This document shows positions 1-64,000 of a stretch of DNA of 64,000 bases, in pieces. The stretch is from Plantibacter flavus. Lineage in GTDB: Bacteria > Actinomycetota > Actinomycetes > Actinomycetales > Microbacteriaceae. The notes under the pieces were generated by a model, which saw only the letters and a list, made by a program, of their open reading frames with translations, had not been told where the DNA came from and did not search any database. A program made the translations under genes and the position numbers. Position 1 is the first letter of the stretch. Every line of letters starts with the position of its first letter. The stretch spans positions 1 to 64,000 of the forward strand of contig NZ_FXAP01000009.1 in the NCBI RefSeq assembly GCF_900177615.1, given 5' to 3'.

Positions 1-500
1 AGGCGCTCGCGCAAGACACGGGCGCTCGTGCGGAGGCCAGCGGCCGTGGTGCGCTCGGCGACGACGAGAACCTGTTCGAGGAACACCGCCCGCCCGGCAG
101 CTGGGACGTCGCAGAGTTGGTCGGTGATCACCTGCGCGTGTCGGGCCGAGATGCGGCCTGCCTCGAGCGATTCGAGCACTGCTGGTGCGTCGTTGACGAG
201 ACGTTCGGCGTCGTTGGTCGCCCGTTGGACCGTCCGTTCCGGCATCCGGATCGCCATCGCGAGGGCCGCACACGTCGACCGGCGGGAGAGGGCCTGACGC
301 TCGGTCGGCGGGAAGACGGCCGGGACCGTGGCGTCGGCGAAGGAGTCGGCGTAGGCGGCGGAGCGGGCCAGGAGGCGCGCTTTGCGTGCGTCCAAGGCGG
401 CCTGTTGCCGGTGGATCTCCGTCCACTCGTCCGAGAACTGCGCCAGCTGCGCGGCTTAGTCGTCGCTGACGCGGATCGCAGCGGAGGTGGTCTCGGTCAT
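1..500 (-). pseudogene. DUF222/13E12-family (HNH endonuclease-type) protein, partial, in-frame stop
   Basis: The minus strand reads open from an ATG at 500 to the window edge except for a TAA at 458-456, codon 15. The remaining translation is a typical DUF222 N-terminal half: a basic helix with DARKARLLARSAAYADSF, then LSRRSTCAALAMAIRMPERTV and AGRISARHAQVITDQL. These proteins are abundant in actinobacteria and often end in an HNH nuclease domain, which would lie beyond the window. After the stop, the only early in-frame start candidate is a TTG at 395 without a Shine-Dalgarno. The gene is therefore either inactivated, or starts downstream of the stop at a weak start. The family call is firm; pseudogene status is inferred. 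Confidence 0.6.
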
Positions 501-568
501 GGAACCAGTCCACCATGGACCACTGACATTCCAGATGCCGAGTCGAGTCGGTTGTGGAAGTTGTTCGT

Positions 569-856
569 GTGCCCTTCGACAGGCTCAGGGACCGGTGGGG
601 GGTGCTCAGGGACCGGAGGGGGGTGCTCAGGGACCGGAGGAGGTTGCTCGGGGACCGGTGGGGGTTGCTCAGGGACCGATGGGGGGTGCTCAGGGACCGG
701 GGGGTGCTCAGCGACCGGGAGAAGATCACCGGAGCCGTAGCTCCATCGTGTGCCCTTCGACAAGCTCAGGGACCGGTGGGGGCGCTCAGGGACCGATGGG
801 GGCGCTCAGGGACCGGAGAGCGTTGCTCGGAGGCGCTCTGGCGCTCAGGGGTCGGA
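569..856. repeat. Degenerate ~21-bp tandem repeat block with two REP-like lead units
   Basis: The block holds about ten imperfect copies of a unit like GGTGCTCAGGGACCGGAGGG. It is led at 572 and again at 752 by CCCTTCGACAGGCTCAGGG or its A variant, an imperfect inverted repeat with CCCT/AGGG ends. That lead sequence is a dispersed intergenic element seen in many high-GC bacteria (established knowledge). All six frames give only low-complexity translations such as PVPEHPP and RLRDR, so I call no gene. The block fills most of the gene-free stretch 501-861, between the DUF222 start and the stop of the next gene. Confidence 0.75.
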
Positions 857-861
857 AGAGG

Positions 862-1344
862 CTACCGGAGGATCTCCACGAGCAGCACCCATGCACCGAC
901 CACGGAGCCGACGAACACGAGGATGAAGCCGGCAGCCAGCCAGCCGAGACCGACCGATGAACCGAGGAGGAGCAACACGCCGCCGATCGCGAACGGGACC
1001 ACCTGCAACACCGGCACCGCAGCCTTGAGGGCGCGCGGTCCACGCCCGGCATCCTGGTGGCGGAGGATCCGGACCGCGGCGTCGACCGCGAACCCCAGGG
1101 CGAGGGCGGTCAGGAGCAGGACCTCGACACCGTACAGGACGTCGGCCTGACCGGGGATGAGACCTGCAGCGGCCACGACGACGATCAACACGAGGGAGCT
1201 GATCGTCGCCGCCGCCCGCGCCGGCATGGCCGGGATCTCGATGATCTTGGCGATGTTCACGGACATCGCGACGATGATCAGTCCGGCGAGCGCCGCCGCA
1301 GCGCCCGCCGTCGCGACGAAGAAGTCGTTCCATGCTTCAGTCAT
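862..1344 (-). CDS. Small integral membrane protein, unknown function
   Basis: A 160-aa protein that is almost entirely hydrophobic. Four to five membrane segments are visible, at about residues 10-31, 42-63, 70-90, 107-128 and 133-157. A charged loop with RILRHQDAGRGPRALK lies near residues 92-107. The N-terminus MTEAWNDFF leads straight into the first helix, and the ATG has GAGGAG five bases upstream. I see no catalytic or binding motif. The family resembles small conserved actinobacterial membrane proteins without assigned roles. It stands alone, with the repeat block downstream and a VOC gene upstream on the same strand. Confidence 0.75.
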   Translation of the reverse strand: MTEAWNDFFVATAGAAAALAGLIIVAMSVNIAKIIEIPAMPARAAATISSLVLIVVVAAAGLIPGQADVLYGVEVLLLTALALGFAVDAAVRILRHQDAGRGPRALKAAVPVLQVVPFAIGGVLLLLGSSVGLGWLAAGFILVFVGSVVGAWVLLVEILR

Positions 1345-1397
1345 CGCTGCTCCTCGGGCCGCTGTCCCCTCGCGACACCACCGCCGTCACGCTCACG

Positions 1398-1820
1398 TCA
1401 CCCCTCGGCAGGGGCGGCTATGTTCACCAGCCAGGTGATCCCGAAGCGGTCCTGCACCATGCCGAAGGAGTCGCCCCAGGGGGCCACGCTCAGCGGCTGC
1501 TGGACGGTGCCGCCATCAGAGAGCCGCTCGAAGTACTCGCGCAGTTGGGCCTCGTCGGTGTCCGACCCGCTCAGCGACATCGAGAAGTTGCTGCCCTCGC
1601 GATAGTCCATGTGCTTCGGCGTGTCCGATCCCATGAAGACGACCCCGGCGTCGCCGGTCAGCTGGGAGTGCATCACCAGATCGACCTCGTCCGGCTCGAC
1701 CGCGGCTCCGAAGTCGCCGAACGTCGACACCGTCAGTTCGCCGCCGAAGACCCCCTGATAGAACTCCATCGCCTCGCGGGCTGTCCCGCGGAAGCCGAGG
1801 TACGGGTTGAGCGTCGTCAT
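1398..1820 (-). CDS. VOC/PhnB-like glyoxalase-fold protein
   Basis: A 140-aa protein of the PhnB-like branch of the vicinal-oxygen-chelate superfamily. The start NPYLGFRGTAREAMEFYQ, the central VFGGELTVSTFGDFG and the end GDSFGMVQDRFGITWLVN are the hallmark paired beta-alpha-beta modules. Members act on, bind or sequester small molecules; substrate cannot be deduced from sequence, and several are resistance or epimerase proteins. ATG at 1820 has AAAGGGA as ribosome-binding site. No obvious functional partner adjoins it; the gene upstream is divergent. Confidence 0.85.
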   Translation of the reverse strand: MTTLNPYLGFRGTAREAMEFYQGVFGGELTVSTFGDFGAAVEPDEVDLVMHSQLTGDAGVVFMGSDTPKHMDYREGSNFSMSLSGSDTDEAQLREYFERLSDGGTVQQPLSVAPWGDSFGMVQDRFGITWLVNIAAPAEG

Positions 1821-1959
1821 GATCGTCCCTTTCGCCTGGGCGGGCGCATCGTCGCGCTCGTCTCGCGATCATCCTCACGCTCCGGCGTCGGATGCGCGAG
1901 CACGTTCTGGTGCCTCCGTCACGAGGAGCCGGGACGCCCACGGCTACTAGGCTCGTCTG

Positions 1960-3189
1960 GTGCCCTCGCAACCCCAGCCCCTCCGCATCGCGATGATCTC
2001 GCTCCACACCAGTCCCGGTGACGAGCCGGGTTCCGGTGATGCCGGCGGGATGAACGTCGTGGTCCGTCATCAGGCCGTCGCGATGGGCGCAGCGGGCCAC
2101 GAGGTCGACGTCATCACCCGGCGGTCTTCGGCCGACCAGCCGTCCGCCGCCTCCCTCGCCCCCGGCGTGACCCTGCGCTTCCTCGACGCCGGTCCCGCCG
2201 AGCCGGTCGCGAAGGGTCGGCATGAGGAGTTCGTCGAGGACTTCCGCTCGGAACTCGCTCGACTGCCGCGATACGACGTCCTGCACGCCCACCACTGGTT
2301 CTCCGGCATGGCCGCACTCCCCCTCGCGCGGGAACTGGGGATCCCGCACGTGCAGAGCTTCCACAGCATCGCCGCCGAGTCCACCACGCCGCTCTCGCAC
2401 GGCGAGCGCGCCGAGTCCCCCGGGCGCCTGGCCGGCGAGGCACGGCTCGCCGCGGAGTCGGACGCGGTCGTCGCGATCAGCGCGGCCGAAGCCGACACCG
2501 CGATCACCCGGCTCGGAGCCCGCCCCGATCGGGTGTCGATCGTGCCACCCGGTGTCGACGGGACGCTGTTCCAGCCGCTCGACGGTCCTCGTGCAGGTCG
2601 TCCGACCGCGGTGGTCGCCGGTCGCCTGCACCCTTTGAAGGGCTTCGACCTCGCCATCGAGACCATCGCCGCGGTCGCGCCCGAGCTACGCCCCGAACTC
2701 GTCATCGCCGGGGACGTCTCGGTCGACTACGACCGCTACGCCGAGGAACTCGCCGCCCTCGCCCGCGACCTCGGCGTCGCCGACGACGTCCGCTTCGTCG
2801 GGCCGCAGTCGCGCGTCGGGCTCGCCACGCTGTTCCGCAAGAGCACGCTCGTGCTCGTCCCCTCGCACTCGGAGACGTACGGTCTCGTCGCGCTGGAAGC
2901 CGCGGCGAGCGGCGTGCCGACCGTCGTGGCCGCCTCGGGCGGCTTGCGGGAGGCCGTCGTCGACGGCGAGACGGGCATCGTCATCGACTCCCGCGACCCG
3001 CAGGTCTGGGGTGCGGCGGTCTCGTCCATCCTCGGCGACCCGGGGCGGCTCGCGCAGCTCGGTTCGGCAGCGCGACGTCGGGCAGAGCGGTTCGACTGGC
3101 AGCGCTCGGGAGACGCCCTCGTCGACGTCTACCGGACCCTGCTCGACACCACTTCGGCCGCCGCCACCCCGGCGACCTCCGCCTCGTGA
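1960..3189 (+). CDS. MshA-like family 4 glycosyltransferase
   Basis: A 409-aa GT-B retaining glycosyltransferase from a GTG start. HTSPGDEPGSGDAGGMN near residues 16-32 is the MshA-type donor/acceptor loop. YDVLHAHHWFSG, the R/K pair in VAGRLHPLKGF (about 219-229) and the EX7E motif in SHSETYGLVALEAA (about 302-315) complete the GT4 signature. MshA joins GlcNAc from UDP-GlcNAc to inositol-1-phosphate, the first step of mycothiol synthesis. The acceptor region is not identical to classical MshA: FHSIAAES replaces the usual AHTLA segment. The stop overlaps the start of an MshB-like deacetylase (GTGA), so the two are translationally coupled. Family is confident; the exact mycothiol role is likely but not proven, and a related pseudo-disaccharide is possible. 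Confidence 0.8.
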   Translation: MPSQPQPLRIAMISLHTSPGDEPGSGDAGGMNVVVRHQAVAMGAAGHEVDVITRRSSADQPSAASLAPGVTLRFLDAGPAEPVAKGRHEEFVEDFRSELARLPRYDVLHAHHWFSGMAALPLARELGIPHVQSFHSIAAESTTPLSHGERAESPGRLAGEARLAAESDAVVAISAAEADTAITRLGARPDRVSIVPPGVDGTLFQPLDGPRAGRPTAVVAGRLHPLKGFDLAIETIAAVAPELRPELVIAGDVSVDYDRYAEELAALARDLGVADDVRFVGPQSRVGLATLFRKSTLVLVPSHSETYGLVALEAAASGVPTVVAASGGLREAVVDGETGIVIDSRDPQVWGAAVSSILGDPGRLAQLGSAARRRAERFDWQRSGDALVDVYRTLLDTTSAAATPATSAS

Positions 3190-3953
3190 CCCGCGGACTC
3201 CTCCCGCTCGTCGACAGCGGGCGCACCGTCCTGTTCGCCCATGCGCACCCCGACGACGAGACGCTCGCCTCGGGTGCGCTCATCGCCGAGCTCGTGGACC
3301 ACGGTGCTCGCGTGGTCCTCGTGACGGCCACGCGAGGCGAGCGCGGCGAGGTCGTCGACGGCCCGCTCAGGTCCCTCGCCGGGTCCGCTGCACTCGCGTC
3401 CCACCGCGAGTCGGAGCTCGCCGCCGCCTGCCGGACGCTCGGCGTGGCCGAGCAGTTCTGGTTGGGGACGAGTCCGGCGGCCCGGCCGGAGACGTCGACG
3501 CGGTATGTGGACTCTGGCATGCGGTGGGTGCGCGAGGGACTCGCCGGCCCCGCCGACGACGTCTCCCCCGGCGCGTTCTCACTCGCTCCGCTCGACGACG
3601 TCGCCGACGACCTCGTCGCGCTCATCGGACACGTCTCGCCGGACCTGGTCATCAGCTACGACCACGGTGGCGGGTACGGGCACCCGGACCACCTCCGCAT
3701 GCACGAGGCCGCGATCGTCGCGGCGCGGAGGAGCGGGGTGCCGTTCGCGGAACTCGTGCACCACCGCACCGATCTCGAGCCGCTGGGCGACGACGCCGTG
3801 TGGTTCCCACTCGCTCACCGCCTCCCGATCGTCGCCGCGGCGCTCGCGGAACACGCCAGCCAGCTGACGGTCGACGGCGAGCAACTCGTCCACTCCGGCG
3901 GTCAGCGCGAGGACATCACCACCTCGGTGGGCCTGCGACTCCGGTCCCGCTAA
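3186..3953 (+). CDS. MshB-like PIG-L family zinc deacetylase
   Basis: A 255-aa LmbE/PIG-L deacetylase. AHPDDE at residues 20-25 provides zinc ligands and the catalytic Asp, and GGYGHPDH near 161-168 supplies the third ligand, in the same setting as in MshB. TATRGERGEVVDG matches the loop after strand two in MshB. In mycothiol synthesis this enzyme removes the acetyl group from GlcNAc-inositol; paralogues such as Mca cleave mycothiol conjugates. The GTG start sits inside the preceding glycosyltransferase stop. The C-terminus is shorter than in many MshB proteins. Its TAA overlaps the stop of the convergent MFS gene. Confidence 0.8.
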   Translation: MTRGLLPLVDSGRTVLFAHAHPDDETLASGALIAELVDHGARVVLVTATRGERGEVVDGPLRSLAGSAALASHRESELAAACRTLGVAEQFWLGTSPAARPETSTRYVDSGMRWVREGLAGPADDVSPGAFSLAPLDDVADDLVALIGHVSPDLVISYDHGGGYGHPDHLRMHEAAIVAARRSGVPFAELVHHRTDLEPLGDDAVWFPLAHRLPIVAAALAEHASQLTVDGEQLVHSGGQREDITTSVGLRLRSR

Positions 3954-5173
3954 GCGGTCGCCGACTGGTTCCGGTGCTCCCGTGGCATGCGGGCCGCGAG
4001 CACGGGGACGAGCAGCATGAGCACGACCGCGGAACCGAAGGCCGCGGGGAACGAGAAGGCGTCGAGCAGCGCGCCGGCGACCAGCGGGCCGACGATGGCG
4101 CCGAGGTCGGACGTCGCCTGGAAGACCGCGACGGCCCGACCACCCCGACCACCCGCGGCGTCTCCGACGGCCGCCGCCGGAGCGGTCCCGAGGAAGGCCG
4201 CCGCGACACCGTAGACGCACAGGGCGACGACCAGCAGCCAGAGCTCACCGACGAACGGCATGGCGAGCAGCGCCCCTGCCGCGACCGGGAATGCGACGAG
4301 CATCGCGGGTCGTCGTCCGACGGTGTCGACGAAGCGGCCGGCGGGACCGAGCGCGAGCGTCTGGGCGACAGCGGCGATCGCGAAGGCGATCCCGGTCCAG
4401 GCGGCCTCCTCATGGAGCGCCTCCACGACGAGGACCGGCACGAGTGCGCCCCGGACGCCCATCGACGCCCACCCGTTCGCGAAGTTCGCGAGGAGCGCCG
4501 CCTGGTACCGGCGATCGGCGAGGACCGTGCGGAACGGCTCGGCCTGCGTGGCGGTCTCGACCGGCGCGGCGATCCGACTGCCGCGCAGCATCACGAGTCC
4601 GAGGACGCCGGCGACCGCGAGGGTCCCGGCGTAGAAGAAGAAGGGTGCCGTGAGCGAGATGGTCGCGAGCAGGCCACCGACGGCCGGTCCGGCCATACCG
4701 CCGACGAGGAACCCGCCCTGGTAGAACCCGACCGCCCGCCCACGACGGTGCGGTGGGGTGGTGCGCAGCAGCAGCGTCATGGCGGCGACGGAGAACATCG
4801 CCGACCCGATCCCGCCGACCCCGCGGAGCAGGAGCAGCTGCGGATAGTCCGCCGCGAGCCCGACGAGCGCGCTCGACACCGCGACGATCCCGATGCCGGT
4901 GGCCAGCACCACCCGCTCGCCGATCCGGTCGACGAGCGCACCCACGAACGGGTTCGCGATGAGCCGCATGAGCGCGAAGACGGATACGACCGCCCCGACC
5001 TCGAGGTAGCCGACGCCGAAACTGCGCACGTACACGGGCAGGACCGGGATCACGACACCGAACCCGAGCATCACGAAGAACGCGACACCGCCGAGGACGA
5101 GGACCTCGCGGCCGAGGGGCTCACGAGGAACGGCTCCCGCTCCGCCTGGACGACGGAACGGGAGCCGGATCAT
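3950..5173 (-). CDS. MFS transporter (drug/sugar exporter-like)
   Basis: A 407-aa protein with about twelve membrane segments in two six-helix halves. The loop between helices 2 and 3 reads NPFVGALVDRIGERVVL, the MFS motif A position, and the matching loop of the second half reads GPAGRFVDTVGRRPAML. The layout is that of drug:H+ antiporter family 1 exporters. Substrate is unknown. It follows the alcohol dehydrogenase gene on the same strand by 21 nt, so the two are probably co-transcribed. Confidence 0.85.
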   Translation of the reverse strand: MIRLPFRRPGGAGAVPREPLGREVLVLGGVAFFVMLGFGVVIPVLPVYVRSFGVGYLEVGAVVSVFALMRLIANPFVGALVDRIGERVVLATGIGIVAVSSALVGLAADYPQLLLLRGVGGIGSAMFSVAAMTLLLRTTPPHRRGRAVGFYQGGFLVGGMAGPAVGGLLATISLTAPFFFYAGTLAVAGVLGLVMLRGSRIAAPVETATQAEPFRTVLADRRYQAALLANFANGWASMGVRGALVPVLVVEALHEEAAWTGIAFAIAAVAQTLALGPAGRFVDTVGRRPAMLVAFPVAAGALLAMPFVGELWLLVVALCVYGVAAAFLGTAPAAAVGDAAGGRGGRAVAVFQATSDLGAIVGPLVAGALLDAFSFPAAFGSAVVLMLLVPVLAARMPREHRNQSATA

Positions 5174-5194
5174 GCTCTCAGGGTATCGGTGCGA

Positions 5195-6238
5195 TCAGCC
5201 GATCGTCGCCGTGTCGATGACGAAGCGGTAGCGGACGTCGCTGCGGACCACGCGGTCGTAGGCGCCCTCGACCTCGTCTGCACCGATGAGCTCGATCTGC
5301 GAGCCGATGCCGTGCTCGGCGCAGAAGTCGAGCATCTCCTGCGTCTCGCGGATGCCGCCGATGTTCGATCCGGCGAGCGAGCGGCGGCCGCCGACGAGCG
5401 AGAACACCCGGAACTGCTGCGTGTTCTCGGGCAGTCCGACGAAGACCATCGAGCCGTTGAGCTTGAGGGTCGACAGGTAGGCGTCGATGTCGAGGTCGGC
5501 GGAGACCGTGTTGATGATGAGGTCGAAGCGTCCGCGGAGCGACTTCAGGGTGCCCTCTTCGCCGGTCGCGTAGTAGTGGTCGGCCCCGAAGCGCTTGCCG
5601 TCCTCCTCCTTCGAGGTCGTCTGGCTGAGCACGGTCACCTCTGCGCCGAGGGCGTGGGCGATCTTGACACCCATGTGACCGAGGCCACCCATCCCGACGA
5701 TGGCGACCTGCTTGCCGGGACCGGCGCCCCAGTGCTTCAACGGCGAGTAGGTGGTGATGCCGGCGCACAGGAGGGGTGCCGCGACGTCGAGCTCGATGCC
5801 CTCGGGGATGCTCAGCACGTAGTTCTCGTCGGCGACGATCTGCTTGCTGTAGCCGCCGTACGTGGGCTCGCCGTCGTACTCACGGCCGTTGTAGGTGGCG
5901 ACGTTGCCCTTCAGGCAGAACTGCTCCTCGCCGGCGAGGCAGTTCTCGCACTCGCGGCAGGAGTCGACGAAGCAGCCGATGCCGACGCGGTCGCCGACCT
6001 GGTGCTTGGTGACCGCGTCGCCGACCTCGGTGACGATGCCGGCGATCTCGTGGCCGGGGACCATCGGGAAGATGGCCTTGCCCCATTCCTCGCGGGCCTG
6101 GTGGATGTCGCTGTGGCAGATGCCGGCGTAGTGGACGTCGATGACGACGTCGTTGGCGCGCGGCGCACGGCGCACGATGGTGCCGACCTCGAAAGGCGCG
6201 TCGGCGGTGGGCTTGATGATGGCGGCGACGGTGGTCAT
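5195..6238 (-). CDS. Zinc-dependent alcohol dehydrogenase (YahK/CAD-type)
   Basis: A 347-aa medium-chain dehydrogenase. The catalytic zinc site is C41-H-S-D plus G62-H-E; the structural zinc site is C94, C97, C100 and C108. The Rossmann glycine motif is [10 protein letters not shown] near 183-192. Proteins of this type reduce aldehydes with NADPH (YahK, AdhC, cinnamyl-alcohol dehydrogenase branch). The start is ATG 6238, preceded by GAGGAG six bases upstream; a longer upstream reading lacks family similarity. It heads a short unit with the MFS exporter, which may remove a product or a toxic aldehyde/alcohol. That link is inference. Confidence 0.88.
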
Positions 6239-6498
6239 AGGACTCCTCGGGCTGGGGTGTTGGGGGTGCCGTGGGGCGGGATGCACGCGCCGGACAGCAC
6301 GTTCGACGCTAGCAGCCCACTCCACCGGACGAACCCCCAAGGGACGATCACCCGAGCTGTGCTACGAGCGGCGTGGAGGTGTGAATCCCTGCAGAGTTGC
6401 TTGGCAGTTCCCGCAGAGGATCGGCCTCGGGGTGGCATCTCGCCGCGAACCCGAGCATGGTGGGGAACTCGTATTCGCGAACGGAACGGAGAACACAC

Positions 6499-6819
6499 AT
6501 GCTCACCCTGACCGAGAACGCTGGCCGAGTCGTCAAGACCCTCGCCGAGAACGCACCACTCACCCCGGGACTGGTCGTCCCGGACGACGCGTCGTCGCTC
6601 ACGCACGGCGCCGGACTGCGCATCAGCAGCAGCTCCGACGACAACAACTTCGAAGTCACCATGACGGCGATGCCGCACGAGGCCGACCAGGTCATCGAGA
6701 GCGCCGGAGCGACCGTCTTCCTCGAGGAGTCCGCAGCCGTCGCCCTGAGTGACGCGGTCCTCGACGCGCAGATCGACGAGCAGGGCGGCGTCCGCTTCGC
6801 CCTCGGCAAGGCCGAATAG
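6499..6819 (+). CDS. HesB/IscA-like (A-type carrier fold) protein lacking cysteines
   Basis: A 106-aa protein with the A-type Fe-S carrier fold order: an N-terminal helix (LTENAGRVVKTLAEN), then GLRISSSSDDNNFEVTMTAMP and VFLEESAAVALSDAVLDAQ. No cysteine is present, so the three conserved Cys ligands of IscA/ErpA are missing. It cannot bind a cluster the usual way. This subfamily is often called adhesin or Fe-S assembly protein HesB in actinobacteria, but its role is unknown. ATG 6499 has GGAG upstream. It is monocistronic and closed by a strong terminator. Confidence 0.75.
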   Translation: MLTLTENAGRVVKTLAENAPLTPGLVVPDDASSLTHGAGLRISSSSDDNNFEVTMTAMPHEADQVIESAGATVFLEESAAVALSDAVLDAQIDEQGGVRFALGKAE

Positions 6820-6834
6820 CGCCCTGAGTCCGCA

Positions 6835-6867
6835 GAACGCCCGGTGATCCACGATCACCGGGCGTTC
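6835..6867. terminator. Perfect 15-bp hairpin, bidirectional terminator
   Basis: GAACGCCCGGTGATC and GATCACCGGGCGTTC pair perfectly around a CAC loop. It lies 16 nt past the HesB-like stop and 17 nt past the stop of the convergent LigD-type gene, so it can serve both. There is no long U-tract. Confidence 0.85.
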
Positions 6868-6883
6868 GTGTGTCCGGGTGGGC

Positions 6884-7909
6884 TCAGTCCTCGGAGTGTC
6901 TGGCGCGACTCGGCTGCACCCGCGGCGGCTCGCCCGGCATCTTCGGGAAGTCGGGAGGGAACGGGAGCTCGCCGAATCCCTGCTCGAGGTCCCGCTCCCA
7001 CCACTGCAGGAGGACGTCGATGCGCCCGGCGGTGTCGTGCATGCCGCCCCACGGGTCTCCGATCGTCCGGAGTCGCTTCGGGACGGTCCGCACCGTGAAG
7101 GCGCCTGGGTCGATCTCGGGGAGTTCGTCCCAGGTCACGGGGCACGAGACGGTCGCCGAGGCCAGCGCACGCGGGCTGTAGGCGCCGGCCATCGTCCGGT
7201 CGCGGTTCGCCTGGTTGTAGTCGACGAAGATGCGTTCACCGCGCTCCTCCTTCCACCACGAGGTCGTGACCCGGTCGGGATCCCGTCGCTCCAGTTCCCG
7301 AGCCGCCGCGATCACGGCGTGCCGGACGTCGAGGAACTCGTGCTCCGGCACGATGGGCGCGAACACGTGGACACCTCGGTTACCGGAGGTCTTCACGAAC
7401 CCGGTCAGTCCGACCTCCGTCAGCAGCCCCCGCAGCGAGCCCGCAACGTGCACGGCGTCGGCGAAGTCGGTCCCCGGCTGCGGGTCGAGGTCGATCCGCA
7501 GTTCGTCGGGATGGTCGGTGTCCGATGCCCGTGACGGCCACGGATGGAACACGACCGTGTTCATCTGCGCGGCCCAGACGACCGCAGCGGCCTCGTCGAG
7601 GACGAGTTGAGGATGCCGCCGGCCACTCGGATACACGACGTCGACCGCCCGGACGTACTCCGGCGCTCCCTTCGGCGGGTTCTTCGAGAAGAACCACTCA
7701 CCGTCCACCCCGCCCGGGAACCGCTGGAGGGACACCGGGCGGTCGCCGTTGGCGGCGAGGAAGGCTGGCGCGACCTCGATGAGGTATTCCGCGAGCTCCC
7801 GCTTCGTGACACCGGACTCCTCCCAGAGCACGCGGTCGGGACTGGAGAGACGCACCTCGCGGTCGCCGTGCGGTCCGGGGACGGTGAGGACGATCGCGGT
7901 GCTGGCCAT
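6884..7909 (-). CDS. LigD-type polymerase/primase domain protein (stand-alone PolDom)
   Basis: A 341-aa archaeo-eukaryotic primase superfamily protein of the LigD polymerase type. Counting from the ATG at 7909, the metal-binding pair is D140/D142 in RIDLDPQ, the nucleotide-binding motif is TSGNRGVH near 175-182, and the third Asp is D230 in FVDYNQ. The N-terminus has the usual SPDRVLW start, and FFSKNPPKGAPEYV follows. In NHEJ such domains fill ends, preferring ribonucleotides. Here the ligase and nuclease domains of LigD are absent and no ku gene lies in the window. A GTG at 7918 would add three residues; neither start has a clear Shine-Dalgarno. Confidence 0.9.
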   Translation of the reverse strand: MASTAIVLTVPGPHGDREVRLSSPDRVLWEESGVTKRELAEYLIEVAPAFLAANGDRPVSLQRFPGGVDGEWFFSKNPPKGAPEYVRAVDVVYPSGRRHPQLVLDEAAAVVWAAQMNTVVFHPWPSRASDTDHPDELRIDLDPQPGTDFADAVHVAGSLRGLLTEVGLTGFVKTSGNRGVHVFAPIVPEHEFLDVRHAVIAAARELERRDPDRVTTSWWKEERGERIFVDYNQANRDRTMAGAYSPRALASATVSCPVTWDELPEIDPGAFTVRTVPKRLRTIGDPWGGMHDTAGRIDVLLQWWERDLEQGFGELPFPPDFPKMPGEPPRVQPSRARHSED

Positions 7910-7979
7910 GTCGGACACCGTACGCCGACGGCACCCTGCTGTCAGGAGGCTTGCGCTCGACGAGGCGGGGCCGTCCCGC

Positions 7980-9461
7980 TCAGCCCAGGTGGACGGCCTG
8001 CTGGTCGCCCGAGGGAAGGAGGTCCTCCTTGCGACCGCGGATGCAGACGATCGCGATGACGCTCGCGATCACGAGGCCGACCGCGGCCGCGATGAACGCC
8101 GCCGAATAGCCCTGGGTGAACGCCACGAGCTGCGACGCCTGATCGGTGACCGTCGCCTGGTCGGTGACACTCGCGTAGACCGTGGTGAAGACCGACAGGC
8201 CGATCGACCCACCGATCTGCATGGAGGCGTTCGCCGTGGCGGAGGCCGCACCGGCGTCGTGCGGGGCGACGCCCGTCAGCGCGAGGTTCTGCATCGGGAC
8301 GAAGATCATCGCCATGCCGATCCCGAGCACGAGGAGCGCCGGCAGCACCTGGACGAAGTAGTCGCCGTCGGCCGTGATGCGGCTGAGGTACACGAGGGCG
8401 GCCGCCGCGATGAGCGGACCGACGATGAGCAGCGGGCGCGGGCCGATGGCCGGGAGGAGCTTCGTGGCGATCGGGGCGACGATCATGATCGCGACGGTCA
8501 TCGGGAGGGTCGCGATGCCAGCCTCGAGCGGCGGGAAGCCGAGCACGATCTGCAGGTGGAACGTCAGGTAGAGCAGTGCCCCGATCATGACGCTGCCGAC
8601 GATCATCTGCATGAGGAAGGCACCGCCGCGGACCCGGTCCGCCACGATGCGCAGCGGGAGCAGGGGCTGCGCGACGCGCATCTCGATGACGACGAAGAGG
8701 GAGAGGAGTCCCGCACCGAGCGCGAGGAAGCCGATGGTGTCGGCGCTCCCCCAGCCGCCCTCGGCGAGCGTGAAGCCGTAGACGAGGGAACCGAGGCCCA
8801 GGATGACCGTGATCGCGCCGAGCCAGTCGTAGCGGTTGTCGCCCTCGGCCTTGCTCTCGGTCACGAGGATGAGGCCGGCGATGAGTCCGACGATCACGAA
8901 GGGCACGTTGACGAGGAGGCACCAGCGCCAGTCGACGAACTCGGTGAGCACGCCGCCGAGGATCAGACCGACGGCCGCTCCCGCACCGGCGACGGTGCCG
9001 AAGACGGCGAAGGCCGTGTTGCGGTCGCGTCCGTGGGAGAAGGTGACGGTGAGGAGCGCGAGAGCGGCAGGTGCCATGAGCGCGGCGAACACGCCCTGCA
9101 GACCGCGGGCGATGATGAGCTCGGTCCCGCTCTGGGCGAACCCGCCGAAGGCCGATGCGGCGCCGAAGCCGACCATGCCGACCAGGTAGGTGCGCTTCCG
9201 GCCCCAGTAGTCGGCGATACGGCCACCGAGCAGCAGCAGCGCGCCGAACGCGAGCGCGTAGGCCGTGACGACCCACTGACGCTGCGTGTCGGACAGCTCG
9301 AGCTCCTGCTGGGCCGCCGGAAGGGCGATGTTCACGATCGTGCCGTCGAGGACGACGATGAGCTGCGTCATCGCGAGGACGACGAGGACCCACCAGCGGC
9401 GGGCCGGGGAACCGGACGGTGCGTTGGTGGGATGCGATGCGGTGGCTGCGGATGCAGACAA
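7980..9461 (-). CDS. DHA2-family (EmrB/QacA) multidrug MFS exporter
   Basis: A 493-aa protein with about fourteen membrane segments. LIVVLDGTIVNIALP in helix 1 is the D1 signature of the 14-TM drug:H+ antiporters. LLLGGRIADYWGRKRTYL is motif A, and the motif C region with repeated glycines follows in helix 5. The start is TTG 9461 with GGAGG six bases upstream. An in-frame ATG at 9527 would add 22 residues unlike the family. The C-terminus ends after the last helix with a short basic/acidic tail. No adjacent regulator; substrate unknown. Confidence 0.88.
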   Translation of the reverse strand: MSASAATASHPTNAPSGSPARRWWVLVVLAMTQLIVVLDGTIVNIALPAAQQELELSDTQRQWVVTAYALAFGALLLLGGRIADYWGRKRTYLVGMVGFGAASAFGGFAQSGTELIIARGLQGVFAALMAPAALALLTVTFSHGRDRNTAFAVFGTVAGAGAAVGLILGGVLTEFVDWRWCLLVNVPFVIVGLIAGLILVTESKAEGDNRYDWLGAITVILGLGSLVYGFTLAEGGWGSADTIGFLALGAGLLSLFVVIEMRVAQPLLPLRIVADRVRGGAFLMQMIVGSVMIGALLYLTFHLQIVLGFPPLEAGIATLPMTVAIMIVAPIATKLLPAIGPRPLLIVGPLIAAAALVYLSRITADGDYFVQVLPALLVLGIGMAMIFVPMQNLALTGVAPHDAGAASATANASMQIGGSIGLSVFTTVYASVTDQATVTDQASQLVAFTQGYSAAFIAAAVGLVIASVIAIVCIRGRKEDLLPSGDQQAVHLG

Positions 9462-9634
9462 GGAGGACCTCCGTGCGAGGGGTGTGGGTGCTGGGGGTTT
9501 CCAGCCCCAGATCGATGCTCGGCACACGGCGCGAGTGCAGCACGGTGCGGACGATCAACCACCCCAACCACGAAGTCGGGCAGAGGACCAGGATAGCGGA
9601 CGCCGACGTCGCTGCGCCCGTGAGGCCACGCGGA

Positions 9635-10576
9635 TCACTCCGAGGTGACGAGCTCCAGGACGGCCTCCGGGTGTTCCACCGCCGCGAAGTGCCCGGTCGC
9701 CGGCAGTGTGCGCAGTCGGAGGTCCGGGACGAGGGCGGTGAGGACGGCTGCATCGTCGGGCCCGATGAAGACGTCGCGGTCGCCCATCATGCAGCGGACG
9801 GGACACCGCACGCCGCGCCAGACGTGCAGGTCGTAGGCGGCGGCCGCTCGGGCCGCCAGGAGGAACGACGCCGGCCGGACGTCGGCTGCGAGCGCGTCGA
9901 CGACCGACCGATCGAGGTCCCGGCGTCGTCCGAACAGGGGCGACATGAGCGGTGCCAGCAGGCCGATCCGGTTCAGCGCCCGGACGAGCCCGGGCCCGCG
10001 TTCGCCGAGCGCCCGCAGCACGCGCATGCCGAGGAGCATGCCCGCGAACCACGGGAGCCGGGCGCCGCCACCGACCGGCTGGCGGATCGCCTCGACGACG
10101 CCGATCCCCGTCGGCGAGACGACGTCGACCCGGATCGTCGCCTCGGGTTCGAGGACCGCGAGGTCGAGCGCGACGAACCCGCCGAGCGAATGCCCGACCA
10201 CACGCCAGGACCGGTAGCCGAGGGAGCGGGCGACGGTCGCGACGGCTGCGGAGAGGTCTCCGACCGTCACCGGGTCGGCGGTGGGAAGCGCCGATTCACC
10301 CCACCCCGGGAGGTCCACGGCGATGACGTCGTCGACGACCGCGCCCCGCTCGTCGTCGGCACGGAGGAGTGGTGACCACGTGGTCCAGGAACCGGCGGCG
10401 CCGTGCAGCAGGATCGTGGCCGGTCCGCCCGCTTCGCGACCCGCCCGGACGGTGACCGGTCCGATGTCGGTGTCCACCGTGACGCGTCCCAGGCCGAGCG
10501 CGGTCGCATCGGCGGTGATCACGGATGGGTCGTCCGGCGGGGCGGGACGCGAGGAGTTCACGGGCATGCGTGTCAT
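9635..10576 (-). CDS. Alpha/beta-fold hydrolase
   Basis: A 313-aa alpha/beta hydrolase. The oxyanion loop is LLHGAAGSW (57-65), the nucleophile elbow is GHSLGG with Ser130, the acid is Asp268 in GDRDVF, and the base is His296 in ATGHFAAVEHP. A cap region between about 150 and 250 is rich in Arg and Leu. Likely acts on an ester or C-C bond of a small substrate; none can be named. Start ATG 10576 (or ATG 10567) is chosen because the longer upstream frame is low-complexity and overlaps the divergent promoter region. Neither start has a clear Shine-Dalgarno. Confidence 0.8.
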   Translation of the reverse strand: MTRMPVNSSRPAPPDDPSVITADATALGLGRVTVDTDIGPVTVRAGREAGGPATILLHGAAGSWTTWSPLLRADDERGAVVDDVIAVDLPGWGESALPTADPVTVGDLSAAVATVARSLGYRSWRVVGHSLGGFVALDLAVLEPEATIRVDVVSPTGIGVVEAIRQPVGGGARLPWFAGMLLGMRVLRALGERGPGLVRALNRIGLLAPLMSPLFGRRRDLDRSVVDALAADVRPASFLLAARAAAAYDLHVWRGVRCPVRCMMGDRDVFIGPDDAAVLTALVPDLRLRTLPATGHFAAVEHPEAVLELVTSE

Positions 10577-10683
10577 TCGGAAACGAGGTGCCGCTCGGAT
10601 CGGTGCTCGATCGACGAAGACGGTCCACCCGCACGGCGCGCAACCCCCCTGCTGGTCGGGAACCCGGCCGCTACCGTGGTCTG

Positions 10684-11520
10684 ATGCCTGAGAACGCACG
10701 CGCCGCCGCAGACCAAGCCGCTGGAACCGCACAGAACAGCACGGCCCTCCGTACCCTCGCCCGCACCGGCCACGCCGTCAACGGCTTGCTCCACGTCCTC
10801 ATCGGCGGGATCGCGATCTCCATCGCGCTGTCCGGCGCGAGCGGTGGATCCGGCGGCGGTGGTGACGCGGACCAGTCGGGTGCGCTCAAGACGCTTGCAG
10901 GCACGCCCGGCGGGATCGTGATCATCTGGGTCGTCGCCGTCGGCCTGTTCGCCCTCGGTCTCTGGACGGCGATCTCCGCCTTCCTCGTGCGCGAATCCGA
11001 CACCCGCAAGCGGTGGAGCAAGCGGATCTCGACCGCCGGACGTGCGATCGCCTACCTCGCCGTCGGATCGACCGCGCTGACCTTCGCCCTCGGCGGCAGC
11101 CAGGACTCCTCACAGTCAAGCCAGGGCCTCACGGCGACGCTCCTGTCCTCCCCCGGTGGGGTGTTCGTCGTCATCGTCGTCGGCCTCGTGGTCATCGGCA
11201 TCGGCGGCTTCTTCGTCTTCAAGGGCGTCACGCAGAAGTTCCTCGAGGACGTGCACCCGCCCGCCGGCACGACGAAGCGAGCCGTCGTCGTCCTCGGCGT
11301 CGTCGGGTGGATCGCGAAGGGCGTCGCGCTCGTCACGGTCGGGATCCTCTTCATCGTCGCCGCCGCCACCCAGGACCCCGAGAAGGCCTCCGGCATGGAC
11401 GGCGCCATCTCGGCATTGGCCGCGCTCCCGTTCGGCGTCGTCATCCTGCTCGTGGTCGGCGTCGGGCTCATCGCCTACGGACTCTTCTGCGGCGCCCGGG
11501 CGCGCTGGGGCAGCCTCTAG
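10684..11520 (+). CDS. DUF1206 membrane protein
   Basis: A 278-aa membrane protein built of three repeated two-helix units, as in DUF1206. The units begin with ARTGHAVNGLLHVLIGG, STAGRAIAYLAVGSTAL and LGVVGWIAKGVALVTVG, each followed by a loop and a second helix. Function is unknown for the family, which is common in actinobacteria and some proteobacteria. ATG 10684 is chosen because the N-terminal residues fit the family; the upstream frame is not conserved-looking. It lies upstream of the helicase on the same strand with a 92-nt gap. Confidence 0.88.
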   Translation: MPENARAAADQAAGTAQNSTALRTLARTGHAVNGLLHVLIGGIAISIALSGASGGSGGGGDADQSGALKTLAGTPGGIVIIWVVAVGLFALGLWTAISAFLVRESDTRKRWSKRISTAGRAIAYLAVGSTALTFALGGSQDSSQSSQGLTATLLSSPGGVFVVIVVGLVVIGIGGFFVFKGVTQKFLEDVHPPAGTTKRAVVVLGVVGWIAKGVALVTVGILFIVAAATQDPEKASGMDGAISALAALPFGVVILLVVGVGLIAYGLFCGARARWGSL

Positions 11521-11612
11521 GACGGTGAGGCGGGCGCCTCGGGCGGCGACGCGGAGGGGTCGGCTCCAGACCATGTCCTGCAAACGCTTGCGTTGCGACT
11601 ACCGTTAGGAGT

Positions 11613-13451
11613 ATGACGTCTTCTGATTCCACGACGCAGCCCGAGGCGGAACCCGCCGGCGCTACGCAGACCTTCTCCGACCTCGGCCTCGACGACGCGG
11701 TGCTCAAGGTACTCAAGGACGTCGGCTACGAGACCCCGTCCGCCATCCAGGCGGCCACCATCCCGCTGCTGCTCGAGGGACGCGACGTCGTCGGCCTCGC
11801 ACAGACGGGCACCGGCAAGACCGCGGCGTTCGCCCTGCCGATCCTGTCCCGCCTCGACATCACGCAGAAGACGCCGCAGGCACTCGTCCTCGCACCGACC
11901 CGTGAGCTCGCCCTCCAGGTCTGCGAAGCGTTCGAGAAGTACGCCACCCACCTGCGCGGTGTCCACGTCCTGCCCGTCTACGGTGGCCAGGGCTACGGCG
12001 TCCAGCTGTCGGCCCTCCGTCGCGGCGTCCACATCGTCGTCGGCACGCCGGGTCGCATCATGGACCACCTGGAGAAGGGCACCCTCGACCTCACGGAGCT
12101 CAAGTACCTCGTGCTCGACGAGGCCGACGAGATGCTGAAGATGGGCTTCGCCGAGGATGTCGAGACGATCCTGGCCGACACCCCGAAGGACAAGCAGGTC
12201 GCGCTGTTCTCCGCGACGATGCCGTCGTCCATCCGTCGCATCTCCGCGAAGTACCTGAACAACCCGGAAGAGATCACGGTCAAGACGAAGACCACGACCT
12301 CGGCCAGCATCACGCAGCGCTACCTGACGGTCTCGTACCCGCAGAAGGTGGACGCGCTGACCCGCATCCTCGAGACCGAGAACTTCAGCGCGATGATCAT
12401 CTTCACGCGCACGAAGAACGAGACCGAGACGCTCGCGGAGAAGCTCCGGGCGCGCGGCTACTCGGCGGCCGCCATCAACGGCGACGTCGCCCAGGTGCAG
12501 CGCGAGCGGACCGTCAACCAGCTGAAGGCCGGCAAGCTCGACATCCTCGTCGCGACCGACGTCGCCGCGCGCGGTCTCGACGTCGAGCGCATCAGCCACG
12601 TCGTCAACTACGACATCCCCGTCGACACCGAGTCCTACGTGCACCGCATCGGCCGCACCGGCCGCGCCGGACGCACGGGCGACGCGATCAGCTTCGTCAC
12701 GCCGCGCGAGCGCCACCTGCTGAAGGCCATCGAGCGGGCCACCCGCCAGCCGCTCACGCAGATGCAGCTGCCGAGCGTCGACGACGTCAACGCCACGCGC
12801 CTCACCCGCTTCGACGACGCGATCACCGAAGCGCTCGGCCAGACCGACCGCATCGAGCGTTTCCGCGAGATCATCGCCCACTACGTCTCCCACCACGACG
12901 TCCCCGAGGCCGATGTCGCCGCGGCCCTGGCCGTCGTCTCCCAGGGCGAGACGCCGCTGCTCCTCTCCGCTGAGGACGAGCGCCGCCGCCGCGAGGAGTT
13001 CGACAACACCAACCGTGGCAACGACCGCGCCGGTCGCGACCGTCGCGACTCCGGTGACCGCGGCTCGCGCTTCGACCGCGGCGACCGTAGCGATCGTGGC
13101 GATCAGGGCGACCGTCCCGAGCGCCGCAGCCGTCCGTCCAGTGGACCGATGGCCCCGTACCGCATCGCGGTGGGTCGTCGCCAGAAGGTCGACCCGCGCC
13201 AGATCGTGGGTGCGCTCGCGAACGAGGGCGGCCTGAAGCGCGAGGACTTCGGCGCGATCCAGATCAAGCCGGACTTCTCGATCGTCGAACTCCCCGCGAG
13301 CCTCGGCAACGACGTCTTCGACCGTCTCGAGAACACCCGGATCAGCGGCAAGCTCATCGAGCTCCGTCCCGACCGCGGCAGCCCGGCCCGCCGACGCGAC
13401 GACGAGGGTGGCACGGGCGGCGGTTCGTACGACCGCAAGCCGCGTTCCTAG
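11613..13451 (+). CDS. deaD: DEAD-box ATP-dependent RNA helicase
   Basis: A 612-aa helicase with every motif in place. There is a Q-motif around 40-54, AQTGTGKT (63-70), PTRELA (95-100), GTPGR (144-148), DEAD (169-172), SAT (200-202), then domain 2 with TRTKNETE, ATDVAARGLD and HRIGRTGRAGRTG. A long basic/acidic low-complexity linker (RRDSGDRGSRFDRGDRSDRG) precedes a DbpA-type RNA-binding domain (PYRIAVGRRQKVDPRQIVGA to the end). This architecture is the DeaD/CsdA type that remodels rRNA and mRNA, often in the cold. It is followed by a very strong terminator. Confidence 0.93.
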   Translation: MTSSDSTTQPEAEPAGATQTFSDLGLDDAVLKVLKDVGYETPSAIQAATIPLLLEGRDVVGLAQTGTGKTAAFALPILSRLDITQKTPQALVLAPTRELALQVCEAFEKYATHLRGVHVLPVYGGQGYGVQLSALRRGVHIVVGTPGRIMDHLEKGTLDLTELKYLVLDEADEMLKMGFAEDVETILADTPKDKQVALFSATMPSSIRRISAKYLNNPEEITVKTKTTTSASITQRYLTVSYPQKVDALTRILETENFSAMIIFTRTKNETETLAEKLRARGYSAAAINGDVAQVQRERTVNQLKAGKLDILVATDVAARGLDVERISHVVNYDIPVDTESYVHRIGRTGRAGRTGDAISFVTPRERHLLKAIERATRQPLTQMQLPSVDDVNATRLTRFDDAITEALGQTDRIERFREIIAHYVSHHDVPEADVAAALAVVSQGETPLLLSAEDERRRREEFDNTNRGNDRAGRDRRDSGDRGSRFDRGDRSDRGDQGDRPERRSRPSSGPMAPYRIAVGRRQKVDPRQIVGALANEGGLKREDFGAIQIKPDFSIVELPASLGNDVFDRLENTRISGKLIELRPDRGSPARRRDDEGGTGGGSYDRKPRS

Positions 13452-13469
13452 CTCACACACACACACACA

Positions 13470-13515
13470 CGACGAGGGCCGGACGGAATCCTGGGATTCC
13501 GTCCGGCCCTCGTCG
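13470..13515. terminator. Perfect 22-bp hairpin after a (CA)n run, bidirectional terminator
   Basis: CGACGAGGGCCGGACGGAATCC pairs without mismatch with its complement across a TG centre. A run of CA dinucleotides from 13454 to 13469 leads into it. It serves the helicase (stop 13451) and the convergent PepSY-like gene (stop 13541). Confidence 0.9.
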
Positions 13516-13540
13516 TTCCGCACCCGGCGGGGCACGTCCG

Positions 13541-14104
13541 TCAGTCGCGCGGGTCGAGCACGCTCGTGACCACGGCGTAGTCCGCGTCGAGCGCGATCTC
13601 GAGCTCGTCGCCGTTCTCGAGGAGGACGTCGACCTCGAACGCCTCGCCCGGGTCGTCACTGCGGTCCACATCGGTCACGGTGCCGCCCTTCGCCTCGGCG
13701 AGCGCCGCCTTCGAGGCCGCGTCGAACTCGGTGTCGGTGAGCGGCACGTCGTCGGCGTCACGGGCGTCGCGATCATCGATGGCCGCCGTGGTGTCACCGT
13801 CGTCGATGGCGCCGCTGCCGTCGCGGTCGGTGTTGGACGCAGCCGCGACGCGGTCGTCGTCGGCGTCCCCGAACTCGTCCACCGCGTAGGCGGCACCGGC
13901 TCCGCCGAGGGCGAGGGCCCCGACAACGATCGCGGTGATCCACACGGGCTTCCGGCGCCAGAAGGCCGGCTTCCCCGTGGTCGCCGGGGTCGCGGGGACG
14001 GTGGTGTGGTCGGTCGCCTCGACGCGCTCGACGGGTTCGATGCGCTCGGTGGCTGCGGTGGGCTGCGTGGGATCGGTGGGCTGGGAGGCGGTGTTCTCGT
14101 TCAT
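13541..14104 (-). CDS. PepSY-like membrane-anchored protein of a two-component locus
   Basis: A 187-aa protein. Residues 1-50 are a Pro/Thr-rich cytoplasmic tail, then KPVWITAIVVGALALGG (about 52-72) is a single membrane segment. An Asp-rich linker (about 77-118) and a PepSY-like C-terminal module follow, with LTDTEFDAASKAALAEAKGG and an acidic strand ending in LDADYAVVTSVL. PepSY domains are extracytoplasmic and may act as protein or ligand sensors or inhibitors. It follows the histidine kinase by 57 nt on the same strand. CTGAAGC repeats like those before the response regulator lie directly upstream, so it is probably both in that operon and a direct target. Confidence 0.75.
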   Translation of the reverse strand: MNENTASQPTDPTQPTAATERIEPVERVEATDHTTVPATPATTGKPAFWRRKPVWITAIVVGALALGGAGAAYAVDEFGDADDDRVAAASNTDRDGSGAIDDGDTTAAIDDRDARDADDVPLTDTEFDAASKAALAEAKGGTVTDVDRSDDPGEAFEVDVLLENGDELEIALDADYAVVTSVLDPRD

Positions 14105-14128
14105 GTGCCCCAGACTGTCCGAGGAGCG

Positions 14129-14156
14129 CTGAAGCGGACCTGAAGCGAGCTGAAGC
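14129..14156. promoter_or_regulatory. CTGAAGC direct repeats, putative response-regulator operator
   Basis: Three CTGAAGC copies start at 14129, 14140 and 14150, spaced 11 and 10 bp, one helical turn. This is the arrangement bound by OmpR/PhoB-type regulators as tandem dimers. They lie 25-52 bp before the ATG of the PepSY-like gene. The same heptamer with 11-bp spacing occurs before the response regulator gene at 16259-16276, in the same orientation relative to the gene. Confidence 0.6.
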
Positions 14157-14161
14157 CGCGT

Positions 14162-15520
14162 TCAGGAAGCGGACGACGCCGGGAGCGTGACGATGAACGC
14201 CGCCCCGCCGAGCGCGCTGTCGACGAGTTCGATCGACCCACCGTGCAGCCGCACGACGTCGGCCACGATCGCCAGGCCGAGGCCCGAACCGCCGGCGTCA
14301 CGCGAACGGCCCTCATCGAGGCGGACGAACCGTTCGAACACGTGTGCGCGGGACTCGACCGGCACACCGGGGCCGTCCTCCTCCACGGAGATCCTGACGA
14401 CCCGGCCGTCGGTGGAGCATCCGAGCCGGACCACGGATCGTGCGTGCCGCACGGCGTTGTCGACGAGGTTCCGCACCACCCGGGCGAGCAGGACGTCGTC
14501 GCCGTCGACCCTGGCCGCCGCGACGGCCGCGGACTCGACACGCAGTCCGCCTGCGGACCGGAGGCGAACGGCCTCCGCCAACAGGAGGTCGTCGACGTCG
14601 ACCGTGCGCCGCGCGGTGCCCGTCGCCCCTTCGTCGAGCTTCGCGAGCAGCAGGAGCGACTCGACGAGCCCCTGCATCCTGGCGCCCTCTTCGAGGACCG
14701 TCGAGGACAGCTCGGCCGGGTCGACCCGGTCCGGGTGGAGCGCCGCCACCTCGGCGTACTGCCTGATCACCGCGAGCGGTGAGCGGAGCTCGTGGGAGGC
14801 GTCCGACACGAACCGCCGCTGCGCCGTCTGGGCGTCCTCGAGCCGCTCGAGCATCCCGTTCATCGTCCCGGCCAGGCGACCGATCTCGTCGCCCGTGACG
14901 GGGACCTCGATCCGTCGATGCAGTTCGCCAGCCCCCAGTTCCGAGACCTCACGGCGGATGCGCTCCACCGGCGCCAACGCACGTCCCACGAGCAGCCAGG
15001 TCAGGCCGCCGACGAGGGCGACGAGCACGGGGACAGCGATGAGCAGGAGCATCGACACGAGTCCGACCGCGTCGTCGGTCTCCTCGAGGGAGCGGCCCGC
15101 GAGGACGACCAGGTCACGGCCGTCGACGTCGACGTCCTCACTGGCGAACACCACCGGCTCGTCGTCGACGACCGAGACGAACACGTCACCGTCCGGGATC
15201 GGCGTCGGGAGCTCGATCTCATCGTCCGTCCGGTCCACGACACGGCCGTCCTCGACGAGGACCAGGAGTCGACCGTCGTCCTCGGGCAGCGTCGTCACGT
15301 CCGCCGCGACCAGCTGCGCCGAAGCGCTCTCCGCCTCGGCCGACGCGCTCTGTTCGACGCCGGAACGGAGCGCCGCGGAGAACAGGCCGACGAACGCCAC
15401 GGAGCCGACCCCGAGGAACAGTCCGACCGCGAGCACCGATCCCAGTGCCGCGCGGGCTCGGACCGACCGCCACGGCCGCCGTCGGGGCGCGACCGCCCCG
15501 GGCGGCCCGGCGTCAGCCAC
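14162..15520 (-). CDS. Sensor histidine kinase (HAMP, HisKA, HATPase_c)
   Basis: A 452-aa membrane kinase. Membrane segments lie at about 26-50 and 152-178 and frame an acidic extracytoplasmic domain. A HAMP linker follows (ALAPVERIRREV), then HisKA with the phospho-acceptor H243 in SDASHELRSPLAVIRQY, and HATPase_c with NLVDNAVRHA (N-box), EDGPGVP (G1) and GSGLGLAI (G2). Start GTG 15520 overlaps the end of the response regulator (stop at 15513). The longer frame further upstream is only the shadow of the regulator. Signal unknown; by analogy with PhoR/BaeS-like systems it is likely an envelope or metal cue. Confidence 0.9.
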   Translation of the reverse strand: MADAGPPGAVAPRRRPWRSVRARAALGSVLAVGLFLGVGSVAFVGLFSAALRSGVEQSASAEAESASAQLVAADVTTLPEDDGRLLVLVEDGRVVDRTDDEIELPTPIPDGDVFVSVVDDEPVVFASEDVDVDGRDLVVLAGRSLEETDDAVGLVSMLLLIAVPVLVALVGGLTWLLVGRALAPVERIRREVSELGAGELHRRIEVPVTGDEIGRLAGTMNGMLERLEDAQTAQRRFVSDASHELRSPLAVIRQYAEVAALHPDRVDPAELSSTVLEEGARMQGLVESLLLLAKLDEGATGTARRTVDVDDLLLAEAVRLRSAGGLRVESAAVAAARVDGDDVLLARVVRNLVDNAVRHARSVVRLGCSTDGRVVRISVEEDGPGVPVESRAHVFERFVRLDEGRSRDAGGSGLGLAIVADVVRLHGGSIELVDSALGGAAFIVTLPASSAS

Positions 15521-16190
15521 GCCCGCCCGCCAACCGGTAGCCGAACCCGCGCACCGTCTCGATCGAAGCACGCTCGAAGGGGCGGTCCACCTTGTTGCGG
15601 AGATGCCCGACGTAGACCTCGACGATGTTGGGATCGCCCTCGAAGTCGTCGTCCCAGACGTTCTGCAGGACCTCGCGCTTCGACACCACCTCGCCGCCGC
15701 GTCGCATGAGGAACTCGAGGACCGCGAATTCGCGCGAGGTGAGGTCGATCGGAACGTCGCGGCGGTGGACCTGCTTCGACGCCGGGTCGAGCCGCAGTTC
15801 GCCGACCTCGAGCACCACCGGCCGCTCCCGCGATCCACGTCGGACGAGTGAGCGGATCCGCGCGACGAGCACCGCGAAGGAGAACGGTTTGCTCAGGAAG
15901 TCGTCGGCACCGGTGTCGAGGGCTTCGACCTGGTCCCAGTCGCCGTCCTTCGCCGTGAGCATGAGGATCGGGGTCCAGTCGCCTGCGTCGCGGAGCTGCT
16001 GACAGACGCGGTACCCGCTGAGGCCCGGCATCATGATGTCGAGGATGATGGCGTCGTAGCGATGCTCGCCGGCCATCCACAGGCCGTCGACTCCGTTCGC
16101 AGCGACGTCGACCGCGAAGCCCTCCGCTTCGAGCCCTCTCCGAACGCCGTCGGCGAGTCGCACCTCATCGTCCACGACGAGTATCCGCAT
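15513..16190 (-). CDS. OmpR/PhoB-family response regulator
   Basis: A 225-aa regulator. The receiver domain has acidic D8/D9 in VVDDE, phospho-acceptor D51 in IILDIMMPG, T79 and K101 in LSKPF. A winged-helix DNA-binding domain follows at about 130-222 (TSREFAVLEFLMRRGGEVVSK, VEVYVGHLRNKVD, VRGFGYRL). ATG 16190 has GGAGG nine bases upstream. It is the first gene of a three-gene unit with the kinase and the PepSY-like gene. Two CTGAAGC repeats about 70 bp upstream suggest autoregulation. Confidence 0.92.
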   Translation of the reverse strand: MRILVVDDEVRLADGVRRGLEAEGFAVDVAANGVDGLWMAGEHRYDAIILDIMMPGLSGYRVCQQLRDAGDWTPILMLTAKDGDWDQVEALDTGADDFLSKPFSFAVLVARIRSLVRRGSRERPVVLEVGELRLDPASKQVHRRDVPIDLTSREFAVLEFLMRRGGEVVSKREVLQNVWDDDFEGDPNIVEVYVGHLRNKVDRPFERASIETVRGFGYRLAGGRG

Positions 16191-16258
16191 CCGGTGCAGC
16201 CTCCAGGTTCCGTGCCGGTCGACGGTCGAGCGGCGCGTCCCAGTCTGGCGCGGACAAG

Positions 16259-16276
16259 CTGAAGCAGCGCTGAAGC
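16259..16276. promoter_or_regulatory. Paired CTGAAGC repeats upstream of response regulator
   Basis: CTGAAGC at 16259-16265 and 16270-16276, 11 bp apart. It lies in the divergent space between the response regulator (start 16190) and the AraC gene (start 16313). It matches the repeats before the PepSY-like gene and is a likely autoregulatory site; it could also affect the AraC promoter. Confidence 0.6.
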
Positions 16277-16312
16277 GGGACGGTCCGGCGTGGACCCCCG
16301 TACGCTGGAGCG

Positions 16313-17140
16313 GTGCCAGTCCCCGCCGCCGCCGACCCGTGGGAGCAGTCCCTCGACGCGACGGACACGGCACCGGCGCGTCGCAGACTCCCCCTCTACG
16401 AGGCCGGCGCGATCCCCGTGCCGTTCGTCATCCGCGGCAACACCGAGCGGATCGCGCGGGACACGCACTGGGACGAGCATTCCCACCCCACGCACGAACT
16501 CCTGTGGAACGATCGCGGCTCATCCACCGCGACTGTCGGCGATCGCGTCTGGACCGTGACCCCGCACCACGGTCTCTGGATCCCGGCCGGTGTCCGCCAC
16601 ACCGGGTGGACCCCGGCCGGCACCTGGCAGCGGGCCGCGATGTTCAGCGTCGACCGCGTCCCCACGATCTCCGAGCAGCCGACCGCGGTGGAGGTGACGC
16701 CCCTGCTGCGCCTCCTGCTCGACCGGCTCGGCGACGCCGAGCTCGAGGACCGCGCGCGTGCCACCACCGAGGCGGCCATCGTAGACGTGCTGGAGCCGGC
16801 CGAGCACGAGCTGCTTCTCCGACTCCCCCGGTCGGCGCTCCTGACACCCATCGCCGAGCGGATGCGCACGACCCCGTCCGACACGACCTCGCTCGCCGAA
16901 TGGGCGACCCGGCTGGGCGTGAGCACGCGGACGGTGACGCGCGCCTTCGAATCCGAGACCGGGTTGGGGTTCACCCGGTGGGTCGCCACCGCCCGAGCTC
17001 AGCACGCGATCACCCGGCTGACGGCGGGTGACAGCATCGCCGAGGTCGCGACCGCCGTCGGGTACCGCTCGTCGACGGCGTTCGGGACCGCGTTCCGCCG
17101 CGTCACCGGCACGAGCCCCGGGCGGTTCCGAAACCGCTGA
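16313..17140 (+). CDS. AraC-family regulator (cupin plus HTH)
   Basis: A 275-aa AraC/XylS protein. A cupin-type sensing domain (HWDEHSHPTHELLW, then GLWIPAGVRHTGWTPAG) is followed by a C-terminal double helix-turn-helix. The first HTH is SLAEWATRLGVSTRTVTRAF; the second is SIAEVATAVGYRSSTAFGTAFRRVTGTSPG. GTG 16313 has GGAG very close upstream. It points toward the siderophore importer genes and probably controls them or senses the siderophore. That is inferred from position only. Confidence 0.85.
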   Translation: MPVPAAADPWEQSLDATDTAPARRRLPLYEAGAIPVPFVIRGNTERIARDTHWDEHSHPTHELLWNDRGSSTATVGDRVWTVTPHHGLWIPAGVRHTGWTPAGTWQRAAMFSVDRVPTISEQPTAVEVTPLLRLLLDRLGDAELEDRARATTEAAIVDVLEPAEHELLLRLPRSALLTPIAERMRTTPSDTTSLAEWATRLGVSTRTVTRAFESETGLGFTRWVATARAQHAITRLTAGDSIAEVATAVGYRSSTAFGTAFRRVTGTSPGRFRNR

Positions 17141-17148
17141 CGACTGGG

Positions 17149-17181
17149 TCGCGAATCGGTGATCGCGTGTCCGATTCGCGA
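17149..17181. promoter_or_regulatory. 11-bp perfect inverted repeat after AraC gene
   Basis: TCGCGAATCGG and CCGATTCGCGA are perfect complements separated by 11 nt, starting 9 nt after the AraC stop. It could be a terminator for the AraC gene (no U-tract follows) or a regulator site for the iron-uptake operon. Confidence 0.5.
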
Positions 17182-17231
17182 AAGAACACGTCGGATCCAC
17201 TCGATTGCGCCAGAGTGAGATGACAGCTAAC

Positions 17232-17250
17232 TTTGGTTAGGCAATCCTTC
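17232..17250 (+). promoter_or_regulatory. DtxR/IdeR-type iron box
   Basis: TTTGGTTAGGCAATCCTTC matches the 19-bp DtxR/IdeR consensus (TTAGGTTAGGCTAACCTAA) at 14 of 19 positions, including the core TTAGGC and the CCT of the other half. It lies about 130 bp before the substrate-binding lipoprotein gene. Iron-bound DtxR/IdeR would repress the importer when iron is plentiful. Confidence 0.75.
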
Positions 17251-17380
17251 ATCATCTCCTCCTTGTGTGTGACGCCGGCTGTTCACGGCCGCCATGCCCG
17301 ACCCCTCGACGACGTCCTCCGGCGCCGTCGTTCGTCGTGCGCGCACGCAGGTGTCAGCAAGCAGCACCCGAAAGGACCCC

Positions 17381-18406
17381 ATGCAGCGCGCATCACGTCT
17401 CGTCGCCCTCTCCGCGGCGGCGTTCCTCACCATCGGCCTCGCGGCCTGCTCGTCGTCTTCGGCCGAAGAAGGCACCGGCAGTGGCGACGGCTTCACGCCG
17501 ATCACGATCGAGCACGCGCTCGGCACCACGACGATCGACGCCAAGCCGGAGCGTGTCGCCACCGTGAACTGGGCGAACCACGAGGTGCCACTGGCCCTCG
17601 GCGTCGTGCCCGTCGGGATGGCCGCCGCGAACTTCGGTGACGACGACGGTGACGGGATGCTCCCCTGGGTCGAGGAGAAGCTCGAAGCGCTCGACGCCGA
17701 GCCCCCGGTGCTCTTCGACGAGACCGACGGGATCGACTTCGAGGCCGTCGCCGACACGAACCCCGACGTCATCCTCGCCGCATACTCTGGGCTCACCCAG
17801 GAGGACTACGACACCCTCACCGAGATCGCCCCCGTCGTGGCCTACCCGGAGACCGCCTGGGGCACGTCCTGGCGCGACACCATCCTGTTCAACAGCGAGG
17901 CGATGGGAATGGCCGACGAGGGCGAAGCGCTCGTGACGCAGCTCGAAGAGGAGATCGGCGAGGCGGCGGCGGCGTACCCGCAGCTCGAGGGCAAGACCGC
18001 GATGTTCCTCACCCACGTCGACACCAGTGACCTCAGCGAGGTCAGCTACTACACGACCCACGACACCCGCACCGCGTTCTTCGAGGACCTCGGCCTCGCG
18101 TTCCCAGAGAGCGTCGCGACGGCCTCCGCCGAGACCGAGTTGTTCTCCCTGACGCAGAGCGCCGAACAGGCCGACGAGTTCAGCGACGTCGACATCATCG
18201 TGACGTACGGCGGCGACGAGCTCATCGCGGCACTCGAGGCCGACCCGCTGCTGTCGCAGATGCCCGCCGTCGCGAACGGCGCCATCGTCGCCCTCCCCGG
18301 CACCAGCCCCCTCGGAACGGCCGCCAACCCGACGCCGCTCTCGATCTCCTGGATCCTCGACGACTACCTGAAGCTGCTCGCGCAGGCGGCAGACCAGGCG
18401 GCGTGA
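17381..18406 (+). CDS. Fe-siderophore ABC transporter, substrate-binding lipoprotein
   Basis: A 341-aa FecB/FhuD-type binding protein. A lipoprotein signal (ALSAAAFLTIGLAAC) puts the lipidated Cys at residue 23. The mature part has KPERVATVNWANHEVPLALG and NPDVILAAYSGLTQEDYDTL, the typical class III binding-protein framework with a single linking helix. ATG 17381 has AAAGGA upstream; the longer frame from 17294 would place residues before the signal peptide. First gene of the importer operon behind the DtxR box; its stop overlaps the first permease start. Confidence 0.9.
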   Translation: MQRASRLVALSAAAFLTIGLAACSSSSAEEGTGSGDGFTPITIEHALGTTTIDAKPERVATVNWANHEVPLALGVVPVGMAAANFGDDDGDGMLPWVEEKLEALDAEPPVLFDETDGIDFEAVADTNPDVILAAYSGLTQEDYDTLTEIAPVVAYPETAWGTSWRDTILFNSEAMGMADEGEALVTQLEEEIGEAAAAYPQLEGKTAMFLTHVDTSDLSEVSYYTTHDTRTAFFEDLGLAFPESVATASAETELFSLTQSAEQADEFSDVDIIVTYGGDELIAALEADPLLSQMPAVANGAIVALPGTSPLGTAANPTPLSISWILDDYLKLLAQAADQAA

Positions 18407-19449
18407 TCACCGGTACCGCCACCCCACCCGCCCCGGGTGTCGCCGTCGTGCGACGCCCGAGGCGGGTTCGTGGGCTCTGGCTCCTCGTCGCAGCCCTCGT
18501 CCTCCTCGCCGCGATGGTCGGTTCCGTGACGATCGGCTCGCGCGACGTCGACTGGTCAGCGGTCCTCGGTGCCGTCGCGGGTGGCGTGGACGGCTTCGAC
18601 CAGGCGGCGGTGGCCAAGCGGATCCCACGCACGCTCCTCGCGGTCGTGGCCGGTGCGGCGCTCGGCGTCTCCGGCGCCGTCATGCAGGGCGTGACCCGCA
18701 ACCCCCTCGCCGACCCGGGCATCCTCGGGATCAACCTCGGTGCCTCCCTCGCCGTCGTGACCGGCCTCGCGTACTTCGGGCTCGCAGCGGCGAGCACCAC
18801 CATCTGGGTCGCGATCATCGGCGCCGGAGCCACGGCGGTCTTCGTCTACACGGTCGGCTCGCTCGGCCGCGGCGGCGCGACACCGCTCAAGCTCGCCCTC
18901 GCGGGCGCCGCGACGTCCGCCGCGCTCGCCTCCGTCATCACGGCCGTCGTGCTGCCCCGCGGTGACATCGCGAGCAGTGTGCGGTCCTGGCAGATCGGTG
19001 GCGTCGGTGGCGCCACCGTCGTCCAACTCGAGCAGGTGCTGCCGTTCCTGGTCGTCGGGTTCCTCGTCTGCCTGCTGTCCGCACGCGGTCTCAACTCCCT
19101 CGCGCTCGGCGACGAGCTCGCCGCCGGCCTCGGTGAACGCGTCGCCATCGCACGCGGTGCGGCGGCCCTCGGTTCTGTGGTGCTCTGCGGGGCGGCGACC
19201 GCGGTCACCGGCCCCATCGGCTTCGTCGGGCTCGTCGTGCCGCATGCCTGTCGGCTCATCGTCGGCGTCGACCACCGGTGGCTCCTCCCCTTCTCAGCCG
19301 TCGTCGGGGCGATACTCCTCACCGTCGCCGACGTCCTCGGCCGCATCGTCGCCCGCCCCACGGAGATCGACGTGGGCATCATCACCGCGTTGATCGGCGC
19401 TCCGATCTTCATCGCGATCGTCCGTCGGCAGAAGGTGAGCGCCCTGTGA
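18403..19449 (+). CDS. Fe-siderophore ABC transporter permease 1 (FecCD family)
   Basis: A 348-aa permease with about nine to ten membrane segments. RIPRTLLAVVAGAALGVSGAVMQGVTRNPLADPGILGIN is the FecCD hallmark and GFVGLVVPHACRLIVG the later cytoplasmic coupling loop to the ATPase. The GTG start overlaps the binding-protein stop (GTGA). Forms a heterodimer with the next permease. Confidence 0.92.
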   Translation: MITGTATPPAPGVAVVRRPRRVRGLWLLVAALVLLAAMVGSVTIGSRDVDWSAVLGAVAGGVDGFDQAAVAKRIPRTLLAVVAGAALGVSGAVMQGVTRNPLADPGILGINLGASLAVVTGLAYFGLAAASTTIWVAIIGAGATAVFVYTVGSLGRGGATPLKLALAGAATSAALASVITAVVLPRGDIASSVRSWQIGGVGGATVVQLEQVLPFLVVGFLVCLLSARGLNSLALGDELAAGLGERVAIARGAAALGSVVLCGAATAVTGPIGFVGLVVPHACRLIVGVDHRWLLPFSAVVGAILLTVADVLGRIVARPTEIDVGIITALIGAPIFIAIVRRQKVSAL

Positions 19450-20522
19450 CCGTGCGCGAACCCGTCGCGGCGCCCGGCCTCGGTGGACGGACGCCCTCGA
19501 CCATCGACCGCGTCGTCGGTGGACGCCGGGTGCGCCGTCGTCGCCGGGTCGCCGTGATGACCACCCTCGCCGCGCTCATCGTCGCGGTCTTCCTGATCTC
19601 CCTGATGGTTGGCAACACCTTCTATCCGCCGAGCGACGTCATGCGCGTCATCCTCGGTCAGGACGTGCCGGGCGCCTCCTTCACCGTCGGACGGCTGCGG
19701 CTCCCCCGGGCGGCCCTCGCGGTCGTCGCCGGGGCTTCGTTCGGCCTGGCCGGCGTCACCTTCCAGACGATGCTGCGGAACCCCCTCGCGAGCCCGGACA
19801 TCATCGGCATCAGCGCCGGGTCGAGCGCGGCCGCCGCCTTCGCGATCGTTACCCTCTCGCTCGGCGCGACCGAGGTGTCGGTCTTCGCCATCGTCGTCGG
19901 CCTCGCCGTGGCGGTCCTCGTCTACGTCCTGGCCTACCGCGGCGGCGTCGCCGGAACCCGACTCATCCTGATCGGCATCGGTGTCGCCGCCATGCTCGAC
20001 AGTGTGACGACGTACATCCTGTCGCGGGCGGCCCAGTGGGACCTGCAGGAGGCGACCCGGTGGCTGACCGGCAGTCTCAACGGGACGAGCTGGTCGCAGG
20101 TCGGTCCGGTCGTCGTCGCGCTGCTCGTGCTCGTGCCCGTCCTCCTCGCCCAGTCGAGGAACCTCGCCGCGACCAGACTCGGCGACGACACCGCCGCCGC
20201 ACTCGGCGTCCACGTCGACCGGACGCGCCTGATCGTGATCGTCGCGGCAGTCGGCCTCATCGCGTTCGCGACCGCGGCGTCTGGGCCCATCGCGTTCGTC
20301 GCGTTCCTCTCCGGCCCCATCGCCTCGCGGATCGTCGGACGCGGCGGGTCGATGCTCGTGCCCGCCGCGCTCGTGGGTGCCCTCCTCGTCCTCGTGGCCG
20401 ATCTCACCGGGCAGTACCTCCTCGGCGCGCGCTACCCCGTCGGCGTCGTGACCGGGGTGCTCGGAGCGCCGTTCCTCATCTGGCTCATCATCCGCACCAA
20501 CCGCGCCGGTGGCTCGCTGTGA
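19446..20522 (+). CDS. Fe-siderophore ABC transporter permease 2 (FecCD family)
   Basis: A 358-aa permease from the GTG at 19446, overlapping the stop of permease 1 by four bases. It has a basic N-terminal tail (GRRVRRRRRVAVM) before the first helix, then RLPRAALAVVAGASFGLAGVTFQ, RNPLASPDIIGISAGSS and the coupling region around GPIAFVAFLSGPIASRI. An in-frame ATG at 19278 would extend into permease 1 and is rejected. Confidence 0.92.
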   Translation: MTVREPVAAPGLGGRTPSTIDRVVGGRRVRRRRRVAVMTTLAALIVAVFLISLMVGNTFYPPSDVMRVILGQDVPGASFTVGRLRLPRAALAVVAGASFGLAGVTFQTMLRNPLASPDIIGISAGSSAAAAFAIVTLSLGATEVSVFAIVVGLAVAVLVYVLAYRGGVAGTRLILIGIGVAAMLDSVTTYILSRAAQWDLQEATRWLTGSLNGTSWSQVGPVVVALLVLVPVLLAQSRNLAATRLGDDTAAALGVHVDRTRLIVIVAAVGLIAFATAASGPIAFVAFLSGPIASRIVGRGGSMLVPAALVGALLVLVADLTGQYLLGARYPVGVVTGVLGAPFLIWLIIRTNRAGGSL

Positions 20523-20556
20523 CCGGCACACCGCCCGACCATCCCGGAGGCACCCT

Positions 20557-21360
20557 GTGACCACGGAACACCACCTCCTCGTCGAGCGACTCGCGCTCGG
20601 CTACGGCGACCGGACCGTCATCGACGGACTCGACCTCCTCGTCCCACCCGGCCGGGTGACGGCGATCGTCGGCGCGAACGCCTGCGGCAAGTCGACGCTG
20701 CTGCGATCGATGTCCCGCCTGCTGACGCCTCGGAGCGGCCGCGTCGTCCTCGACGGCAAGGACGTGCACCGACTGCCGGCGAAGCAGCTGGCACGCACGC
20801 TCGGCCTGCTCCCGCAGTCGCCCATCGCGCCGGAGGGGATCACGGTCGCCGACCTCGTCGGACGAGGCAGACACCCGCACCAGGGCTTCCTCTCCCGCTG
20901 GAGCACCGAGGACGACGTCGCGGTCGCTGCGGCGCTCGACGCCACCGAGACGAGCGAGCTCGCGGACCGGCATGTCGATGAGCTGTCCGGCGGACAACGT
21001 CAGCGCGTGTGGATCGCGATGGCGCTCGCGCAGCAGACCGACCTGCTCCTCCTCGACGAACCGACCACCTTCCTCGACGTGAGCCACCAGGTGGAGGTGC
21101 TCGACCTCCTCACGGACCTCAACCGTTCCCGCGGGACGACCATCGTCATGGTGCTCCACGACCTGAACCTCGCCGCACGTTACGCCGACCACCTCATCGC
21201 CCTCGCCGGTGGCCGTCTCCATGCGGCGGGGACACCCCACGAGGTGCTGACGGAGTCGACGGTGCGTGCGGTGTTCGGACTGCAGAACCAGGTCATCACC
21301 GACCCGACCTCGGGCAAGCCGCTCATGCTGCCGATCGGCCGTCACCACGTGACGGTCTGA
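20557..21360 (+). CDS. Fe-siderophore ABC transporter ATP-binding protein (FecE-like)
   Basis: A 267-aa ATPase. Walker A GANACGKST (39-47), Q-loop in LLPQSP, signature LSGGQRQR (143-150), Walker B LLLLDEPT (163-170) and H-loop in MVLHDLN. GTG 20557 has GGAGG six bases upstream, 34 nt after the permease stop. Completes a four-gene importer with no exporter or synthase nearby, so it likely takes up siderophores made elsewhere or by other organisms. Confidence 0.92.
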   Translation: MTTEHHLLVERLALGYGDRTVIDGLDLLVPPGRVTAIVGANACGKSTLLRSMSRLLTPRSGRVVLDGKDVHRLPAKQLARTLGLLPQSPIAPEGITVADLVGRGRHPHQGFLSRWSTEDDVAVAAALDATETSELADRHVDELSGGQRQRVWIAMALAQQTDLLLLDEPTTFLDVSHQVEVLDLLTDLNRSRGTTIVMVLHDLNLAARYADHLIALAGGRLHAAGTPHEVLTESTVRAVFGLQNQVITDPTSGKPLMLPIGRHHVTV

Positions 21361-21398
21361 ACGGGGGCGTCACCGTCGACCCCGTCTAGGCTGGGCGC

Positions 21399-21584
21399 AT
21401 GGGTGATGAGGACCGCCGGAAGCGAGCCGCCGAGCAGGAGGCCCGGGCGCTGCGTGCGCTCGAGTCGATCAGGAACGGCGGCGATCTCGGCAAGGAGACC
21501 CTCGACCTCTCGAACGAGTACTCCGACGGACTGCGCACCCGCGTCGCAGCGTGGTTCCGTGGCGCGAGGCGCCGGAAGGACTGA
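21399..21584 (+). CDS. Small charged protein, unknown
   Basis: A 61-aa protein rich in Arg, Glu and Asp, predicted mostly helical (EDRRKRAAEQEARALRALESI), with a basic tail (FRGARRRKD). No family recognised. ATG 21399, separated by 38 nt from the ATPase stop. Codon use is like the neighbours. Confidence 0.5.
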   Translation: MGDEDRRKRAAEQEARALRALESIRNGGDLGKETLDLSNEYSDGLRTRVAAWFRGARRRKD

Positions 21585-21590
21585 GCGCTG

Positions 21591-22055
21591 TCAGTCCGCC
21601 TGCGCCGGGTGCACCGGGTAGTGGCTCGTGATCGAGACGCGGTTGAAGGCGTTGATCACGATCGCCAGCCACCGGACCGCGGCGATCTGACCGTTCGTGA
21701 GCGTCGACAGGTCGTCGTCCGGCAAGCGCCTTCGGTGCTGGACGTCCGCGATGAGGGTGACGTCCTCGGTGATCGCGAGTGCGGCCTGCTCCACCGGGCT
21801 GAAGTACTCGCTGTCGCGCCAGGCGGACAGGATGGCGAGGCGTTCCGTGGTCTCGCCGACCGCGATCGCGTCGTCGACGTGGAGACGCAGGCAGTACGCG
21901 CAACCGTTGATCTGCGAGGCCCGGATCCGGATCAGCTCGATGAGCCGCTTGTCGATGCCGGCGTCGAGTGCCGCGCGACCCGCGGCGCGGCCGGTCTCGA
22001 CGAGCGCCTGATAGACCTCGGGTGATTCCTTGTCGAGCCAGACGTCGGCGCTCAT
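21591..22055 (-). CDS. AhpD-like carboxymuconolactone decarboxylase family protein
   Basis: A 154-aa CMD-family protein. The redox centre GCAYCLRLHV has C52, C55 and H59, with E40 as proton relay, as in AhpD-type alkylhydroperoxidases. Helical segments flank it (KRLIELIRIRASQ, ERLAILSAWRDSEYFSPVEQAAL). Such proteins reduce peroxides using a partner thiol system. ATG 22055 has GAGAGGA upstream. The gene stands apart from any ahpC. It is convergent with the small gene at 21399. Confidence 0.88.
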   Translation of the reverse strand: MSADVWLDKESPEVYQALVETGRAAGRAALDAGIDKRLIELIRIRASQINGCAYCLRLHVDDAIAVGETTERLAILSAWRDSEYFSPVEQAALAITEDVTLIADVQHRRRLPDDDLSTLTNGQIAAVRWLAIVINAFNRVSITSHYPVHPAQAD

Positions 22056-22144
22056 GGGGTTCCTCTCGTCACTGGGCGGGCGCGGTCCCGCAGACCACTC
22101 CTCCAACGCTAACGCGCGTGGCGAGAGGACGTCACCGTGCTGCG

Positions 22145-22363
22145 TCACCGCGGCGGGATGTCCTGGCGCGTGACCGGGACCGCTGGTGCGTCGTCGTGGG
22201 GTCGCAGTTCCACCCGACGACTGCCGCAGGCGGCGCACCGAAGGTAGCGCAGCGACCCCTCCGAGGTGGTGTGCGCCGACTCCGTCGCCCAGGTGTGGCG
22301 GCAGGCGTCGACGGCGTTCGGCGACGGTTCGGAGGACTGCGGGGGTGCGTCGAGGAGGGTCAT
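22145..22363 (-). CDS. Small protein with CxxC zinc-ribbon-like motif
   Basis: A 72-aa protein from ATG 22363. Residues around LRYLRCAACGSRRVEL hold a CxxC, with an upstream ACRHTW Cys/His pair, which could form a small zinc ribbon. The rest is low complexity. No family recognised. It is divergent from the CGNR gene with starts 26 bp apart, suggesting a shared control region. Confidence 0.5.
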   Translation of the reverse strand: MTLLDAPPQSSEPSPNAVDACRHTWATESAHTTSEGSLRYLRCAACGSRRVELRPHDDAPAVPVTRQDIPPR

Positions 22364-22388
22364 GACTCCACCATGATGTAATGGCGTT

Positions 22389-22934
22389 ATGCATCTCAAC
22401 CCTTACGGCTCGTACGCCGTCCTCCTGGCCGCTTCGCTGGCGAACGACTGGCCCGACGACCGGGACGACATCGTCGCCCGCACCCGCGAGCACGGGATGA
22501 CGATGCCCTTCACCGAGGTGGCCCGTGACCACGCCCGCGTCCGCCGGGTCGTCGACGAGTGGCTGACCGTCGTCGACGCGGCCGACGATCAGGCCAGGGC
22601 GGCCGCGCTCAACCGCCAGATGGCCGCTGCGGCCGCGTTCCCGCGGCTGACGGACCACGACGGCGAGGGGTGGCACCTGCACTACCGCGATGAGCACCAG
22701 GCGCTCCCCGAGGTCCTCGCCGCGGTGATCAGCGTCGGGACCGCCCTCCACCTGACGACGAGGGGGATGCAGCGTCTCGGTCGGTGTGCCGCGGGGACCG
22801 AACCGGGCGACACCTGCCGGAGGGTCGTCGTCGACGTCACCCGCAACGGCCGTCAGCGCTACTGCTCGGTGCGGTGCGCCAACCGGTCGGGCGTCCGCAG
22901 GCACCGCGCACGCGCGGGCGGCTCAGGCCGCTGA
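22389..22934 (+). CDS. CGNR zinc-finger (ABATE domain) regulator-like protein
   Basis: A 181-aa protein. The N-terminal ABATE-like stress-sensing region (LNPYGSYAVLLAASLANDWP) is followed by a C-terminal CGNR-type zinc finger: GRCAAGTEPGDTCRRVVVDVTRNGRQRYCSVRCANRSGVRRHR, here quoted only for its C-x-C spacing at about residues 131, 141, 157 and 161. The finger binds DNA in this family. The GN of CGNR is replaced by AN. The last 12 bp overlap the end of the convergent kinase gene. Confidence 0.8.
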   Translation: MHLNPYGSYAVLLAASLANDWPDDRDDIVARTREHGMTMPFTEVARDHARVRRVVDEWLTVVDAADDQARAAALNRQMAAAAAFPRLTDHDGEGWHLHYRDEHQALPEVLAAVISVGTALHLTTRGMQRLGRCAAGTEPGDTCRRVVVDVTRNGRQRYCSVRCANRSGVRRHRARAGGSGR

Positions 22935-24107
22935 TCGGGCGTCGGGCAACAGGAACCAGACGCTCGCTCCCCCGAGCCCCGACTCGTCGATCTCGATCCG
23001 GCCACCGTGCGCCTCGACGATGCGTCGACAGGTCGAGAGGCCGATGCCGAGGCCGGCGACCTCGCTCCCCGCCGCGCGTTCCATGAGGTCGAAGACGCGC
23101 TCACGCTGCTCCGGAGCGACACCGGGACCGTTGTCCTCGACCGCGACCAGCACCCCGGCGGAGACCCGCTCGGCCTGCACCAGCACGTGCGGGACGACTC
23201 CGGCGGCTGCACTGAACTTCACCGCGTTCGCGATCAGATTCTGCAGCAGCGCGCCCAGCAACGTCTCGTCGCCGTGCACCTGGAAGGGCGTGTCGACGTC
23301 GACGGTCGCGCCGGTCGAGGTGATGGTCGCATCGAGGTCCTCGATCACCGAGGACACGAGCGGCCCGAGGTCGATCGGCGCGCGTCGCGGACGGGCGCCA
23401 CCGATCCGGGCGAAGTCGAGCAGGTCGGTGATCATCGCCGCCATCCGGTCGGCGGCGGACTCGGCTCGCGCGAGTGCCTTCGCCGCGTGCGGTGCGTTCA
23501 CCATGTCCGGGCTGTCGGTCGCGAGCTCGAGGAACCCGGAGACCGCCATGAGCGGGTTGCGCAGGTCGTGGCTCACCTGGCCGGCGAACTGGGCGAGCTG
23601 CTCGTTGGACTGGCCGAGCTCGTAGGTGAGGCGGAGCAGCTCGAGGACGTCGACGACCTGCCTCGCGAGGAGGTCGAGGGCCTTGCCCTGTTCCGGAGAC
23701 AGCTCACGGACCCGGTCGTCGAAGATGCACAGGGTGCCGATCGGGACGCCGTCGGGGGTGACGAGCGGGCTCGATGCGTAGAAGCGGACGTTGGCGAGCT
23801 CACCGGTGACGAAGGGGTTCGCCGCGAAGCGCGGGTCCTCACGAGCGTCCGAGACGATCGTCCGCACCTGCTGTTGGAACACGACCGCGCACATCGAGTC
23901 CTCGCGGGAGCAGCTCGCCGGTTCCAACCCGACCGCAGCGATCTGGTGCTGGAACCGGTCGTCGATGATGTTGATGACGGCCGTCGGCACGTCGCACATG
24001 GTCGCGGCGAGGTGGACGAGGCTCTCGAGGTCCGTCTCGGGCGGACGACCGACGACCTGGTATTCGGCGATCGCGGAGCGCCTCGTGATGTCCTCTGCGG
24101 TGATCAC
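22923..24107 (-). CDS. GAF-domain sensor histidine kinase (orphan, soluble)
   Basis: A 394-aa kinase without membrane segments. A GAF domain (about 25-160, with VPTAVINIIDDRFQHQIAAVG and IGTLCIFD) is followed by HisKA with H180 in VSHDLRNPLMAVSG, then HATPase_c (NLIANAVKFS, EDNGPGVAP, GLGIGLSTCR). The GAF resembles those of cytoplasmic light/redox/oxygen or nucleotide-sensing kinases, but the binding pocket cannot be assigned. No response regulator lies nearby. ATG 24107 fits the GAF start. Confidence 0.88.
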   Translation of the reverse strand: MITAEDITRRSAIAEYQVVGRPPETDLESLVHLAATMCDVPTAVINIIDDRFQHQIAAVGLEPASCSREDSMCAVVFQQQVRTIVSDAREDPRFAANPFVTGELANVRFYASSPLVTPDGVPIGTLCIFDDRVRELSPEQGKALDLLARQVVDVLELLRLTYELGQSNEQLAQFAGQVSHDLRNPLMAVSGFLELATDSPDMVNAPHAAKALARAESAADRMAAMITDLLDFARIGGARPRRAPIDLGPLVSSVIEDLDATITSTGATVDVDTPFQVHGDETLLGALLQNLIANAVKFSAAAGVVPHVLVQAERVSAGVLVAVEDNGPGVAPEQRERVFDLMERAAGSEVAGLGIGLSTCRRIVEAHGGRIEIDESGLGGASVWFLLPDARSAA

Positions 24108-24230
24108 GCGCGCCCTTTCGTCGTCGGAATCCGGAACGTGTCCATGCTACCCATCCAGGGCACATGCACTGCCCCGGCTGTCGGATACGTCCGGGATGTG
24201 CCGCTCGCTACCCGGACGGTCGACCGTCGC

Positions 24231-25412
24231 TCACGCGAGCTGGAGGCGCCTCCAGGCGAGTTCGGCGAGCACCGCGGCCTGCAGGTCCAGGACGCCGTCG
24301 TCGAACACCGCGCGTTCGGAGTGCAGGGCGACGGAGCCCTCATCCGGGGCGGCACCGACGAAGACGAGCACACCGGGGACCTCGTCGAGGATGTAGGCGA
24401 AGTCCTCCGACGCCATCGACGGCACCTCCTGCCGGACGACCCGGCCGGGCCCAACGAGCGCGTCGAGCGTGCCGAGGACGAACCGCGTCTCCACCGGGTC
24501 GTTGACGGTGACGGGGTAGGACGCGATGAACGTCGACTCGAGGGTGCAGCCGTGCGCCTCGGCGATCGCGGTCAGCAGCTCAGGCAGCTGCTCACGCACC
24601 GTGGTGAGCGTCGCCTTCGACAGCGTGCGGATGTTCGCCTCCAGGATGACGGCCGAGGCGAGCACGTTGCTGGCCTCGGAGTCGCTGCTCAGCCGGGTGA
24701 TGGACAGGACGGCCTGGTCGGTGGCCGGGAGCCTCCGGGCCGCGAAGGTCTGCACGGCGAGGATGAGGTGTGCGGCGACCGGTACCGGATCGACGGCGAG
24801 GTGCGGGAACGCCGCGTGACCGCCCGTCCCACGGACGGTGAGCTGCAACGCGTTGGCACTCGCCATCATCGCGCCCTCCCGCGTGACGAGCTGCCCGCGT
24901 TGGGTGCTGCAGTCGACGTGCAGCGCGTACGCCGCGACGGGTCGCTCCCCGGCGATGTCGAGCAGACCTTCCTCGAGCATGATCCGCGCGCCGGCCTGAC
25001 CCTCCTCTCCGGGCTGGAACATGAACACGACCGTGCCGGCGAGGTCGGCGCGACGGGCGACGAGCAGGCGGACGGCGCCGAGGAGACCCGCCATGTGGAG
25101 GTCGTGGCCGCAGGCGTGCATGGCCCCGGAGGTCGACGCGAACGGCAGCCCGGTCGCCTCGGTGACCGGCAGACCGTCCATGTCGGCGCGGAGCAACACG
25201 GTGGGGCCCGGGGCGCCGCCCCGGAGGACGGCGACGACCGAGGAGAGCCCGGTGCCCGTCGTGATCTCCAGGCCGAGCCCCGCGAGTTCGCGCAGGATGA
25301 TCCCCTGGGTCACGGGCAGGTCGAGGCCGATCTCGACGGCCTGGTGCAGTTCGCGTCGGACGGCCACGAGCTCGTCGCGCATCGCGGTCGCGTCCTCCTG
25401 GAAGCCGGTCAT
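24231..25412 (-). CDS. M20-family amidohydrolase (N-acyl amino acid/peptide type)
   Basis: A 393-aa M20D-like metallo-amidohydrolase. ADMDGLP (76-82), ACGHDLHMA (100-108, Cys101/His103) and QPGEEG (134-138, Glu136/137) provide the two-metal centre of the IAA-amino-acid/hippurate hydrolase branch, and EDFAYI near the end gives further ligands. It cleaves N-acyl bonds. ATG 25412 overlaps the stop of the upstream amidohydrolase. It is the last gene of the mevalonate/HMG-CoA operon and would release an amine from an acyl chain; the real substrate is unknown. Confidence 0.88.
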   Translation of the reverse strand: MTGFQEDATAMRDELVAVRRELHQAVEIGLDLPVTQGIILRELAGLGLEITTGTGLSSVVAVLRGGAPGPTVLLRADMDGLPVTEATGLPFASTSGAMHACGHDLHMAGLLGAVRLLVARRADLAGTVVFMFQPGEEGQAGARIMLEEGLLDIAGERPVAAYALHVDCSTQRGQLVTREGAMMASANALQLTVRGTGGHAAFPHLAVDPVPVAAHLILAVQTFAARRLPATDQAVLSITRLSSDSEASNVLASAVILEANIRTLSKATLTTVREQLPELLTAIAEAHGCTLESTFIASYPVTVNDPVETRFVLGTLDALVGPGRVVRQEVPSMASEDFAYILDEVPGVLVFVGAAPDEGSVALHSERAVFDDGVLDLQAAVLAELAWRRLQLA

Positions 25413-27046
25413 GAGCGGACCCCCTCGTCCTGCGGCGAGCGCTGGTACACCTGCTCGCCGCGGATCCACGTCTCGGCCACCCGGACGGTGGCGATCTCGT
25501 CCGCGGGGACGGAGAAGACGTCGCGGTCGAGGACGGCGAAGCTGCCGTCGTACCCCGTGGCGATCCTGCCGACGCTGTCGAGCGGCGAGAGCAGGCCGGC
25601 TCGTCCCGTGTACAGCAGGAGCGCCTGGGCGACGCTGATGGCTTCCTCGGGGACGAAGTCGGCGCCGTTGTAGGCCTGTCGTCGGACGGCGGCCTCGACG
25701 GAGAGCATGACGTCGTCGGCGCCGCTCCAGGCGGTGGCCGGGCGGTCGGAGGAGAGCGCGAGGGGCCCGATGGTGCGGAACAACCGGGCGATCGGGTAGG
25801 CGTCGGGGACCTGTTCGGCGCGCAGGGCGAGCTCGTAGCCGTCGTATTCGGCGAAGAAGAACACGGTGTGGGTGGCGATCCCGAACGTCATGCGCGCGGA
25901 GCGGAGCCGTTCGGCGTACCCCTCGCTGATGATGGTCGCGTGCTCGATGCGGACGGACGGGATGCCGTCGAGCCAGGGCTCCTGGTCTTCGAAGAGGCTC
26001 GCGACGCGCTCGAGCGCTCGGTCGCCCATGGCGTGCACCGCGAGCTGGACGCCGTTGCGGCGAGCCCAGGCGCCGGCTGCGAGGACGTCGTCGTCCTCGA
26101 CGAGTCGGAGTCCGTGGTCGCAGGATTCGGGATACGGTTCGGCGACCCAGGCGGTGCGGTTCGAGTAGGCCCCGTCGAGGACGACCTTCACCCCGCCGAT
26201 GCGGATCCGCCCCTCGCGATCGTCGGGAGTGAGCTCGGCGAGTGGCGCGGAGGGGTCCCAGCCCGGGTAGAGGGCGACGCGGGTGCGGAGCCCCTTGGCG
26301 GCAGCGGCGCGGAAGGCGTCGAGGGGGTCCTGCAGGCGGTTGGACAGCAGGTCGCACACGGCGACGATCCCTCGCGAGGCCAGTTCCTCGCCGATCGCGA
26401 CGAGCGAGGCGACCTGCTCGTCGCGTTCCGGAACCGGGATGAACCTGGCGACCGCCTCGACCGCGGCGATCTCGGTGAGGACGCCGTTCGGCTCGCCGTC
26501 CGGTCCGCGTTCGAAACGCGCACCGGCCGGGTCGGGCGTGGTGGCCGTGATGCCCGCGAGGCGGAGCGCCGCGGTGTTGCAGACGGCGGAGTGGGCGTCG
26601 CATCGCCAGACGAGGACGGGGCGTTCTGCGGACACCGCGTCGAGGTCGGCCGTGGTCGGCATCCGCCCCTCGGGGAACTTCGTGTCGTCGAACCCGCGGC
26701 CGAGCACCCAGGCGCTCGGCGAGGTCAGCGTCGCCTGATGCTCTCGCAGCCGCTCCACGAGTCCGTCGATCGAGACCACCGACGGCGGGAAGCACTCGGC
26801 GGCCACGGCGGTGGCGGCCATGAGCGCAGGGTGGGTGTGGCTGTCGATGAGGCCGGGGAGCACGGTGCGTCCGCCGAGGTCGACTGCGGGTTCCCCCGCG
26901 ACCGCGGACGCCTCCCCTACCCAGTCGAAGCGGCCGTCGACGATGCGGAACGCGGAGGCGACGTCCGTCTCGTCGGTGCCGGTGAACACCCGGGCGTTCG
27001 TGAAGAGCTGCGAGTGGGTCGGTGTCGCGGTGTCGGTCTGCGTCAT
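25409..27046 (-). CDS. YtcJ-like amidohydrolase 2
   Basis: A 545-aa amidohydrolase of the YtcJ/amidohydrolase-3 family. The metal ligands SHTHP are at H70 and H72, with a Lys in GGVKVVLDGAYSN, HAMGDRALERV and the Asp in SSDRPATAW. These enzymes hydrolyse N-substituted amides or formamides and cyclic amides. ATG 27046 has AGGAGA eight bases upstream; an ATG at 27079 overlapping the preceding stop (TGATG) would add 11 residues. Two such paralogues in tandem suggest two related amide bonds in the substrate, or serial steps. Confidence 0.85.
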   Translation of the reverse strand: MTQTDTATPTHSQLFTNARVFTGTDETDVASAFRIVDGRFDWVGEASAVAGEPAVDLGGRTVLPGLIDSHTHPALMAATAVAAECFPPSVVSIDGLVERLREHQATLTSPSAWVLGRGFDDTKFPEGRMPTTADLDAVSAERPVLVWRCDAHSAVCNTAALRLAGITATTPDPAGARFERGPDGEPNGVLTEIAAVEAVARFIPVPERDEQVASLVAIGEELASRGIVAVCDLLSNRLQDPLDAFRAAAAKGLRTRVALYPGWDPSAPLAELTPDDREGRIRIGGVKVVLDGAYSNRTAWVAEPYPESCDHGLRLVEDDDVLAAGAWARRNGVQLAVHAMGDRALERVASLFEDQEPWLDGIPSVRIEHATIISEGYAERLRSARMTFGIATHTVFFFAEYDGYELALRAEQVPDAYPIARLFRTIGPLALSSDRPATAWSGADDVMLSVEAAVRRQAYNGADFVPEEAISVAQALLLYTGRAGLLSPLDSVGRIATGYDGSFAVLDRDVFSVPADEIATVRVAETWIRGEQVYQRSPQDEGVRS

Positions 27047-27078
27047 GGTGGGGGTCTCCTTCTCGGTCTCAGCTGCCA

Positions 27079-28542
27079 TCAGAACGCGCGCCAGGTGAAG
27101 CGTCCGCCGAGCAGGGTCGCGGCGACCGGCATCGACCGCAGCCGTTCGGCGTCGGCGTCGAACGGGTCGAGGTCCGTGATGACGAGGTCGGCGGGTTGCC
27201 CGACCGCGATCGACGTCCGGACGCTCGCTTCCATCGCCACGTCCAGCGGGAGCCGCTGCTCGGGGTGCCAGGCGTCGCGGCCGTCGCGACTCCGACTCGT
27301 CGCGGAGGCGATGGCCTGCCACGGGTCGAGGGGCGAGACCGGAGCGTCCGAGCCGAGCCGGAGGCCGACGCCTGCGCGGTGCAGGGATCCGAACGCGAAG
27401 GCGCGACCCGTGCGGCCGATCCAGTGGCGGTCGGCGACGTCCCGGTCGTCCATCGCGTGCTCGGGCTGCACGCTCGCGATGAGCCCGAGGCTCGCGAACC
27501 GGGCGAAGTCCTGCTCGCGCACGAGCTGGGCGTGCTCGATGACGCCGCGCATCCCGAGCGCTTCGAAGGTGTCGAGGACCTCGGTGTTGGCTCGGTCGCC
27601 GATCGCGTGGACGGCCGCCTCGATCCCGGCGCCCCTCGCACGTTCCAGCAGTCGGCGGAGCTCGTCGACCGAGACGCTCTCGACACCGCAGGCGTGCGCA
27701 CTCGACGGGTCGACGCCCGGATACGGGTCCCAGCACCAGGCGGTCCTCGTGTTGAGGGAACCGTCGACGACGACCTTGAGTCGCCCCATGGTGAGGAGGC
27801 CGGCCGGGTCGACCGCGTCGCCGGTGCGGAGTCCCGCTGCGATGACGGACTCCAGCCGGTCGGGCCACGCGGCGGCCTCGATTCGCAGGCTCCTCGCGCC
27901 GTTCGCGATGCGCTCGGACCACTCGCCGAGGTTGTCGGTGTTCTCGAACTCGACGACCCCGACGACACCGCGTCGGGCTGCCGCGTCGGCGGCGTCCCGG
28001 TAGGCGTGTGCGGCGAGCCCCGAGTGCTGGTCGATCCGCTGCAGCGCCTCGATCCACGGCGCTTCGGCGACGACACCGCTCGCGTCGAGGTCCAGGCCGA
28101 GTCGTCGGGCGGCGCGCGTGTTCATCCAGGCGCAGTGCAGGTCGCCGCTGACGAGGACGACGGGCAGGTCCGATTCGGTGGCCTCCAGCGCGGCGAGCGT
28201 CGCCGGCTGCGCCCACAGGCCGTCGCGGAACCCGTACCCCATGAGGAACCCGTCGGTGAGGGGTGCATCGGTGTCGACCGCACGACGGACGGCCGCGAGG
28301 ACGTCGGCTGCGCTGGCGGTCTCCGTCAGGTCGATCCGTCGCCGCTGGATCACCCACTGGGTCATGTGGACGTGGGCGTCCCAGAGCCCCGGTCCGATCG
28401 TGCGTCCGGCGACGTCCACGACCTCGCCGGACGCCGGGGCCGTCCCGGCCGGTCGGATCTCGGCGATCCGACCGTCGCGGACGAGGATGTCGACGGGCTC
28501 GCCGCCGGAGGGCCGTGCGTTCCGGAGGGTGAGGTCGGTCAC
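27079..28542 (-). CDS. YtcJ-like amidohydrolase 1
   Basis: A 487-aa paralogue of the following gene. Metal ligands are H57 and H59 in DAHVHM, with a Lys in GRLKVVVDGSLNTRTAW, HAIGDRANTEVLDTF and GSDAPVSPLDPW with the catalytic Asp. The GTG start overlaps the PaiB-like stop (GTGA). The two amidohydrolases share the order of motifs but only moderate overall similarity, so they likely differ in substrate. Confidence 0.85.
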   Translation of the reverse strand: MTDLTLRNARPSGGEPVDILVRDGRIAEIRPAGTAPASGEVVDVAGRTIGPGLWDAHVHMTQWVIQRRRIDLTETASAADVLAAVRRAVDTDAPLTDGFLMGYGFRDGLWAQPATLAALEATESDLPVVLVSGDLHCAWMNTRAARRLGLDLDASGVVAEAPWIEALQRIDQHSGLAAHAYRDAADAAARRGVVGVVEFENTDNLGEWSERIANGARSLRIEAAAWPDRLESVIAAGLRTGDAVDPAGLLTMGRLKVVVDGSLNTRTAWCWDPYPGVDPSSAHACGVESVSVDELRRLLERARGAGIEAAVHAIGDRANTEVLDTFEALGMRGVIEHAQLVREQDFARFASLGLIASVQPEHAMDDRDVADRHWIGRTGRAFAFGSLHRAGVGLRLGSDAPVSPLDPWQAIASATSRSRDGRDAWHPEQRLPLDVAMEASVRTSIAVGQPADLVITDLDPFDADAERLRSMPVAATLLGGRFTWRAF

Positions 28543-29213
28543 GGTGCGCGTGTCCCGTCGTCGGTGGTCGGCGCAGCTGTCCCCGTGTCGAGCCCGTGGA
28601 GGGCCGCCATGCGGGCGGCGAGGGTCGGGTTCCGGTACGGACCCGGCTCCCCGAGCGCCGTGACGACCCGTTCGACGACCTCCGCCGGTTTGTCCTGGCT
28701 CATCTTCTCCTTGGCCTCGAACCGGGTCACGCGCAGGCGGAATCCGACCGTCCCATGGACGATGCGTGCCGCGTACTCGCTGTTCGCGATCGTCCCGTTC
28801 ATCAGGTACGGCTCGGGCAGCACACGCTCGAAGTGGGCGACGAGGCGGTCGAGCACCTGCAGGTTCTCCTCGTCCGAGAGCAGTTCGGGCACCCCGTACA
28901 GGTGCGCGACCGCGAAGTTCCAGGTGGGGACGGCCGGCGACGTGTCGTACCAGCTCGGCGACACGTACCCCTGGGGACCGTAGACGATCACCATGGCCTC
29001 GTGCTGGCCGAGCTCGTGCAGTCGCTCATCCGGCCGCCCGACGTGGCTGAGGAGCACGATCCCGTCCTCGTCCTCCTCGAGTAGGACCGGATAGTGCGAC
29101 GACACGAGCCCACGACCCGGGACGTGACTGACGACCGTCGCCCAGGGGTGCTCGCGCACGAGTGCGCGGACCGCTTCGACGTCGCCCTGGACGTACTCGG
29201 TGGTGTGCCTCAT
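28539..29213 (-). CDS. PaiB-like FMN-binding family protein
   Basis: A 224-aa PaiB-family protein, a split-barrel FMN-binding fold. Features are RHTTEYVQGDVEAVRALVREHPWAT, SHYPVLLEED, YVSPSWYD and TWNFAVAHLYG. Named after B. subtilis PaiB, a protease-gene regulator; others are flavin- or heme-linked enzymes. Its role in a catabolic operon could be regulatory or redox. Start ATG 29213; stop overlaps the amidohydrolase start and the start overlaps the end of the HMG-CoA lyase gene. Confidence 0.85.
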   Translation of the reverse strand: MRHTTEYVQGDVEAVRALVREHPWATVVSHVPGRGLVSSHYPVLLEEDEDGIVLLSHVGRPDERLHELGQHEAMVIVYGPQGYVSPSWYDTSPAVPTWNFAVAHLYGVPELLSDEENLQVLDRLVAHFERVLPEPYLMNGTIANSEYAARIVHGTVGFRLRVTRFEAKEKMSQDKPAEVVERVVTALGEPGPYRNPTLAARMAALHGLDTGTAAPTTDDGTRAP

Positions 29214-30190
29214 CTGCCGGCTCCTGCGGTGCTCGGGGTGTCGACCGCGGACGCTGCGGCCGCCAGGGCCGTCGCCACGTTCGAGGGGGCTGCGACGCCC
29301 CGGACGCGCGCCAACCAGGCGGTCGTCGCGGCGAGGGCCCCGAGGTCGAGCCCGGTCTCGATCCCGAGCCCGTGGAGCATCCACACGAGGTCCTCGGTTG
29401 CGAGGTTACCGGTGGCGCCCTTCGCGTACGGGCAGCGACCCAGGCCACCCACGGAGGAGTCGAACTCGGCGACGCCCAACGAGAGCGCCGCGTACACGTT
29501 GGCGAGTCCCTGCCCGTAGGTGTCGTGCAGGTGCAGCGCGACCGCCTCGACCGGGATCCCGGCGGCGAGCACGTCCCGGACGACCCGGGTCGTGAGCCCG
29601 GGCGTCCCGACCCCGATCGTGTCGCTGACGGCGACCGTCGAACACCCGGCGCGGTGCAGCCGCGCGGCGGCCTCGACGACCGTCGCCGGATCGACCGCAC
29701 CCTCCCAGGGGTCGCCGAACGCCATCGACACGTAGCCGCGCACCGGCACGCCCGCCGCGGTCGCGGCGGCGACGACCTCCTCGGCCCGTTCGACGGCCCC
29801 CTCGCGCGAGGTGTTGAGATTGGCCCTGGCGAACGACTCCGACGCGCTCACGACGACGGAGACCTCCCGGACACCCGCGTCGATCGCCCGATGCAGGCCG
29901 CGCAGGTTCGGCACGAGGCCGACCGCCCGCGCACCCGTCGGCACGTCGAGGCCCGCGACGAGCCGTTCCGCGTCCGCGAACTGCGGGATCCAGGTGGCCG
30001 GCACGAAACTCGTCACCTCGAGGTCCCGCGACCCGGCCTCGTACAGACGCCGACAGAGCTCCGCCTTCACCGCCGTGGGCAGGATGTCCGTCTCGGCCTG
30101 CAGCCCGTCGCGCGGCGCCACCTCGTAGACGCGCACCCGCGTCGGGAGGCCGTCCACCGGTTCCATCCGGGGCTGCGGAAGGCCGCTCAT
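29210..30190 (-). CDS. mvaB: Hydroxymethylglutaryl-CoA lyase
   Basis: A 326-aa HMG-CoA lyase. EVAPRDGLQAE has the catalytic R27/D28, HLHDTYGQGLAN (220-231) the metal-binding His pair, and GGLGRCPYAKGATGN (248-262) the C253 of the lyase signature. It cleaves HMG-CoA to acetoacetate and acetyl-CoA. ATG 30190 overlaps the reductase stop (ATGA). Adjacent to class II HMG-CoA reductase it matches the mvaAB pair of Pseudomonas mevalonii, where mevalonate is used as a carbon source. In the usual lyase signature the residue before Cys is Gly; here it is Arg. Confidence 0.92.
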   Translation of the reverse strand: MSGLPQPRMEPVDGLPTRVRVYEVAPRDGLQAETDILPTAVKAELCRRLYEAGSRDLEVTSFVPATWIPQFADAERLVAGLDVPTGARAVGLVPNLRGLHRAIDAGVREVSVVVSASESFARANLNTSREGAVERAEEVVAAATAAGVPVRGYVSMAFGDPWEGAVDPATVVEAAARLHRAGCSTVAVSDTIGVGTPGLTTRVVRDVLAAGIPVEAVALHLHDTYGQGLANVYAALSLGVAEFDSSVGGLGRCPYAKGATGNLATEDLVWMLHGLGIETGLDLGALAATTAWLARVRGVAAPSNVATALAAAASAVDTPSTAGAGR

Positions 30191-31461
30191 GCCGAGGTCG
30201 CCCGGAGCTCGTCGAGCACCTCGCGCGCGTACTCGACCCGGATCCGGCGGTCGGCGACGATCCTCGCCGCGACCGCCCCGATCTCGTCCACGGTCGCGCC
30301 GGCGCTCGCCGCGATCGTCCGGGCGTGCAGGGTCATGTGTCCGCGCTGGATGCCCTCGGCGGCGAGCGCCCGACACGCGGCCAGGTTCTGGGCGAGGCCC
30401 ACCGAGGCGATGACGGCCGCGAGTTCCCGGGCCGTCTCGACGCCGAGAAGGGTCACGCCCGCCTGCGCCGTCGGATGCGCCTTCGTCGCTCCACCGACGA
30501 GCCCGACGGCCAGAGGGACCTCGATCGTGCCGACGAGGTTCCCGTCGGCATCCTGCTCGAACTGCGACAGCGCCGAATAGCGACCGGACCGAGCCGCGTG
30601 GGAGTGGCAGCCGGCCTCGACCGCCCGAGTGTCGTTGCCCGTGGCGAGGACGACGGCCGTGATGCCGTTCATGATGCCCTTGTTGTGCGTGGCCGCCCGG
30701 TACGGATCGGCCTCGGCGAACGCGCTCGCGGCGACGATGTCGGCGACGACCTGCGCACCACCGAGGAGGTCGGCGTCGAAGACCGCCCTGGCACGGGTGA
30801 TGCGCTGATCGGCCTTGTTGGTGAGGATCCGCAGGAGGGTCCGCGATCCGGCGATCTCGGCGATGCGGGGCGCGATCGCCTCGGCCATCGTGTTCACGGC
30901 GTTCGCGCCCATGGCGTCGCGGACGTCGACGTGGAGGTGGACGATGACCTGTGTCCCCACGCGCGTCGGCAGGATCCGGACGTCGATGTCGCGGGCGCCA
31001 CCGCCGAAGGAGACGAGGATCGGGTCGAGCTCGTTCGCGAGGGCGAGCAGTTCGTCCCGGGCCTCGAGGACGCGGAGCCGCGCGGCGTGCGGGTCGACCG
31101 CGTCGAGGATCTGGATCTGCGCGATCATGACGTCGCCCGACGACGACGTCCGGAAGCCGCCGTGCACGCGCGCGATGCGGGCGGCGTTGGAGGCCGCGGC
31201 GACGACGCTCGGTTCCTCGGTCGCCATGGGGACGAGTCGGTCCTCGCCGTCGATGGTGAAGTTCGTGGCGACGCCCACCGGGACGGCGATGACACCGACG
31301 ACGTTCTCCACGAGGTGGTCCGCCTGGGCGATCGACAGGCCGGCGTCGGGTCGCAGTGCGGCGAGTGCCTCCGCCGCGATCCCGGCCCCCTCGGCGACGA
31401 GGTCGAGCCGCTCGTCCGGCGTGTGGTCGCGCAGCCCCTGGATTCGGCTGTTTCTCGGCAT
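30187..31461 (-). CDS. mvaA: Class II hydroxymethylglutaryl-CoA reductase (degradative type)
   Basis: A 424-aa class II HMG-CoA reductase. Catalytic residues match P. mevalonii: E83 in ATEEPSVVAAAS, K261 in ATHNKGIMNG, D277 in ATGND and H375 in RGHMTLHA. The NAD(H)-type dinucleotide loop precedes (DVRDAMGANAVNTM). In degradative operons it oxidises mevalonate to HMG-CoA. ATG 31461 has GAAGGG upstream. It is the first gene of a six-gene operon without any mevalonate kinase or other isoprenoid gene, which argues for catabolism rather than biosynthesis. Confidence 0.92.
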   Translation of the reverse strand: MPRNSRIQGLRDHTPDERLDLVAEGAGIAAEALAALRPDAGLSIAQADHLVENVVGVIAVPVGVATNFTIDGEDRLVPMATEEPSVVAAASNAARIARVHGGFRTSSSGDVMIAQIQILDAVDPHAARLRVLEARDELLALANELDPILVSFGGGARDIDVRILPTRVGTQVIVHLHVDVRDAMGANAVNTMAEAIAPRIAEIAGSRTLLRILTNKADQRITRARAVFDADLLGGAQVVADIVAASAFAEADPYRAATHNKGIMNGITAVVLATGNDTRAVEAGCHSHAARSGRYSALSQFEQDADGNLVGTIEVPLAVGLVGGATKAHPTAQAGVTLLGVETARELAAVIASVGLAQNLAACRALAAEGIQRGHMTLHARTIAASAGATVDEIGAVAARIVADRRIRVEYAREVLDELRATSA

Positions 31462-31573
31462 GGGTCGCCCTTCGGTACAGGCAGACACCGGATCCTCGGT
31501 GCTGCGGTCAAGACGACCCTAGGAGCGGTGATCGTCGACGACGATGGGTGGATGACTCAGCGGATCGGTGATC

Positions 31574-31592
31574 GTGTGGGTGGATCCCACAC
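31574..31592. promoter_or_regulatory. Inverted repeat in the divergent mvaA/PucR-1 promoter region
   Basis: GTGTGGG and CCCACAC are perfect complements separated by TGGAT. The site lies between the start of the reductase operon (31461) and the first PucR gene (31646). It is a candidate binding site for that regulator or another dimer. Confidence 0.45.
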
Positions 31593-31645
31593 CCCGCTGG
31601 ACCGGCCATCGCTTTAGACTCCTGAGGGACCAGTCAGGAGACCCG

Positions 31646-33469
31646 ATGCGAGAGCCTGCCGACGTGCGAACGGCCACCGACCTCGTCGACGCCGAACCCG
31701 TCCACGACACCGAGCGGGAGCTGATCCGGCTGCGACGCCGCGAGCACGAACTCTCCGCCCTGTTCTCCAGCGCCCGCGAACTGGCCGAGCTCCGCGACAG
31801 CGACGCCGTGCTCGCCAGGCTCGTCCAGCGCGCCCACCAGATGATGGGCGTCGATCTCGCATACTTGTCCGAGTTCGACCCGGTCACCCACGAGTTGCGG
31901 GTCCGCGAGACGAGTGGCTCCGTCAGTCCGTCCTTCCAGACGCTCCGGGTGCCTCCCGGGCGCGGGCTCGCGAGCGTCGTCGTCGAATCGCGCACGGCCC
32001 AGTGGGTCGCAGACTACTCCGACTACTCGACCGACCGACACGAGCGCGGCATCGACGACGCGGTCGCGGCGGAGGGGCTCGTCTCCCTGCTCGGCGTGCC
32101 GATGCTCACGAGCGACGACGTCCTCGGCGTCCTCTTCGTCGGCAACCGCGACCGGAAGGACTTCTCCCCCGACGAGGTCGCGCTCCTGGCAGCGCTCGCG
32201 GACCATGCCTCGGTCATCCTCCAGACGACGCAGACCCTCCGCGACCTGCAGGACTCCGAGGACGCCAGCCGACGGAACCTCGCGGACCTCACCGCCCACC
32301 TCGTCGAACGCGATCGGGCGAACACCGTCCACCAGGAACTCGTCCAGGCGGTCCTCGCCGGGGGCGGATTCGCACCCGTCGCGGAGACGCTCGCCACCGC
32401 ACTCGGCCGCGCGGTCGCCGTCACCGACGCGCAGGACCGGGTGATCGCAGCAGCCGGTCTCCCGCTCTCCCCCGGCATGCTCGACCTCGACGACGTCACC
32501 CACGCGGCCATCACCGACAGCCGTCGCTCGGGCCACTGCGTCCTGGTCGCGAGCGGCGGTGTCGGAGCGGTCGCCGCCCTGTCCGCCGGCAGCCAGCACT
32601 TCGGCGCCCTCATCCTCGGCGACGGCGACTTCGAGCTCGGCGCAGTGGACCTCCGCACCGTCGAACGCGCGGCGCAGGTCGCGGCGCTCCTCGAGCTGCA
32701 GCAGGAGGCGGCCTCGGGTGCCGACCACCGCGTCCGCAGCGAACTCATCGCCGACCTCCTCGACGACGTGCCCGAACGACGATCCGACGTCGAACGACGC
32801 GCCAGGCGCCTCGGCATCGACCTGCACGAACTCGACTCCCTGCTCCTCCTCGCCGTCCCGGGAGACCAGCAGACCACCGCCGCCCGAGCGCTCAGCCGCC
32901 GACTCGACGACCATGCGCTCGTCGGCGAGTACCGCGGGTACGTCGTCGCCGCACACTCCTCCGGCCGTCGGCCGCTCGACGCCGACGCCGTCCGCCGACA
33001 CGTCGCCGGCAGCATCCAGCAGCCCGTCGTCGCCGTCGTGCCCCGCACCGCCCCCGATGCCCTCACCTCCGCGTTCACCAGCGCGATGCGCACCGCCAGA
33101 CTCATCGCCGCACTGGAACTCTCGGACCTCACCGCATCGACCGACGACTTCCTGCCCTACTCGGCGATCTTCGACACCGATGCGCGGGCGCTCGCCGACT
33201 TCCTGCGCGACACCATCGGACTCGTCCGGCGCTACGACGCCGAGCGGAACGCCGACCTACTCGGGACGCTGCGCGCGTTCGTGCGGAACAATGCGAGCCC
33301 CACCCGCACGGCGCGCGCCCTGAACTTCCACACGAACACGATCCTCCAGCGGCTCGACCGGCTCGACCAGGTGCTCGGAGCCTCCTGGCGCGAGGACGAG
33401 CGCATGTTCCGGCTCGGCATCGCCGTCCGCCTCGACGAGCTCCGCGAGCAGTTGCAGGCCGGACGGTAG
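31646..33469 (+). CDS. GAF-PucR transcriptional regulator 1
   Basis: A 607-aa regulator. Residues about 35-205 form a GAF domain (LARLVQRAHQMMGVDLAYLSEFD, SLLGVPML, VLGVLFVGNRD). A middle region of the CdaR/PucR type follows, and the C-terminal PucR helix-turn-helix is LLGTLRAFVRNNASPTRTARALNFHTNTILQRLDRLDQVLG. Such proteins usually activate catabolic genes in response to a small ligand. ATG 31646 has CAGGAGA upstream; the ORF could run from ATG 31568 but that covers the inverted repeat. It is divergent from the mevalonate operon and likely controls it. Confidence 0.88.
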   Translation: MREPADVRTATDLVDAEPVHDTERELIRLRRREHELSALFSSARELAELRDSDAVLARLVQRAHQMMGVDLAYLSEFDPVTHELRVRETSGSVSPSFQTLRVPPGRGLASVVVESRTAQWVADYSDYSTDRHERGIDDAVAAEGLVSLLGVPMLTSDDVLGVLFVGNRDRKDFSPDEVALLAALADHASVILQTTQTLRDLQDSEDASRRNLADLTAHLVERDRANTVHQELVQAVLAGGGFAPVAETLATALGRAVAVTDAQDRVIAAAGLPLSPGMLDLDDVTHAAITDSRRSGHCVLVASGGVGAVAALSAGSQHFGALILGDGDFELGAVDLRTVERAAQVAALLELQQEAASGADHRVRSELIADLLDDVPERRSDVERRARRLGIDLHELDSLLLLAVPGDQQTTAARALSRRLDDHALVGEYRGYVVAAHSSGRRPLDADAVRRHVAGSIQQPVVAVVPRTAPDALTSAFTSAMRTARLIAALELSDLTASTDDFLPYSAIFDTDARALADFLRDTIGLVRRYDAERNADLLGTLRAFVRNNASPTRTARALNFHTNTILQRLDRLDQVLGASWREDERMFRLGIAVRLDELREQLQAGR

Positions 33470-33483
33470 GCGAGGCCGCCGGT

Positions 33484-33909
33484 TCAGCGGTCCGTGTCCG
33501 TGGAGAAGGCCTCCTCGCCCGATTGCGGGAACGGGTTCCCCGTCGGCGTGCCGAAGACGAGGATCATCTCGGCCACGGCGTCGGACTCGTTGCGGACACC
33601 GTGGACGAGCCCGGCCGGCGCGTAGAACGCATCGCCGGATCGCAGCAGCCTCCGGTGCTCACCCGAGGTCACGACGAGTTCACCCGCGGTGACGACGTAC
33701 AGTTCGTCGGAGCTGTTCGGCGAACAACTCGCGTCGTCGCCCTCCAGGTGGAGGTGCTCGCCCTCGGCCGCTCCAGGTTCGAGGCGATACCGCATGACCG
33801 ATGACGGCAGGGCAGTGGTCTGCTGGAAGTACCACTCCAGATCGATCCGGCCCGGGCCCTCGTACAGCGCCACCTCGTGAGCGTTGTCGCCGAGTCGTTG
33901 CACGCGCAT
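33484..33909 (-). CDS. Cupin-domain protein
   Basis: A 141-aa single-domain cupin. Motif 1 is in EPGAAEGEHLHLEGDD, motif 2 in GDAFYAPAGLVHGVRN, with possible metal ligands His-His-Glu and His. It might bind or modify an intermediate of the neighbouring pathway. It follows the ABC ATPase genes on the same strand by 36 nt. Substrate unknown. Confidence 0.8.
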   Translation of the reverse strand: MRVQRLGDNAHEVALYEGPGRIDLEWYFQQTTALPSSVMRYRLEPGAAEGEHLHLEGDDASCSPNSSDELYVVTAGELVVTSGEHRRLLRSGDAFYAPAGLVHGVRNESDAVAEMILVFGTPTGNPFPQSGEEAFSTDTDR

Positions 33910-33945
33910 CCGGTTCCTCCTGGTGGTCGTCGATCGGTGGTGGGA

Positions 33946-34719
33946 TCAGGTCCGGTAGAGGACGGGCATCGACTCGAGGAGTTCGCGCGTGTAGGCGTCC
34001 TGAGGCCGGGTCATGACCTGCTCCCCCGTCCCCTCCTCCACGACGCGGCCGTTGCGCATCACCGCCACCCGATGCGCGACGTGATGGACGACCGCGAGGT
34101 TGTGGGTGATGAAGAGGTACGTCACGCCCGTCTCCTCCTGGAGGCGGACGAGCAGATTGAGCACCTGCGCCTGCACGGAGACGTCGAGGGCCGAGGTCGG
34201 CTCGTCCAGGACGACGAACTCCGGCTTCGCCGCCATGGCCCGGGCGATCGCGATGCGCTGCCGTTGCCCGCCGGAGAACTCGTGCGGGAAGCGCCCCGCG
34301 GCGTCCCCTGGCAGCCCCACCTGGTGGAGTGACTCGACGACCCGGGCTCGACGGGAGGCCGCGCCCATCCCCGCGGCGACGAGCGGTTCGGCGATCGAAC
34401 GTGCCACCGTGAAGCGCGGGTCGAGGGAGTCGTTGGGGTCCTGGAACACCATCTGCACCCGCCGCCGGTGCGTCCGCAGCGCCGACCCGCGGAGCCGCGC
34501 GACCTCGCCACCGTCGAACTCGATGCGGCCCGAGCTCGGTCGCCGCATCAGCAGGATCGCCCTGGCGAGGGTGCTCTTCCCGGAGCCGGATTCTCCGACG
34601 AGTCCGAGCGTCTCCCCCCGGCGCACCTCGAGCGACACGTCGTCGAGTGCGAGCGTCGCATGCTCACCGTGGCCGAACCGTTGCGTGACGCCGTCGACGC
34701 GGAGCAGGGTGTCGCTCAT
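33946..34719 (-). CDS. Peptide/opine ABC transporter ATPase 2 (DppF/OppF-like)
   Basis: A 257-aa ATPase. Walker A GESGSGKST near 38-46, signature FSGGQRQRIAIARA, Walker B FVVLDEPTSALD. It belongs to the DppF branch. ATG 34719 has GGAGG and overlaps the first ATPase stop (ATGA). Pairs with the next gene in a heterodimeric ATPase. Confidence 0.92.
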   Translation of the reverse strand: MSDTLLRVDGVTQRFGHGEHATLALDDVSLEVRRGETLGLVGESGSGKSTLARAILLMRRPSSGRIEFDGGEVARLRGSALRTHRRRVQMVFQDPNDSLDPRFTVARSIAEPLVAAGMGAASRRARVVESLHQVGLPGDAAGRFPHEFSGGQRQRIAIARAMAAKPEFVVLDEPTSALDVSVQAQVLNLLVRLQEETGVTYLFITHNLAVVHHVAHRVAVMRNGRVVEEGTGEQVMTRPQDAYTRELLESMPVLYRT

Positions 34720-35585
34720 CGGACCTCCTCCAAGACCGCCGGCGCCTCGGCGAAGTCATTGTCGACGGGGATGACCGCCAACGGCGACCGCACCGGCACC
34801 GACGGTCGCGGAATGCTCTCGAGGAGCGCCCGAGTGTACGGATGCTGCGGATCCGCGAGGACCCGCTCAGCGCGACCGGTCTCGACGATGCGCCCGCGGT
34901 ACATCACGGCGACCCGCTCGCAGAGCTGCCCGATGACGCCGAGGTCGTGGCTGATGAACAGCACGCCCATCCCCGTCTCGTCGCGCAGGGTCCTCAACAG
35001 CTCCAGGATCTGTGCCTGCACCGTCACGTCGAGCGCGGTCGTGGGCTCGTCCGCGACGAGCAGGGTCGGTCCGGCGGCCACCGCGATGGCGATCACGACT
35101 CGCTGGCGTTGACCGCCGGACAGCTGGTGGGGGTAGTAACCGAGCCGTCGTTCGGCGTCGGGCATCCGCACGAGGTGGAGGATCTCCAACGCCCGCGCCC
35201 GGGCCTGCCGTTTGTCGGCGACCCCGTGGATGCGGAGGACCTCGGCGATCTGTGCTCCGATCCGCATGCACGGGTTGAGGGCGGACATCGGCTCCTGGAA
35301 CACCATCGAAGCGCGCGCACCGCGGAGCCCCGACCAGTCTCGTTCCGTGGCGCCCTGCATGTCGGTCCCCGCGACGTCGAGGCGGGAGGCCGTGACCGTC
35401 GCCGAGTCCGGCAGCAGCCCCATCATCGCGAGGGCGATGCTCGACTTGCCACTCCCGGACTCGCCGATCACCCCGACGATCTCCCCCGGACCGACACGCA
35501 GGGACACGTCCTGCACCGATGGCGCAGCGCCGCCGTAGGCGATGCTCAGCCCCTCCACGTGGAGGGCGTCGACGTCTCGATCCAT
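34716..35585 (-). CDS. Peptide/opine ABC transporter ATPase 1 (DppD/OppD-like)
   Basis: A 289-aa ATPase. Walker A GESGSGKSS, signature LSGGQRQRVVIAIA, Walker B LLVADEPTTALD, and a C-terminal extension ending PRPSVPVRSPLAV as in oligopeptide-type ATPases that carry a Cys-rich or Pro-rich tail. The gap to the binding-protein stop upstream is 58 nt. Confidence 0.92.
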   Translation of the reverse strand: MDRDVDALHVEGLSIAYGGAAPSVQDVSLRVGPGEIVGVIGESGSGKSSIALAMMGLLPDSATVTASRLDVAGTDMQGATERDWSGLRGARASMVFQEPMSALNPCMRIGAQIAEVLRIHGVADKRQARARALEILHLVRMPDAERRLGYYPHQLSGGQRQRVVIAIAVAAGPTLLVADEPTTALDVTVQAQILELLRTLRDETGMGVLFISHDLGVIGQLCERVAVMYRGRIVETGRAERVLADPQHPYTRALLESIPRPSVPVRSPLAVIPVDNDFAEAPAVLEEVR

Positions 35586-35643
35586 GGGTCAGACCAGCTT
35601 TCGCTCGAGTGGTGCGGGAGGGACGGTGGGGTGGACGACAGGA

Positions 35644-37215
35644 CTACTGGCTCAGCCAGGCCTCGTCGAGCCGGTACCGCGAGTAGTACGCGTCGCTCTG
35701 GTAGTCGTGCAGCTTGGCGCTGTCCCAGACCTCGAAGTAGACCGGGACCGCGACCGGTACGATCTCGAGGACCTGCTCGGCCGCCTCTTCCGCCAGCTGG
35801 TCGACGAGCTTCGCGTACTCGGTCGGATCCGAGGCGCTCTTCGCCTGCTGGAACAGCTCTCGAGCCGCATCCGCCTCAGGGTTCCCCTCCCAGTGGTTGT
35901 AGACACCGCCGTCGACGAGCACGGGGTCGTAGTAGAACAGCGACGCCGCACGGGGGCTGCCCGGGATGGCGACGAGGTCGGTCCAGCTCTCACCGGTCGT
36001 GAAGACCGGGGCGATCTCCGAGAGCGGCTTCGCGTCGAGCTGCAGGGTGATGCCCGCTTCGGCGAGCTGCTGCTGCATCATCTCGTAGACGGGGTGGTGC
36101 GACTGCGCGACGTCGCCCATGTAGCTGAGCGTGATGGTCGGGTTCGGCTGGCCGGCGTCCGCGAGGAGTTCCTTCGCGCGGCTGACGTCGCGCTCGTAGT
36201 AGGGCAGACCCTCCGGGTCGAGCGCGCCTGGGTCACCGGCCGGCGGAACGAACGACAGCGCGGCGTAGCCGAGCATCGCCGTGTCGACGAGGGCCTGGCG
36301 GTCGAGGGACAACGCGACGGCCCGACGGACGTCGATGTCGGCGAGCGGCCCGGTCTCCGGGTTGATGTAGATCGCGAGGTTCTGGCGGTAGGACGCCTCC
36401 CCGAGGGTGAATCCGGCCTGGACCGCCTGATCGGCGAGGCTCCCGTCCGTGAAGTACGCGGCCTGGATGCTGCCCTGCTGCAGCGCGGCGAGGCGCGCGG
36501 ACTCGTCGGGGATGAAGTCGAAGACGATCTCGTCGAGGTACGGCTTCGTGTCCTGCCAGGCGTTCTCGTTCTTCGCCATCGTGACGCTGACGCCGTCGCT
36601 CCAATCGGTCACCTGGAACGCGCCGGTCCCGAAGGTGGTCCGCTGCCGCTCGTCCGGGGTCGCCGCACCATAGCCCTCCTCGCTCACGATGAAGAACGTC
36701 TGGCGGGCGGAGACCGCGTCCACGAAGGTGCCGTCCGGCGCGCTGAACCGGAACGTGACCTCGGTCTCACCGGTCTTCTCGATGCTCGAGACGTTCGCGA
36801 GGTAGGTGCTCGCCGAGGTGGTGGCCTCCTTCATCAGGTTGAAGGAGTAGACGACGTCATCGGCGCTGAACGCGCTGCCGTCAGCGAAGGTGACGTCGTC
36901 GCGCAGCTCGAAGACCCAGGTGAGGTCGTCCGGTTGCGACCACTCGGTGGCGAGTGCCGGGATGACCTCGCCGTCGTCGTCCTTCGCGAGCAGCGTGTCG
37001 TACGCGACGGCGTTGATGACCTCGGCGGCGATGGCGCTGGCGGCCATCGGGTCGAGACCGCCGGCCGACGGCTCGGCCGGGACACCCCAGTGCAGGGTGC
37101 CACCGGCGACCGGGTCGCCGCCCGCGTCGGCCGTGGATCCGCCGGGCGCACAGCCGCTGAGCGCGAGGGACGCCGCCACGATGGCGACCGTCCCCGCGAG
37201 GATGCGTGTCTTCAT
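35644..37215 (-). CDS. ABC transporter substrate-binding lipoprotein (SBP family 5)
   Basis: A 523-aa DppA/OppA/NikA-type binding protein. Lipoprotein signal with Cys22 in VAASLALSGC. The body has AATEWSQPDDLTWVFELRDDVTF in its usual form (here ALATEWSQPD), DDVVYSFNLMKEA and YLDEIVFDFIPDES. Family members bind peptides, nickel, opines or glutathione. It ends just before the ATPase genes and overlaps the second permease stop. Substrate could be the compound cleaved by the amidohydrolases. Confidence 0.9.
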   Translation of the reverse strand: MKTRILAGTVAIVAASLALSGCAPGGSTADAGGDPVAGGTLHWGVPAEPSAGGLDPMAASAIAAEVINAVAYDTLLAKDDDGEVIPALATEWSQPDDLTWVFELRDDVTFADGSAFSADDVVYSFNLMKEATTSASTYLANVSSIEKTGETEVTFRFSAPDGTFVDAVSARQTFFIVSEEGYGAATPDERQRTTFGTGAFQVTDWSDGVSVTMAKNENAWQDTKPYLDEIVFDFIPDESARLAALQQGSIQAAYFTDGSLADQAVQAGFTLGEASYRQNLAIYINPETGPLADIDVRRAVALSLDRQALVDTAMLGYAALSFVPPAGDPGALDPEGLPYYERDVSRAKELLADAGQPNPTITLSYMGDVAQSHHPVYEMMQQQLAEAGITLQLDAKPLSEIAPVFTTGESWTDLVAIPGSPRAASLFYYDPVLVDGGVYNHWEGNPEADAARELFQQAKSASDPTEYAKLVDQLAEEAAEQVLEIVPVAVPVYFEVWDSAKLHDYQSDAYYSRYRLDEAWLSQ

Positions 37216-38192
37216 TGCTGCCTCTTCTCTGGAGCGTCGTCCGTGGACGCCGCGTCGATGGTGGTGCGGGATGACGTTCCGTGGTGCGCCGCTGCCGCTC
37301 CCCGGCGCCCGCGCGGGCGGCCGAGCGAGAACGCGGGCTCCCGCCTCGGGGCGAAGTGGTCCTGGAGCCCGTCGGCGAGGAGGTTCCAGGCCGCCGAGAG
37401 CAGGATGATCACGAGGGAGGGCAGGACGATGAGGAGTGGCTGCACCTGCATGAAGCGCGTGAACTCGCTGATCATGCGGCCGGCCGAGGGTTCGGGCGCC
37501 TGGACGCCCTGACCGAGGTAGCTGAGCGCGGCTTCGATGAGGACCACCTGCGAGGCGACGGACGCGAACTGCACGAACAGTGGCGTCAGGACGTTCGGCA
37601 GCAGGTGCTCGACGATCACCCGATGTCCCCGCACGCCACTGAGCGTCGCTGCGAGGACGAAGTCCCGTTCGCGCAGGGCGATGACCGGGGCTCGCATGAC
37701 ACGGGCGAAGCCCGGAGCGAACACGAGGCCGAGGGCGATGATGAGCGGCCACGGCCCGGTGCCGATGACGACCCCGACGACGAGCGCGACGAGGATCGCC
37801 GGCAGGGCGAGCGCCGCGTCCACGATCCGCATGATGATCGCGTCGACCCAGCGGCCGAAGTACCCGGCCACCAGTCCCAGGGCCGTACCGATGACGGCGC
37901 CGAGCAGGGCGGCGGCGCCCGAGATGAGCAGACTCGTCCGGGCGGCGAGCGCCAGGCGGGTGAGGTTGTCGCGGCCGAGGTTGTCGGTGCCGAGCAGGTG
38001 GTCGAGGCTCGGCGCGGCGAGGGCCGGTCCGGAGGCGGCGAACGGGTCGTAGGGCGGCGCGAGGGTCATCCATCCGGCGAGCAGGAGGATGCCGACGAGG
38101 ATGCCGGACCCACTCCAGAAGGCGGGACCGAACCCGTTGCGACGGCGGCGGCCGTCGATCTTCGCGAGCGCGATGGCGCGGGTGACCGTCAT
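37212..38192 (-). CDS. ABC transporter permease 2 (DppC/OppC-like)
   Basis: A 326-aa permease. The N-terminal OppC_N segment is followed by the LLGTDNLGRDNLTRLALAARTSL signature and six membrane segments. A long hydrophilic C-terminal tail (RREPAFSLGRPRGRRGAAAAHH to the end) is longer than usual. ATG 38192 overlaps the permease 1 stop. Confidence 0.92.
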   Translation of the reverse strand: MTVTRAIALAKIDGRRRRNGFGPAFWSGSGILVGILLLAGWMTLAPPYDPFAASGPALAAPSLDHLLGTDNLGRDNLTRLALAARTSLLISGAAALLGAVIGTALGLVAGYFGRWVDAIIMRIVDAALALPAILVALVVGVVIGTGPWPLIIALGLVFAPGFARVMRAPVIALRERDFVLAATLSGVRGHRVIVEHLLPNVLTPLFVQFASVASQVVLIEAALSYLGQGVQAPEPSAGRMISEFTRFMQVQPLLIVLPSLVIILLSAAWNLLADGLQDHFAPRREPAFSLGRPRGRRGAAAAHHGTSSRTTIDAASTDDAPEKRQQ

Positions 38193-39139
38193 GACGTGTG
38201 GACCCTCACTCGTGGGTCGATCAGCGGGTAGATCAGATCGACGATGAAGTTGATGAGCACGTAGACCGCGCCGATGAGCAGCACGGTCGCCTGGATGATC
38301 GGGTAGTCGGACGAGCGGATGCCGGTGAGGAGGAGCGAGCCCATCCCGGGGAGCGCGAACACGGTCTCGATGACGACCGTGCCGCCGACGAGCGCGGCGA
38401 GTTCGATGCCGATCACGGTCGTGACGGGGATGAGGGCGTTGCGCAGCGCGTGCCGTCCGACCAGTCGGGACGGTGAGGCCCCCTTGGCTCGCGCCGTCCG
38501 GACGAAGTCCTGCCCGAGCGTGTCGAGCAGGGTGCCGCGGGTGTACCTGGCGACGATGGCCGCAAGGACGAGACCGATGAGGAGCGCCGGCAGGACGAGC
38601 ACGCCGACGAGTCGCAGCGGATCCCCGCCTGCCCCCGCGGTACCGACGAGCGGGAGGCGCAGGGTGAGTGAGTTCACGAGGATGAGGACGGTTCCGAGCA
38701 CGAACGGCGGGGTCGCGAGGAGCACGAAGGACAGCCCGCGCACCGCGTTGTCGGGGGCCCGACGCCACCGGGTCGCTGCGAGGACACCGGCCGGGATGCC
38801 GAGGACGGTCCCGAACAGCGTCGCCATGACGGCGAGGGTGAGGCTGAGCGGGAGGCGCTGGGCGATGAGGTTGGACACCTCGTTGGGGACGGTGATGGCT
38901 CGTCCGAAGTCCCCCTGCAGGACGCCGAGCAGCCACGCGAGGTATTGCGTCAGCCAGGGGCGGTCGAGGCCGAGTTCCGTGCGGAGGGCGTCCAGTGCGG
39001 CCGGGTCGGGGTTCGAGGGGTCCGCGAACGCCGACAGGGGGTCGCCCGGGATCACCCGGACCATCGAGAAGACGAGGACGGACAGGACGAGCAGGACGAA
39101 GAGCGACGACAGGACCCGGGAGACGATGTATCGCACCAT
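38189..39139 (-). CDS. ABC transporter permease 1 (DppB/OppB-like)
   Basis: A 316-aa permease. MVRYIVSRVLSSLFVLLVLSV is the typical first segment, with VIPGDPLSAF, RTARAKGASPSRLVGRHALRNALIPVTTVIG (EAA-loop coupling to ATPases) and a final NFIVDLIYPLIDPRVR. It lies four bases after the flavoenzyme gene, so the two are co-transcribed. Confidence 0.93.
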   Translation of the reverse strand: MVRYIVSRVLSSLFVLLVLSVLVFSMVRVIPGDPLSAFADPSNPDPAALDALRTELGLDRPWLTQYLAWLLGVLQGDFGRAITVPNEVSNLIAQRLPLSLTLAVMATLFGTVLGIPAGVLAATRWRRAPDNAVRGLSFVLLATPPFVLGTVLILVNSLTLRLPLVGTAGAGGDPLRLVGVLVLPALLIGLVLAAIVARYTRGTLLDTLGQDFVRTARAKGASPSRLVGRHALRNALIPVTTVIGIELAALVGGTVVIETVFALPGMGSLLLTGIRSSDYPIIQATVLLIGAVYVLINFIVDLIYPLIDPRVRVHTS

Positions 39140-39143
39140 GGGA

Positions 39144-40304
39144 TCAGCTCGCGGAGGTCGGCATCGGTGAGACGCGGTCGGCGCTGCGAGCGTGGGACGG
39201 GGCGAAGCTCGCGATGTCGTCGCTCGTCTCCCCGTCGAGCGCGAGCTCCGCGAGGATGCGCCCGAAGGCGGGTGTGAACTTGAAGCCGTGACCGGCGGCG
39301 AGGGCGACGACGACGTCCGGGTGCTCCTCGAGGGGGCCGAGGACGAAGTTCCGGTCCGGGGTGAGCGCGTACTGGCAGGTCACCGTGCGGAGCTCGGGGC
39401 CCGACGCCGGCACGAGGTCCGCCATGAAGTCGGCCAGCTGCCCCGTGAGCTCCGGCGATGGGACGAAGGTACGCTCCGCCGGCGACATGCGGTTCTCCGA
39501 GACGTCGCGGGCGGCCTTCACCGTCGGTTCCCCGAAGGTCGGGAAGCCGTAGTAGCACTCCTCGTCCTCCCAGATCCACACCGGGAACCGCTCACGATCG
39601 AGCTGCTCGGCGTCGGCCGGACGGAAGTAGGTGACCTGCTCCTGCATGACGTCGAGCGGGATCGCCGCGTCGAGGGGTTCGAGCAGCTCGTTGGCCCAGG
39701 CATCGGCGGCCAGGACGACCTTGCCGGCATGCACCGGGCCGCTGGAGGTCTGCACCACGACACCATCGCCGTCGGGAGTCAGCGCGTCGACCCGGGTGCG
39801 GTCGCGGATGTCCGCACCGAGCGCGCGAGCACGGAGCTGCAGCGTCGCGACGGTGCGCGCAGCGTGGGCGATGCCGGTGTCGGCGGTGTAAACCGTCTCC
39901 ACGTTCTCGGGGATCCGGAACTGCGGCCACCGCGCCTGCACCTCGGCCGGCGTCAGCAGCTCGTGCGGTACCCCGCACTCCGCCAGGGCCGCGGTGAAGT
40001 CGGTGGCCGAGTAGGGTCCGTCGACCGGCAGGAAGATGACACCGCCGGTGATGGTGAGCAACCGTTCGCCCGACTCCTGCTCGAGGTCCGCCCAATCGCG
40101 GTACGCCGACTGCGCGAGTCGCACGTACTGCGGTGCGCCGTAGGACGTCCGGACGATCCGCGAGGTGTCGTGCGAGGCGCCGCGGACGTGCCCGAGTTCG
40201 AACTGCTCGAAGGCGACGACCTTCGCGCCCCGACGGGCGAGGTGGTAGGCGGCGGCACTGCCGAGGGCTCCCATGCCGACAACCGCGACGTCGAACGATT
40301 CCAT
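39144..40304 (-). CDS. Sarcosine oxidase/N-methyltryptophan oxidase-like flavoenzyme
   Basis: A 386-aa DAO-family oxidase. GxGxxG in VVGMGALGSAAAY (8-20), the Cys C310 in TCQYALTPDRNF that carries covalent FAD in monomeric sarcosine oxidase (MSOX C315), and Lys263 in TVKAARD at the place of the MSOX oxygen-activating Lys265. Such enzymes oxidise secondary amines such as sarcosine or N-methyl amino acids to imines and release H2O2. It opens the transporter operon, so the imported compound or its released amine is a likely substrate. Exact amine unknown. Confidence 0.85.
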   Translation of the reverse strand: MESFDVAVVGMGALGSAAAYHLARRGAKVVAFEQFELGHVRGASHDTSRIVRTSYGAPQYVRLAQSAYRDWADLEQESGERLLTITGGVIFLPVDGPYSATDFTAALAECGVPHELLTPAEVQARWPQFRIPENVETVYTADTGIAHAARTVATLQLRARALGADIRDRTRVDALTPDGDGVVVQTSSGPVHAGKVVLAADAWANELLEPLDAAIPLDVMQEQVTYFRPADAEQLDRERFPVWIWEDEECYYGFPTFGEPTVKAARDVSENRMSPAERTFVPSPELTGQLADFMADLVPASGPELRTVTCQYALTPDRNFVLGPLEEHPDVVVALAAGHGFKFTPAFGRILAELALDGETSDDIASFAPSHARSADRVSPMPTSAS

Positions 40305-40323
40305 CCGGTGGTGCTCCCTCGTG

Positions 40324-40346
40324 CTTGCCCGATCGATTCAGGCAAG
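40324..40346. promoter_or_regulatory. Inverted repeat upstream of the flavoenzyme operon
   Basis: CTTGCC and GGCAAG are complementary with an 11-nt spacer, 20 bp before the flavoenzyme start codon. A regulator site for the transporter operon is possible but the arms are short. Confidence 0.3.
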
Positions 40347-40416
40347 TGTGCTGGAGCGCCGGAGACCGGCCTATGGACCGAGCACCCATGTTTCCGCGCT
40401 GACAGTGTGTCGGAAC

Positions 40417-40440
40417 GACCGTCGGTGCCGATCGACGGTC
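40417..40440 (-). terminator. Hairpin downstream of PucR-2
   Basis: GACCGTCG and CGACGGTC are perfect complements around an 8-nt loop, 10 nt after the PucR-2 stop. Probably a terminator, though no U-tract follows. Confidence 0.4.
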
Positions 40441-40449
40441 CGCGCGGCT

Positions 40450-42396
40450 TCAGCCGGCCGGGTGCGCATCGCGCAAGGACCGCCGGAGTCGCTCGAGTCG
40501 CGCAGCGGCCTGCACCCGGAATCGGAACTCGCTGTCGTCCCAGTCACCGACGAGGAGCGAGCGGATGCGGTCGAGACGCTGCTGCACCGTGTTCGGATGG
40601 ATGCGGAGGCGTCTCGCCACCGCGTGTCGGCTCTCTCCGTCGTCGAAGAAGCCGGCCAGCGTGTCGAACAGGGCGGTGCCACGTCGTTCGTCCCAAGCGA
40701 GGATCGGCCCGAGGAGTTCGTCCACGAAGCGGATCACCGCCGTCGGCTCGCCCGAGGTGAGCGCGTGATACGGCGCGAGACTGTCGGAGGGCACCGTTGC
40801 GGCCTCGATGCCGAGTGGGTGGAGGAACCGCAGGTCGGCCGTCGCGCGTTCGACGGCCGGGCCGAGATCCGCCCATCCGCCGAGGCCGGTGCAGACCACC
40901 GCGGTGAGCGCCGACTCGTGCAGGCGGTCGGCCAGCAGCCGTCGCAGCCGCTCCGTCTCGGCGACGGGGTCCGTGACCGACCAGGCCACGATCACCCGGT
41001 GATCGCGCCGGGCGACGACACCGTTCTCACCGACGGCACCCGCGGCGACGAACGCCGCGTCGGCGACGTCCCGCTCGAGGACGTCGACGACAGCGCAGGC
41101 TTCCGGCGTCATGGCACGCAGCGAGGGTTCGACCTCCGCCGAGAGGACGTCGTCCGCTCCGTCGACGACCGCCAGGAGCCAGCGCGCTCGACGCTCGGCT
41201 CGCAACGCGATCACCGCGTCGCGCTTGAAGGAGACCAACGCGGCCACCTGGGCGGCCCGCTCCAGCGCGCGGCGGAGGACGCTGTCGTCGGGACCGGAAC
41301 CGGCCTCCGCGACGATCGACCCGAGGACGCGGTCGGCCCCGACGATCGCCACGACCAGCCAGCGGTGCTCTCGGGCTTCCACGAGCTCGGCGTGCCCGCT
41401 CAGCTGGCTCCGACCGACCGCGTCGCGGAGCACCGGTCTGCTCGGCAGCTCACCACCGCCGTCGAGGAGCCTCGCCTGGTCGTCCAGCGCCCAGACCCGG
41501 CGTCCGAGTCGTTGGGAGAGGGTCACGACGAGGTCCACCACCGTACCACCGGACATCGCCGCCGAGGTGAGCTCCTCATGGATACCGCTCGCGAGCTCCG
41601 TCGCGGCGAGGTGACGTTCGAGCTCGCGGTAGGCCTCTTCGGCGCGGACGACGGCTGCCGCCCGCTCCGCGAGCGCCCGCGCCGTGTGCAGGACGGCCGC
41701 GGCGTGGTCGGCGAACGCCGAGAGCAGGAGGACGTCGTCCGGTGTGTAGTCGTAACCGAACCGGTTGCACGCGAAGAGTGCGCCGAGCACCTCGTCCCCG
41801 ACCGCGAGCGGGACACCGAGGAACGACACGAGTCCCTCCGCCCGCACGGCGGCGTCGATGCGGTCGTCGTGGCCGACCTCGGTCATCGTCTCGTACCGCG
41901 CGACCCAGGCGGGCTCACGCGTCCCCGCGACCAGGCTGGCGAGCCCGACCCCGGCCGGGACGGCCAGGTCTCGGAACCCGGGCGTCACCGTCCCGACGGA
42001 GTGCCGCACCCGGAGGTCTCCGCGGACGTTCTCGACTTCGGAGAGATAGGTGACGTCGGTGCCCATGAGATGGTGCGCACGCTCGACCAGGCGGCCGAGG
42101 ACCTCGTCGACGTCCTGCAGGCGGACGAGCTCTCGCGCGGTCGAGAAGAGCGCCTCGAGCTCGTTCGCCCGACGCCGCAACCGTGCACCACGCAGTTGCG
42201 ACTCGCGGACGGACTCGACCACCGCCTCGGCCTCGGCTCCGGCGACACCGGCCCGGGCGAGCAGGTCCCGGACGCCTGCGCCGGGACGCCCGGGCTCGTC
42301 GCGGGACGCCGCGAGGAGGTCGAGCGCGAGTGATGCTCCCGAGGTCGCAGCGTCGACGCTCGGGCGCGGTTCGTCGGAGCCGATCGCCGGACTCAT
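40450..42396 (-). CDS. GAF-PucR transcriptional regulator 2
   Basis: A 648-aa paralogue of regulator 1 with the same layout: an extra N-terminal 90 residues, a GAF domain (LGRLVERAHHLMGTDVTYLSEVE, SFLGVPLAVGDEVLGALFACNRFG), a middle region and the PucR HTH at the C-terminus (LFDTLAGFFDDGESRHAVARRLRIHPNTVQQRLDRIRSLL). Compared with regulator 1, the GAF similarity is high around YLSE and LGVP. ATG 42396 has GGAG five bases upstream; a GTG at 42426 is possible. It sits between the CoA-transferase/hydratase pair and the flavoenzyme-transporter operon. Confidence 0.88.
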   Translation of the reverse strand: MSPAIGSDEPRPSVDAATSGASLALDLLAASRDEPGRPGAGVRDLLARAGVAGAEAEAVVESVRESQLRGARLRRRANELEALFSTARELVRLQDVDEVLGRLVERAHHLMGTDVTYLSEVENVRGDLRVRHSVGTVTPGFRDLAVPAGVGLASLVAGTREPAWVARYETMTEVGHDDRIDAAVRAEGLVSFLGVPLAVGDEVLGALFACNRFGYDYTPDDVLLLSAFADHAAAVLHTARALAERAAAVVRAEEAYRELERHLAATELASGIHEELTSAAMSGGTVVDLVVTLSQRLGRRVWALDDQARLLDGGGELPSRPVLRDAVGRSQLSGHAELVEAREHRWLVVAIVGADRVLGSIVAEAGSGPDDSVLRRALERAAQVAALVSFKRDAVIALRAERRARWLLAVVDGADDVLSAEVEPSLRAMTPEACAVVDVLERDVADAAFVAAGAVGENGVVARRDHRVIVAWSVTDPVAETERLRRLLADRLHESALTAVVCTGLGGWADLGPAVERATADLRFLHPLGIEAATVPSDSLAPYHALTSGEPTAVIRFVDELLGPILAWDERRGTALFDTLAGFFDDGESRHAVARRLRIHPNTVQQRLDRIRSLLVGDWDDSEFRFRVQAAARLERLRRSLRDAHPAG

Positions 42397-42453
42397 GCGG
42401 ACTCCATCAGCGTGGGGGCGGGACACGTCCGCCTCGGGCAGGATGGCCTCAGT

Positions 42454-43233
42454 CTAGGAGTCGTGCGAGGGGAACACGGGCGGAGTGCGGGCGGCGAACG
42501 CGACGAGCCCCTCGCGGGCGTCCTCACTGGTGAAGGCTTCCTGACCGAGGACCGCCTCACGGTGGAAGGCCTGCTCGAGCGGCAGGTCCGAGAGTTCGCG
42601 GACCGCCCGTTTGACGGTGGCGACGGCGGTGCGACTCTTCGCGAGCAGCTCGTCGGCGACCTCGTGCGCGGTGTCCATCAGCTCCGTCGCCGGGACGACG
42701 CGGTTGACGAGACCGTACCGGAGGGCGGTCGCCGCGTCGATGCGGTCGCCGCGCAACATGAGGTCCATCGCGAAGGCGTACGGGATCTGGCGGACCAGAC
42801 GACTCAGCGTACCTCCCGCGGGCACGACGCCGACACCCGTCTCCGGGAGCGCGAACCCCGCGTGCTCGGCGGCGATGCGGATGTCGGTGGACAGCAGGAT
42901 CTCGAACCCGCCCCCGAGGCAGAGCCCGTTGACCGCGCCGATCACCGGCTTGTCGAGACGGGTGTGCTTCTGATGCGCGTCGTCCCACTCGCTGATGTCG
43001 AACCGGCCGTCGGCCAGGGCCGGTATCGACTCGCCGAGGTCCGCTCCGACGCAGAACGCCCGGTCGCCGGCACCGGTCAGGATCGCGACACCGATGCGCG
43101 GGTCGTCGCGGACCTCGGCGAACGCTTCGCCGAGCTGGTCGTACATCGCGAGGGTCAGCGCGTTGAGCTTGTCCGGACGGTCGATCGTGATGACGGCGGT
43201 CGCTCCTGACCGGTCCAGTCGTACTCCGCCCAT
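42454..43233 (-). CDS. Enoyl-CoA hydratase/isomerase
   Basis: A 259-aa crotonase-fold enzyme. CVGADL, VNGLCLGGGFEILLSTDI and FALPETGVGVVPAGG are conserved. Both hydratase glutamates are present, E111 in GGGFE and E131 in FALPE. It can thus add water to a 2-enoyl-CoA. Start ATG 43233 overlaps the CoA-transferase stop (TGATG). Pairing with a class III CoA-transferase is like carnitine CaiB/CaiD and like the SidH/SidI logic of anhydromevalonyl-CoA, but the substrate is not known from sequence. Confidence 0.88.
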   Translation of the reverse strand: MGGVRLDRSGATAVITIDRPDKLNALTLAMYDQLGEAFAEVRDDPRIGVAILTGAGDRAFCVGADLGESIPALADGRFDISEWDDAHQKHTRLDKPVIGAVNGLCLGGGFEILLSTDIRIAAEHAGFALPETGVGVVPAGGTLSRLVRQIPYAFAMDLMLRGDRIDAATALRYGLVNRVVPATELMDTAHEVADELLAKSRTAVATVKRAVRELSDLPLEQAFHREAVLGQEAFTSEDAREGLVAFAARTPPVFPSHDS

Positions 43234-44519
43234 CAGATGGTCCCCGCCGCCCGCAGCTCGTCGATGGCGGCCTCGTCGTAGTCGAGGAGCTCCCGGAGCA
43301 CCGCGGCGGTGTGGGCCCCCGTCGACGGCGCTCGGCCGTTCGTCCTCGGTGGGGTCGCGTCGAGCTTGACGGGTGAGCCGAAGGTCCGGAGGGCGCCGAA
43401 TCCGGGATAGGCGGTCTCGACGACCATGTCCCGAGCCGCGATCTGCGGGTCGGCCACCACCTCGCCGATGTCCTTCACCGCACTCAGCGGGACGAGGTCC
43501 CCGGCGAGCGCCTCGAGCTCCGCTTTGGTGCGGTCCGCGAACCAGCGTTCGACGAGGGGACGGACCGCATGCTCGTAGACCTCCTCGTCGAACCGGTCGC
43601 CCATCGCGTGGAGCTCGGGGTGGGCCTCGTACTCCCCCGGGCCTCCGAACAGCTCGCAGGAGATCCGCCAGAACTTGTCGGTGTAGCCGCCGAAGAAGAC
43701 GAAACCGTCTCGGCAGGGGAACGCCTCGTAGGGGCGCACGAAGGGATGCGCGTTCCCGAGCGGGACCGGCACCGTGCCCTCGGTCGTGTAGGCGACGACC
43801 GCGTTCTCGGTCAGGGTGAGGACCGAGTCCTGTTGCGAGATGTCGACGAGCTGCCCGTACCCCGTGGCGTCGGCGTGCCGGAGCGCCGCGAGAACGCCGA
43901 TCGTCCCGTACAGGCTCGCTGCGAGGTCGCCGATGATGGTGCCGACCCTCGTCGGCGGTCCACCGGCCGGGCCGTTCATCGACCACAGACCGCCGGTCGC
44001 CTGGGCGCTGTTGTCGTAGGCCGGTCGACCACGGTACGGGCCGGTCTGACCGTAGCCGCTGAGGGCGGCGTACACGAGGCGCGGGTTGATCGTCCGCAGG
44101 TGCTCGTACCCCAGGCCGAGGCGGTCCATCGTGCCCGGACGGAAGTTCTCGACGAGCACGTCGGCGCGAGCCACCAGCTGCTCGAGCAGCGCAGCACCCG
44201 AGGGATGCCGGAGGTTGGCGGTGACGCCGAGCTTGTTGCGGTTGTACTGCGCGAAGAAGCCGCTCAGTCGGTCCTCACCCACCGGGCCGTCGGGGTCGTC
44301 CTCCTCCGCGAGCAACGGCGGGAAGGTCCGCGTGTAGTCGGGTTCGTCCGGGTGCTCGACCTTGATCACGGTGGCCCCGAGGTCGGCGAGGACCATCGAA
44401 CAGTACGGGCCGGCGACGACCCTGGTGACGTCGACGACCACCACGCCCGCGAGCGAGCCGCGTGCGGTGTCGAACCCGCCGAGATCGGCGAGGCGGATAC
44501 GCAGGTCCTCATCGATCAT
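43233..44519 (-). CDS. Class III (CaiB/BaiF-type) CoA-transferase
   Basis: A 428-aa family III CoA-transferase. VVDVTRVVAGPYCSMVLADLGATVIKVEHP and VLVENFRPGTMDRLGLG are diagnostic. The catalytic Asp is D169 in PAYDNSA, matching D169 of formyl-CoA transferase. It moves CoA to a carboxylic acid. ATG 44519 is chosen because the frame upstream (from 44657) has no similarity. The downstream hydratase is translationally coupled. Together they make and hydrate an enoyl-CoA. Confidence 0.9.
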   Translation of the reverse strand: MIDEDLRIRLADLGGFDTARGSLAGVVVVDVTRVVAGPYCSMVLADLGATVIKVEHPDEPDYTRTFPPLLAEEDDPDGPVGEDRLSGFFAQYNRNKLGVTANLRHPSGAALLEQLVARADVLVENFRPGTMDRLGLGYEHLRTINPRLVYAALSGYGQTGPYRGRPAYDNSAQATGGLWSMNGPAGGPPTRVGTIIGDLAASLYGTIGVLAALRHADATGYGQLVDISQQDSVLTLTENAVVAYTTEGTVPVPLGNAHPFVRPYEAFPCRDGFVFFGGYTDKFWRISCELFGGPGEYEAHPELHAMGDRFDEEVYEHAVRPLVERWFADRTKAELEALAGDLVPLSAVKDIGEVVADPQIAARDMVVETAYPGFGALRTFGSPVKLDATPPRTNGRAPSTGAHTAAVLRELLDYDEAAIDELRAAGTI

Positions 44520-44635
44520 CGGTTGCCACCCGTCGTCGACGTGGTGTGATCCGGCCGCCTGCGCATGTCGCTCCGCTCTGCACCTCGGAACGGTCCCGAT
44601 CGTGCGTGGCGATCCTGTCACCGCCATCGACGGCG

Positions 44636-44647
44636 CGGACATGTCCG
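44636..44647. promoter_or_regulatory. 12-bp perfect palindrome upstream of the CoA-transferase
   Basis: CGGACATGTCCG, located 117 bp before the CoA-transferase start. It lies in the gene-free region 44520-44698, which otherwise shows no clear element. A regulator site is possible. Confidence 0.35.
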
Positions 44648-44698
44648 TCTGGACCACATCCGCGGCCTCAGGGACGGCCGCGACACATGCCGGATCGG

Positions 44699-46459
44699 TC
44701 AGTGACCGCGGCGCCCCGAGAACAGTGCGTGGAGGAGCGGCAAGACGGAGACCACCATGAAGACGGTGCCGAGCACGGCGTCGTCGGCCCGGATCACGGC
44801 ACCCGCGACGAGCAGCGCGGCGAACAGCACGGCTGAGACGACTCGGCCCGTCGTGCGGTCGAGCCGCGCGATCCGCTGTTCAAGTCTCGGGTTGGTGGTC
44901 GCGACCGTGCCCGCTTCGACCCGCGTGAGGACCGCGTCGAGACGCTTCGGCAGGCGGACCGCGACCGTGGCGATGTCGAGTGCCTCGCGACCGAGGTCCT
45001 GGACGACGTTGCCGCGTTCGTCACGGAGCAGCTGCGCGGCGTAGGGCTCGACGGAGTCCCAGAGGTTGAACTCGGGATCGAGGGCGCTGCAGACACCGGA
45101 GGTGAGCGAGATCGCGCGGATGATGAGCAGGAAGTTCTCGGGCAGCTGGAACGGCAGCGTGCGGATGACCTCGCTGAACTGGTTGCCGAAGTCGCGGAAC
45201 TCCTTCGGGTCGACGTCGCGCAGTTCCGCGAACCCCATGCCGCCGAAGCGTCCGAACAGCGCGGTCATGGCCCGCTCGAGCTCGGTCGTGTCGGCCGAGG
45301 GCAGGAGGACGCCGAGGTCGCGGATCGCGTCGACCAGGCCCTTGCCGTCGCGCGATGCGGCGGCGATGAGGAGCTTCCGGAGGCCGCGCCTCGTGGTCGG
45401 CGGGACCTCGCCCATCATCCCGAAGTCGATGAAGGTCAGCTTCCAGGGTCGCTCGCCCGGGGCGGCGTCGACCGGCGTCACGAAGATGTTGCCGGGATGC
45501 GGGTCGGCGTGGAAGAACCCGTTGGTGAAGAGCTGGTCGAACATGACGGCGGCGAACACGGGCGCCACATCGACCGGGTCGATGCCGGCGCCGCGCAGGG
45601 CGTCCGCGTCGGTGATCTTGATGGCGGTGACGTCTTCGAGCGTCAGGACGCGCTGGGTCGTGCGCTCCCACACCACCGCGGGTACGGAGACGCGGTCGTC
45701 ACCTGCGAAGTCGGCGGCGAACCGCTCGGAGCTCGCAGCCTCATGGAGGTAGTCGATCTCCTCGAGGCTCGTCGCGGCGAACTCCTCGACGAGCGCCGGC
45801 ATGTCGACGCGGTCGGAGACGAGCCGGACGCGGCGCAACCAGCCGCCCACCTTGCGCAGGGCGGCGAGGTCGACGGTGACGATCTCGTCGATGCCCGGCC
45901 GCTGGACCTTGAGCACCACGGCGTCGAGCCCGGTGTCCGCGGCGAGCGCCGGAGCGAGCAGGGCGCGGTGCGCCTGGCCGAGCGAGGCCGCTGCGACGGG
46001 GCGTTCGTCGATGCCGGCGAAGACCTGCGAGAGCGGCACACGGAGTTCCGACTCGGCGAGCGCGCGGATGCGGGGGAAGGCGACGGGCGGGACTTCGTCC
46101 TGGAGGCCTTCGAGCTCCTTCGTGATCTCCGGCGGGAGCACGTCGAGGCGCGACGACATGAACTGGCCGACCTTGATCATGAGGCCGCCGAGGTCGACGG
46201 CGAGCACGTGGAACCGTCGTGCGAACTTCTGCATGCGGCGCGTGCGGGTACGCTCCGTCAGCTTGATGAGCCCGAACCGTGGCAGGACGATCTCGAACCA
46301 CCAGGCGGCGGCCAGGTGCCAGCTCGCGAAGCGGAGGATGCGACGGTACCGGGCGCGCCCGTGAGCGGGCGGACCGACAGGAACGCCGGCCCGCCCGCTC
46401 ACGGGGAGCGCGCCGAAACGGGACGCCGAGTCGCTGGGCGTCCCGTCGGTCGACGACAC
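44699..46459 (-). CDS. ABC1/UbiB-family atypical kinase
   Basis: A 586-aa UbiB-type protein. KVGQFMSSR (the KxGQ motif), SLGQAHRALL (A-rich loop region), the ATP-binding Lys in VVLKVQRPGIDE, HADPHPGNIFV and FIDFGMMG. Two C-terminal membrane segments follow (RVVSAVLFAALLVAG, VLGTVFMVVSVLPLLHALF). The family aids isoprenoid-lipid/quinone handling; in actinobacteria its role is not settled. GTG 46459 starts four bases after the PadR stop. Confidence 0.9.
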   Translation of the reverse strand: MSSTDGTPSDSASRFGALPVSGRAGVPVGPPAHGRARYRRILRFASWHLAAAWWFEIVLPRFGLIKLTERTRTRRMQKFARRFHVLAVDLGGLMIKVGQFMSSRLDVLPPEITKELEGLQDEVPPVAFPRIRALAESELRVPLSQVFAGIDERPVAAASLGQAHRALLAPALAADTGLDAVVLKVQRPGIDEIVTVDLAALRKVGGWLRRVRLVSDRVDMPALVEEFAATSLEEIDYLHEAASSERFAADFAGDDRVSVPAVVWERTTQRVLTLEDVTAIKITDADALRGAGIDPVDVAPVFAAVMFDQLFTNGFFHADPHPGNIFVTPVDAAPGERPWKLTFIDFGMMGEVPPTTRRGLRKLLIAAASRDGKGLVDAIRDLGVLLPSADTTELERAMTALFGRFGGMGFAELRDVDPKEFRDFGNQFSEVIRTLPFQLPENFLLIIRAISLTSGVCSALDPEFNLWDSVEPYAAQLLRDERGNVVQDLGREALDIATVAVRLPKRLDAVLTRVEAGTVATTNPRLEQRIARLDRTTGRVVSAVLFAALLVAGAVIRADDAVLGTVFMVVSVLPLLHALFSGRRGH

Positions 46460-46463
46460 TCGG

Positions 46464-47051
46464 TCAGTCCTGGGCGAGGATCGCGTAGAGGCGCTTGCGA
46501 GCGTCGTCGAGGATGGTCACGGCCTGCTGGACCTGCTCGGGCGTTCCGGTGCGGCCGACCTGGGCTGCGGCCTGGGCCAGCTCGACGCCGGCCTTCGGCA
46601 GGGCGGTGAAGCCGGGGTGCTCGGACGACTCGGCGTTCTGCCACGGAGCGGATGCTCCGGACTCCGCGACCTCGTCGCGACCGGCCTCGGTCAGTGCGTA
46701 GGTCTTGCGGCCGCCCGACTCCTCGGCCGTGATGATGCCCTCGTCGGAGAGGAGCTGCAGCGTCGGGTAGACCGAGCCTGCGCTGGGCTTCCATGAGCCG
46801 CCGCTGCGCTCCTCGATCTCGCGGATGATCTGGTAGCCGTGCATCGGCTGCTCGGCCAGGAGGGCCAGCACGGCGGAGCGGACGTCGCCGCGGCCGACGC
46901 GCGAACCGGCGCTCTTCTCGAACTTCGAACGCAGCTGTTCCATCATCTGCCACATGCCGTCGGTACCGAAGCCTGCTCCGTTGCCGAAGCCTCCGCCGTT
47001 ACCGAACCCTGCGCCACCGAATCCTGCGCCACCGCTTGGGAATCCACCCAT
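46464..47051 (-). CDS. PadR-family regulator with Gly-rich N-terminus
   Basis: A 195-aa regulator. Residues 1-32 are Gly/Phe-rich repeats (GAGFGGAGFGNGGGFG). The PadR winged helix follows (DVRSAVLALLAEQPMHGYQIIREIEERSGGSWKPSAGSVYPTLQLL by position about 59-104), then GGRKTYALTEAGRDEV and a C-terminal helical domain. ATG 47051 has AAGGAGA upstream. An inverted repeat in the upstream region may be its site. It likely controls the ABC1 kinase gene and itself. Confidence 0.85.
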   Translation of the reverse strand: MGGFPSGGAGFGGAGFGNGGGFGNGAGFGTDGMWQMMEQLRSKFEKSAGSRVGRGDVRSAVLALLAEQPMHGYQIIREIEERSGGSWKPSAGSVYPTLQLLSDEGIITAEESGGRKTYALTEAGRDEVAESGASAPWQNAESSEHPGFTALPKAGVELAQAAAQVGRTGTPEQVQQAVTILDDARKRLYAILAQD

Positions 47052-47087
47052 GATTGCTCTCCTTCGTCGTACGTGAACGATGCTCAA

Positions 47088-47097
47088 CGATATATCG
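47088..47097. promoter_or_regulatory. CGATATATCG palindrome before PadR gene
   Basis: A perfect 10-bp palindrome 37 bp before the PadR start, in an AT-rich patch unlike its surroundings. A related CGATATGTGT lies at 47111-47120. It lies between PadR and the divergent SDR gene and is a candidate PadR operator. Confidence 0.5.
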
Positions 47098-47154
47098 GTG
47101 AAGCTGTGAGCGATATGTGTAATCGGAAGATCGTGATGGCGTAACGTCGCCCTC

Positions 47155-48027
47155 ATGAGCCCTTGGACCGCAGCAGACATCCCCGATCAAAACGGCCGCG
47201 TCGCGATCGTGACCGGTGCGAACAGCGGGATCGGCGCGGTCACGGCCCGCGAGCTCGCCGCCCACGGTGCCGCCGTGATCCTCGCCTGCCGCGATACGGA
47301 CAAGGGCGCGCGTGCCGCGGCGACGATGACCGGTGACGTCGAGGTGCGGCAGCTCGATCTCGCCGACCTCGCGTCCGTCCGTCGATTCGCCGACGGTGTC
47401 GAGCGGGTCGACGTGCTGGTGAACAACGCGGGCGTGATGGCGGTTCCCGAACGACGCACGGCCGACGGCTTCGAGATGCAGATCGGCACGAACTTCCTCG
47501 GGCCCTTCGCGCTCACCGGCCTCCTGATCGACCGCATCACCACGCGGGTCGTGACGCTGTCGAGTGCTGCACACCGCGCCGGCAAGATCGACCTGGCCGA
47601 TCTCAACTGGCGCAACCGCACCTATCGACGCTGGTCGGCCTACGGCCAGTCGAAGCTCGCCGACCTCATGTTCTCGGCCGAACTGCAGCGACGCCTCACG
47701 GCGGAGGGGTCCTCGGTGCTGTCCGTGGCCGCACACCCCGGCTTCGCGTCGACCGAACTCCAGTCCCACACCGAGTCCGCGCAGGGTCCGCTCCTCGCCT
47801 GGGGAACCCGGCTCCTCGGTCAGAGCGCGGACATGGGTGCGCTTCCGACGCTCTACGCGGCGACGTCGCCCGACGTCGAGCCCGGCGGCTACTACGGTCC
47901 GAGCGGCTTCGGTGAGATGCGCGGTGGTCCGAAGCCCGTCGACCGGACCTCGGCGGCCCGCGACGAGCACGTCGCCGCCGAACTCTGGAAGACGGCCGAG
48001 GCGCTCACCGGAGTCACCTACCGGTGA
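47155..48027 (+). CDS. Short-chain dehydrogenase/reductase (WWOX/retinol-DH-like)
   Basis: A 290-aa SDR. TGANSGIGAVTARELA (TGxxxGxG), the NNAG motif in LVNNAGVM, a Ser in TLSSAAHR and YGQSK for the YxxxK catalytic pair. The C-terminus with GGYYGPSGFGEMRG fits the extended oxidoreductase subfamily. Start ATG 47155 in a promoter region shared with the PadR gene. Substrate not known. Confidence 0.9.
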   Translation: MSPWTAADIPDQNGRVAIVTGANSGIGAVTARELAAHGAAVILACRDTDKGARAAATMTGDVEVRQLDLADLASVRRFADGVERVDVLVNNAGVMAVPERRTADGFEMQIGTNFLGPFALTGLLIDRITTRVVTLSSAAHRAGKIDLADLNWRNRTYRRWSAYGQSKLADLMFSAELQRRLTAEGSSVLSVAAHPGFASTELQSHTESAQGPLLAWGTRLLGQSADMGALPTLYAATSPDVEPGGYYGPSGFGEMRGGPKPVDRTSAARDEHVAAELWKTAEALTGVTYR

Positions 48028-48048
48028 GCGTGCCCGGCCGTCCCGGCA

Positions 48049-48534
48049 TCACGCGGGCAGGCTCTCCTCGATCGCGGCGATGACCTCGGGGGAGTCCGGC
48101 TCGGTCGTCGGACGGAAGCGGTGCACGGTGCCGTCTGGCGCGATGAGGAACTTCTCGAAGTTCCACTTGACGTTGCCGGCCTTGCCGTTGGCGTCGGCGG
48201 TCTTCACGAGCTCCTGGTAGAGCGGGTGCCGGTTCCGGCCGTTGACCTTCACCTTGTCCATCATCGGGAAGGTGACGCCCCAGGTGGCCGAGCAGTACTC
48301 GGCGATCTTCTCGTTGTCGCCGAGCTCCTGCAGGAACTGGTTGCTCGGGAACCCGATCACCGTAAAGCCGCGGTCGGCGTACTCCTTCTGGAGGGCCTCG
48401 AGCTTCTCGTACTGCGGCGCGAGGCCGCAGCGGCTCGCGACGTTGACCACGAGTTTGGCCTTCCCGTCCCACTCCGCGAGGGTCGTGTCCCGGCCGTCGA
48501 GGGTGGTGACGGGGATGGTGTCCAGATCGGTCAT
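48049..48534 (-). CDS. Glutathione peroxidase family (thiol peroxidase)
   Basis: A 161-aa GPx-fold peroxidase. C36 in VNVASRCGL is the peroxidatic Cys (not selenocysteine), with FPSNQF (Gln) and WNFEKFL (Trp/Asn) completing the catalytic tetrad. In actinobacteria these use thioredoxin or mycoredoxin rather than glutathione. The mycothiol-like genes at 1960-3953 fit that view. ATG 48534; convergent with the SDR. Confidence 0.92.
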   Translation of the reverse strand: MTDLDTIPVTTLDGRDTTLAEWDGKAKLVVNVASRCGLAPQYEKLEALQKEYADRGFTVIGFPSNQFLQELGDNEKIAEYCSATWGVTFPMMDKVKVNGRNRHPLYQELVKTADANGKAGNVKWNFEKFLIAPDGTVHRFRPTTEPDSPEVIAAIEESLPA

Positions 48535-48719
48535 GGTGTGATGCCTCTCATCTGTCGAACGACGTCCTGCTCGAGCACTGGTGTGCGCAAGCGGATCCAC
48601 TCCGAACGCTACTCGCCCAGGACACGGCCGACGCCCTTTCGTCAGTGCGTTCTCAGCCGACAGCCGTTGACACCGCCTGCCCGCCGGTGGATCGTGAGTG
48701 CAGCAGATCGGAGCAGGAC

Positions 48720-49346
48720 ATGGGACGCATCCATATCGACCTCTTCATGACCCTCGACGGCGTCGCTCAGGCGCCCGGTGGGCCGGAGGAGGACCCCAGT
48801 GACGGGTTCGCGTTCGGCGGCTGGCAGGCGCCGCTCATCGACGAGGTCGACGGGGAGCAGATCGACGCCGGCATGGTGGGCATGGACGCCCTCCTGCTCG
48901 GGCGACGGACCTACGACATCTTCGCCGGATACTGGCCGCACCAGGAGGGCGGTCAGGACGACGGCATCGCGAGGCTCTTCAACCGACTGCCGAAGTACGT
49001 CGCGTCACGCGAGGCACGGGAGCTGGGGTGGGCGAACTCGACGCAGCTCGGCCCGGACCTCCCGGAAGCCGTTCGAGCACTCCGCGAGCGTCACTCGCAG
49101 ATCCACGTCATCGGCAGCCTCGACCTCGTGCAGACCCTGCTCGCCGACGCACTCTTCGATCAGCTGAACCTCTGGGTGTACCCGATCACGCTCGGCACCG
49201 GGAAGCGCGTCTTCGCAGATGGCACCGTGCCGTCCTCGCTGCGGCTGCTCGGCCCGGCGACCACGTCCCCCGCGGGGACGGTCCACCTTCGCTACGAACG
49301 GATCGACGGCACACCGGCCACCGGCGACATGGGCGACCCACGATGA
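48720..49346 (+). CDS. RibD C-terminal/DHFR-like reductase
   Basis: A 208-aa protein with the DHFR-like RibD_C fold: IHIDLFMTLDGVAQAPGG at the start, LLLGRRTYDIFAGYWP in the middle, and IHVIGSLDLVQTLLADALFDQLNLWVYPITLGTG. It binds NADPH in relatives. ATG 48720 starts after a weak ribosome-binding site (AGCAGGAC). Its stop overlaps the amine oxidase start, so both are made together. Confidence 0.85.
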   Translation: MGRIHIDLFMTLDGVAQAPGGPEEDPSDGFAFGGWQAPLIDEVDGEQIDAGMVGMDALLLGRRTYDIFAGYWPHQEGGQDDGIARLFNRLPKYVASREARELGWANSTQLGPDLPEAVRALRERHSQIHVIGSLDLVQTLLADALFDQLNLWVYPITLGTGKRVFADGTVPSSLRLLGPATTSPAGTVHLRYERIDGTPATGDMGDPR

Positions 49347-50752
49347 GCGCGTCGGACGAGGCGTCGGCGCAGTCGCCCGAAGCCGACATCCGCTACGACA
49401 CGGTCGTCGTCGGTGCCGGCGTCGCCGGGCTCGTCGCCGCGCGGCTCCTCGCGGCCGCTGGACGCATGGTGGTCGTGGTCGAGGCCCGTGACCGGGTCGG
49501 CGGGCGGGTGTCGACCGAGCGTCGCGACGGTCAGGTGACCGACCTCGGTGCGTCATGGGTGCACGGGGTGGATGACAGTGCGGTAGCTGCGGCGGCCGAC
49601 GCGTTCGGGATGCGGACGGTCGAGTTCACCGTCGGCGGCTACCAGCCGGACAGCCGGCCGATCGCGTACTACGGACCCGACGGCGAGCGCCTGTCGGACG
49701 CCGAGGCTCGCCGCTTCGCAGAGGACGTCCACGCCCTCGACGCGACGCTGCTCGGTGTCGTCGCCGAGTCCGCGCCGGACGCGTCCTACCGTGATGTGAC
49801 CGAGGCGGCGCTCGCGCTGCAGGACTGGGACGCCGAGCGGGTGCAGCGGGTCCGTGAGTATCTGGAGCATCGTTCGGAGGAGCAGTACGGCGCGTGGATC
49901 GAGGACCTCGCGGCCCACGGGCTCGACGACGATGCGATCGACGGTGACGAGGTCGTGTTCCCCGAGGGGTACGACGTGCTCCCCCAGCGATTGGCCGAGG
50001 GGCTCGACGTGCGCCTGGAGCACGTGGTGACGAACGTGCGGTGGTCCGGAGACGTCGAGGTCACCGCGCAGGGACCGACTGGCGAGGTGGTGCTGCACGC
50101 GGGCTCGGTGGTGGTGACAGTGCCGGTCGGGGTGCTGCAGTCGGAGGAGTTCACGATCGATCCCCCGCTGCCGGAGCCCGTCGCCGGCGCACTCTCGCGG
50201 TTGCGGATGAACGGGTTCGAGAAAGTGTTCCTGCGGTTCGAGCGGCGGTTCTGGGACGACGACGTCTACGCCGTCAGACAGCAAGGACCGGAGAGTCGAC
50301 GCTGGCACTCCTGGTACGACCTCACGACGGCGCACGGATCGCCGACGCTGCTCACGTTCGCCGCAGGCCCGACGGCTGTGGAGATCCGGGACTGGGACGA
50401 GTCGCGCGTCGTGGAGTCGATCCTCGAGCAGCTGCGGCGCCTGTACGGCGACCGTGTCGAGGAACCGACGGAGGTGCACGTCACCCGGTGGCAGGACGAC
50501 CCGTTCTCCCGCGGGTCCTACGCCTACATGACCGTCGGCTCGACGACCGACGACCACGACGCCCTCGCGACCCCGATCGACGGCGTCCTGCACCTCGCGG
50601 GCGAGGCAACCTGGACCGACGACCCCGCGACGGTGACGGCGGCATTCCACTCCGGCCATCGGGCGGCGGAGCGCGTCCTCGGTCAGTCGATCCCCATCGA
50701 GACCCTCTGGCGCGACGAGAGCGCAGTACCGGTCGTCAACCAGCTCAGATAA
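49343..50752 (+). CDS. Flavin monoamine oxidase family protein
   Basis: A 469-aa FAD amine oxidase. VVVGAGVAGLVAARLL with EARDRVGGRV (FAD binding), GASWVHGVDDS, and C-terminal GEATWTDDPATVTAAFHSGHRAAERVL. It oxidises a primary or secondary amine or a polyamine. Its frame overlaps the RibD_C protein by 4 nt (ATGA). An ATG at 49028 in another frame is a shadow. Substrate unknown. Confidence 0.88.
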   Translation: MSASDEASAQSPEADIRYDTVVVGAGVAGLVAARLLAAAGRMVVVVEARDRVGGRVSTERRDGQVTDLGASWVHGVDDSAVAAAADAFGMRTVEFTVGGYQPDSRPIAYYGPDGERLSDAEARRFAEDVHALDATLLGVVAESAPDASYRDVTEAALALQDWDAERVQRVREYLEHRSEEQYGAWIEDLAAHGLDDDAIDGDEVVFPEGYDVLPQRLAEGLDVRLEHVVTNVRWSGDVEVTAQGPTGEVVLHAGSVVVTVPVGVLQSEEFTIDPPLPEPVAGALSRLRMNGFEKVFLRFERRFWDDDVYAVRQQGPESRRWHSWYDLTTAHGSPTLLTFAAGPTAVEIRDWDESRVVESILEQLRRLYGDRVEEPTEVHVTRWQDDPFSRGSYAYMTVGSTTDDHDALATPIDGVLHLAGEATWTDDPATVTAAFHSGHRAAERVLGQSIPIETLWRDESAVPVVNQLR

Positions 50753-50796
50753 CGACCACGAGTGCGCTCTCGCGAGCGTTGAGAGAGAGGAACCGT

Positions 50797-51120
50797 ATGC
50801 GATTCATGATGTTCGTCCTCACGGACCCCGTGCCCGACGAGCCCATCGACGACTCGGACGTCGACCACTGGGTCCAGGAGCTGGACACGACGCGGCGGCG
50901 ACTCCTCGGCGACGTGCTCGATCCGAGCGAGGCGCGCGGCGTCCGTGTCCGCGCCGGCGAGCGCCTGGTCACCAACGGCCCGATCCCAGGAGCGACCGAC
51001 ACGCTCTGGGGCTTCGACATCCTCGAGTGCGCCGACCTCGACGAGGCGATCGACGTCGCCGCCCGCCACCCGATGGCCCGCAACGGCCGCCTGGAGCTGC
51101 GCCCGTTCCCGAGTTCGTAG
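50797..51120 (+). CDS. YCII-related (DGPF-domain) protein
   Basis: A 107-aa dimeric alpha-beta barrel of the YCII family: MRFMMFVLTDP at the start, GERLVTNGPIPGATDTLWGFDILECADLDEAIDVAARHPMARNGRLELRPF at the end region by position (about 56-105). Often coupled to an ECF sigma factor, none of which is near. ATG 50797 with GAGAGAGGA upstream, 44 nt after the amine oxidase. Confidence 0.85.
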   Translation: MRFMMFVLTDPVPDEPIDDSDVDHWVQELDTTRRRLLGDVLDPSEARGVRVRAGERLVTNGPIPGATDTLWGFDILECADLDEAIDVAARHPMARNGRLELRPFPSS

Positions 51121-51223
51121 GGCTTCGCCCGGAGGACCGCGAACGAGTCCGGCGAGCTGCCGCGATCCGCAACCCATGGGAGGTCGGTCAAGCCAGGAGG
51201 CGAGTATCCCCTAGCCTCGGGGC

Positions 51224-51412
51224 ATGCAGATCGAATACGTCTACTCTTTCGCCTCCGCTCTCTGGCTGACCGTCGCCATCCTCGCGGGCGGCTACGCGCG
51301 CACCCGCAACCGGTCGGCTTGGATCTGGTTCCTGCTCGTCTTGTTCTTCGGACCGATCGGCGCGTTCCTCCTGGTCGTCTTCCCCGCGGCGGAGCGGAAG
51401 CCGACGAGCTGA
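51224..51412 (+). CDS. Small two-helix membrane protein
   Basis: A 62-aa protein with two hydrophobic stretches at about 7-25 and 33-54 (NRSAWIWFLLVLFFGPIGAFLLVVF). The second resembles the N-terminal PLDc_N-like membrane module of small actinobacterial proteins. Function unknown. ATG 51224; no clear Shine-Dalgarno. Confidence 0.6.
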   Translation: MQIEYVYSFASALWLTVAILAGGYARTRNRSAWIWFLLVLFFGPIGAFLLVVFPAAERKPTS

Positions 51413-51437
51413 GCGGCCCCGACGCGGATCACCGTTC

Positions 51438-52295
51438 TCAGGAGCCCGCCGCCAGGCCTGGCAGGGATTGGGCCCCGATGACGGCGAGGAGTCGGAGTTT
51501 CTCGGAGCTCTCACTGCCGGGTTCTGCGGTGTAGACGAGCAGGCGGTGGGACTGGTCGGGGTCCAGCAGCGTCTGGCAGTGCAGTTCCAGCTCGCCGACC
51601 TCAGGGTGGAGGAACCGCTTGACCTCCGTCGGGCGGAGCCCGACCTCCTGCGCGGCCCACAACTCACGGAAGTCCTCGCTCCGTTCCAGCAGTGCGTTCG
51701 CGAGTCGTTCCGCACGCGATCCGGGACCGCGCATCGTGACGACCTCGCGGAGCCCGGCAGCGTACACGCGCGAGAGCAGCCGGCGATCGGCAGGCGGGTA
51801 GGCCGCGCTCGCCGTCGGATCGGTGAACCACCGGTAGCCCAGGCTCCGGTCGTCGCCGATGAACCGGGAGGCGTCGCCGTTGAGCGCGACGGCCATCGGC
51901 GTCTGGCGAAGCGTCTCGCCGAGTTCGTTGATGATCTCGGCCGGTGTGTCCTGCAAGCGGTCGAGGATCCGCAGCAGACCGGGGCCGACATGGTCGCCGT
52001 GCGCTCCTCGCGCGGGAGGAGTGCGCCCGGCCAGCCGGAAGACGTGGTCCCGTTCGTCGAGGGAGAGGTGCAGGCCCTGCGCGATCGCGGCGATCATCTG
52101 TTCGGACGGTTGCGGCCCCACCCCGCGCTCGAGCCGCGCGTAGTAGTCGGTCGACATGTTGCAGAGCGCCGCGACCTCCTCCCGGCGGAGTCCGTCCGTC
52201 CGTCGCCGCGGACCGCGCGGCAGACCGACGTCCTCAGGCTGGAGCTGGTGCCGACGGTGGCTGAGGAAGGTCGCCAGACCCGGTCGATCGATCAT
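51438..52295 (-). CDS. XRE-type regulator with MmyB-like ligand domain
   Basis: A 285-aa protein. HTH in EEVAALCNMSTDYYARLERGVGPQPSEQMIAAIAQGL (about 38-76), then a C-terminal MmyB-like domain with PMAVALNGDASRFIGDDRSLGYRWFTDP and HPEVGELELHCQTL. MmyB-like domains bind small, often hydrophobic ligands. ATG 52295 has AAAGGAG. Divergent from an SDR, a common regulator/target pair in actinobacteria. Confidence 0.9.
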   Translation of the reverse strand: MIDRPGLATFLSHRRHQLQPEDVGLPRGPRRRTDGLRREEVAALCNMSTDYYARLERGVGPQPSEQMIAAIAQGLHLSLDERDHVFRLAGRTPPARGAHGDHVGPGLLRILDRLQDTPAEIINELGETLRQTPMAVALNGDASRFIGDDRSLGYRWFTDPTASAAYPPADRRLLSRVYAAGLREVVTMRGPGSRAERLANALLERSEDFRELWAAQEVGLRPTEVKRFLHPEVGELELHCQTLLDPDQSHRLLVYTAEPGSESSEKLRLLAVIGAQSLPGLAAGS

Positions 52296-52537
52296 CGCGC
52301 TCCTTTTCCTGTTGCAGTCGGTCGAGTCCCTTTCTATCGTGCGTGGGCGCGGACAGCCACGGCCTGTCGATCCACCCCGAGCGAGGATGACCGCAGTCGA
52401 GTTGTCTCCGAGCCGCAGCAGAGGTATCCACGGACCGACGATCAGTGGATGAACCGGTCCTGGCACCCGCGGTGGGCGAGACCGCAGTCTGGGTCCTACA
52501 CACCACGCTGTGCCACCTCTCAGACGAAGGACCGACC

Positions 52538-53458
52538 ATGCCACGAACACCCGCGTTCACCATCCCCGACCTGACCGGGTCGTTCGCCGTCGTCACCGGC
52601 GCGAGCGACGGCCTCGGTCGGGTCATTGCCACCGACCTTGCCCGGGCGGGCGCCGAGGTCCTCCTGCCCGTGCGCTCAACGACGAAAGGCGAGCACGTCG
52701 CCGACGGTATCCGTGCTGCGGTTCCGGGCGCGGCGGTGTCGGTCCGTCGTCTGGACCTCGCCTCCTTGGAGTCCGTCTCGGCGCTCGTCGACCGACTCAC
52801 GACGGAGGGCCGCACGATCGACCTGCTCGTCAACAACGCCGGCGTGATGACGCCGCCGGAGCGGCAGGAGACGCGGGACGGCTTCGAGCTGCAGTTCGGC
52901 GTCAACCACCTCGGCCACTTCGCGCTGACCCTCGGTCTGCTGCCGCTGCTCAAGGCCGGTGGAGCGCGCGTCACGCATCAGACGAGCATCGCCGCCCGGA
53001 GCGGCTCGATCAACTGGGACGACCTCGACTGGAAGAACAGCTACGACGGGATGCGGGCCTATCAGCAGTCCAAGATCGCCGTGGCCCTGTTCGCGCGCGA
53101 ACTCGATGCCCGCAGCAGAGCCGGCGGCTGGGGTGTCTCCAGCAACCTGTCCCACCCAGGAGTCTCCCCCACCAATCTGTTGGCGGCACAACCGGGCATG
53201 GGTCGGCAGCGGGACACCGGAGCCCGTCGCGTGGTCAGTCTGCTCTCACGCCTGGGCGTTGCGGGCTCGGTGTCGAGTGCCGCTCAGCCCGCGCTCATGG
53301 CTGCGACGGCTTCGACCGCGCGAGGCGACGAGTTCTACGGCCCGGTCAGGACCATCGGTGGCCGACCAGCGCTCCTCCCGGCCCTGTGGCCGCCGATGCG
53401 GAACCTGCACGACGCGCGTCGGCTCTGGGACGAATCCGAGCGGCTCATCGGACGGTGA
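52538..53458 (+). CDS. Short-chain dehydrogenase/reductase
   Basis: A 306-aa [27 protein letters not shown], the [11 protein letters not shown] segment, and YxxxK in YQQSK. Closely related in architecture to the SDR at 47155. ATG 52538 with GAAGGA upstream; the longer frame from 52445 is rejected. Probably the target of the divergent XRE/MmyB regulator. Substrate unknown. Confidence 0.9.
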
Positions 53459-53579
53459 CGCGGCGGCTGGGCGCTGGTCGGACGGCCGGCGCTCCGAGCA
53501 CGCCCGCCGGAACCCCTGGAGGTCACCGCCACCCCGGGCGACCGGCGGCGTGCTTCGACGTGATTCGCATGGTCGCGCC

Positions 53580-54569
53580 CTACGGGAGCGGAGGCGCCCC
53601 GTCCGCGCCGCACGCGATGCGGAGCATCCGCATCGCTGTCGCGTGGAGGAGTGCTCTGAGGTCTTCAGGCTCGTCGACGATCACCGCATGATCTCCCAGC
53701 CCGGCTATCACCGCTGGAAGCCAGTCGAGGCGTTTGGCTCGGATCGAAAGCCGATGCCAGCCGGGTGCGTCCTCGATCGACTCCACGACGGCCACGATCT
53801 CCGGGAAGTGGGCCCGGATCTGTGGGACGCTCGCCTGGATGCGCAACCGGACGTGCCATCGGTAGTCCGCCCCCGCGAAGCGATCGACGAGTGGAGGGCG
53901 CTCCGCTCGAACAACCGGGCCCGAGACGACGCCGGGCAACGTCCGCGCCGATCGGATGCGGTCGACCCGGAAGGTGCGCTCCTCCGCTCGCTCGACGTCG
54001 AACGCGTCCAGGTACCAACGACCGGCATGGACGAGCAGGTCGAACGGATGCACCGTGCGACGCGAGGGCGTGTCCTCCGCGTCGCGATAGCGCAATTCCA
54101 CGAGGCGTCTCGCTCGGAGCGCGTCCGACACGGTGAGCAGGACTCCCGCGTCGGGCACGTCGTGGCGCGACGGTCTCAGTGCTGCGGCCTGCAGGACCGC
54201 CTCGACTCGTTCCACGGATGCGGCCGGGAGGGAACGCCGGACCTTCGCGAGGGCGATCTGCGCTGCGACGTCCGGGGAGTGCGAGGACGACTGGGCTTCA
54301 CTCAAGCCGAGGAAGACGGCGACCGCTTCCTCGTCAGTGAGCATGATCGGCGACACCCGTCGGCCGACGGCGAGGCGGTACCCACCGTAGCGACCGCGCA
54401 CCGATTCGATCGGGACATCCATGTCTACGAGACGCTGCACGGAGCGGCGCACGGTCCGCTCATCGACGCCCAACCGCTCGGCGAGCTCTGGCACGCTGCG
54501 GATCTCCGCGGACTGCAGCAGCTCGAGCAACTGCAGCGCTCGAGCAGTCGGCGAGCTGGCATGTCCCAT
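53580..54569 (-). CDS. YafY/WYL-domain transcriptional regulator
   Basis: A 329-aa regulator. N-terminal HTH_11 (ALQLLELLQSAEIRSVPELAERLGVDERTVRRSVQRLVDMDVPIESVRGRYGGYRL by position about 11-67), then a WYL domain around 140-230 (LVELRYRD, HPFDLLVHAGRWYLDAFDV) and a C-terminal WCX region. WYL domains sense nucleotides or other ligands. Divergent from a VOC gene with an 8-bp inverted repeat between them. Confidence 0.9.
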   Translation of the reverse strand: MGHASSPTARALQLLELLQSAEIRSVPELAERLGVDERTVRRSVQRLVDMDVPIESVRGRYGGYRLAVGRRVSPIMLTDEEAVAVFLGLSEAQSSSHSPDVAAQIALAKVRRSLPAASVERVEAVLQAAALRPSRHDVPDAGVLLTVSDALRARRLVELRYRDAEDTPSRRTVHPFDLLVHAGRWYLDAFDVERAEERTFRVDRIRSARTLPGVVSGPVVRAERPPLVDRFAGADYRWHVRLRIQASVPQIRAHFPEIVAVVESIEDAPGWHRLSIRAKRLDWLPAVIAGLGDHAVIVDEPEDLRALLHATAMRMLRIACGADGAPPLP

Positions 54570-54577
54570 CTCCTGAG

Positions 54578-54604
54578 AATACCGGGCGTAAACAGTCCGG
54601 TATT
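54578..54604. promoter_or_regulatory. AATACCGG/CCGGTATT inverted repeat, putative WYL operator
   Basis: Two perfect 8-bp arms with an 11-nt spacer, just before the WYL start (54569) and about 60 bp before the VOC start (54666). The symmetric position suits autoregulation and control of the VOC gene. Confidence 0.65.
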
Positions 54605-54665
54605 GGCTCTATCGTCGTCACCGCCCCGCACCTGTGGGGAAACACCACCAGCCAAGGAGACACGC

Positions 54666-55064
54666 ATGCAACTCGCAGCCACCCGGATCATCACTGACGA
54701 CGTCGACACCCTGGTCACGTTCTACGAGCGGGTCACCGGTGTGACCGCGGCACGATTGCACCCACTGTTCGCCGAGGTGCGCACCGACACCGGCACGCTC
54801 GCCATCGCCAGTTCAGCGACCATCCCACTGTTGGGCGAGGACGCCGCAGCGCCGCATGCCAACCGATCCGTCATCCTCGATCTGCTCGTCGATGACGTCG
54901 ACGCGATCTACGCGACGCTCCAGGGCGTCGTGGAGACGTTCGTGAACGAGCCGACGACCATGCCGTGGGGCAACCGGTCGCTGCTGTTCCGCGACCCCGA
55001 CGGCAACCTCGTCAACGTCTTCACCCCGACCACCGCTGACGCGAGCAAGCGGGTCGCATTGTGA
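54666..55064 (+). CDS. VOC-family (glyoxalase-like) protein
   Basis: A 132-aa VOC-fold protein: LAATRIITDDVDTLVTFYERVTGVTAARLHP at the start, NRSVILDLLVDDVDAIYATL and PWGNRSLLFRDPDGNLVNVFTP at the end by position. Acts on or binds small molecules, often in resistance. ATG 54666 with AAGGAG. Probable target of the WYL regulator. Confidence 0.88.
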   Translation: MQLAATRIITDDVDTLVTFYERVTGVTAARLHPLFAEVRTDTGTLAIASSATIPLLGEDAAAPHANRSVILDLLVDDVDAIYATLQGVVETFVNEPTTMPWGNRSLLFRDPDGNLVNVFTPTTADASKRVAL

Positions 55065-55079
55065 ACCTGGACGTGCGGC

Positions 55080-55709
55080 CTACGCCGGGATGACGCTCGG
55101 GATGAGTCGCGGCGCTGGAGGGAGCGGTCCGTGCCGGTCGGACGCACGCAGTCCGTCGATCACGAGTGCGGCGTAGCGTCGCGCAGCTCGGACGCGCTCC
55201 GTCTCCGTCGTACTCGAGAGTCCGCGAGCCGCGAGCAGGACCACGAGGAAGTCGTCGAGGACGAAGTCCGCGCGCAGCGCGCCGACGTCGATGGCACGAC
55301 GAGCGACGGCGGTGATCGCCCGCACGGCCTGTTCACGCTGGGTCCGGAAGTCGACGGCATCGGGGTAGGCGGCGAGGAACGCGTCCGTGAACCCCTGGTT
55401 CCGAGCGTTGAGGACCAAAACCTCCTCGATGATGCTGCGGAATCCACGCCAGGGGTCGACGTCCGCGAGCGCGTCGACCACGATCGAGCGGCAGTCGTCG
55501 AGCTCGTTCACGAATGCAGCTCTGACGAGATCGGCTTTGGTCGGGAACCGTCGGTACAGGGTGGCCGGCCCGACACCGGCTCGGCGGGCGATCTCTCGCA
55601 TCGTCACGTGGAGACCGTCGGTCCCGAACAGTTCACGGGCTGCCGCGAGGACGCGGTCGCGGTTCTCCTGCGCGTCGGAACGCAGGTTCTGAGGCAGTGT
55701 CGCGGACAT
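55080..55709 (-). CDS. TetR-family transcriptional regulator
   Basis: A 209-aa TetR protein. HTH TMREIARRAGVGPATLYRRFPTKADLV near residues 35-62, followed by a helical ligand-binding domain. ATG 55709, or an ATG at 55727 adding six residues. It is divergent from an MDR oxidoreductase that it probably controls. The space between holds no clear palindrome that I can assign. Confidence 0.88.
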   Translation of the reverse strand: MSATLPQNLRSDAQENRDRVLAAARELFGTDGLHVTMREIARRAGVGPATLYRRFPTKADLVRAAFVNELDDCRSIVVDALADVDPWRGFRSIIEEVLVLNARNQGFTDAFLAAYPDAVDFRTQREQAVRAITAVARRAIDVGALRADFVLDDFLVVLLAARGLSSTTETERVRAARRYAALVIDGLRASDRHGPLPPAPRLIPSVIPA

Positions 55710-55795
55710 GTGTCTCACATTACTCAAGTGGACGGGTGCGTCCGTTACGTTGCGGGAGGCGGGTCAGATCCCTCGTCGCGAAACGGAGTGCACCC

Positions 55796-56758
55796 ATGCG
55801 CGCAGTGATCATCCGGACCTTCGGCGACCCGAGTGGGATGGAGGTGACGGACCTGCCCGTCCCCACGCCCGGGGCCGGTTGTGTCCTCGTTCGAACGGAG
55901 GCCGTCGGGGTCGGCGGGGTCGACGTCGTGATCCGCCGGGGCGGGATCGCCGAAGCCGCCCGGGACTCGGGGATGATCCCGGGGAGTGAAGCCGCAGGCG
56001 TCATCACCGCGACCGGGCCCGACGTCGACCCCGCGTGGGTCGGTCGACGGGTCTGGGCGTTCACGGGGACCTCGGGCGCGTACGCCGAGTACGTGATCGC
56101 GCGCGCCGACGAGATCGTCGATTTGCCGTCCGACCTGACGTCCGTCCAGGCGGTGACGCTGGGCAGCGCTTTCCCGGTCGCGCACTTCGCGCTCGAACGC
56201 GCTCGCCTGGCCGAGGGCGAATCCGTCCTCGTGCGCGGGGCCGCCGGGAGTATCGGCCTGGCCGGCGTCGAGCTCGCCGCTCGTGCCGGCGCCGGCGTCA
56301 TCGCCGTCACCACCTCATCTTCCGAACGCGGGGAACGTCTGCGGGCGTTCGGTGCAGCCCACGTGCTCGACCGCTCCGGCGCAGGCGATGCGGACGCCCC
56401 GGCGAAGTTCGACGTCATCCTCGACGTCGTCGGCGGTCCCGATCTCCCCCGGTTCATCGAGCGGCTCTCGCCGAACGGCCGCCTGATCGCCGTGGGCGTG
56501 GTGGGCGGGTTCCCGCCCGCCGACTTCGGCACGGCTCTCCTGGCCGGCTTCCGCCGATCGATCACCTTCGGAACCCTGAGCCTCGACACCGTGCCGCGCG
56601 CGGAACTCGCGAGGGTGCGAACCGAGGTGTTCGACGACGCCGTCCGAGGCACGCTCTCACCGGTGGTCCACGACACCCTGCCGCTGAGCGACGCAGCCGA
56701 GGCGCACCGTCTCATGGACGCCGGGGACGTCTTCGGGCGCATCGTGCTCGTCCCCTGA
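55796..56758 (+). CDS. Quinone-oxidoreductase-like MDR (zinc-free NADPH dehydrogenase)
   Basis: A 320-aa medium-chain reductase: PGSEAAGVITATG near 61-73, Rossmann RGAAGSIGLAGVELAARAGAGVIAVTTSS and VILDVVGGPDLPRFIERLSPNGRLIAVG. It lacks the zinc-binding Cys/His of alcohol dehydrogenases, as in QOR. Reduces quinones or enones with NADPH. ATG 55796; TetR gene divergent. Confidence 0.88.
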   Translation: MRAVIIRTFGDPSGMEVTDLPVPTPGAGCVLVRTEAVGVGGVDVVIRRGGIAEAARDSGMIPGSEAAGVITATGPDVDPAWVGRRVWAFTGTSGAYAEYVIARADEIVDLPSDLTSVQAVTLGSAFPVAHFALERARLAEGESVLVRGAAGSIGLAGVELAARAGAGVIAVTTSSSERGERLRAFGAAHVLDRSGAGDADAPAKFDVILDVVGGPDLPRFIERLSPNGRLIAVGVVGGFPPADFGTALLAGFRRSITFGTLSLDTVPRAELARVRTEVFDDAVRGTLSPVVHDTLPLSDAAEAHRLMDAGDVFGRIVLVP

Positions 56759-56792
56759 GTCGGCTGACGAGGCAGGCACAGATCCGCCACCA

Positions 56793-57158
56793 CTACAGCC
56801 AGATCGTCGCCAGCCAGATCTCGACGGCGGCGAGCACCAGCAGGGCGACGTTCAGCCCGAGCACCCGGATCTCGCCGCGACGCAGGTGCAGGGTGATGCC
56901 ACCGATCTGCACCAGGACCAGCCCGACCGCCGCAGCGACGGTCAACCAGGTGAGGACGCCCACGAGCGGGGGCAGGATGAGGCCGATCACGCCCAGCACT
57001 TCGAGCAGTCCGATCACTCGAACCGCCGAGAGCGGCATGCCGTCGACCCACGCCATCATCGGGCGGAGCTGCTCTGCAGAGCGGACGAGCTTCATGCCGC
57101 CCGAGTACAGGTACAGGACCGCGAGCAGTCCTGCGACGATCCAGTAGGCGATGACCAT
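56793..57158 (-). CDS. DoxX-family membrane protein
   Basis: A 121-aa protein with four membrane segments, typical of DoxX: IVAGLLAVLYLYSGGMKLVRS, VIGLLEVLGVIGLILPPL, LTVAAAVGLVLVQIGGI, and LGLNVALLVLAAVEIWLA. ATG 57158 has GGAGG six bases upstream. Divergent from an HxlR regulator with a good inverted repeat between them, so likely its target. Confidence 0.88.
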   Translation of the reverse strand: MVIAYWIVAGLLAVLYLYSGGMKLVRSAEQLRPMMAWVDGMPLSAVRVIGLLEVLGVIGLILPPLVGVLTWLTVAAAVGLVLVQIGGITLHLRRGEIRVLGLNVALLVLAAVEIWLATIWL

Positions 57159-57189
57159 GTGCAACCTCCGAGTGCGTGTGTGCGTTGAC

Positions 57190-57206
57190 GGTTACGATGG
57201 GTAACC
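57190..57206. promoter_or_regulatory. GGTTAC/GTAACC inverted repeat, putative HxlR operator
   Basis: Perfect 6-bp arms with a 5-nt spacer, 32 bp before the DoxX start and within the 5' part of the HxlR reading frame if its earliest ATG (57197) were used. This supports a later HxlR start (57278) and shared control. Confidence 0.6.
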
Positions 57207-57277
57207 AACGCAAGTGTGGACCGGATCGGACCGGCGTACAAAAGGCACACGCGTGTGACCGAGCCGCGAGGGGTGCC

Positions 57278-57652
57278 GTGTTCCGCTATCAGAGGCTGTG
57301 TTCCGTCAGGGGCGACCAGGGCAAAGCCATCCGCTCACTCCTCGACCGCATCGCCGACAAGTGGGCGCTCCTCATCATCGCGACGCTCCATGACGGCCCG
57401 TTCCGGTTCACCGAGCTCGAGCAGCGCATCCCGGGCATCTCCCGACGCATGCTCACCCTCACCCTCAGGAACCTGGAGCGCGACGGGCTCGTCACCCGCA
57501 CCACCTTCGCCGAAGTGCCACCGCGGGTCGAGTACGAGCTGACGGACCTCGCACAGTCGCTCATCGCTCATGCGGTGGCACTCGCCGAGTGGGCCGGAGA
57601 GCACGTCCCCGTGATCGAAGCGAGTCGAACAGCATACGACGAGCGGTTCTGA
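57278..57652 (+). CDS. HxlR-family regulator
   Basis: A 124-aa HxlR-type winged helix from GTG 57278: a Cys in LCSVRGDQGKAIRSLLDRIADKWALLIIATL, FTELEQRIPGISRRMLTLTLRNLERDGLVTR and ELTDLAQSL. GAGGGG lies four bases before the GTG. An ATG at 57197 would add 27 residues without family similarity and overlap an inverted repeat, so I prefer the GTG. HxlR proteins respond to electrophiles or redox stress. Probable regulator of the DoxX gene and itself. Confidence 0.78.
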   Translation: MFRYQRLCSVRGDQGKAIRSLLDRIADKWALLIIATLHDGPFRFTELEQRIPGISRRMLTLTLRNLERDGLVTRTTFAEVPPRVEYELTDLAQSLIAHAVALAEWAGEHVPVIEASRTAYDERF

Positions 57653-57680
57653 CCGGTGAGCCATGCTGCGAACAACGAAA

Positions 57681-57712
57681 AAGTCCCGGAAACCAGATGG
57701 TTTCCGGGACTT
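57681..57712 (-). terminator. Intrinsic terminator of tRNA-Pro (and HxlR)
   Basis: AAGTCCCGGAAACC pairs perfectly with GGTTTCCGGGACTT around a 4-nt loop (14-bp stem). Read on the minus strand it ends in TTTTT, so it is a classic terminator for the tRNA. It could also stop the convergent HxlR gene. Confidence 0.9.
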
Positions 57713-57717
57713 CATGG

Positions 57718-57791
<74 letters not shown>

Positions 57792-58012
57792 ATGCCATCT
57801 CCGCTGGCGGAGAAGACAACTCGAACAGTCTAGCGGATTCCGAGAGCGCTCCGTGACACGGCCCCGGCGACCACAGCGCGGTCCAGACAAGCCGCACTCG
57901 TCGGGCGGGAGGTCTCCCCTGCCCGCCCCCGCGTGGGGCACGCTACCGTGACTCGTCCGCACCCGCGCGACAGGACGAACCGACCGATCCGGTCACCCGA
58001 CGAAGGACCACC

Positions 58013-58213
58013 ATGCGCTACAGCCACTACTGGAAAGAGGTCCGCGTCGCGGCACTCACCGCCCTGCCGGTCGCGATCGTCTCCGGCATCGTTCAGGTCA
58101 GCCGGAACACGCCGATCGACGACGCCATCATCGGCGGCGCCATCACCTTCGTCGCACTGTCGCTACTCATCCCCGTCGTGCGTCACTGGCTGCACCCCGA
58201 GTCCCGCGGCTGA
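58013..58213 (+). CDS. Small membrane protein
   Basis: A 66-aa protein: a basic N-terminus (MRYSHYWKEVR), then two hydrophobic segments at about 12-28 and 38-57. ATG 58013 preceded by GAAGGA. Function unknown. The region 57792-58012 before it holds no gene that I can see. Confidence 0.6.
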   Translation: MRYSHYWKEVRVAALTALPVAIVSGIVQVSRNTPIDDAIIGGAITFVALSLLIPVVRHWLHPESRG

Positions 58214-58218
58214 CCACT

Positions 58219-58263
58219 GCGGCACGCCGAAGTCCTCACGGCACCCCTTGCACGACGTGCCGC
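58219..58263. terminator. Long-loop inverted repeat between convergent genes
   Basis: GCGGCACG and CGTGCCGC are complements 29 nt apart; a GGCACGTGCC palindrome follows at 58271-58280. The region separates the small membrane protein from the convergent acyl-CoA ligase and may act as a weak terminator. Confidence 0.3.
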
Positions 58264-58292
58264 GAGGACCGGCACGTGCCCGGACGTAGGCG

Positions 58293-60074
58293 CTACTCGG
58301 CCTTGCGATCCGCGACGAGCTGGTCGCGCACCTTGCGCCGCAGCACCTTGCCGATGAGCGACGTCGGCAGCTCGTCGAGCTGCACGACCCGCTTGGGCAC
58401 CTTGTACGCCGTGAGGCGGGTCCGGCAGTAGTCGCGCAGCGAGCCGGCGTCGAACACCGTCCCGGCACGCATGACGACCGCGGCCGTCACGTCCTCGCCA
58501 CCGGAATCGCGTGGCAGGCCGACCACGGCGGCCGACTCGACGTCCGGGTGCGACAGGAGCGTCTCCTCCACCTCGGACGGGCTCACGTTGAACCCACCGG
58601 TGATGATGAGTTCCTTCACCCGGTCGATGACCGTCACGAAGCCGTCAACCGACACCGTCACGATGTCACCGGTCCGCAACCAGCCGCCCTCGAGCAACGC
58701 CTCGCGCGACTCGTCCGGACGACCCCAGTACCCCTGGAAGACCTGCGGACCACGAAGCAGCAGCTCGCCAGACTCCCCCGCCGCACGATCGACCGTCGGG
58801 TTCTCGGGATCGACGACGCGGATCTCGGTGCTCGGGAACGGCACACCCACGGTGCCCGGCCGACGCGACGGACCGATCGGGTTGCCGAGCGCCACCGGCG
58901 ACGATTCCGTCATCCCGTAGCCCTCGACGAGCAGACCGCCGGTCGCCTCCTCCCACCGTGTGACCGTCGACACCGGGAGGCTCATCGCCCCGGAGATCGC
59001 GAAGCGGACACTCGTCAGGTCGACGCCCTTGCGGCTCGAGGCACGCGATAGCGCGTCGTAGATGGGCGGCACTGCGGGCAGGAACGTCGGCGGCGACTTC
59101 TTCGCCGCCGTGAGCACCAGCTCCAGGTCGAACTTCGGGAACAGCACGAGCCGTGCCCCGATGCTCATGGCGAACGTGAGGCACAGCGTCATGCCGTACG
59201 CGTGGAACAGCGGCAGGACTCCGTAGAAGACCTCGCCGCCTTCGCTCAGTCCCGGCACCCAGGCGCGTCCCTGCTCAGCGTTCGCCCGCAGGTTGCGGTG
59301 CGTCAGGATGGCACCCTTCGGTGCCCCGGTCGTCCCGCTCGTGTACTGCAGGAGCGCGGTGTCGTCGAGCGTCGGACGCACGACCCGCTTCGACAGCTTC
59401 CGTCCGCCGATCAGCCGCTCCCACGGGAGCACGTGCTTCGCCGACGGGGTCGCGGTCATCGCCGCACGCGACTCACGCGCACGCTTCACCGGCAGCCGGA
59501 GCGCCAGACGCTTCGACAACGGCAGGGCCTGAGTGATGTCGACGGACACGATCCGGCCGCGCATCACGTCGGCCGGGAGGGCGGCCACCAGGTCGTAGAC
59601 CTTGTCCCACACGATCGCGACGTGCGCGCCGTGGTCCTCGAACTGATGCCGCAGCTCGCGAGCCGTGTAGAGCGGGTTGTGCTCGATGACCGTCGCGCCG
59701 AGCCGGAGCGCCGCATAGAACGCGACGACGTGCTGCGGGCAGTTCGGCAGCACGAGCGCCACGCGGTCGCCCGGCTTCACGCCGAGCTTGCGGAGCCCCT
59801 CGGCCGCGCGCGCGACTTGTTCGCCGAGCTCGCTGTAGCTCGTCTCTGCACCGAAGAACTCCAGGGCGATGCGATCACCGAAGCGCTTCACCGAGGTGTC
59901 GAGCAGGTCGACGAGCGTCTCGGTGACCTCGTCGATGTCGGCGGGCACGCCACTGGCATAGGAGGACAGCCAGGGCCGCTCGGCCAGACGCTGACGCTGT
60001 GCCTCGCCGGCCTCGGTCGGCTCCGACGACTGCTCGCCCTCACGCTGCTCGGCTGTGTTTCCTCGATGGTCCAC
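58293..60074 (-). CDS. Long-chain fatty acid-CoA ligase (AMP-binding)
   Basis: A 593-aa acyl-adenylate ligase. YTSGTTGAPKG (244-254) is the P-loop, with VEGYGMTESSP, LRTGDI and VIDRVKELIITGGFNVSPSEVE and the C-terminal Lys in LIGKVLRRKVRD. GTG 60074 has GGAGG six bases upstream; the longer frame is low-complexity. Makes fatty acyl-CoA for lipid or beta-oxidation. Gap of 192 bp to the upstream gene contains no clear feature. Confidence 0.9.
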   Translation of the reverse strand: MDHRGNTAEQREGEQSSEPTEAGEAQRQRLAERPWLSSYASGVPADIDEVTETLVDLLDTSVKRFGDRIALEFFGAETSYSELGEQVARAAEGLRKLGVKPGDRVALVLPNCPQHVVAFYAALRLGATVIEHNPLYTARELRHQFEDHGAHVAIVWDKVYDLVAALPADVMRGRIVSVDITQALPLSKRLALRLPVKRARESRAAMTATPSAKHVLPWERLIGGRKLSKRVVRPTLDDTALLQYTSGTTGAPKGAILTHRNLRANAEQGRAWVPGLSEGGEVFYGVLPLFHAYGMTLCLTFAMSIGARLVLFPKFDLELVLTAAKKSPPTFLPAVPPIYDALSRASSRKGVDLTSVRFAISGAMSLPVSTVTRWEEATGGLLVEGYGMTESSPVALGNPIGPSRRPGTVGVPFPSTEIRVVDPENPTVDRAAGESGELLLRGPQVFQGYWGRPDESREALLEGGWLRTGDIVTVSVDGFVTVIDRVKELIITGGFNVSPSEVEETLLSHPDVESAAVVGLPRDSGGEDVTAAVVMRAGTVFDAGSLRDYCRTRLTAYKVPKRVVQLDELPTSLIGKVLRRKVRDQLVADRKAE

Positions 60075-60266
60075 GACGATCCTCCAGATGACACCGTGCG
60101 CACCGCACGCATGCCTCCACCCTAGGCGGGCGCGTATGCCCGACCGGGGATGCGACCGGACCGCTTGACAAGCTCCAAACCGACACCGGCGAATCGCGCG
60201 AACAACCGTGGAACAACGCCAGAAGCCGGCCACCCGAAGGCGACCGGCTCCCGATGATCCAGCGAC

Positions 60267-61787
60267 TCAGACGGCGTCGGGTGACGCGGGCGTCTTCGGC
60301 TGACGCTTCGCAGCCGCAGCTGCGTTGTCGGACATCGCCTGCTGGAGGTTCTCCCCCAGCGCGCCACCGGCGACCCCGCCCAGGAGGGCGGACAGGTCGA
60401 GCCCGGTGATGTCCTTGACGACCTTCGGCACCTCGCTGACGACCTGACCGACCGTCTTCGTGACGGCGGACGCGCCCTCAGTCGAGATGACCGTGAGGTT
60501 CGAGATGTTGCCGAGCGGCTCGGACACGGCTCGCGTGATCTCAGGCAGACGGGCGATGATCTCGGAGGCCAGACCGGCCTCGCCGTACTTCTTCAGCGCC
60601 TCCGCCTTCGCGTCGATCGCCTCGGCCTCCGCCAGACCCTCCGCGGCCACAGCCGACGCCTTCGCGTCACCCTGCGCGCGAATACCCTCTGCCAACGCGA
60701 TCTGCTTGTCGCGCTCGGCGGTACCGGCGAGACGCACGGACTCCGCAGCCGCCTGGGCGTCCTGCACCGCCGCGACCTTGTTCGCCTCGGCGATGGTCTT
60801 GCGCTTGAACGCGTCGGCTTCCGTTGCGGCATTCGCTGCATCACGGGCCGCCTGCGCGCGCTGGACCGTCGCGTACGCGTCGGCTTCGGCCGGCTTGCGC
60901 ACCTCGATGTCGAGACGCTCCTGCTCCACCTTCGCCTTCTCGGCGAGCGCCTCGCGCTCCTGCTCCGCGACCAGGCGGTCCTGCTGCGCCGTGGCGAGCT
61001 GACCGGAGGCCTCGGCCTCGGCGTTCGCGCGGTCGGTCTCCGCCTTGATGGTCGCCTGCTTGAGGCTCAGGGCCTTCTGACGCTCCGCGACCTGCTCCGC
61101 CGCTTCGATCCGCGCGAACTCGGACGCACGAGCGGTCTCGGCCTCCTTGATCTCCGCGTTCTGCCGGGCAAGCGCGTTCTCCGCTCGACCGAGGTCGGCG
61201 AGGTAGTTGGTGCCCGGCGTCGAGATGTCGGAGATGTTCAGCAGGTCGACCTGGAGGCCCTGCTCGGCGAGATCCGTCTTGGTCGCCTCGACCACCGCTT
61301 CGGACAGGGCGTTGCGGTTGGAGATGATCTCCTTGATCGGCATGTTGCCGATGATGGAACGCAGCGACCCTTCGAGGGACTGCTGGATGATCTGCGTCAG
61401 CGACCCCTGCTGCGAGAGGAAGCGCTGCGCAGCGCGGCGCACACCCTCCGGCGTGCCGGACACCTTGAAGTTCACGCTCGCCTGGATGGCGACCTTGATG
61501 AAGTTGGTGTCGACGCCCTCCACGACGATGCCGATCTGACGCTGCTCGAGCGAGATCGGGAAGCCCTGTTGCAGGATCGGCCAGATGAACACCCGCCCAC
61601 CGATGACGACGCGCTGCCCGCCGTCGGGCTCGCCCGTCTTGGCGCCGGCCCCCCGACCGACGATGACGAGCGCCTGGTTCGGCGGTACGCGCTTGATTCG
61701 TCCGGCGACGAACGCGACGATCGCGAGCGCCACCACGACGAGTGCGATCACGGCGATCACCGTGATGTTGGTGGTGATGAAGTCCAT
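60267..61787 (-). CDS. Flotillin-like SPFH-domain protein
   Basis: A 506-aa flotillin. A membrane segment at about 5-28, the SPFH domain (about 30-190 with GQRVVIGGRVFIWPILQQGFPISLEQRQIG), then a long Glu/Ala-rich coiled coil (about 200-400) and a C-terminal tail. Organises membrane microdomains. ATG 61787; next to the NfeD-like gene, which supports a YuaF/FloT-type pair. Confidence 0.9.
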   Translation of the reverse strand: MDFITTNITVIAVIALVVVALAIVAFVAGRIKRVPPNQALVIVGRGAGAKTGEPDGGQRVVIGGRVFIWPILQQGFPISLEQRQIGIVVEGVDTNFIKVAIQASVNFKVSGTPEGVRRAAQRFLSQQGSLTQIIQQSLEGSLRSIIGNMPIKEIISNRNALSEAVVEATKTDLAEQGLQVDLLNISDISTPGTNYLADLGRAENALARQNAEIKEAETARASEFARIEAAEQVAERQKALSLKQATIKAETDRANAEAEASGQLATAQQDRLVAEQEREALAEKAKVEQERLDIEVRKPAEADAYATVQRAQAARDAANAATEADAFKRKTIAEANKVAAVQDAQAAAESVRLAGTAERDKQIALAEGIRAQGDAKASAVAAEGLAEAEAIDAKAEALKKYGEAGLASEIIARLPEITRAVSEPLGNISNLTVISTEGASAVTKTVGQVVSEVPKVVKDITGLDLSALLGGVAGGALGENLQQAMSDNAAAAAKRQPKTPASPDAV

Positions 61788-61833
61788 AGGGCAGGTGCCT
61801 TCCCCTCGAGGGCGTGCTGGTGGATGGATGGAA

Positions 61834-62322
61834 TCAGGGCTGCGTGTCGGCAGCGGCTCCGCTGGATGCGGGTTCGACCTTCACGCGGGAGCCCTGGAGC
61901 TCGACCACGCGGATTCGACTGCCGGTCTCGATCCGGGTGTCGGAGAAGGCGAGGCGCGTCTCGATCTCGTGCGGACCGTCGAGGCTCACCTCGCCGAAGG
62001 AAGCCGAGATGGTCGACCGGGCGACGCCGTAGAGACCGAGCGGTGAACTCGGCGTGCCGTCCTCCGACCGCTTGAAACTCCGGATCATCAGCTGGACGCC
62101 GACAAGCACGAGGACACCGATGACGGCCGAGATGACGTACGCGGACCAGAGGGGCAGCCCGTTCGCGAGCACGATCGCGCCGACGGCACCGAAGACGGTG
62201 AACGCGCTCCCGAGCGCGGTGGCCGAGACCGCCCCGTCCAGGAAGTCGAAGATCTCACCGAAGACCAGGGAGATGAGGACGATCACGAGACCGACGGCGC
62301 CGACGATGATGAACAGGGTCAT
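61834..62322 (-). CDS. NfeD-like membrane protein
   Basis: A 162-aa protein with membrane segments at about 3-22, 35-57 and 60-81, then a C-terminal OB-like NfeD region (LYGVARSTISASFGEVSLDGPHEIETRLAF and RIRVVELQGSRVKVEP). Together with the flotillin downstream (46 nt gap) forms the classic pair. ATG 62322. Confidence 0.85.
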   Translation of the reverse strand: MTLFIIVGAVGLVIVLISLVFGEIFDFLDGAVSATALGSAFTVFGAVGAIVLANGLPLWSAYVISAVIGVLVLVGVQLMIRSFKRSEDGTPSSPLGLYGVARSTISASFGEVSLDGPHEIETRLAFSDTRIETGSRIRVVELQGSRVKVEPASSGAAADTQP

Positions 62323-62422
62323 GACACCAACCCTACTGAACGCCCAGGCGGCGTGCGGGAAAGCGGTCTCCCGTGACGGCGCCGACGGGCTGCAGGCTCC
62401 TGTGGAGCGACTGCGGAGGCCC

Positions 62423-63337
62423 TCAGCTCGTTGCGTCGAGCAGGTCCGTCAGCCAGCCGGCACCGCGAGTCGTCGCGCCCAGACGCTCGACGCGTTCGCG
62501 CAACTCCCGGTCCGAGGTGACCACGACGACCGCCCCGTCGAGCTCCCGGACGACGTCCACGATCGCGTCGTCGCCACTCCCCGCAGCGTCGACGACCGAG
62601 ACGCCCGCCCGCAGCTCGTGACCAGGCTCTCGCGCGTCATCATCGGTGTGGACGCCACGGGCCTGTCCTTCGACGACGGCGACGTAGGCCGGCCACCAGC
62701 GGTTGAAGTCGAGGTCGAGCGCCTGGGCGTCGAGTCCCTCGTGCGCGAGACGGCCGAGTCGCGCGACGAAACGCTGTGCGGCTCCGGCACGGTCCTTCCA
62801 CCACCCGTCCGGTCGCGACCCGACGACGTTCGCGACGTCGACGACGACCGTGACACGGCGCTCGAGCTGCGACCGCAGGCCGGGCCACGAATCGGCGAAG
62901 CCGGGGTGCAGAGGTAACGTCTCCACCTCGGCGAGCGGCACCCAGGCGAGAGCGATGCTCTCCGGGTCGGACACCACGGGTTCGAACGGCTCGACCGCCT
63001 CGACGATCACCGTCGTGTACGACCAGAACCCGAGATCGAGTACGGAGTCGAACCGCAACTCGATCGACTCGGCGGGGACACCTGCTTCCTCGTGCGACTC
63101 GCGGACCGCACCGTCCACAGCGCTTTCGAACTGGTGACGCGCGCCGCCCGGGATGCCCCAGGTGCCGCCGAAGTGGCTCCAGCCGGCCCGATGCTGCAAC
63201 AGCACACCGCGGGCCCGATCGTGCACGAGGAGTCCGGCTGCACCGAACCGCCCCCAGTACTTCCGGCCGTCCCCGGATTCGACCCAGGCATCCCCGGCGT
63301 CCCGGACAGGGCCGCCGGGAGGATGCGCATCAGTCAT
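62423..63337 (-). CDS. Nudix hydrolase fused to a NYN/PIN-like nuclease domain
   Basis: A 304-aa two-domain protein. Residues about 25-150 are Nudix with a complete Nudix box: GARHQFESAVDGAVRESHEEAG starting at 65 (G-x5-E-x7-RE-x2-EE-x-G). From about 160 to the end lies a NYN/PIN-like domain with acidic residues in VVVDVANVVG, GSGDDAIVDVV and VTSDRELRERVERLGA. The C-terminal part resembles YacP-type NYN ribonucleases. ATG 63337 is chosen because the frame before it is not similar to Nudix. Confidence 0.85.
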   Translation of the reverse strand: MTDAHPPGGPVRDAGDAWVESGDGRKYWGRFGAAGLLVHDRARGVLLQHRAGWSHFGGTWGIPGGARHQFESAVDGAVRESHEEAGVPAESIELRFDSVLDLGFWSYTTVIVEAVEPFEPVVSDPESIALAWVPLAEVETLPLHPGFADSWPGLRSQLERRVTVVVDVANVVGSRPDGWWKDRAGAAQRFVARLGRLAHEGLDAQALDLDFNRWWPAYVAVVEGQARGVHTDDDAREPGHELRAGVSVVDAAGSGDDAIVDVVRELDGAVVVVTSDRELRERVERLGATTRGAGWLTDLLDATS

Positions 63338-63408
63338 TGGACCAGCCTGGCACGAAACGCTGTGCGCCACCCCTTTGCCCAGGGTCGTCTCCCCAGCACG
63401 TGGAGAAC

Positions 63409-63434
63409 ATGTTATATATTGAACTCCAGTATTG
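63409..63434. promoter_or_regulatory. AT-rich control region upstream of TetR gene
   Basis: The stretch with GTTATATATTGAAC and AGTATTG contrasts with the GC-rich window. TATATT at 63415-63420 could be a -10 box and the TATTG repeats an operator. Lies 50 to 75 bp before the TetR gene. Confidence 0.35.
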
Positions 63435-63483
63435 CATCGGCCGCGCTCGCGCCCGCCGCACCGAACCCACGCGAAGGACCCCC

Positions 63484-64000
63484 ATGGATGCACGTCAACG
63501 CCGGACGCGGGCACGGCTCGCGCGCACGATCCTGCAACTCGCCGCAGAACGCCCCACCTCCGAGATCTCCGTCTCGGAGATCGCCGCGCAGGCCGGCATC
63601 AACCGGTCGACGTTCTATCAACACGCGGCGGCGCCCTGCGAGTTGCTCGAATCGGTGCTCGCCGAGGAACTGACCGAGCTCAGCCTGACCCACCTCTCCA
63701 CCGTCTCCACCGACGATGCCGCCGCGGTCATCGCGCGGGTCACCGTCGCGACGCTCCGCCACCTCGACGAGCGCGCCGACGTCTACCGGGTCGGTCTCGG
63801 CGACGACGTCATCGGCGCGAGCCTCCAACCGATGCTCAACCGGATCTTCACCGCCACCATCCTCGATGTCTTCGAGCGCGGGGCGATCACCTTCCCCCAC
63901 GCCGACTGCCTGAACGAGGAACAGCGTGAGCTCTTCGTCCGATCGGCGGCGCTCTTCGTGGCGGCCGGCTCCGTCGCGACGTTCCGCGTGTGGCTCGACA
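63484..64000 (+). CDS. TetR-family regulator, truncated by window end
   Basis: At least 172 aa of a TetR protein. HTH with SVSEIAAQAGINRSTFYQHAAAPCELLESVL near 29-59, then a ligand-binding domain of the TetR_C_33-like type. ATG 63484. The 3' end lies outside the window. Divergent from the Nudix-NYN gene. Confidence 0.85.
   Translation, partial: MDARQRRTRARLARTILQLAAERPTSEISVSEIAAQAGINRSTFYQHAAAPCELLESVLAEELTELSLTHLSTVSTDDAAAVIARVTVATLRHLDERADVYRVGLGDDVIGASLQPMLNRIFTATILDVFERGAITFPHADCLNEEQRELFVRSAALFVAAGSVATFRVWLD

Follow-up and report, generated by a model that had tools for sequence, protein, structure and literature searches.

The window analyzed here is a stretch of 64,000 nt from Plantibacter flavus, and three adjacent genes on its minus strand (13541–16190) have the arrangement of the UipRS–UipA module, which was reportedly described in Microbacterium by Gallois and colleagues in the ISME J in 2022. 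The first gene encodes a UipR-like response regulator of 225 aa with a receiver domain and a Trans_reg_C winged helix (15513–16190, minus strand; Pfam and orthologues). The second encodes a UipS-like sensor histidine kinase with HAMP, HisKA, and HATPase_c domains (14162–15520, minus strand; domain search), and its inferred GTG start overlaps the regulator stop codon. The third encodes a UipA-like PepSY protein of 187 aa (13541–14104, minus strand; NCBIfam, AlphaFold model, and Foldseek). The regulator belongs to the OmpR/PhoB family (PF00072, 103.7 bits; PF00486, 88.2 bits; both over the cut-off). Its best-scoring model was TIGR01387 (heavy-metal CztR/SilR/CopR), with a score of 238.1 bits that stayed under the cut-off of 279.2 and does not place it in that group; the kinase scored 192.7 bits against TIGR01386, below the cut-off of 292.55. 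The nearest named relatives were Plantibacter (regulator 99% identical). A divergent AraC gene was rejected as part of the module, having been found in only 4 of the 138 loci searched, all of the same genus, with several loci offering little or no sequence on that side.

The PepSY protein consists of a hydrophobic segment (residues ∼54–75, by eye), an acidic linker, and one PepSY domain (∼116–184), and its C-terminal part is acidic. Its score against NCBIfam NF051432 (PepSY_MTB) was 62.2 bits, narrowly over the cut-off of 60, and 56.4 bits and thus under it in a six-frame search; the sole match of this model across 14 named control genomes was in Bacillus subtilis, beneath the cut-off. Neither the Pfam search nor a query with the single sequence (E up to 1) gave a match. 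When nine PepSY proteins linked to the operator were combined into a profile, UipA (7ath) was retrieved first (E = 1.7e-16), followed by the Rv0603 structures 2lra and 2kgy. The AlphaFold model had a confident alpha-beta domain at ∼116–184 and low confidence elsewhere (mean pLDDT 62.2). Foldseek again ranked UipA 7ath first (E = 2.6e-5; TM-scores 0.32 and 0.44, rmsd 19.6, with most of the chain disordered) and Rv0603 (2lra and 2kgy) as the second structural neighbor of the domain. On profile and predicted fold, the protein is homologous to UipA. One domain was found in seven same-genus loci by profile and one folded domain in the model, so that tandem PepSY domains are not indicated, and because of this single domain we name the protein UipA-like and not UipA. 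An EF-hand-like loop in the linker was dropped as not conserved in the genus.

Copies of CTGAAGC lie on the plus strand upstream of two of these genes. The original prediction counted three before the PepSY gene and two before the regulator, and all positions and spacings were confirmed. Because the genes are on the minus strand, the unit in gene sense is GCTTCAG, and all elements that follow are on that strand. Before the regulator, half-site 1 (16270–16276) is followed 11 bp downstream by half-site 2 (16259–16265) and, 11 nt past the latter, by a −10-like hexamer, CAGACT (16242–16247); both half-sites are conserved before orthologues. The regulator ATG follows after a gap of 51 nt from the hexamer, with GGAGG at 16200–16204. 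Before the PepSY gene, half-site 1 (14150–14156), half-site 2 (14140–14146, 10 bp further), and half-site 3 (14129–14135, another 11 bp further) are conserved in orthologous loci, and a −10-like hexamer, CAGTCT (14112–14117), stands 11 nt past half-site 3 and 7 nt before the ATG. The PepSY mRNA is probably leaderless, since the start codon is so close to the hexamer. An inverted half-site, CTGAA (14161–14165), starts 11 nt upstream of the first TTCAG, and the kinase stop codon TGA (14162–14164) sits inside it; the 57-bp gap between the kinase and PepSY genes contains the three GCTTCAG units. The site in gene sense can be written as TTCAG-N6-TTCAG, usually 10–11 nt ahead of a −10-like hexamer. 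No −35-like hexamer was seen 17 nt from either −10 (GGTCCG and GCGCTG there; read by eye). The inverted half-site and both −10-like hexamers are additions to the original prediction.

Single heptamers were mildly over-represented in the window (9 vs. 4.12 expected; 4 of 100 shuffles reached 9), and the 18-mer with up to 3 mismatches was not over-represented (6 vs. 4.14 expected). In the 4,300,060-base genome, the search for the tandem that had been suggested earlier found the pattern GCTTCAGN{3,4}GCTTCAG at four places (reversed control pattern, 0), three of them at the locus and the fourth inside a coding sequence that resembles adk (adenylate kinase, by eye). The form CTTCAGN5CTTCAG had two exact places, both at the locus, and GTTCAG variants added one exact pair elsewhere. 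It is the exact tandem, more than the single heptamer, that departs far from chance. With up to 2 mismatches, 164 genomic places were found, compared with 299 for the reversed control, and a wide regulon of degenerate copies was rejected as unsupported on this count.

The composite pattern TTCAG-N6-TTCAG-N11-CANNNT, which includes the −10-like hexamer, occurred exactly twice per genome, at the locus, in all seven same-genus genomes; overall, it occurred at 19 places in 11 of 40 genomes (reversed control, 1). The pattern STTCAG-N5-STTCAG-N11-SANNNT occurred at 52 places in 34 of 150 family genomes; its control had no place in any of them. Coordinates and gene reading put 50 of the 52 places before a UipR-like regulator, a PepSY gene, or a His/Asp-rich substitute. 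Of the remaining two, one (G091) lay before a lipoprotein-like gene, of a family that is found beside UipR-like regulators elsewhere, and one (G118) is without explanation. In the phylum, 28 of 396 genomes together had 29 composite places, compared with 7 for the control. Of the 29, 17 were at regulator, PepSY, or substitute-type genes and 12 had no such neighbor. Two of these 12 (L293 and L294) precede genes resembling pstS (by eye), for which reason PhoP boxes may be similar.

The conservation of the site was assessed in 138 loci (57 fetched stretches, 80 named loci that were the best 80 of at least 590, and the window); 50 of 199 genomes in the family scan had a regulator match at E = 1e-58 or better. 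After one locus whose regulator start was outside the stretch (L135) and six duplicate regulator proteins were dropped, 131 distinct regulators were scored. Of the 73 distinct orthologues at ≥70% identity, 69 had TTCAG-N6-TTCAG no more than 200 bp upstream of the regulator (95–100%, 6/6; 75–95%, 9/9; 70–75%, 54/58), compared with 28 of 51 loci at 60–70% (65–70%, 24/41; 60–65%, 4/10) and none of seven below 60% (all at 50–60%). Shuffled orthologue stretches contained 0 to 0.01 pairs on average. Antisense pairs were found upstream of the regulator in 3 of 41 loci at 65–70% and 1 of 10 at 60–65%. The sense pair was missing there in 17 of the 41 loci at 65–70%, and in three of these (L118, L119, and L200) the site stands before a PepSY gene upstream of the regulator. 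Eleven of the 80 named loci had no pair anywhere in the stretch. No pair was found upstream of seven paralogues of the regulator from its own genome (L028–L034); of the 13 next-best full-length matches, these are the seven whose loci had been prepared. A PepSY gene was present in the fetched locus of 63 of the 73 orthologues at ≥70% identity.

The spacing to the −10-like hexamer was 11 nt in 71 and 10 nt in 21 of 97 regulator sites, and in 47 of the 97 the start codon was 22–24 nt past the last TTCAG, which is the leaderless distance. Named carriers include Microbacterium, Curtobacterium, Agreia, Cryobacterium, Nocardioides, Actinoplanes, Streptomyces sp. NBC_01481, and Acidimicrobiia. In Microbacterium oleivorans NBRC 103075 (L176) both operators are present, and the gene that follows the triple one encodes a homologue of UipA (7ath, E = 1.9e-26). 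In a phylum sample, 68 genomes had a regulator match and 29 best-match loci were examined, some from genomes already sampled; the sense pair was upstream of the regulator in 12 of the 29 and an antisense pair in 5, and 11 of the 12 were among the 15 loci at ≥63% identity. The site is therefore a mark of one regulator clade and not of every relative. Absence of the repeats upstream of orthologues, which had been named as the result that would speak against the original prediction, was not what we observed, and the site fades below ∼65% identity.

Presence of the site was accompanied by a difference in the regulator at residue 196, which we take, by comparison with PhoB, to lie in the recognition helix. 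Of 130 regulators with a site nearby, 107 had histidine at this position and none had tyrosine; of 44 lacking a site, 3 had histidine and 33 had tyrosine, and seven of these 44 were the genome's own paralogues. When only regulators at 60–70% identity were compared, histidine and other residues numbered 47 and 13 with the site and 3 and 16 without it. We take from these alignments only the direction, that His196 tends to track the presence of the site, because shared ancestry inflates formal significance and own paralogues are among the siteless proteins.

The operator before the output gene has a constant fourth half-site. Among 67 triple sites, distinct by sequence and with close relatives included, CTGAA was present in 66; in 65 of them it starts 11 nt, and in the other 12 nt, ahead of the first TTCAG. 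These sites came from the 131 loci, from 5 of 10 further stretches (4 of which gave new sequence), and from 8 of 26 new phylum loci; the count is enriched for complete modules, since the phylum loci were picked for a regulator and a PepSY gene beside the site. In the 55 in-locus triple sites, the TGA of CTGAA ended a frame of at least 200 codons in 34 and did not in 20, and one site had no CTGAA. These counts indicate that the inverted half-site is more than a mere stop codon.

Some PepSY genes were displaced from the regulator, by ∼10 kb (L268), ∼12 kb (L269), ∼33 kb (L271), and ∼5 kb (L276). In all four cases the inverted half-site, the three repeats, and the −10 were kept before the displaced gene, from which it follows that the operator travels with the output gene. 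Such genes explain four (L084, L099, L105, and L085) of the nine orthologues, among the 73 at ≥70% identity, that had no second site in the stretch. In other loci the operator precedes a different gene. A secreted, disordered-looking His/Asp-rich repeat protein replaces the PepSY protein in two cases (L109/L274 and L114/L275), and a secreted lipoprotein-like family stands in its place in others (L272, L291, L292, and L298; L220 by eye). The lipoprotein-like protein of L272 had no Pfam or NCBIfam match. The His/Asp-rich protein of L274, likewise unmatched in Pfam, matched PepSY_MTB weakly at its N terminus (E = 0.029) and may therefore be a PepSY protein from which the domain has been lost.

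Our reading is that the repeats are very probably the operator of the locus's own UipR-like regulator, which would activate both its own operon and the PepSY output in a closed, single-locus loop. The original prediction had already proposed that the repeats bind the cognate OmpR-type regulator, a proposal that gains support from the cross-genus conservation, the displaced PepSY genes, the siteless paralogues, and residue 196. The closed-loop wiring with the PepSY gene that it proposed is likewise well supported by the sites at the regulator and PepSY promoters across genera, and the confinement of the strict composite promoter to these two genomic places gives the system the appearance of a closed, one-output loop. 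In the proposed mechanism, the UipS-like kinase would phosphorylate the UipR-like regulator, and regulator dimers would bind TTCAG half-sites 10–11 bp apart on one face of the helix. Class II promoters of PhoB-like regulators have half-sites on one helical face, 10–11 nt from the −10, and no −35 element. A class II (pho-box-like) activation of RNA polymerase is proposed here, given that 10–11 nt separate the end of the last half-site from the −10 and that a −35-like hexamer was not observed. The two-half-site operator would drive the regulator–kinase operon (positive autoregulation), and the four-half-site operator, with one inverted CTGAA and three direct TTCAG, would drive the PepSY output gene, so that both would rise jointly when the kinase is active. 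The predicted output is an extracytoplasmic PepSY protein that is anchored in the membrane and related to UipA, which binds uranyl and iron. It probably lowers kinase activity, either through contact with the kinase, on the model of DbfQ, or as a buffer of the ligand, and we make no choice between the two. Ligand buffering fits the metal binding of UipA and the His/Asp-rich replacements. The role of the PepSY protein as a feedback element is plausible by analogy with DbfQ of Vibrio cholerae. The sites, their geometry and conservation, their presence at displaced output genes, and the homology to UipA were established computationally; from these we infer regulator binding, activation, the sign of the feedback, and the signal, which is perhaps a metal.

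Several other explanations were weighed against this one. Pho boxes are 11-bp TTCAC-type direct repeats, and another OmpR/PhoB-family regulator such as PhoP might bind the sites and have the locus as one of its targets; the two phylum-level composite matches before pstS-like genes also point that way. A regulator with many targets should leave copies elsewhere, however, and the strict composite is found only at the locus in seven of seven same-genus genomes; moreover, the site fades as the UipR-like regulator diverges and goes with its residue 196, which makes this explanation very improbable. It is somewhat less improbable, while still unlikely, that the regulator binds and represses, or represses when unphosphorylated and activates when phosphorylated, so that the loop is one of negative autoregulation. 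Sites just upstream of the −10 are open to either sign, whereas the lack of a −35-like hexamer and the gap of 10–11 nt to the −10 at 92 of 97 regulator sites resemble class II activation. DbfR of the DbfQRS system also appears to autoactivate (PMC12714742).

Possibly, the operator is real and the PepSY protein is only an effector, as a metal buffer or surface protein with no influence on the kinase. UipA binds uranyl and iron according to a review (PMC8963506), and the swapped outputs (L109 and L114; L220, L291, L292, and L298) would hardly all bind the kinase alike. On the other side, PMC12714742 describes DbfQ, a small PepSY protein encoded beside dbfRS, as binding DbfS and switching it to phosphatase, and reports that PepSY genes occur next to two-component systems more than 60 times as often as by chance. 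An origin of the repeats by chance, or their retention under some other constraint such as RNA structure, would be compatible with the mild enrichment of single heptamers in the window, but is refuted by the cross-genus conservation at fixed spacing, which shuffles reproduce at a rate of about zero, and we give it next to no weight.

Several known systems resemble the locus in part. The class II promoters of PhoB, PmrA, and PhoP boxes have 11-bp direct repeats in place of a −35 element, as here, and differ in their core sequence and in having no constant inverted half-site. The Rv0600c–Rv0603 group of Mycobacterium tuberculosis (TcrA group, with the exported protein Rv0603) is similar in that Rv0603 is the second structural neighbor of the PepSY domain, and its kinase is presumably split in two, unlike that of the Plantibacter locus. 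This gene group is named as one sensor system in PMC10743970. The UipRS–UipA module is alike in having two-component genes upstream of a single-pass PepSY protein, in UipA 7ath being the top match of both the profile and the model of the window's PepSY protein, and in the same two operators being present in M. oleivorans. It differs in that UipA has tandem PepSY domains, whereas the Plantibacter-type protein has one recognizable domain. The 2022 review states that UipRS had not so far been shown to act in uranium sensing, and the part of it considered here names no UipRS–UipA operator (PMC8963506).

The locus is DbfQRS-like in that a small PepSY protein is encoded at most four genes from the kinase or regulator. 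DbfQRS is alike in having its PepSY protein encoded beside a two-component system, in its suggested positive autoregulation, and in the modulation of the kinase by the PepSY protein (PMC12714742); it differs in that DbfQ is secreted into the periplasm and encoded in a predicted dbfQRS operon, and in the broad effects of DbfR on transcription. In the Plantibacter locus, by comparison, the PepSY protein looks membrane-anchored, and its gene, the only strict-site target, has an operator to itself. CopRS of Corynebacterium glutamicum is also an actinobacterial two-component system, whose regulator has a direct repeat, TGAAGATTTnnTGAAGATTT, in which the period is 11 bp and the core is TGAAG; it has an apparently single genomic site and activates its own genes (PMC3140484). 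It differs in its 9-bp repeats, in one site being placed between divergent gene groups, and in its copper-resistance targets, and the available part of PMC3140484 makes no mention of a PepSY output. CutR of Streptomyces was rejected as the same regulator, no motif being found in the available part of PMC10433416.

Taken singly, OmpR-type systems that regulate themselves, PepSY partners, and direct repeats of 11 bp are already known. An earlier description of a UipRS-family operator was not recognized in a partial literature search, and prior notice is possible; as far as that search goes, the new elements are the operator of this family, the inverted half-site that it constantly carries, its confinement almost entirely to a single output gene, and the exchange of outputs. 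As a broader and tentative proposal, UipRS-type systems could form an actinobacterial family of self-contained extracytoplasmic sensing circuits, with the main output under CTGAA-N6-TTCAG-N5-TTCAG-N6-TTCAG-N11-SANNNT. That output would be a surface protein, acidic in composition and acting back on the kinase, probably via metal buffering; it would be swappable (PepSY, His/Asp-repeat, or lipoprotein-like) while the operator stays, and the inverted half-site would set a different threshold for output than for autoregulation.

The predicted operator ties UipRS to UipA, and a role of UipRS in uranium sensing thereby becomes testable. It also provides a sequence signature for the outputs of this regulator family, including those far from the regulator and those that are not PepSY proteins. 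Because PepSY proteins are swapped for His/Asp-rich proteins under the same operator, what is conserved in the feedback may be ligand buffering rather than one particular contact between proteins.

The AraC-type regulator gene, which is divergent in the window (region 16301-17140, plus strand; GTG start at 16313), bordered the same 122-bp gap in which the regulator operator lies, the predicted binding site of the UipR-like regulator (16259-16276, minus strand). A -10-like TACGCT was located at 16301-16306, 6 nt upstream of the GTG. The AraC-type gene could be affected by binding at the regulator operator in this common gap. A search of 138 loci found the divergent gene in four, each of them from the same genus as the window. 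Adjoining it was an iron-siderophore-type ABC transporter (17294-21360, plus strand), with Peripla_BP_2, two FecCD permeases and, by eye, an ATPase-like ORF.

Three loci from relatives' genomes (L182, L183 and L225) showed three TTCAG units, 11 bp apart, at the regulator promoter instead of the usual two. Family genomes G074, G198, G164 and G097 carried two or three UipR-like regulators each, and the operator was absent from some copies in this multi-copy group.

The triple-site operator preceded a secreted His/Asp-rich repeat protein (repeat unit DDHG), replacing the PepSY protein, in L274 and L275 (equivalent to L109 and L114). A secreted lipoprotein-like family was found downstream of the operator in L272, L291, L292 and L298 and likewise, by eye, in L220; the L272 protein, the one member tested, had no match in Pfam or NCBIfam. 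The PepSY gene of L273 (genome G062) may be frameshifted or misread, because the ATG at leaderless distance past the operator opened no frame longer than 90 aa and the PepSY frame began at a GTG further downstream. In two distant genomes (L293 and L294), TTCAG-type composites were located upstream of pstS-looking genes, which suggests that PhoP boxes are similar to the TTCAG operator.
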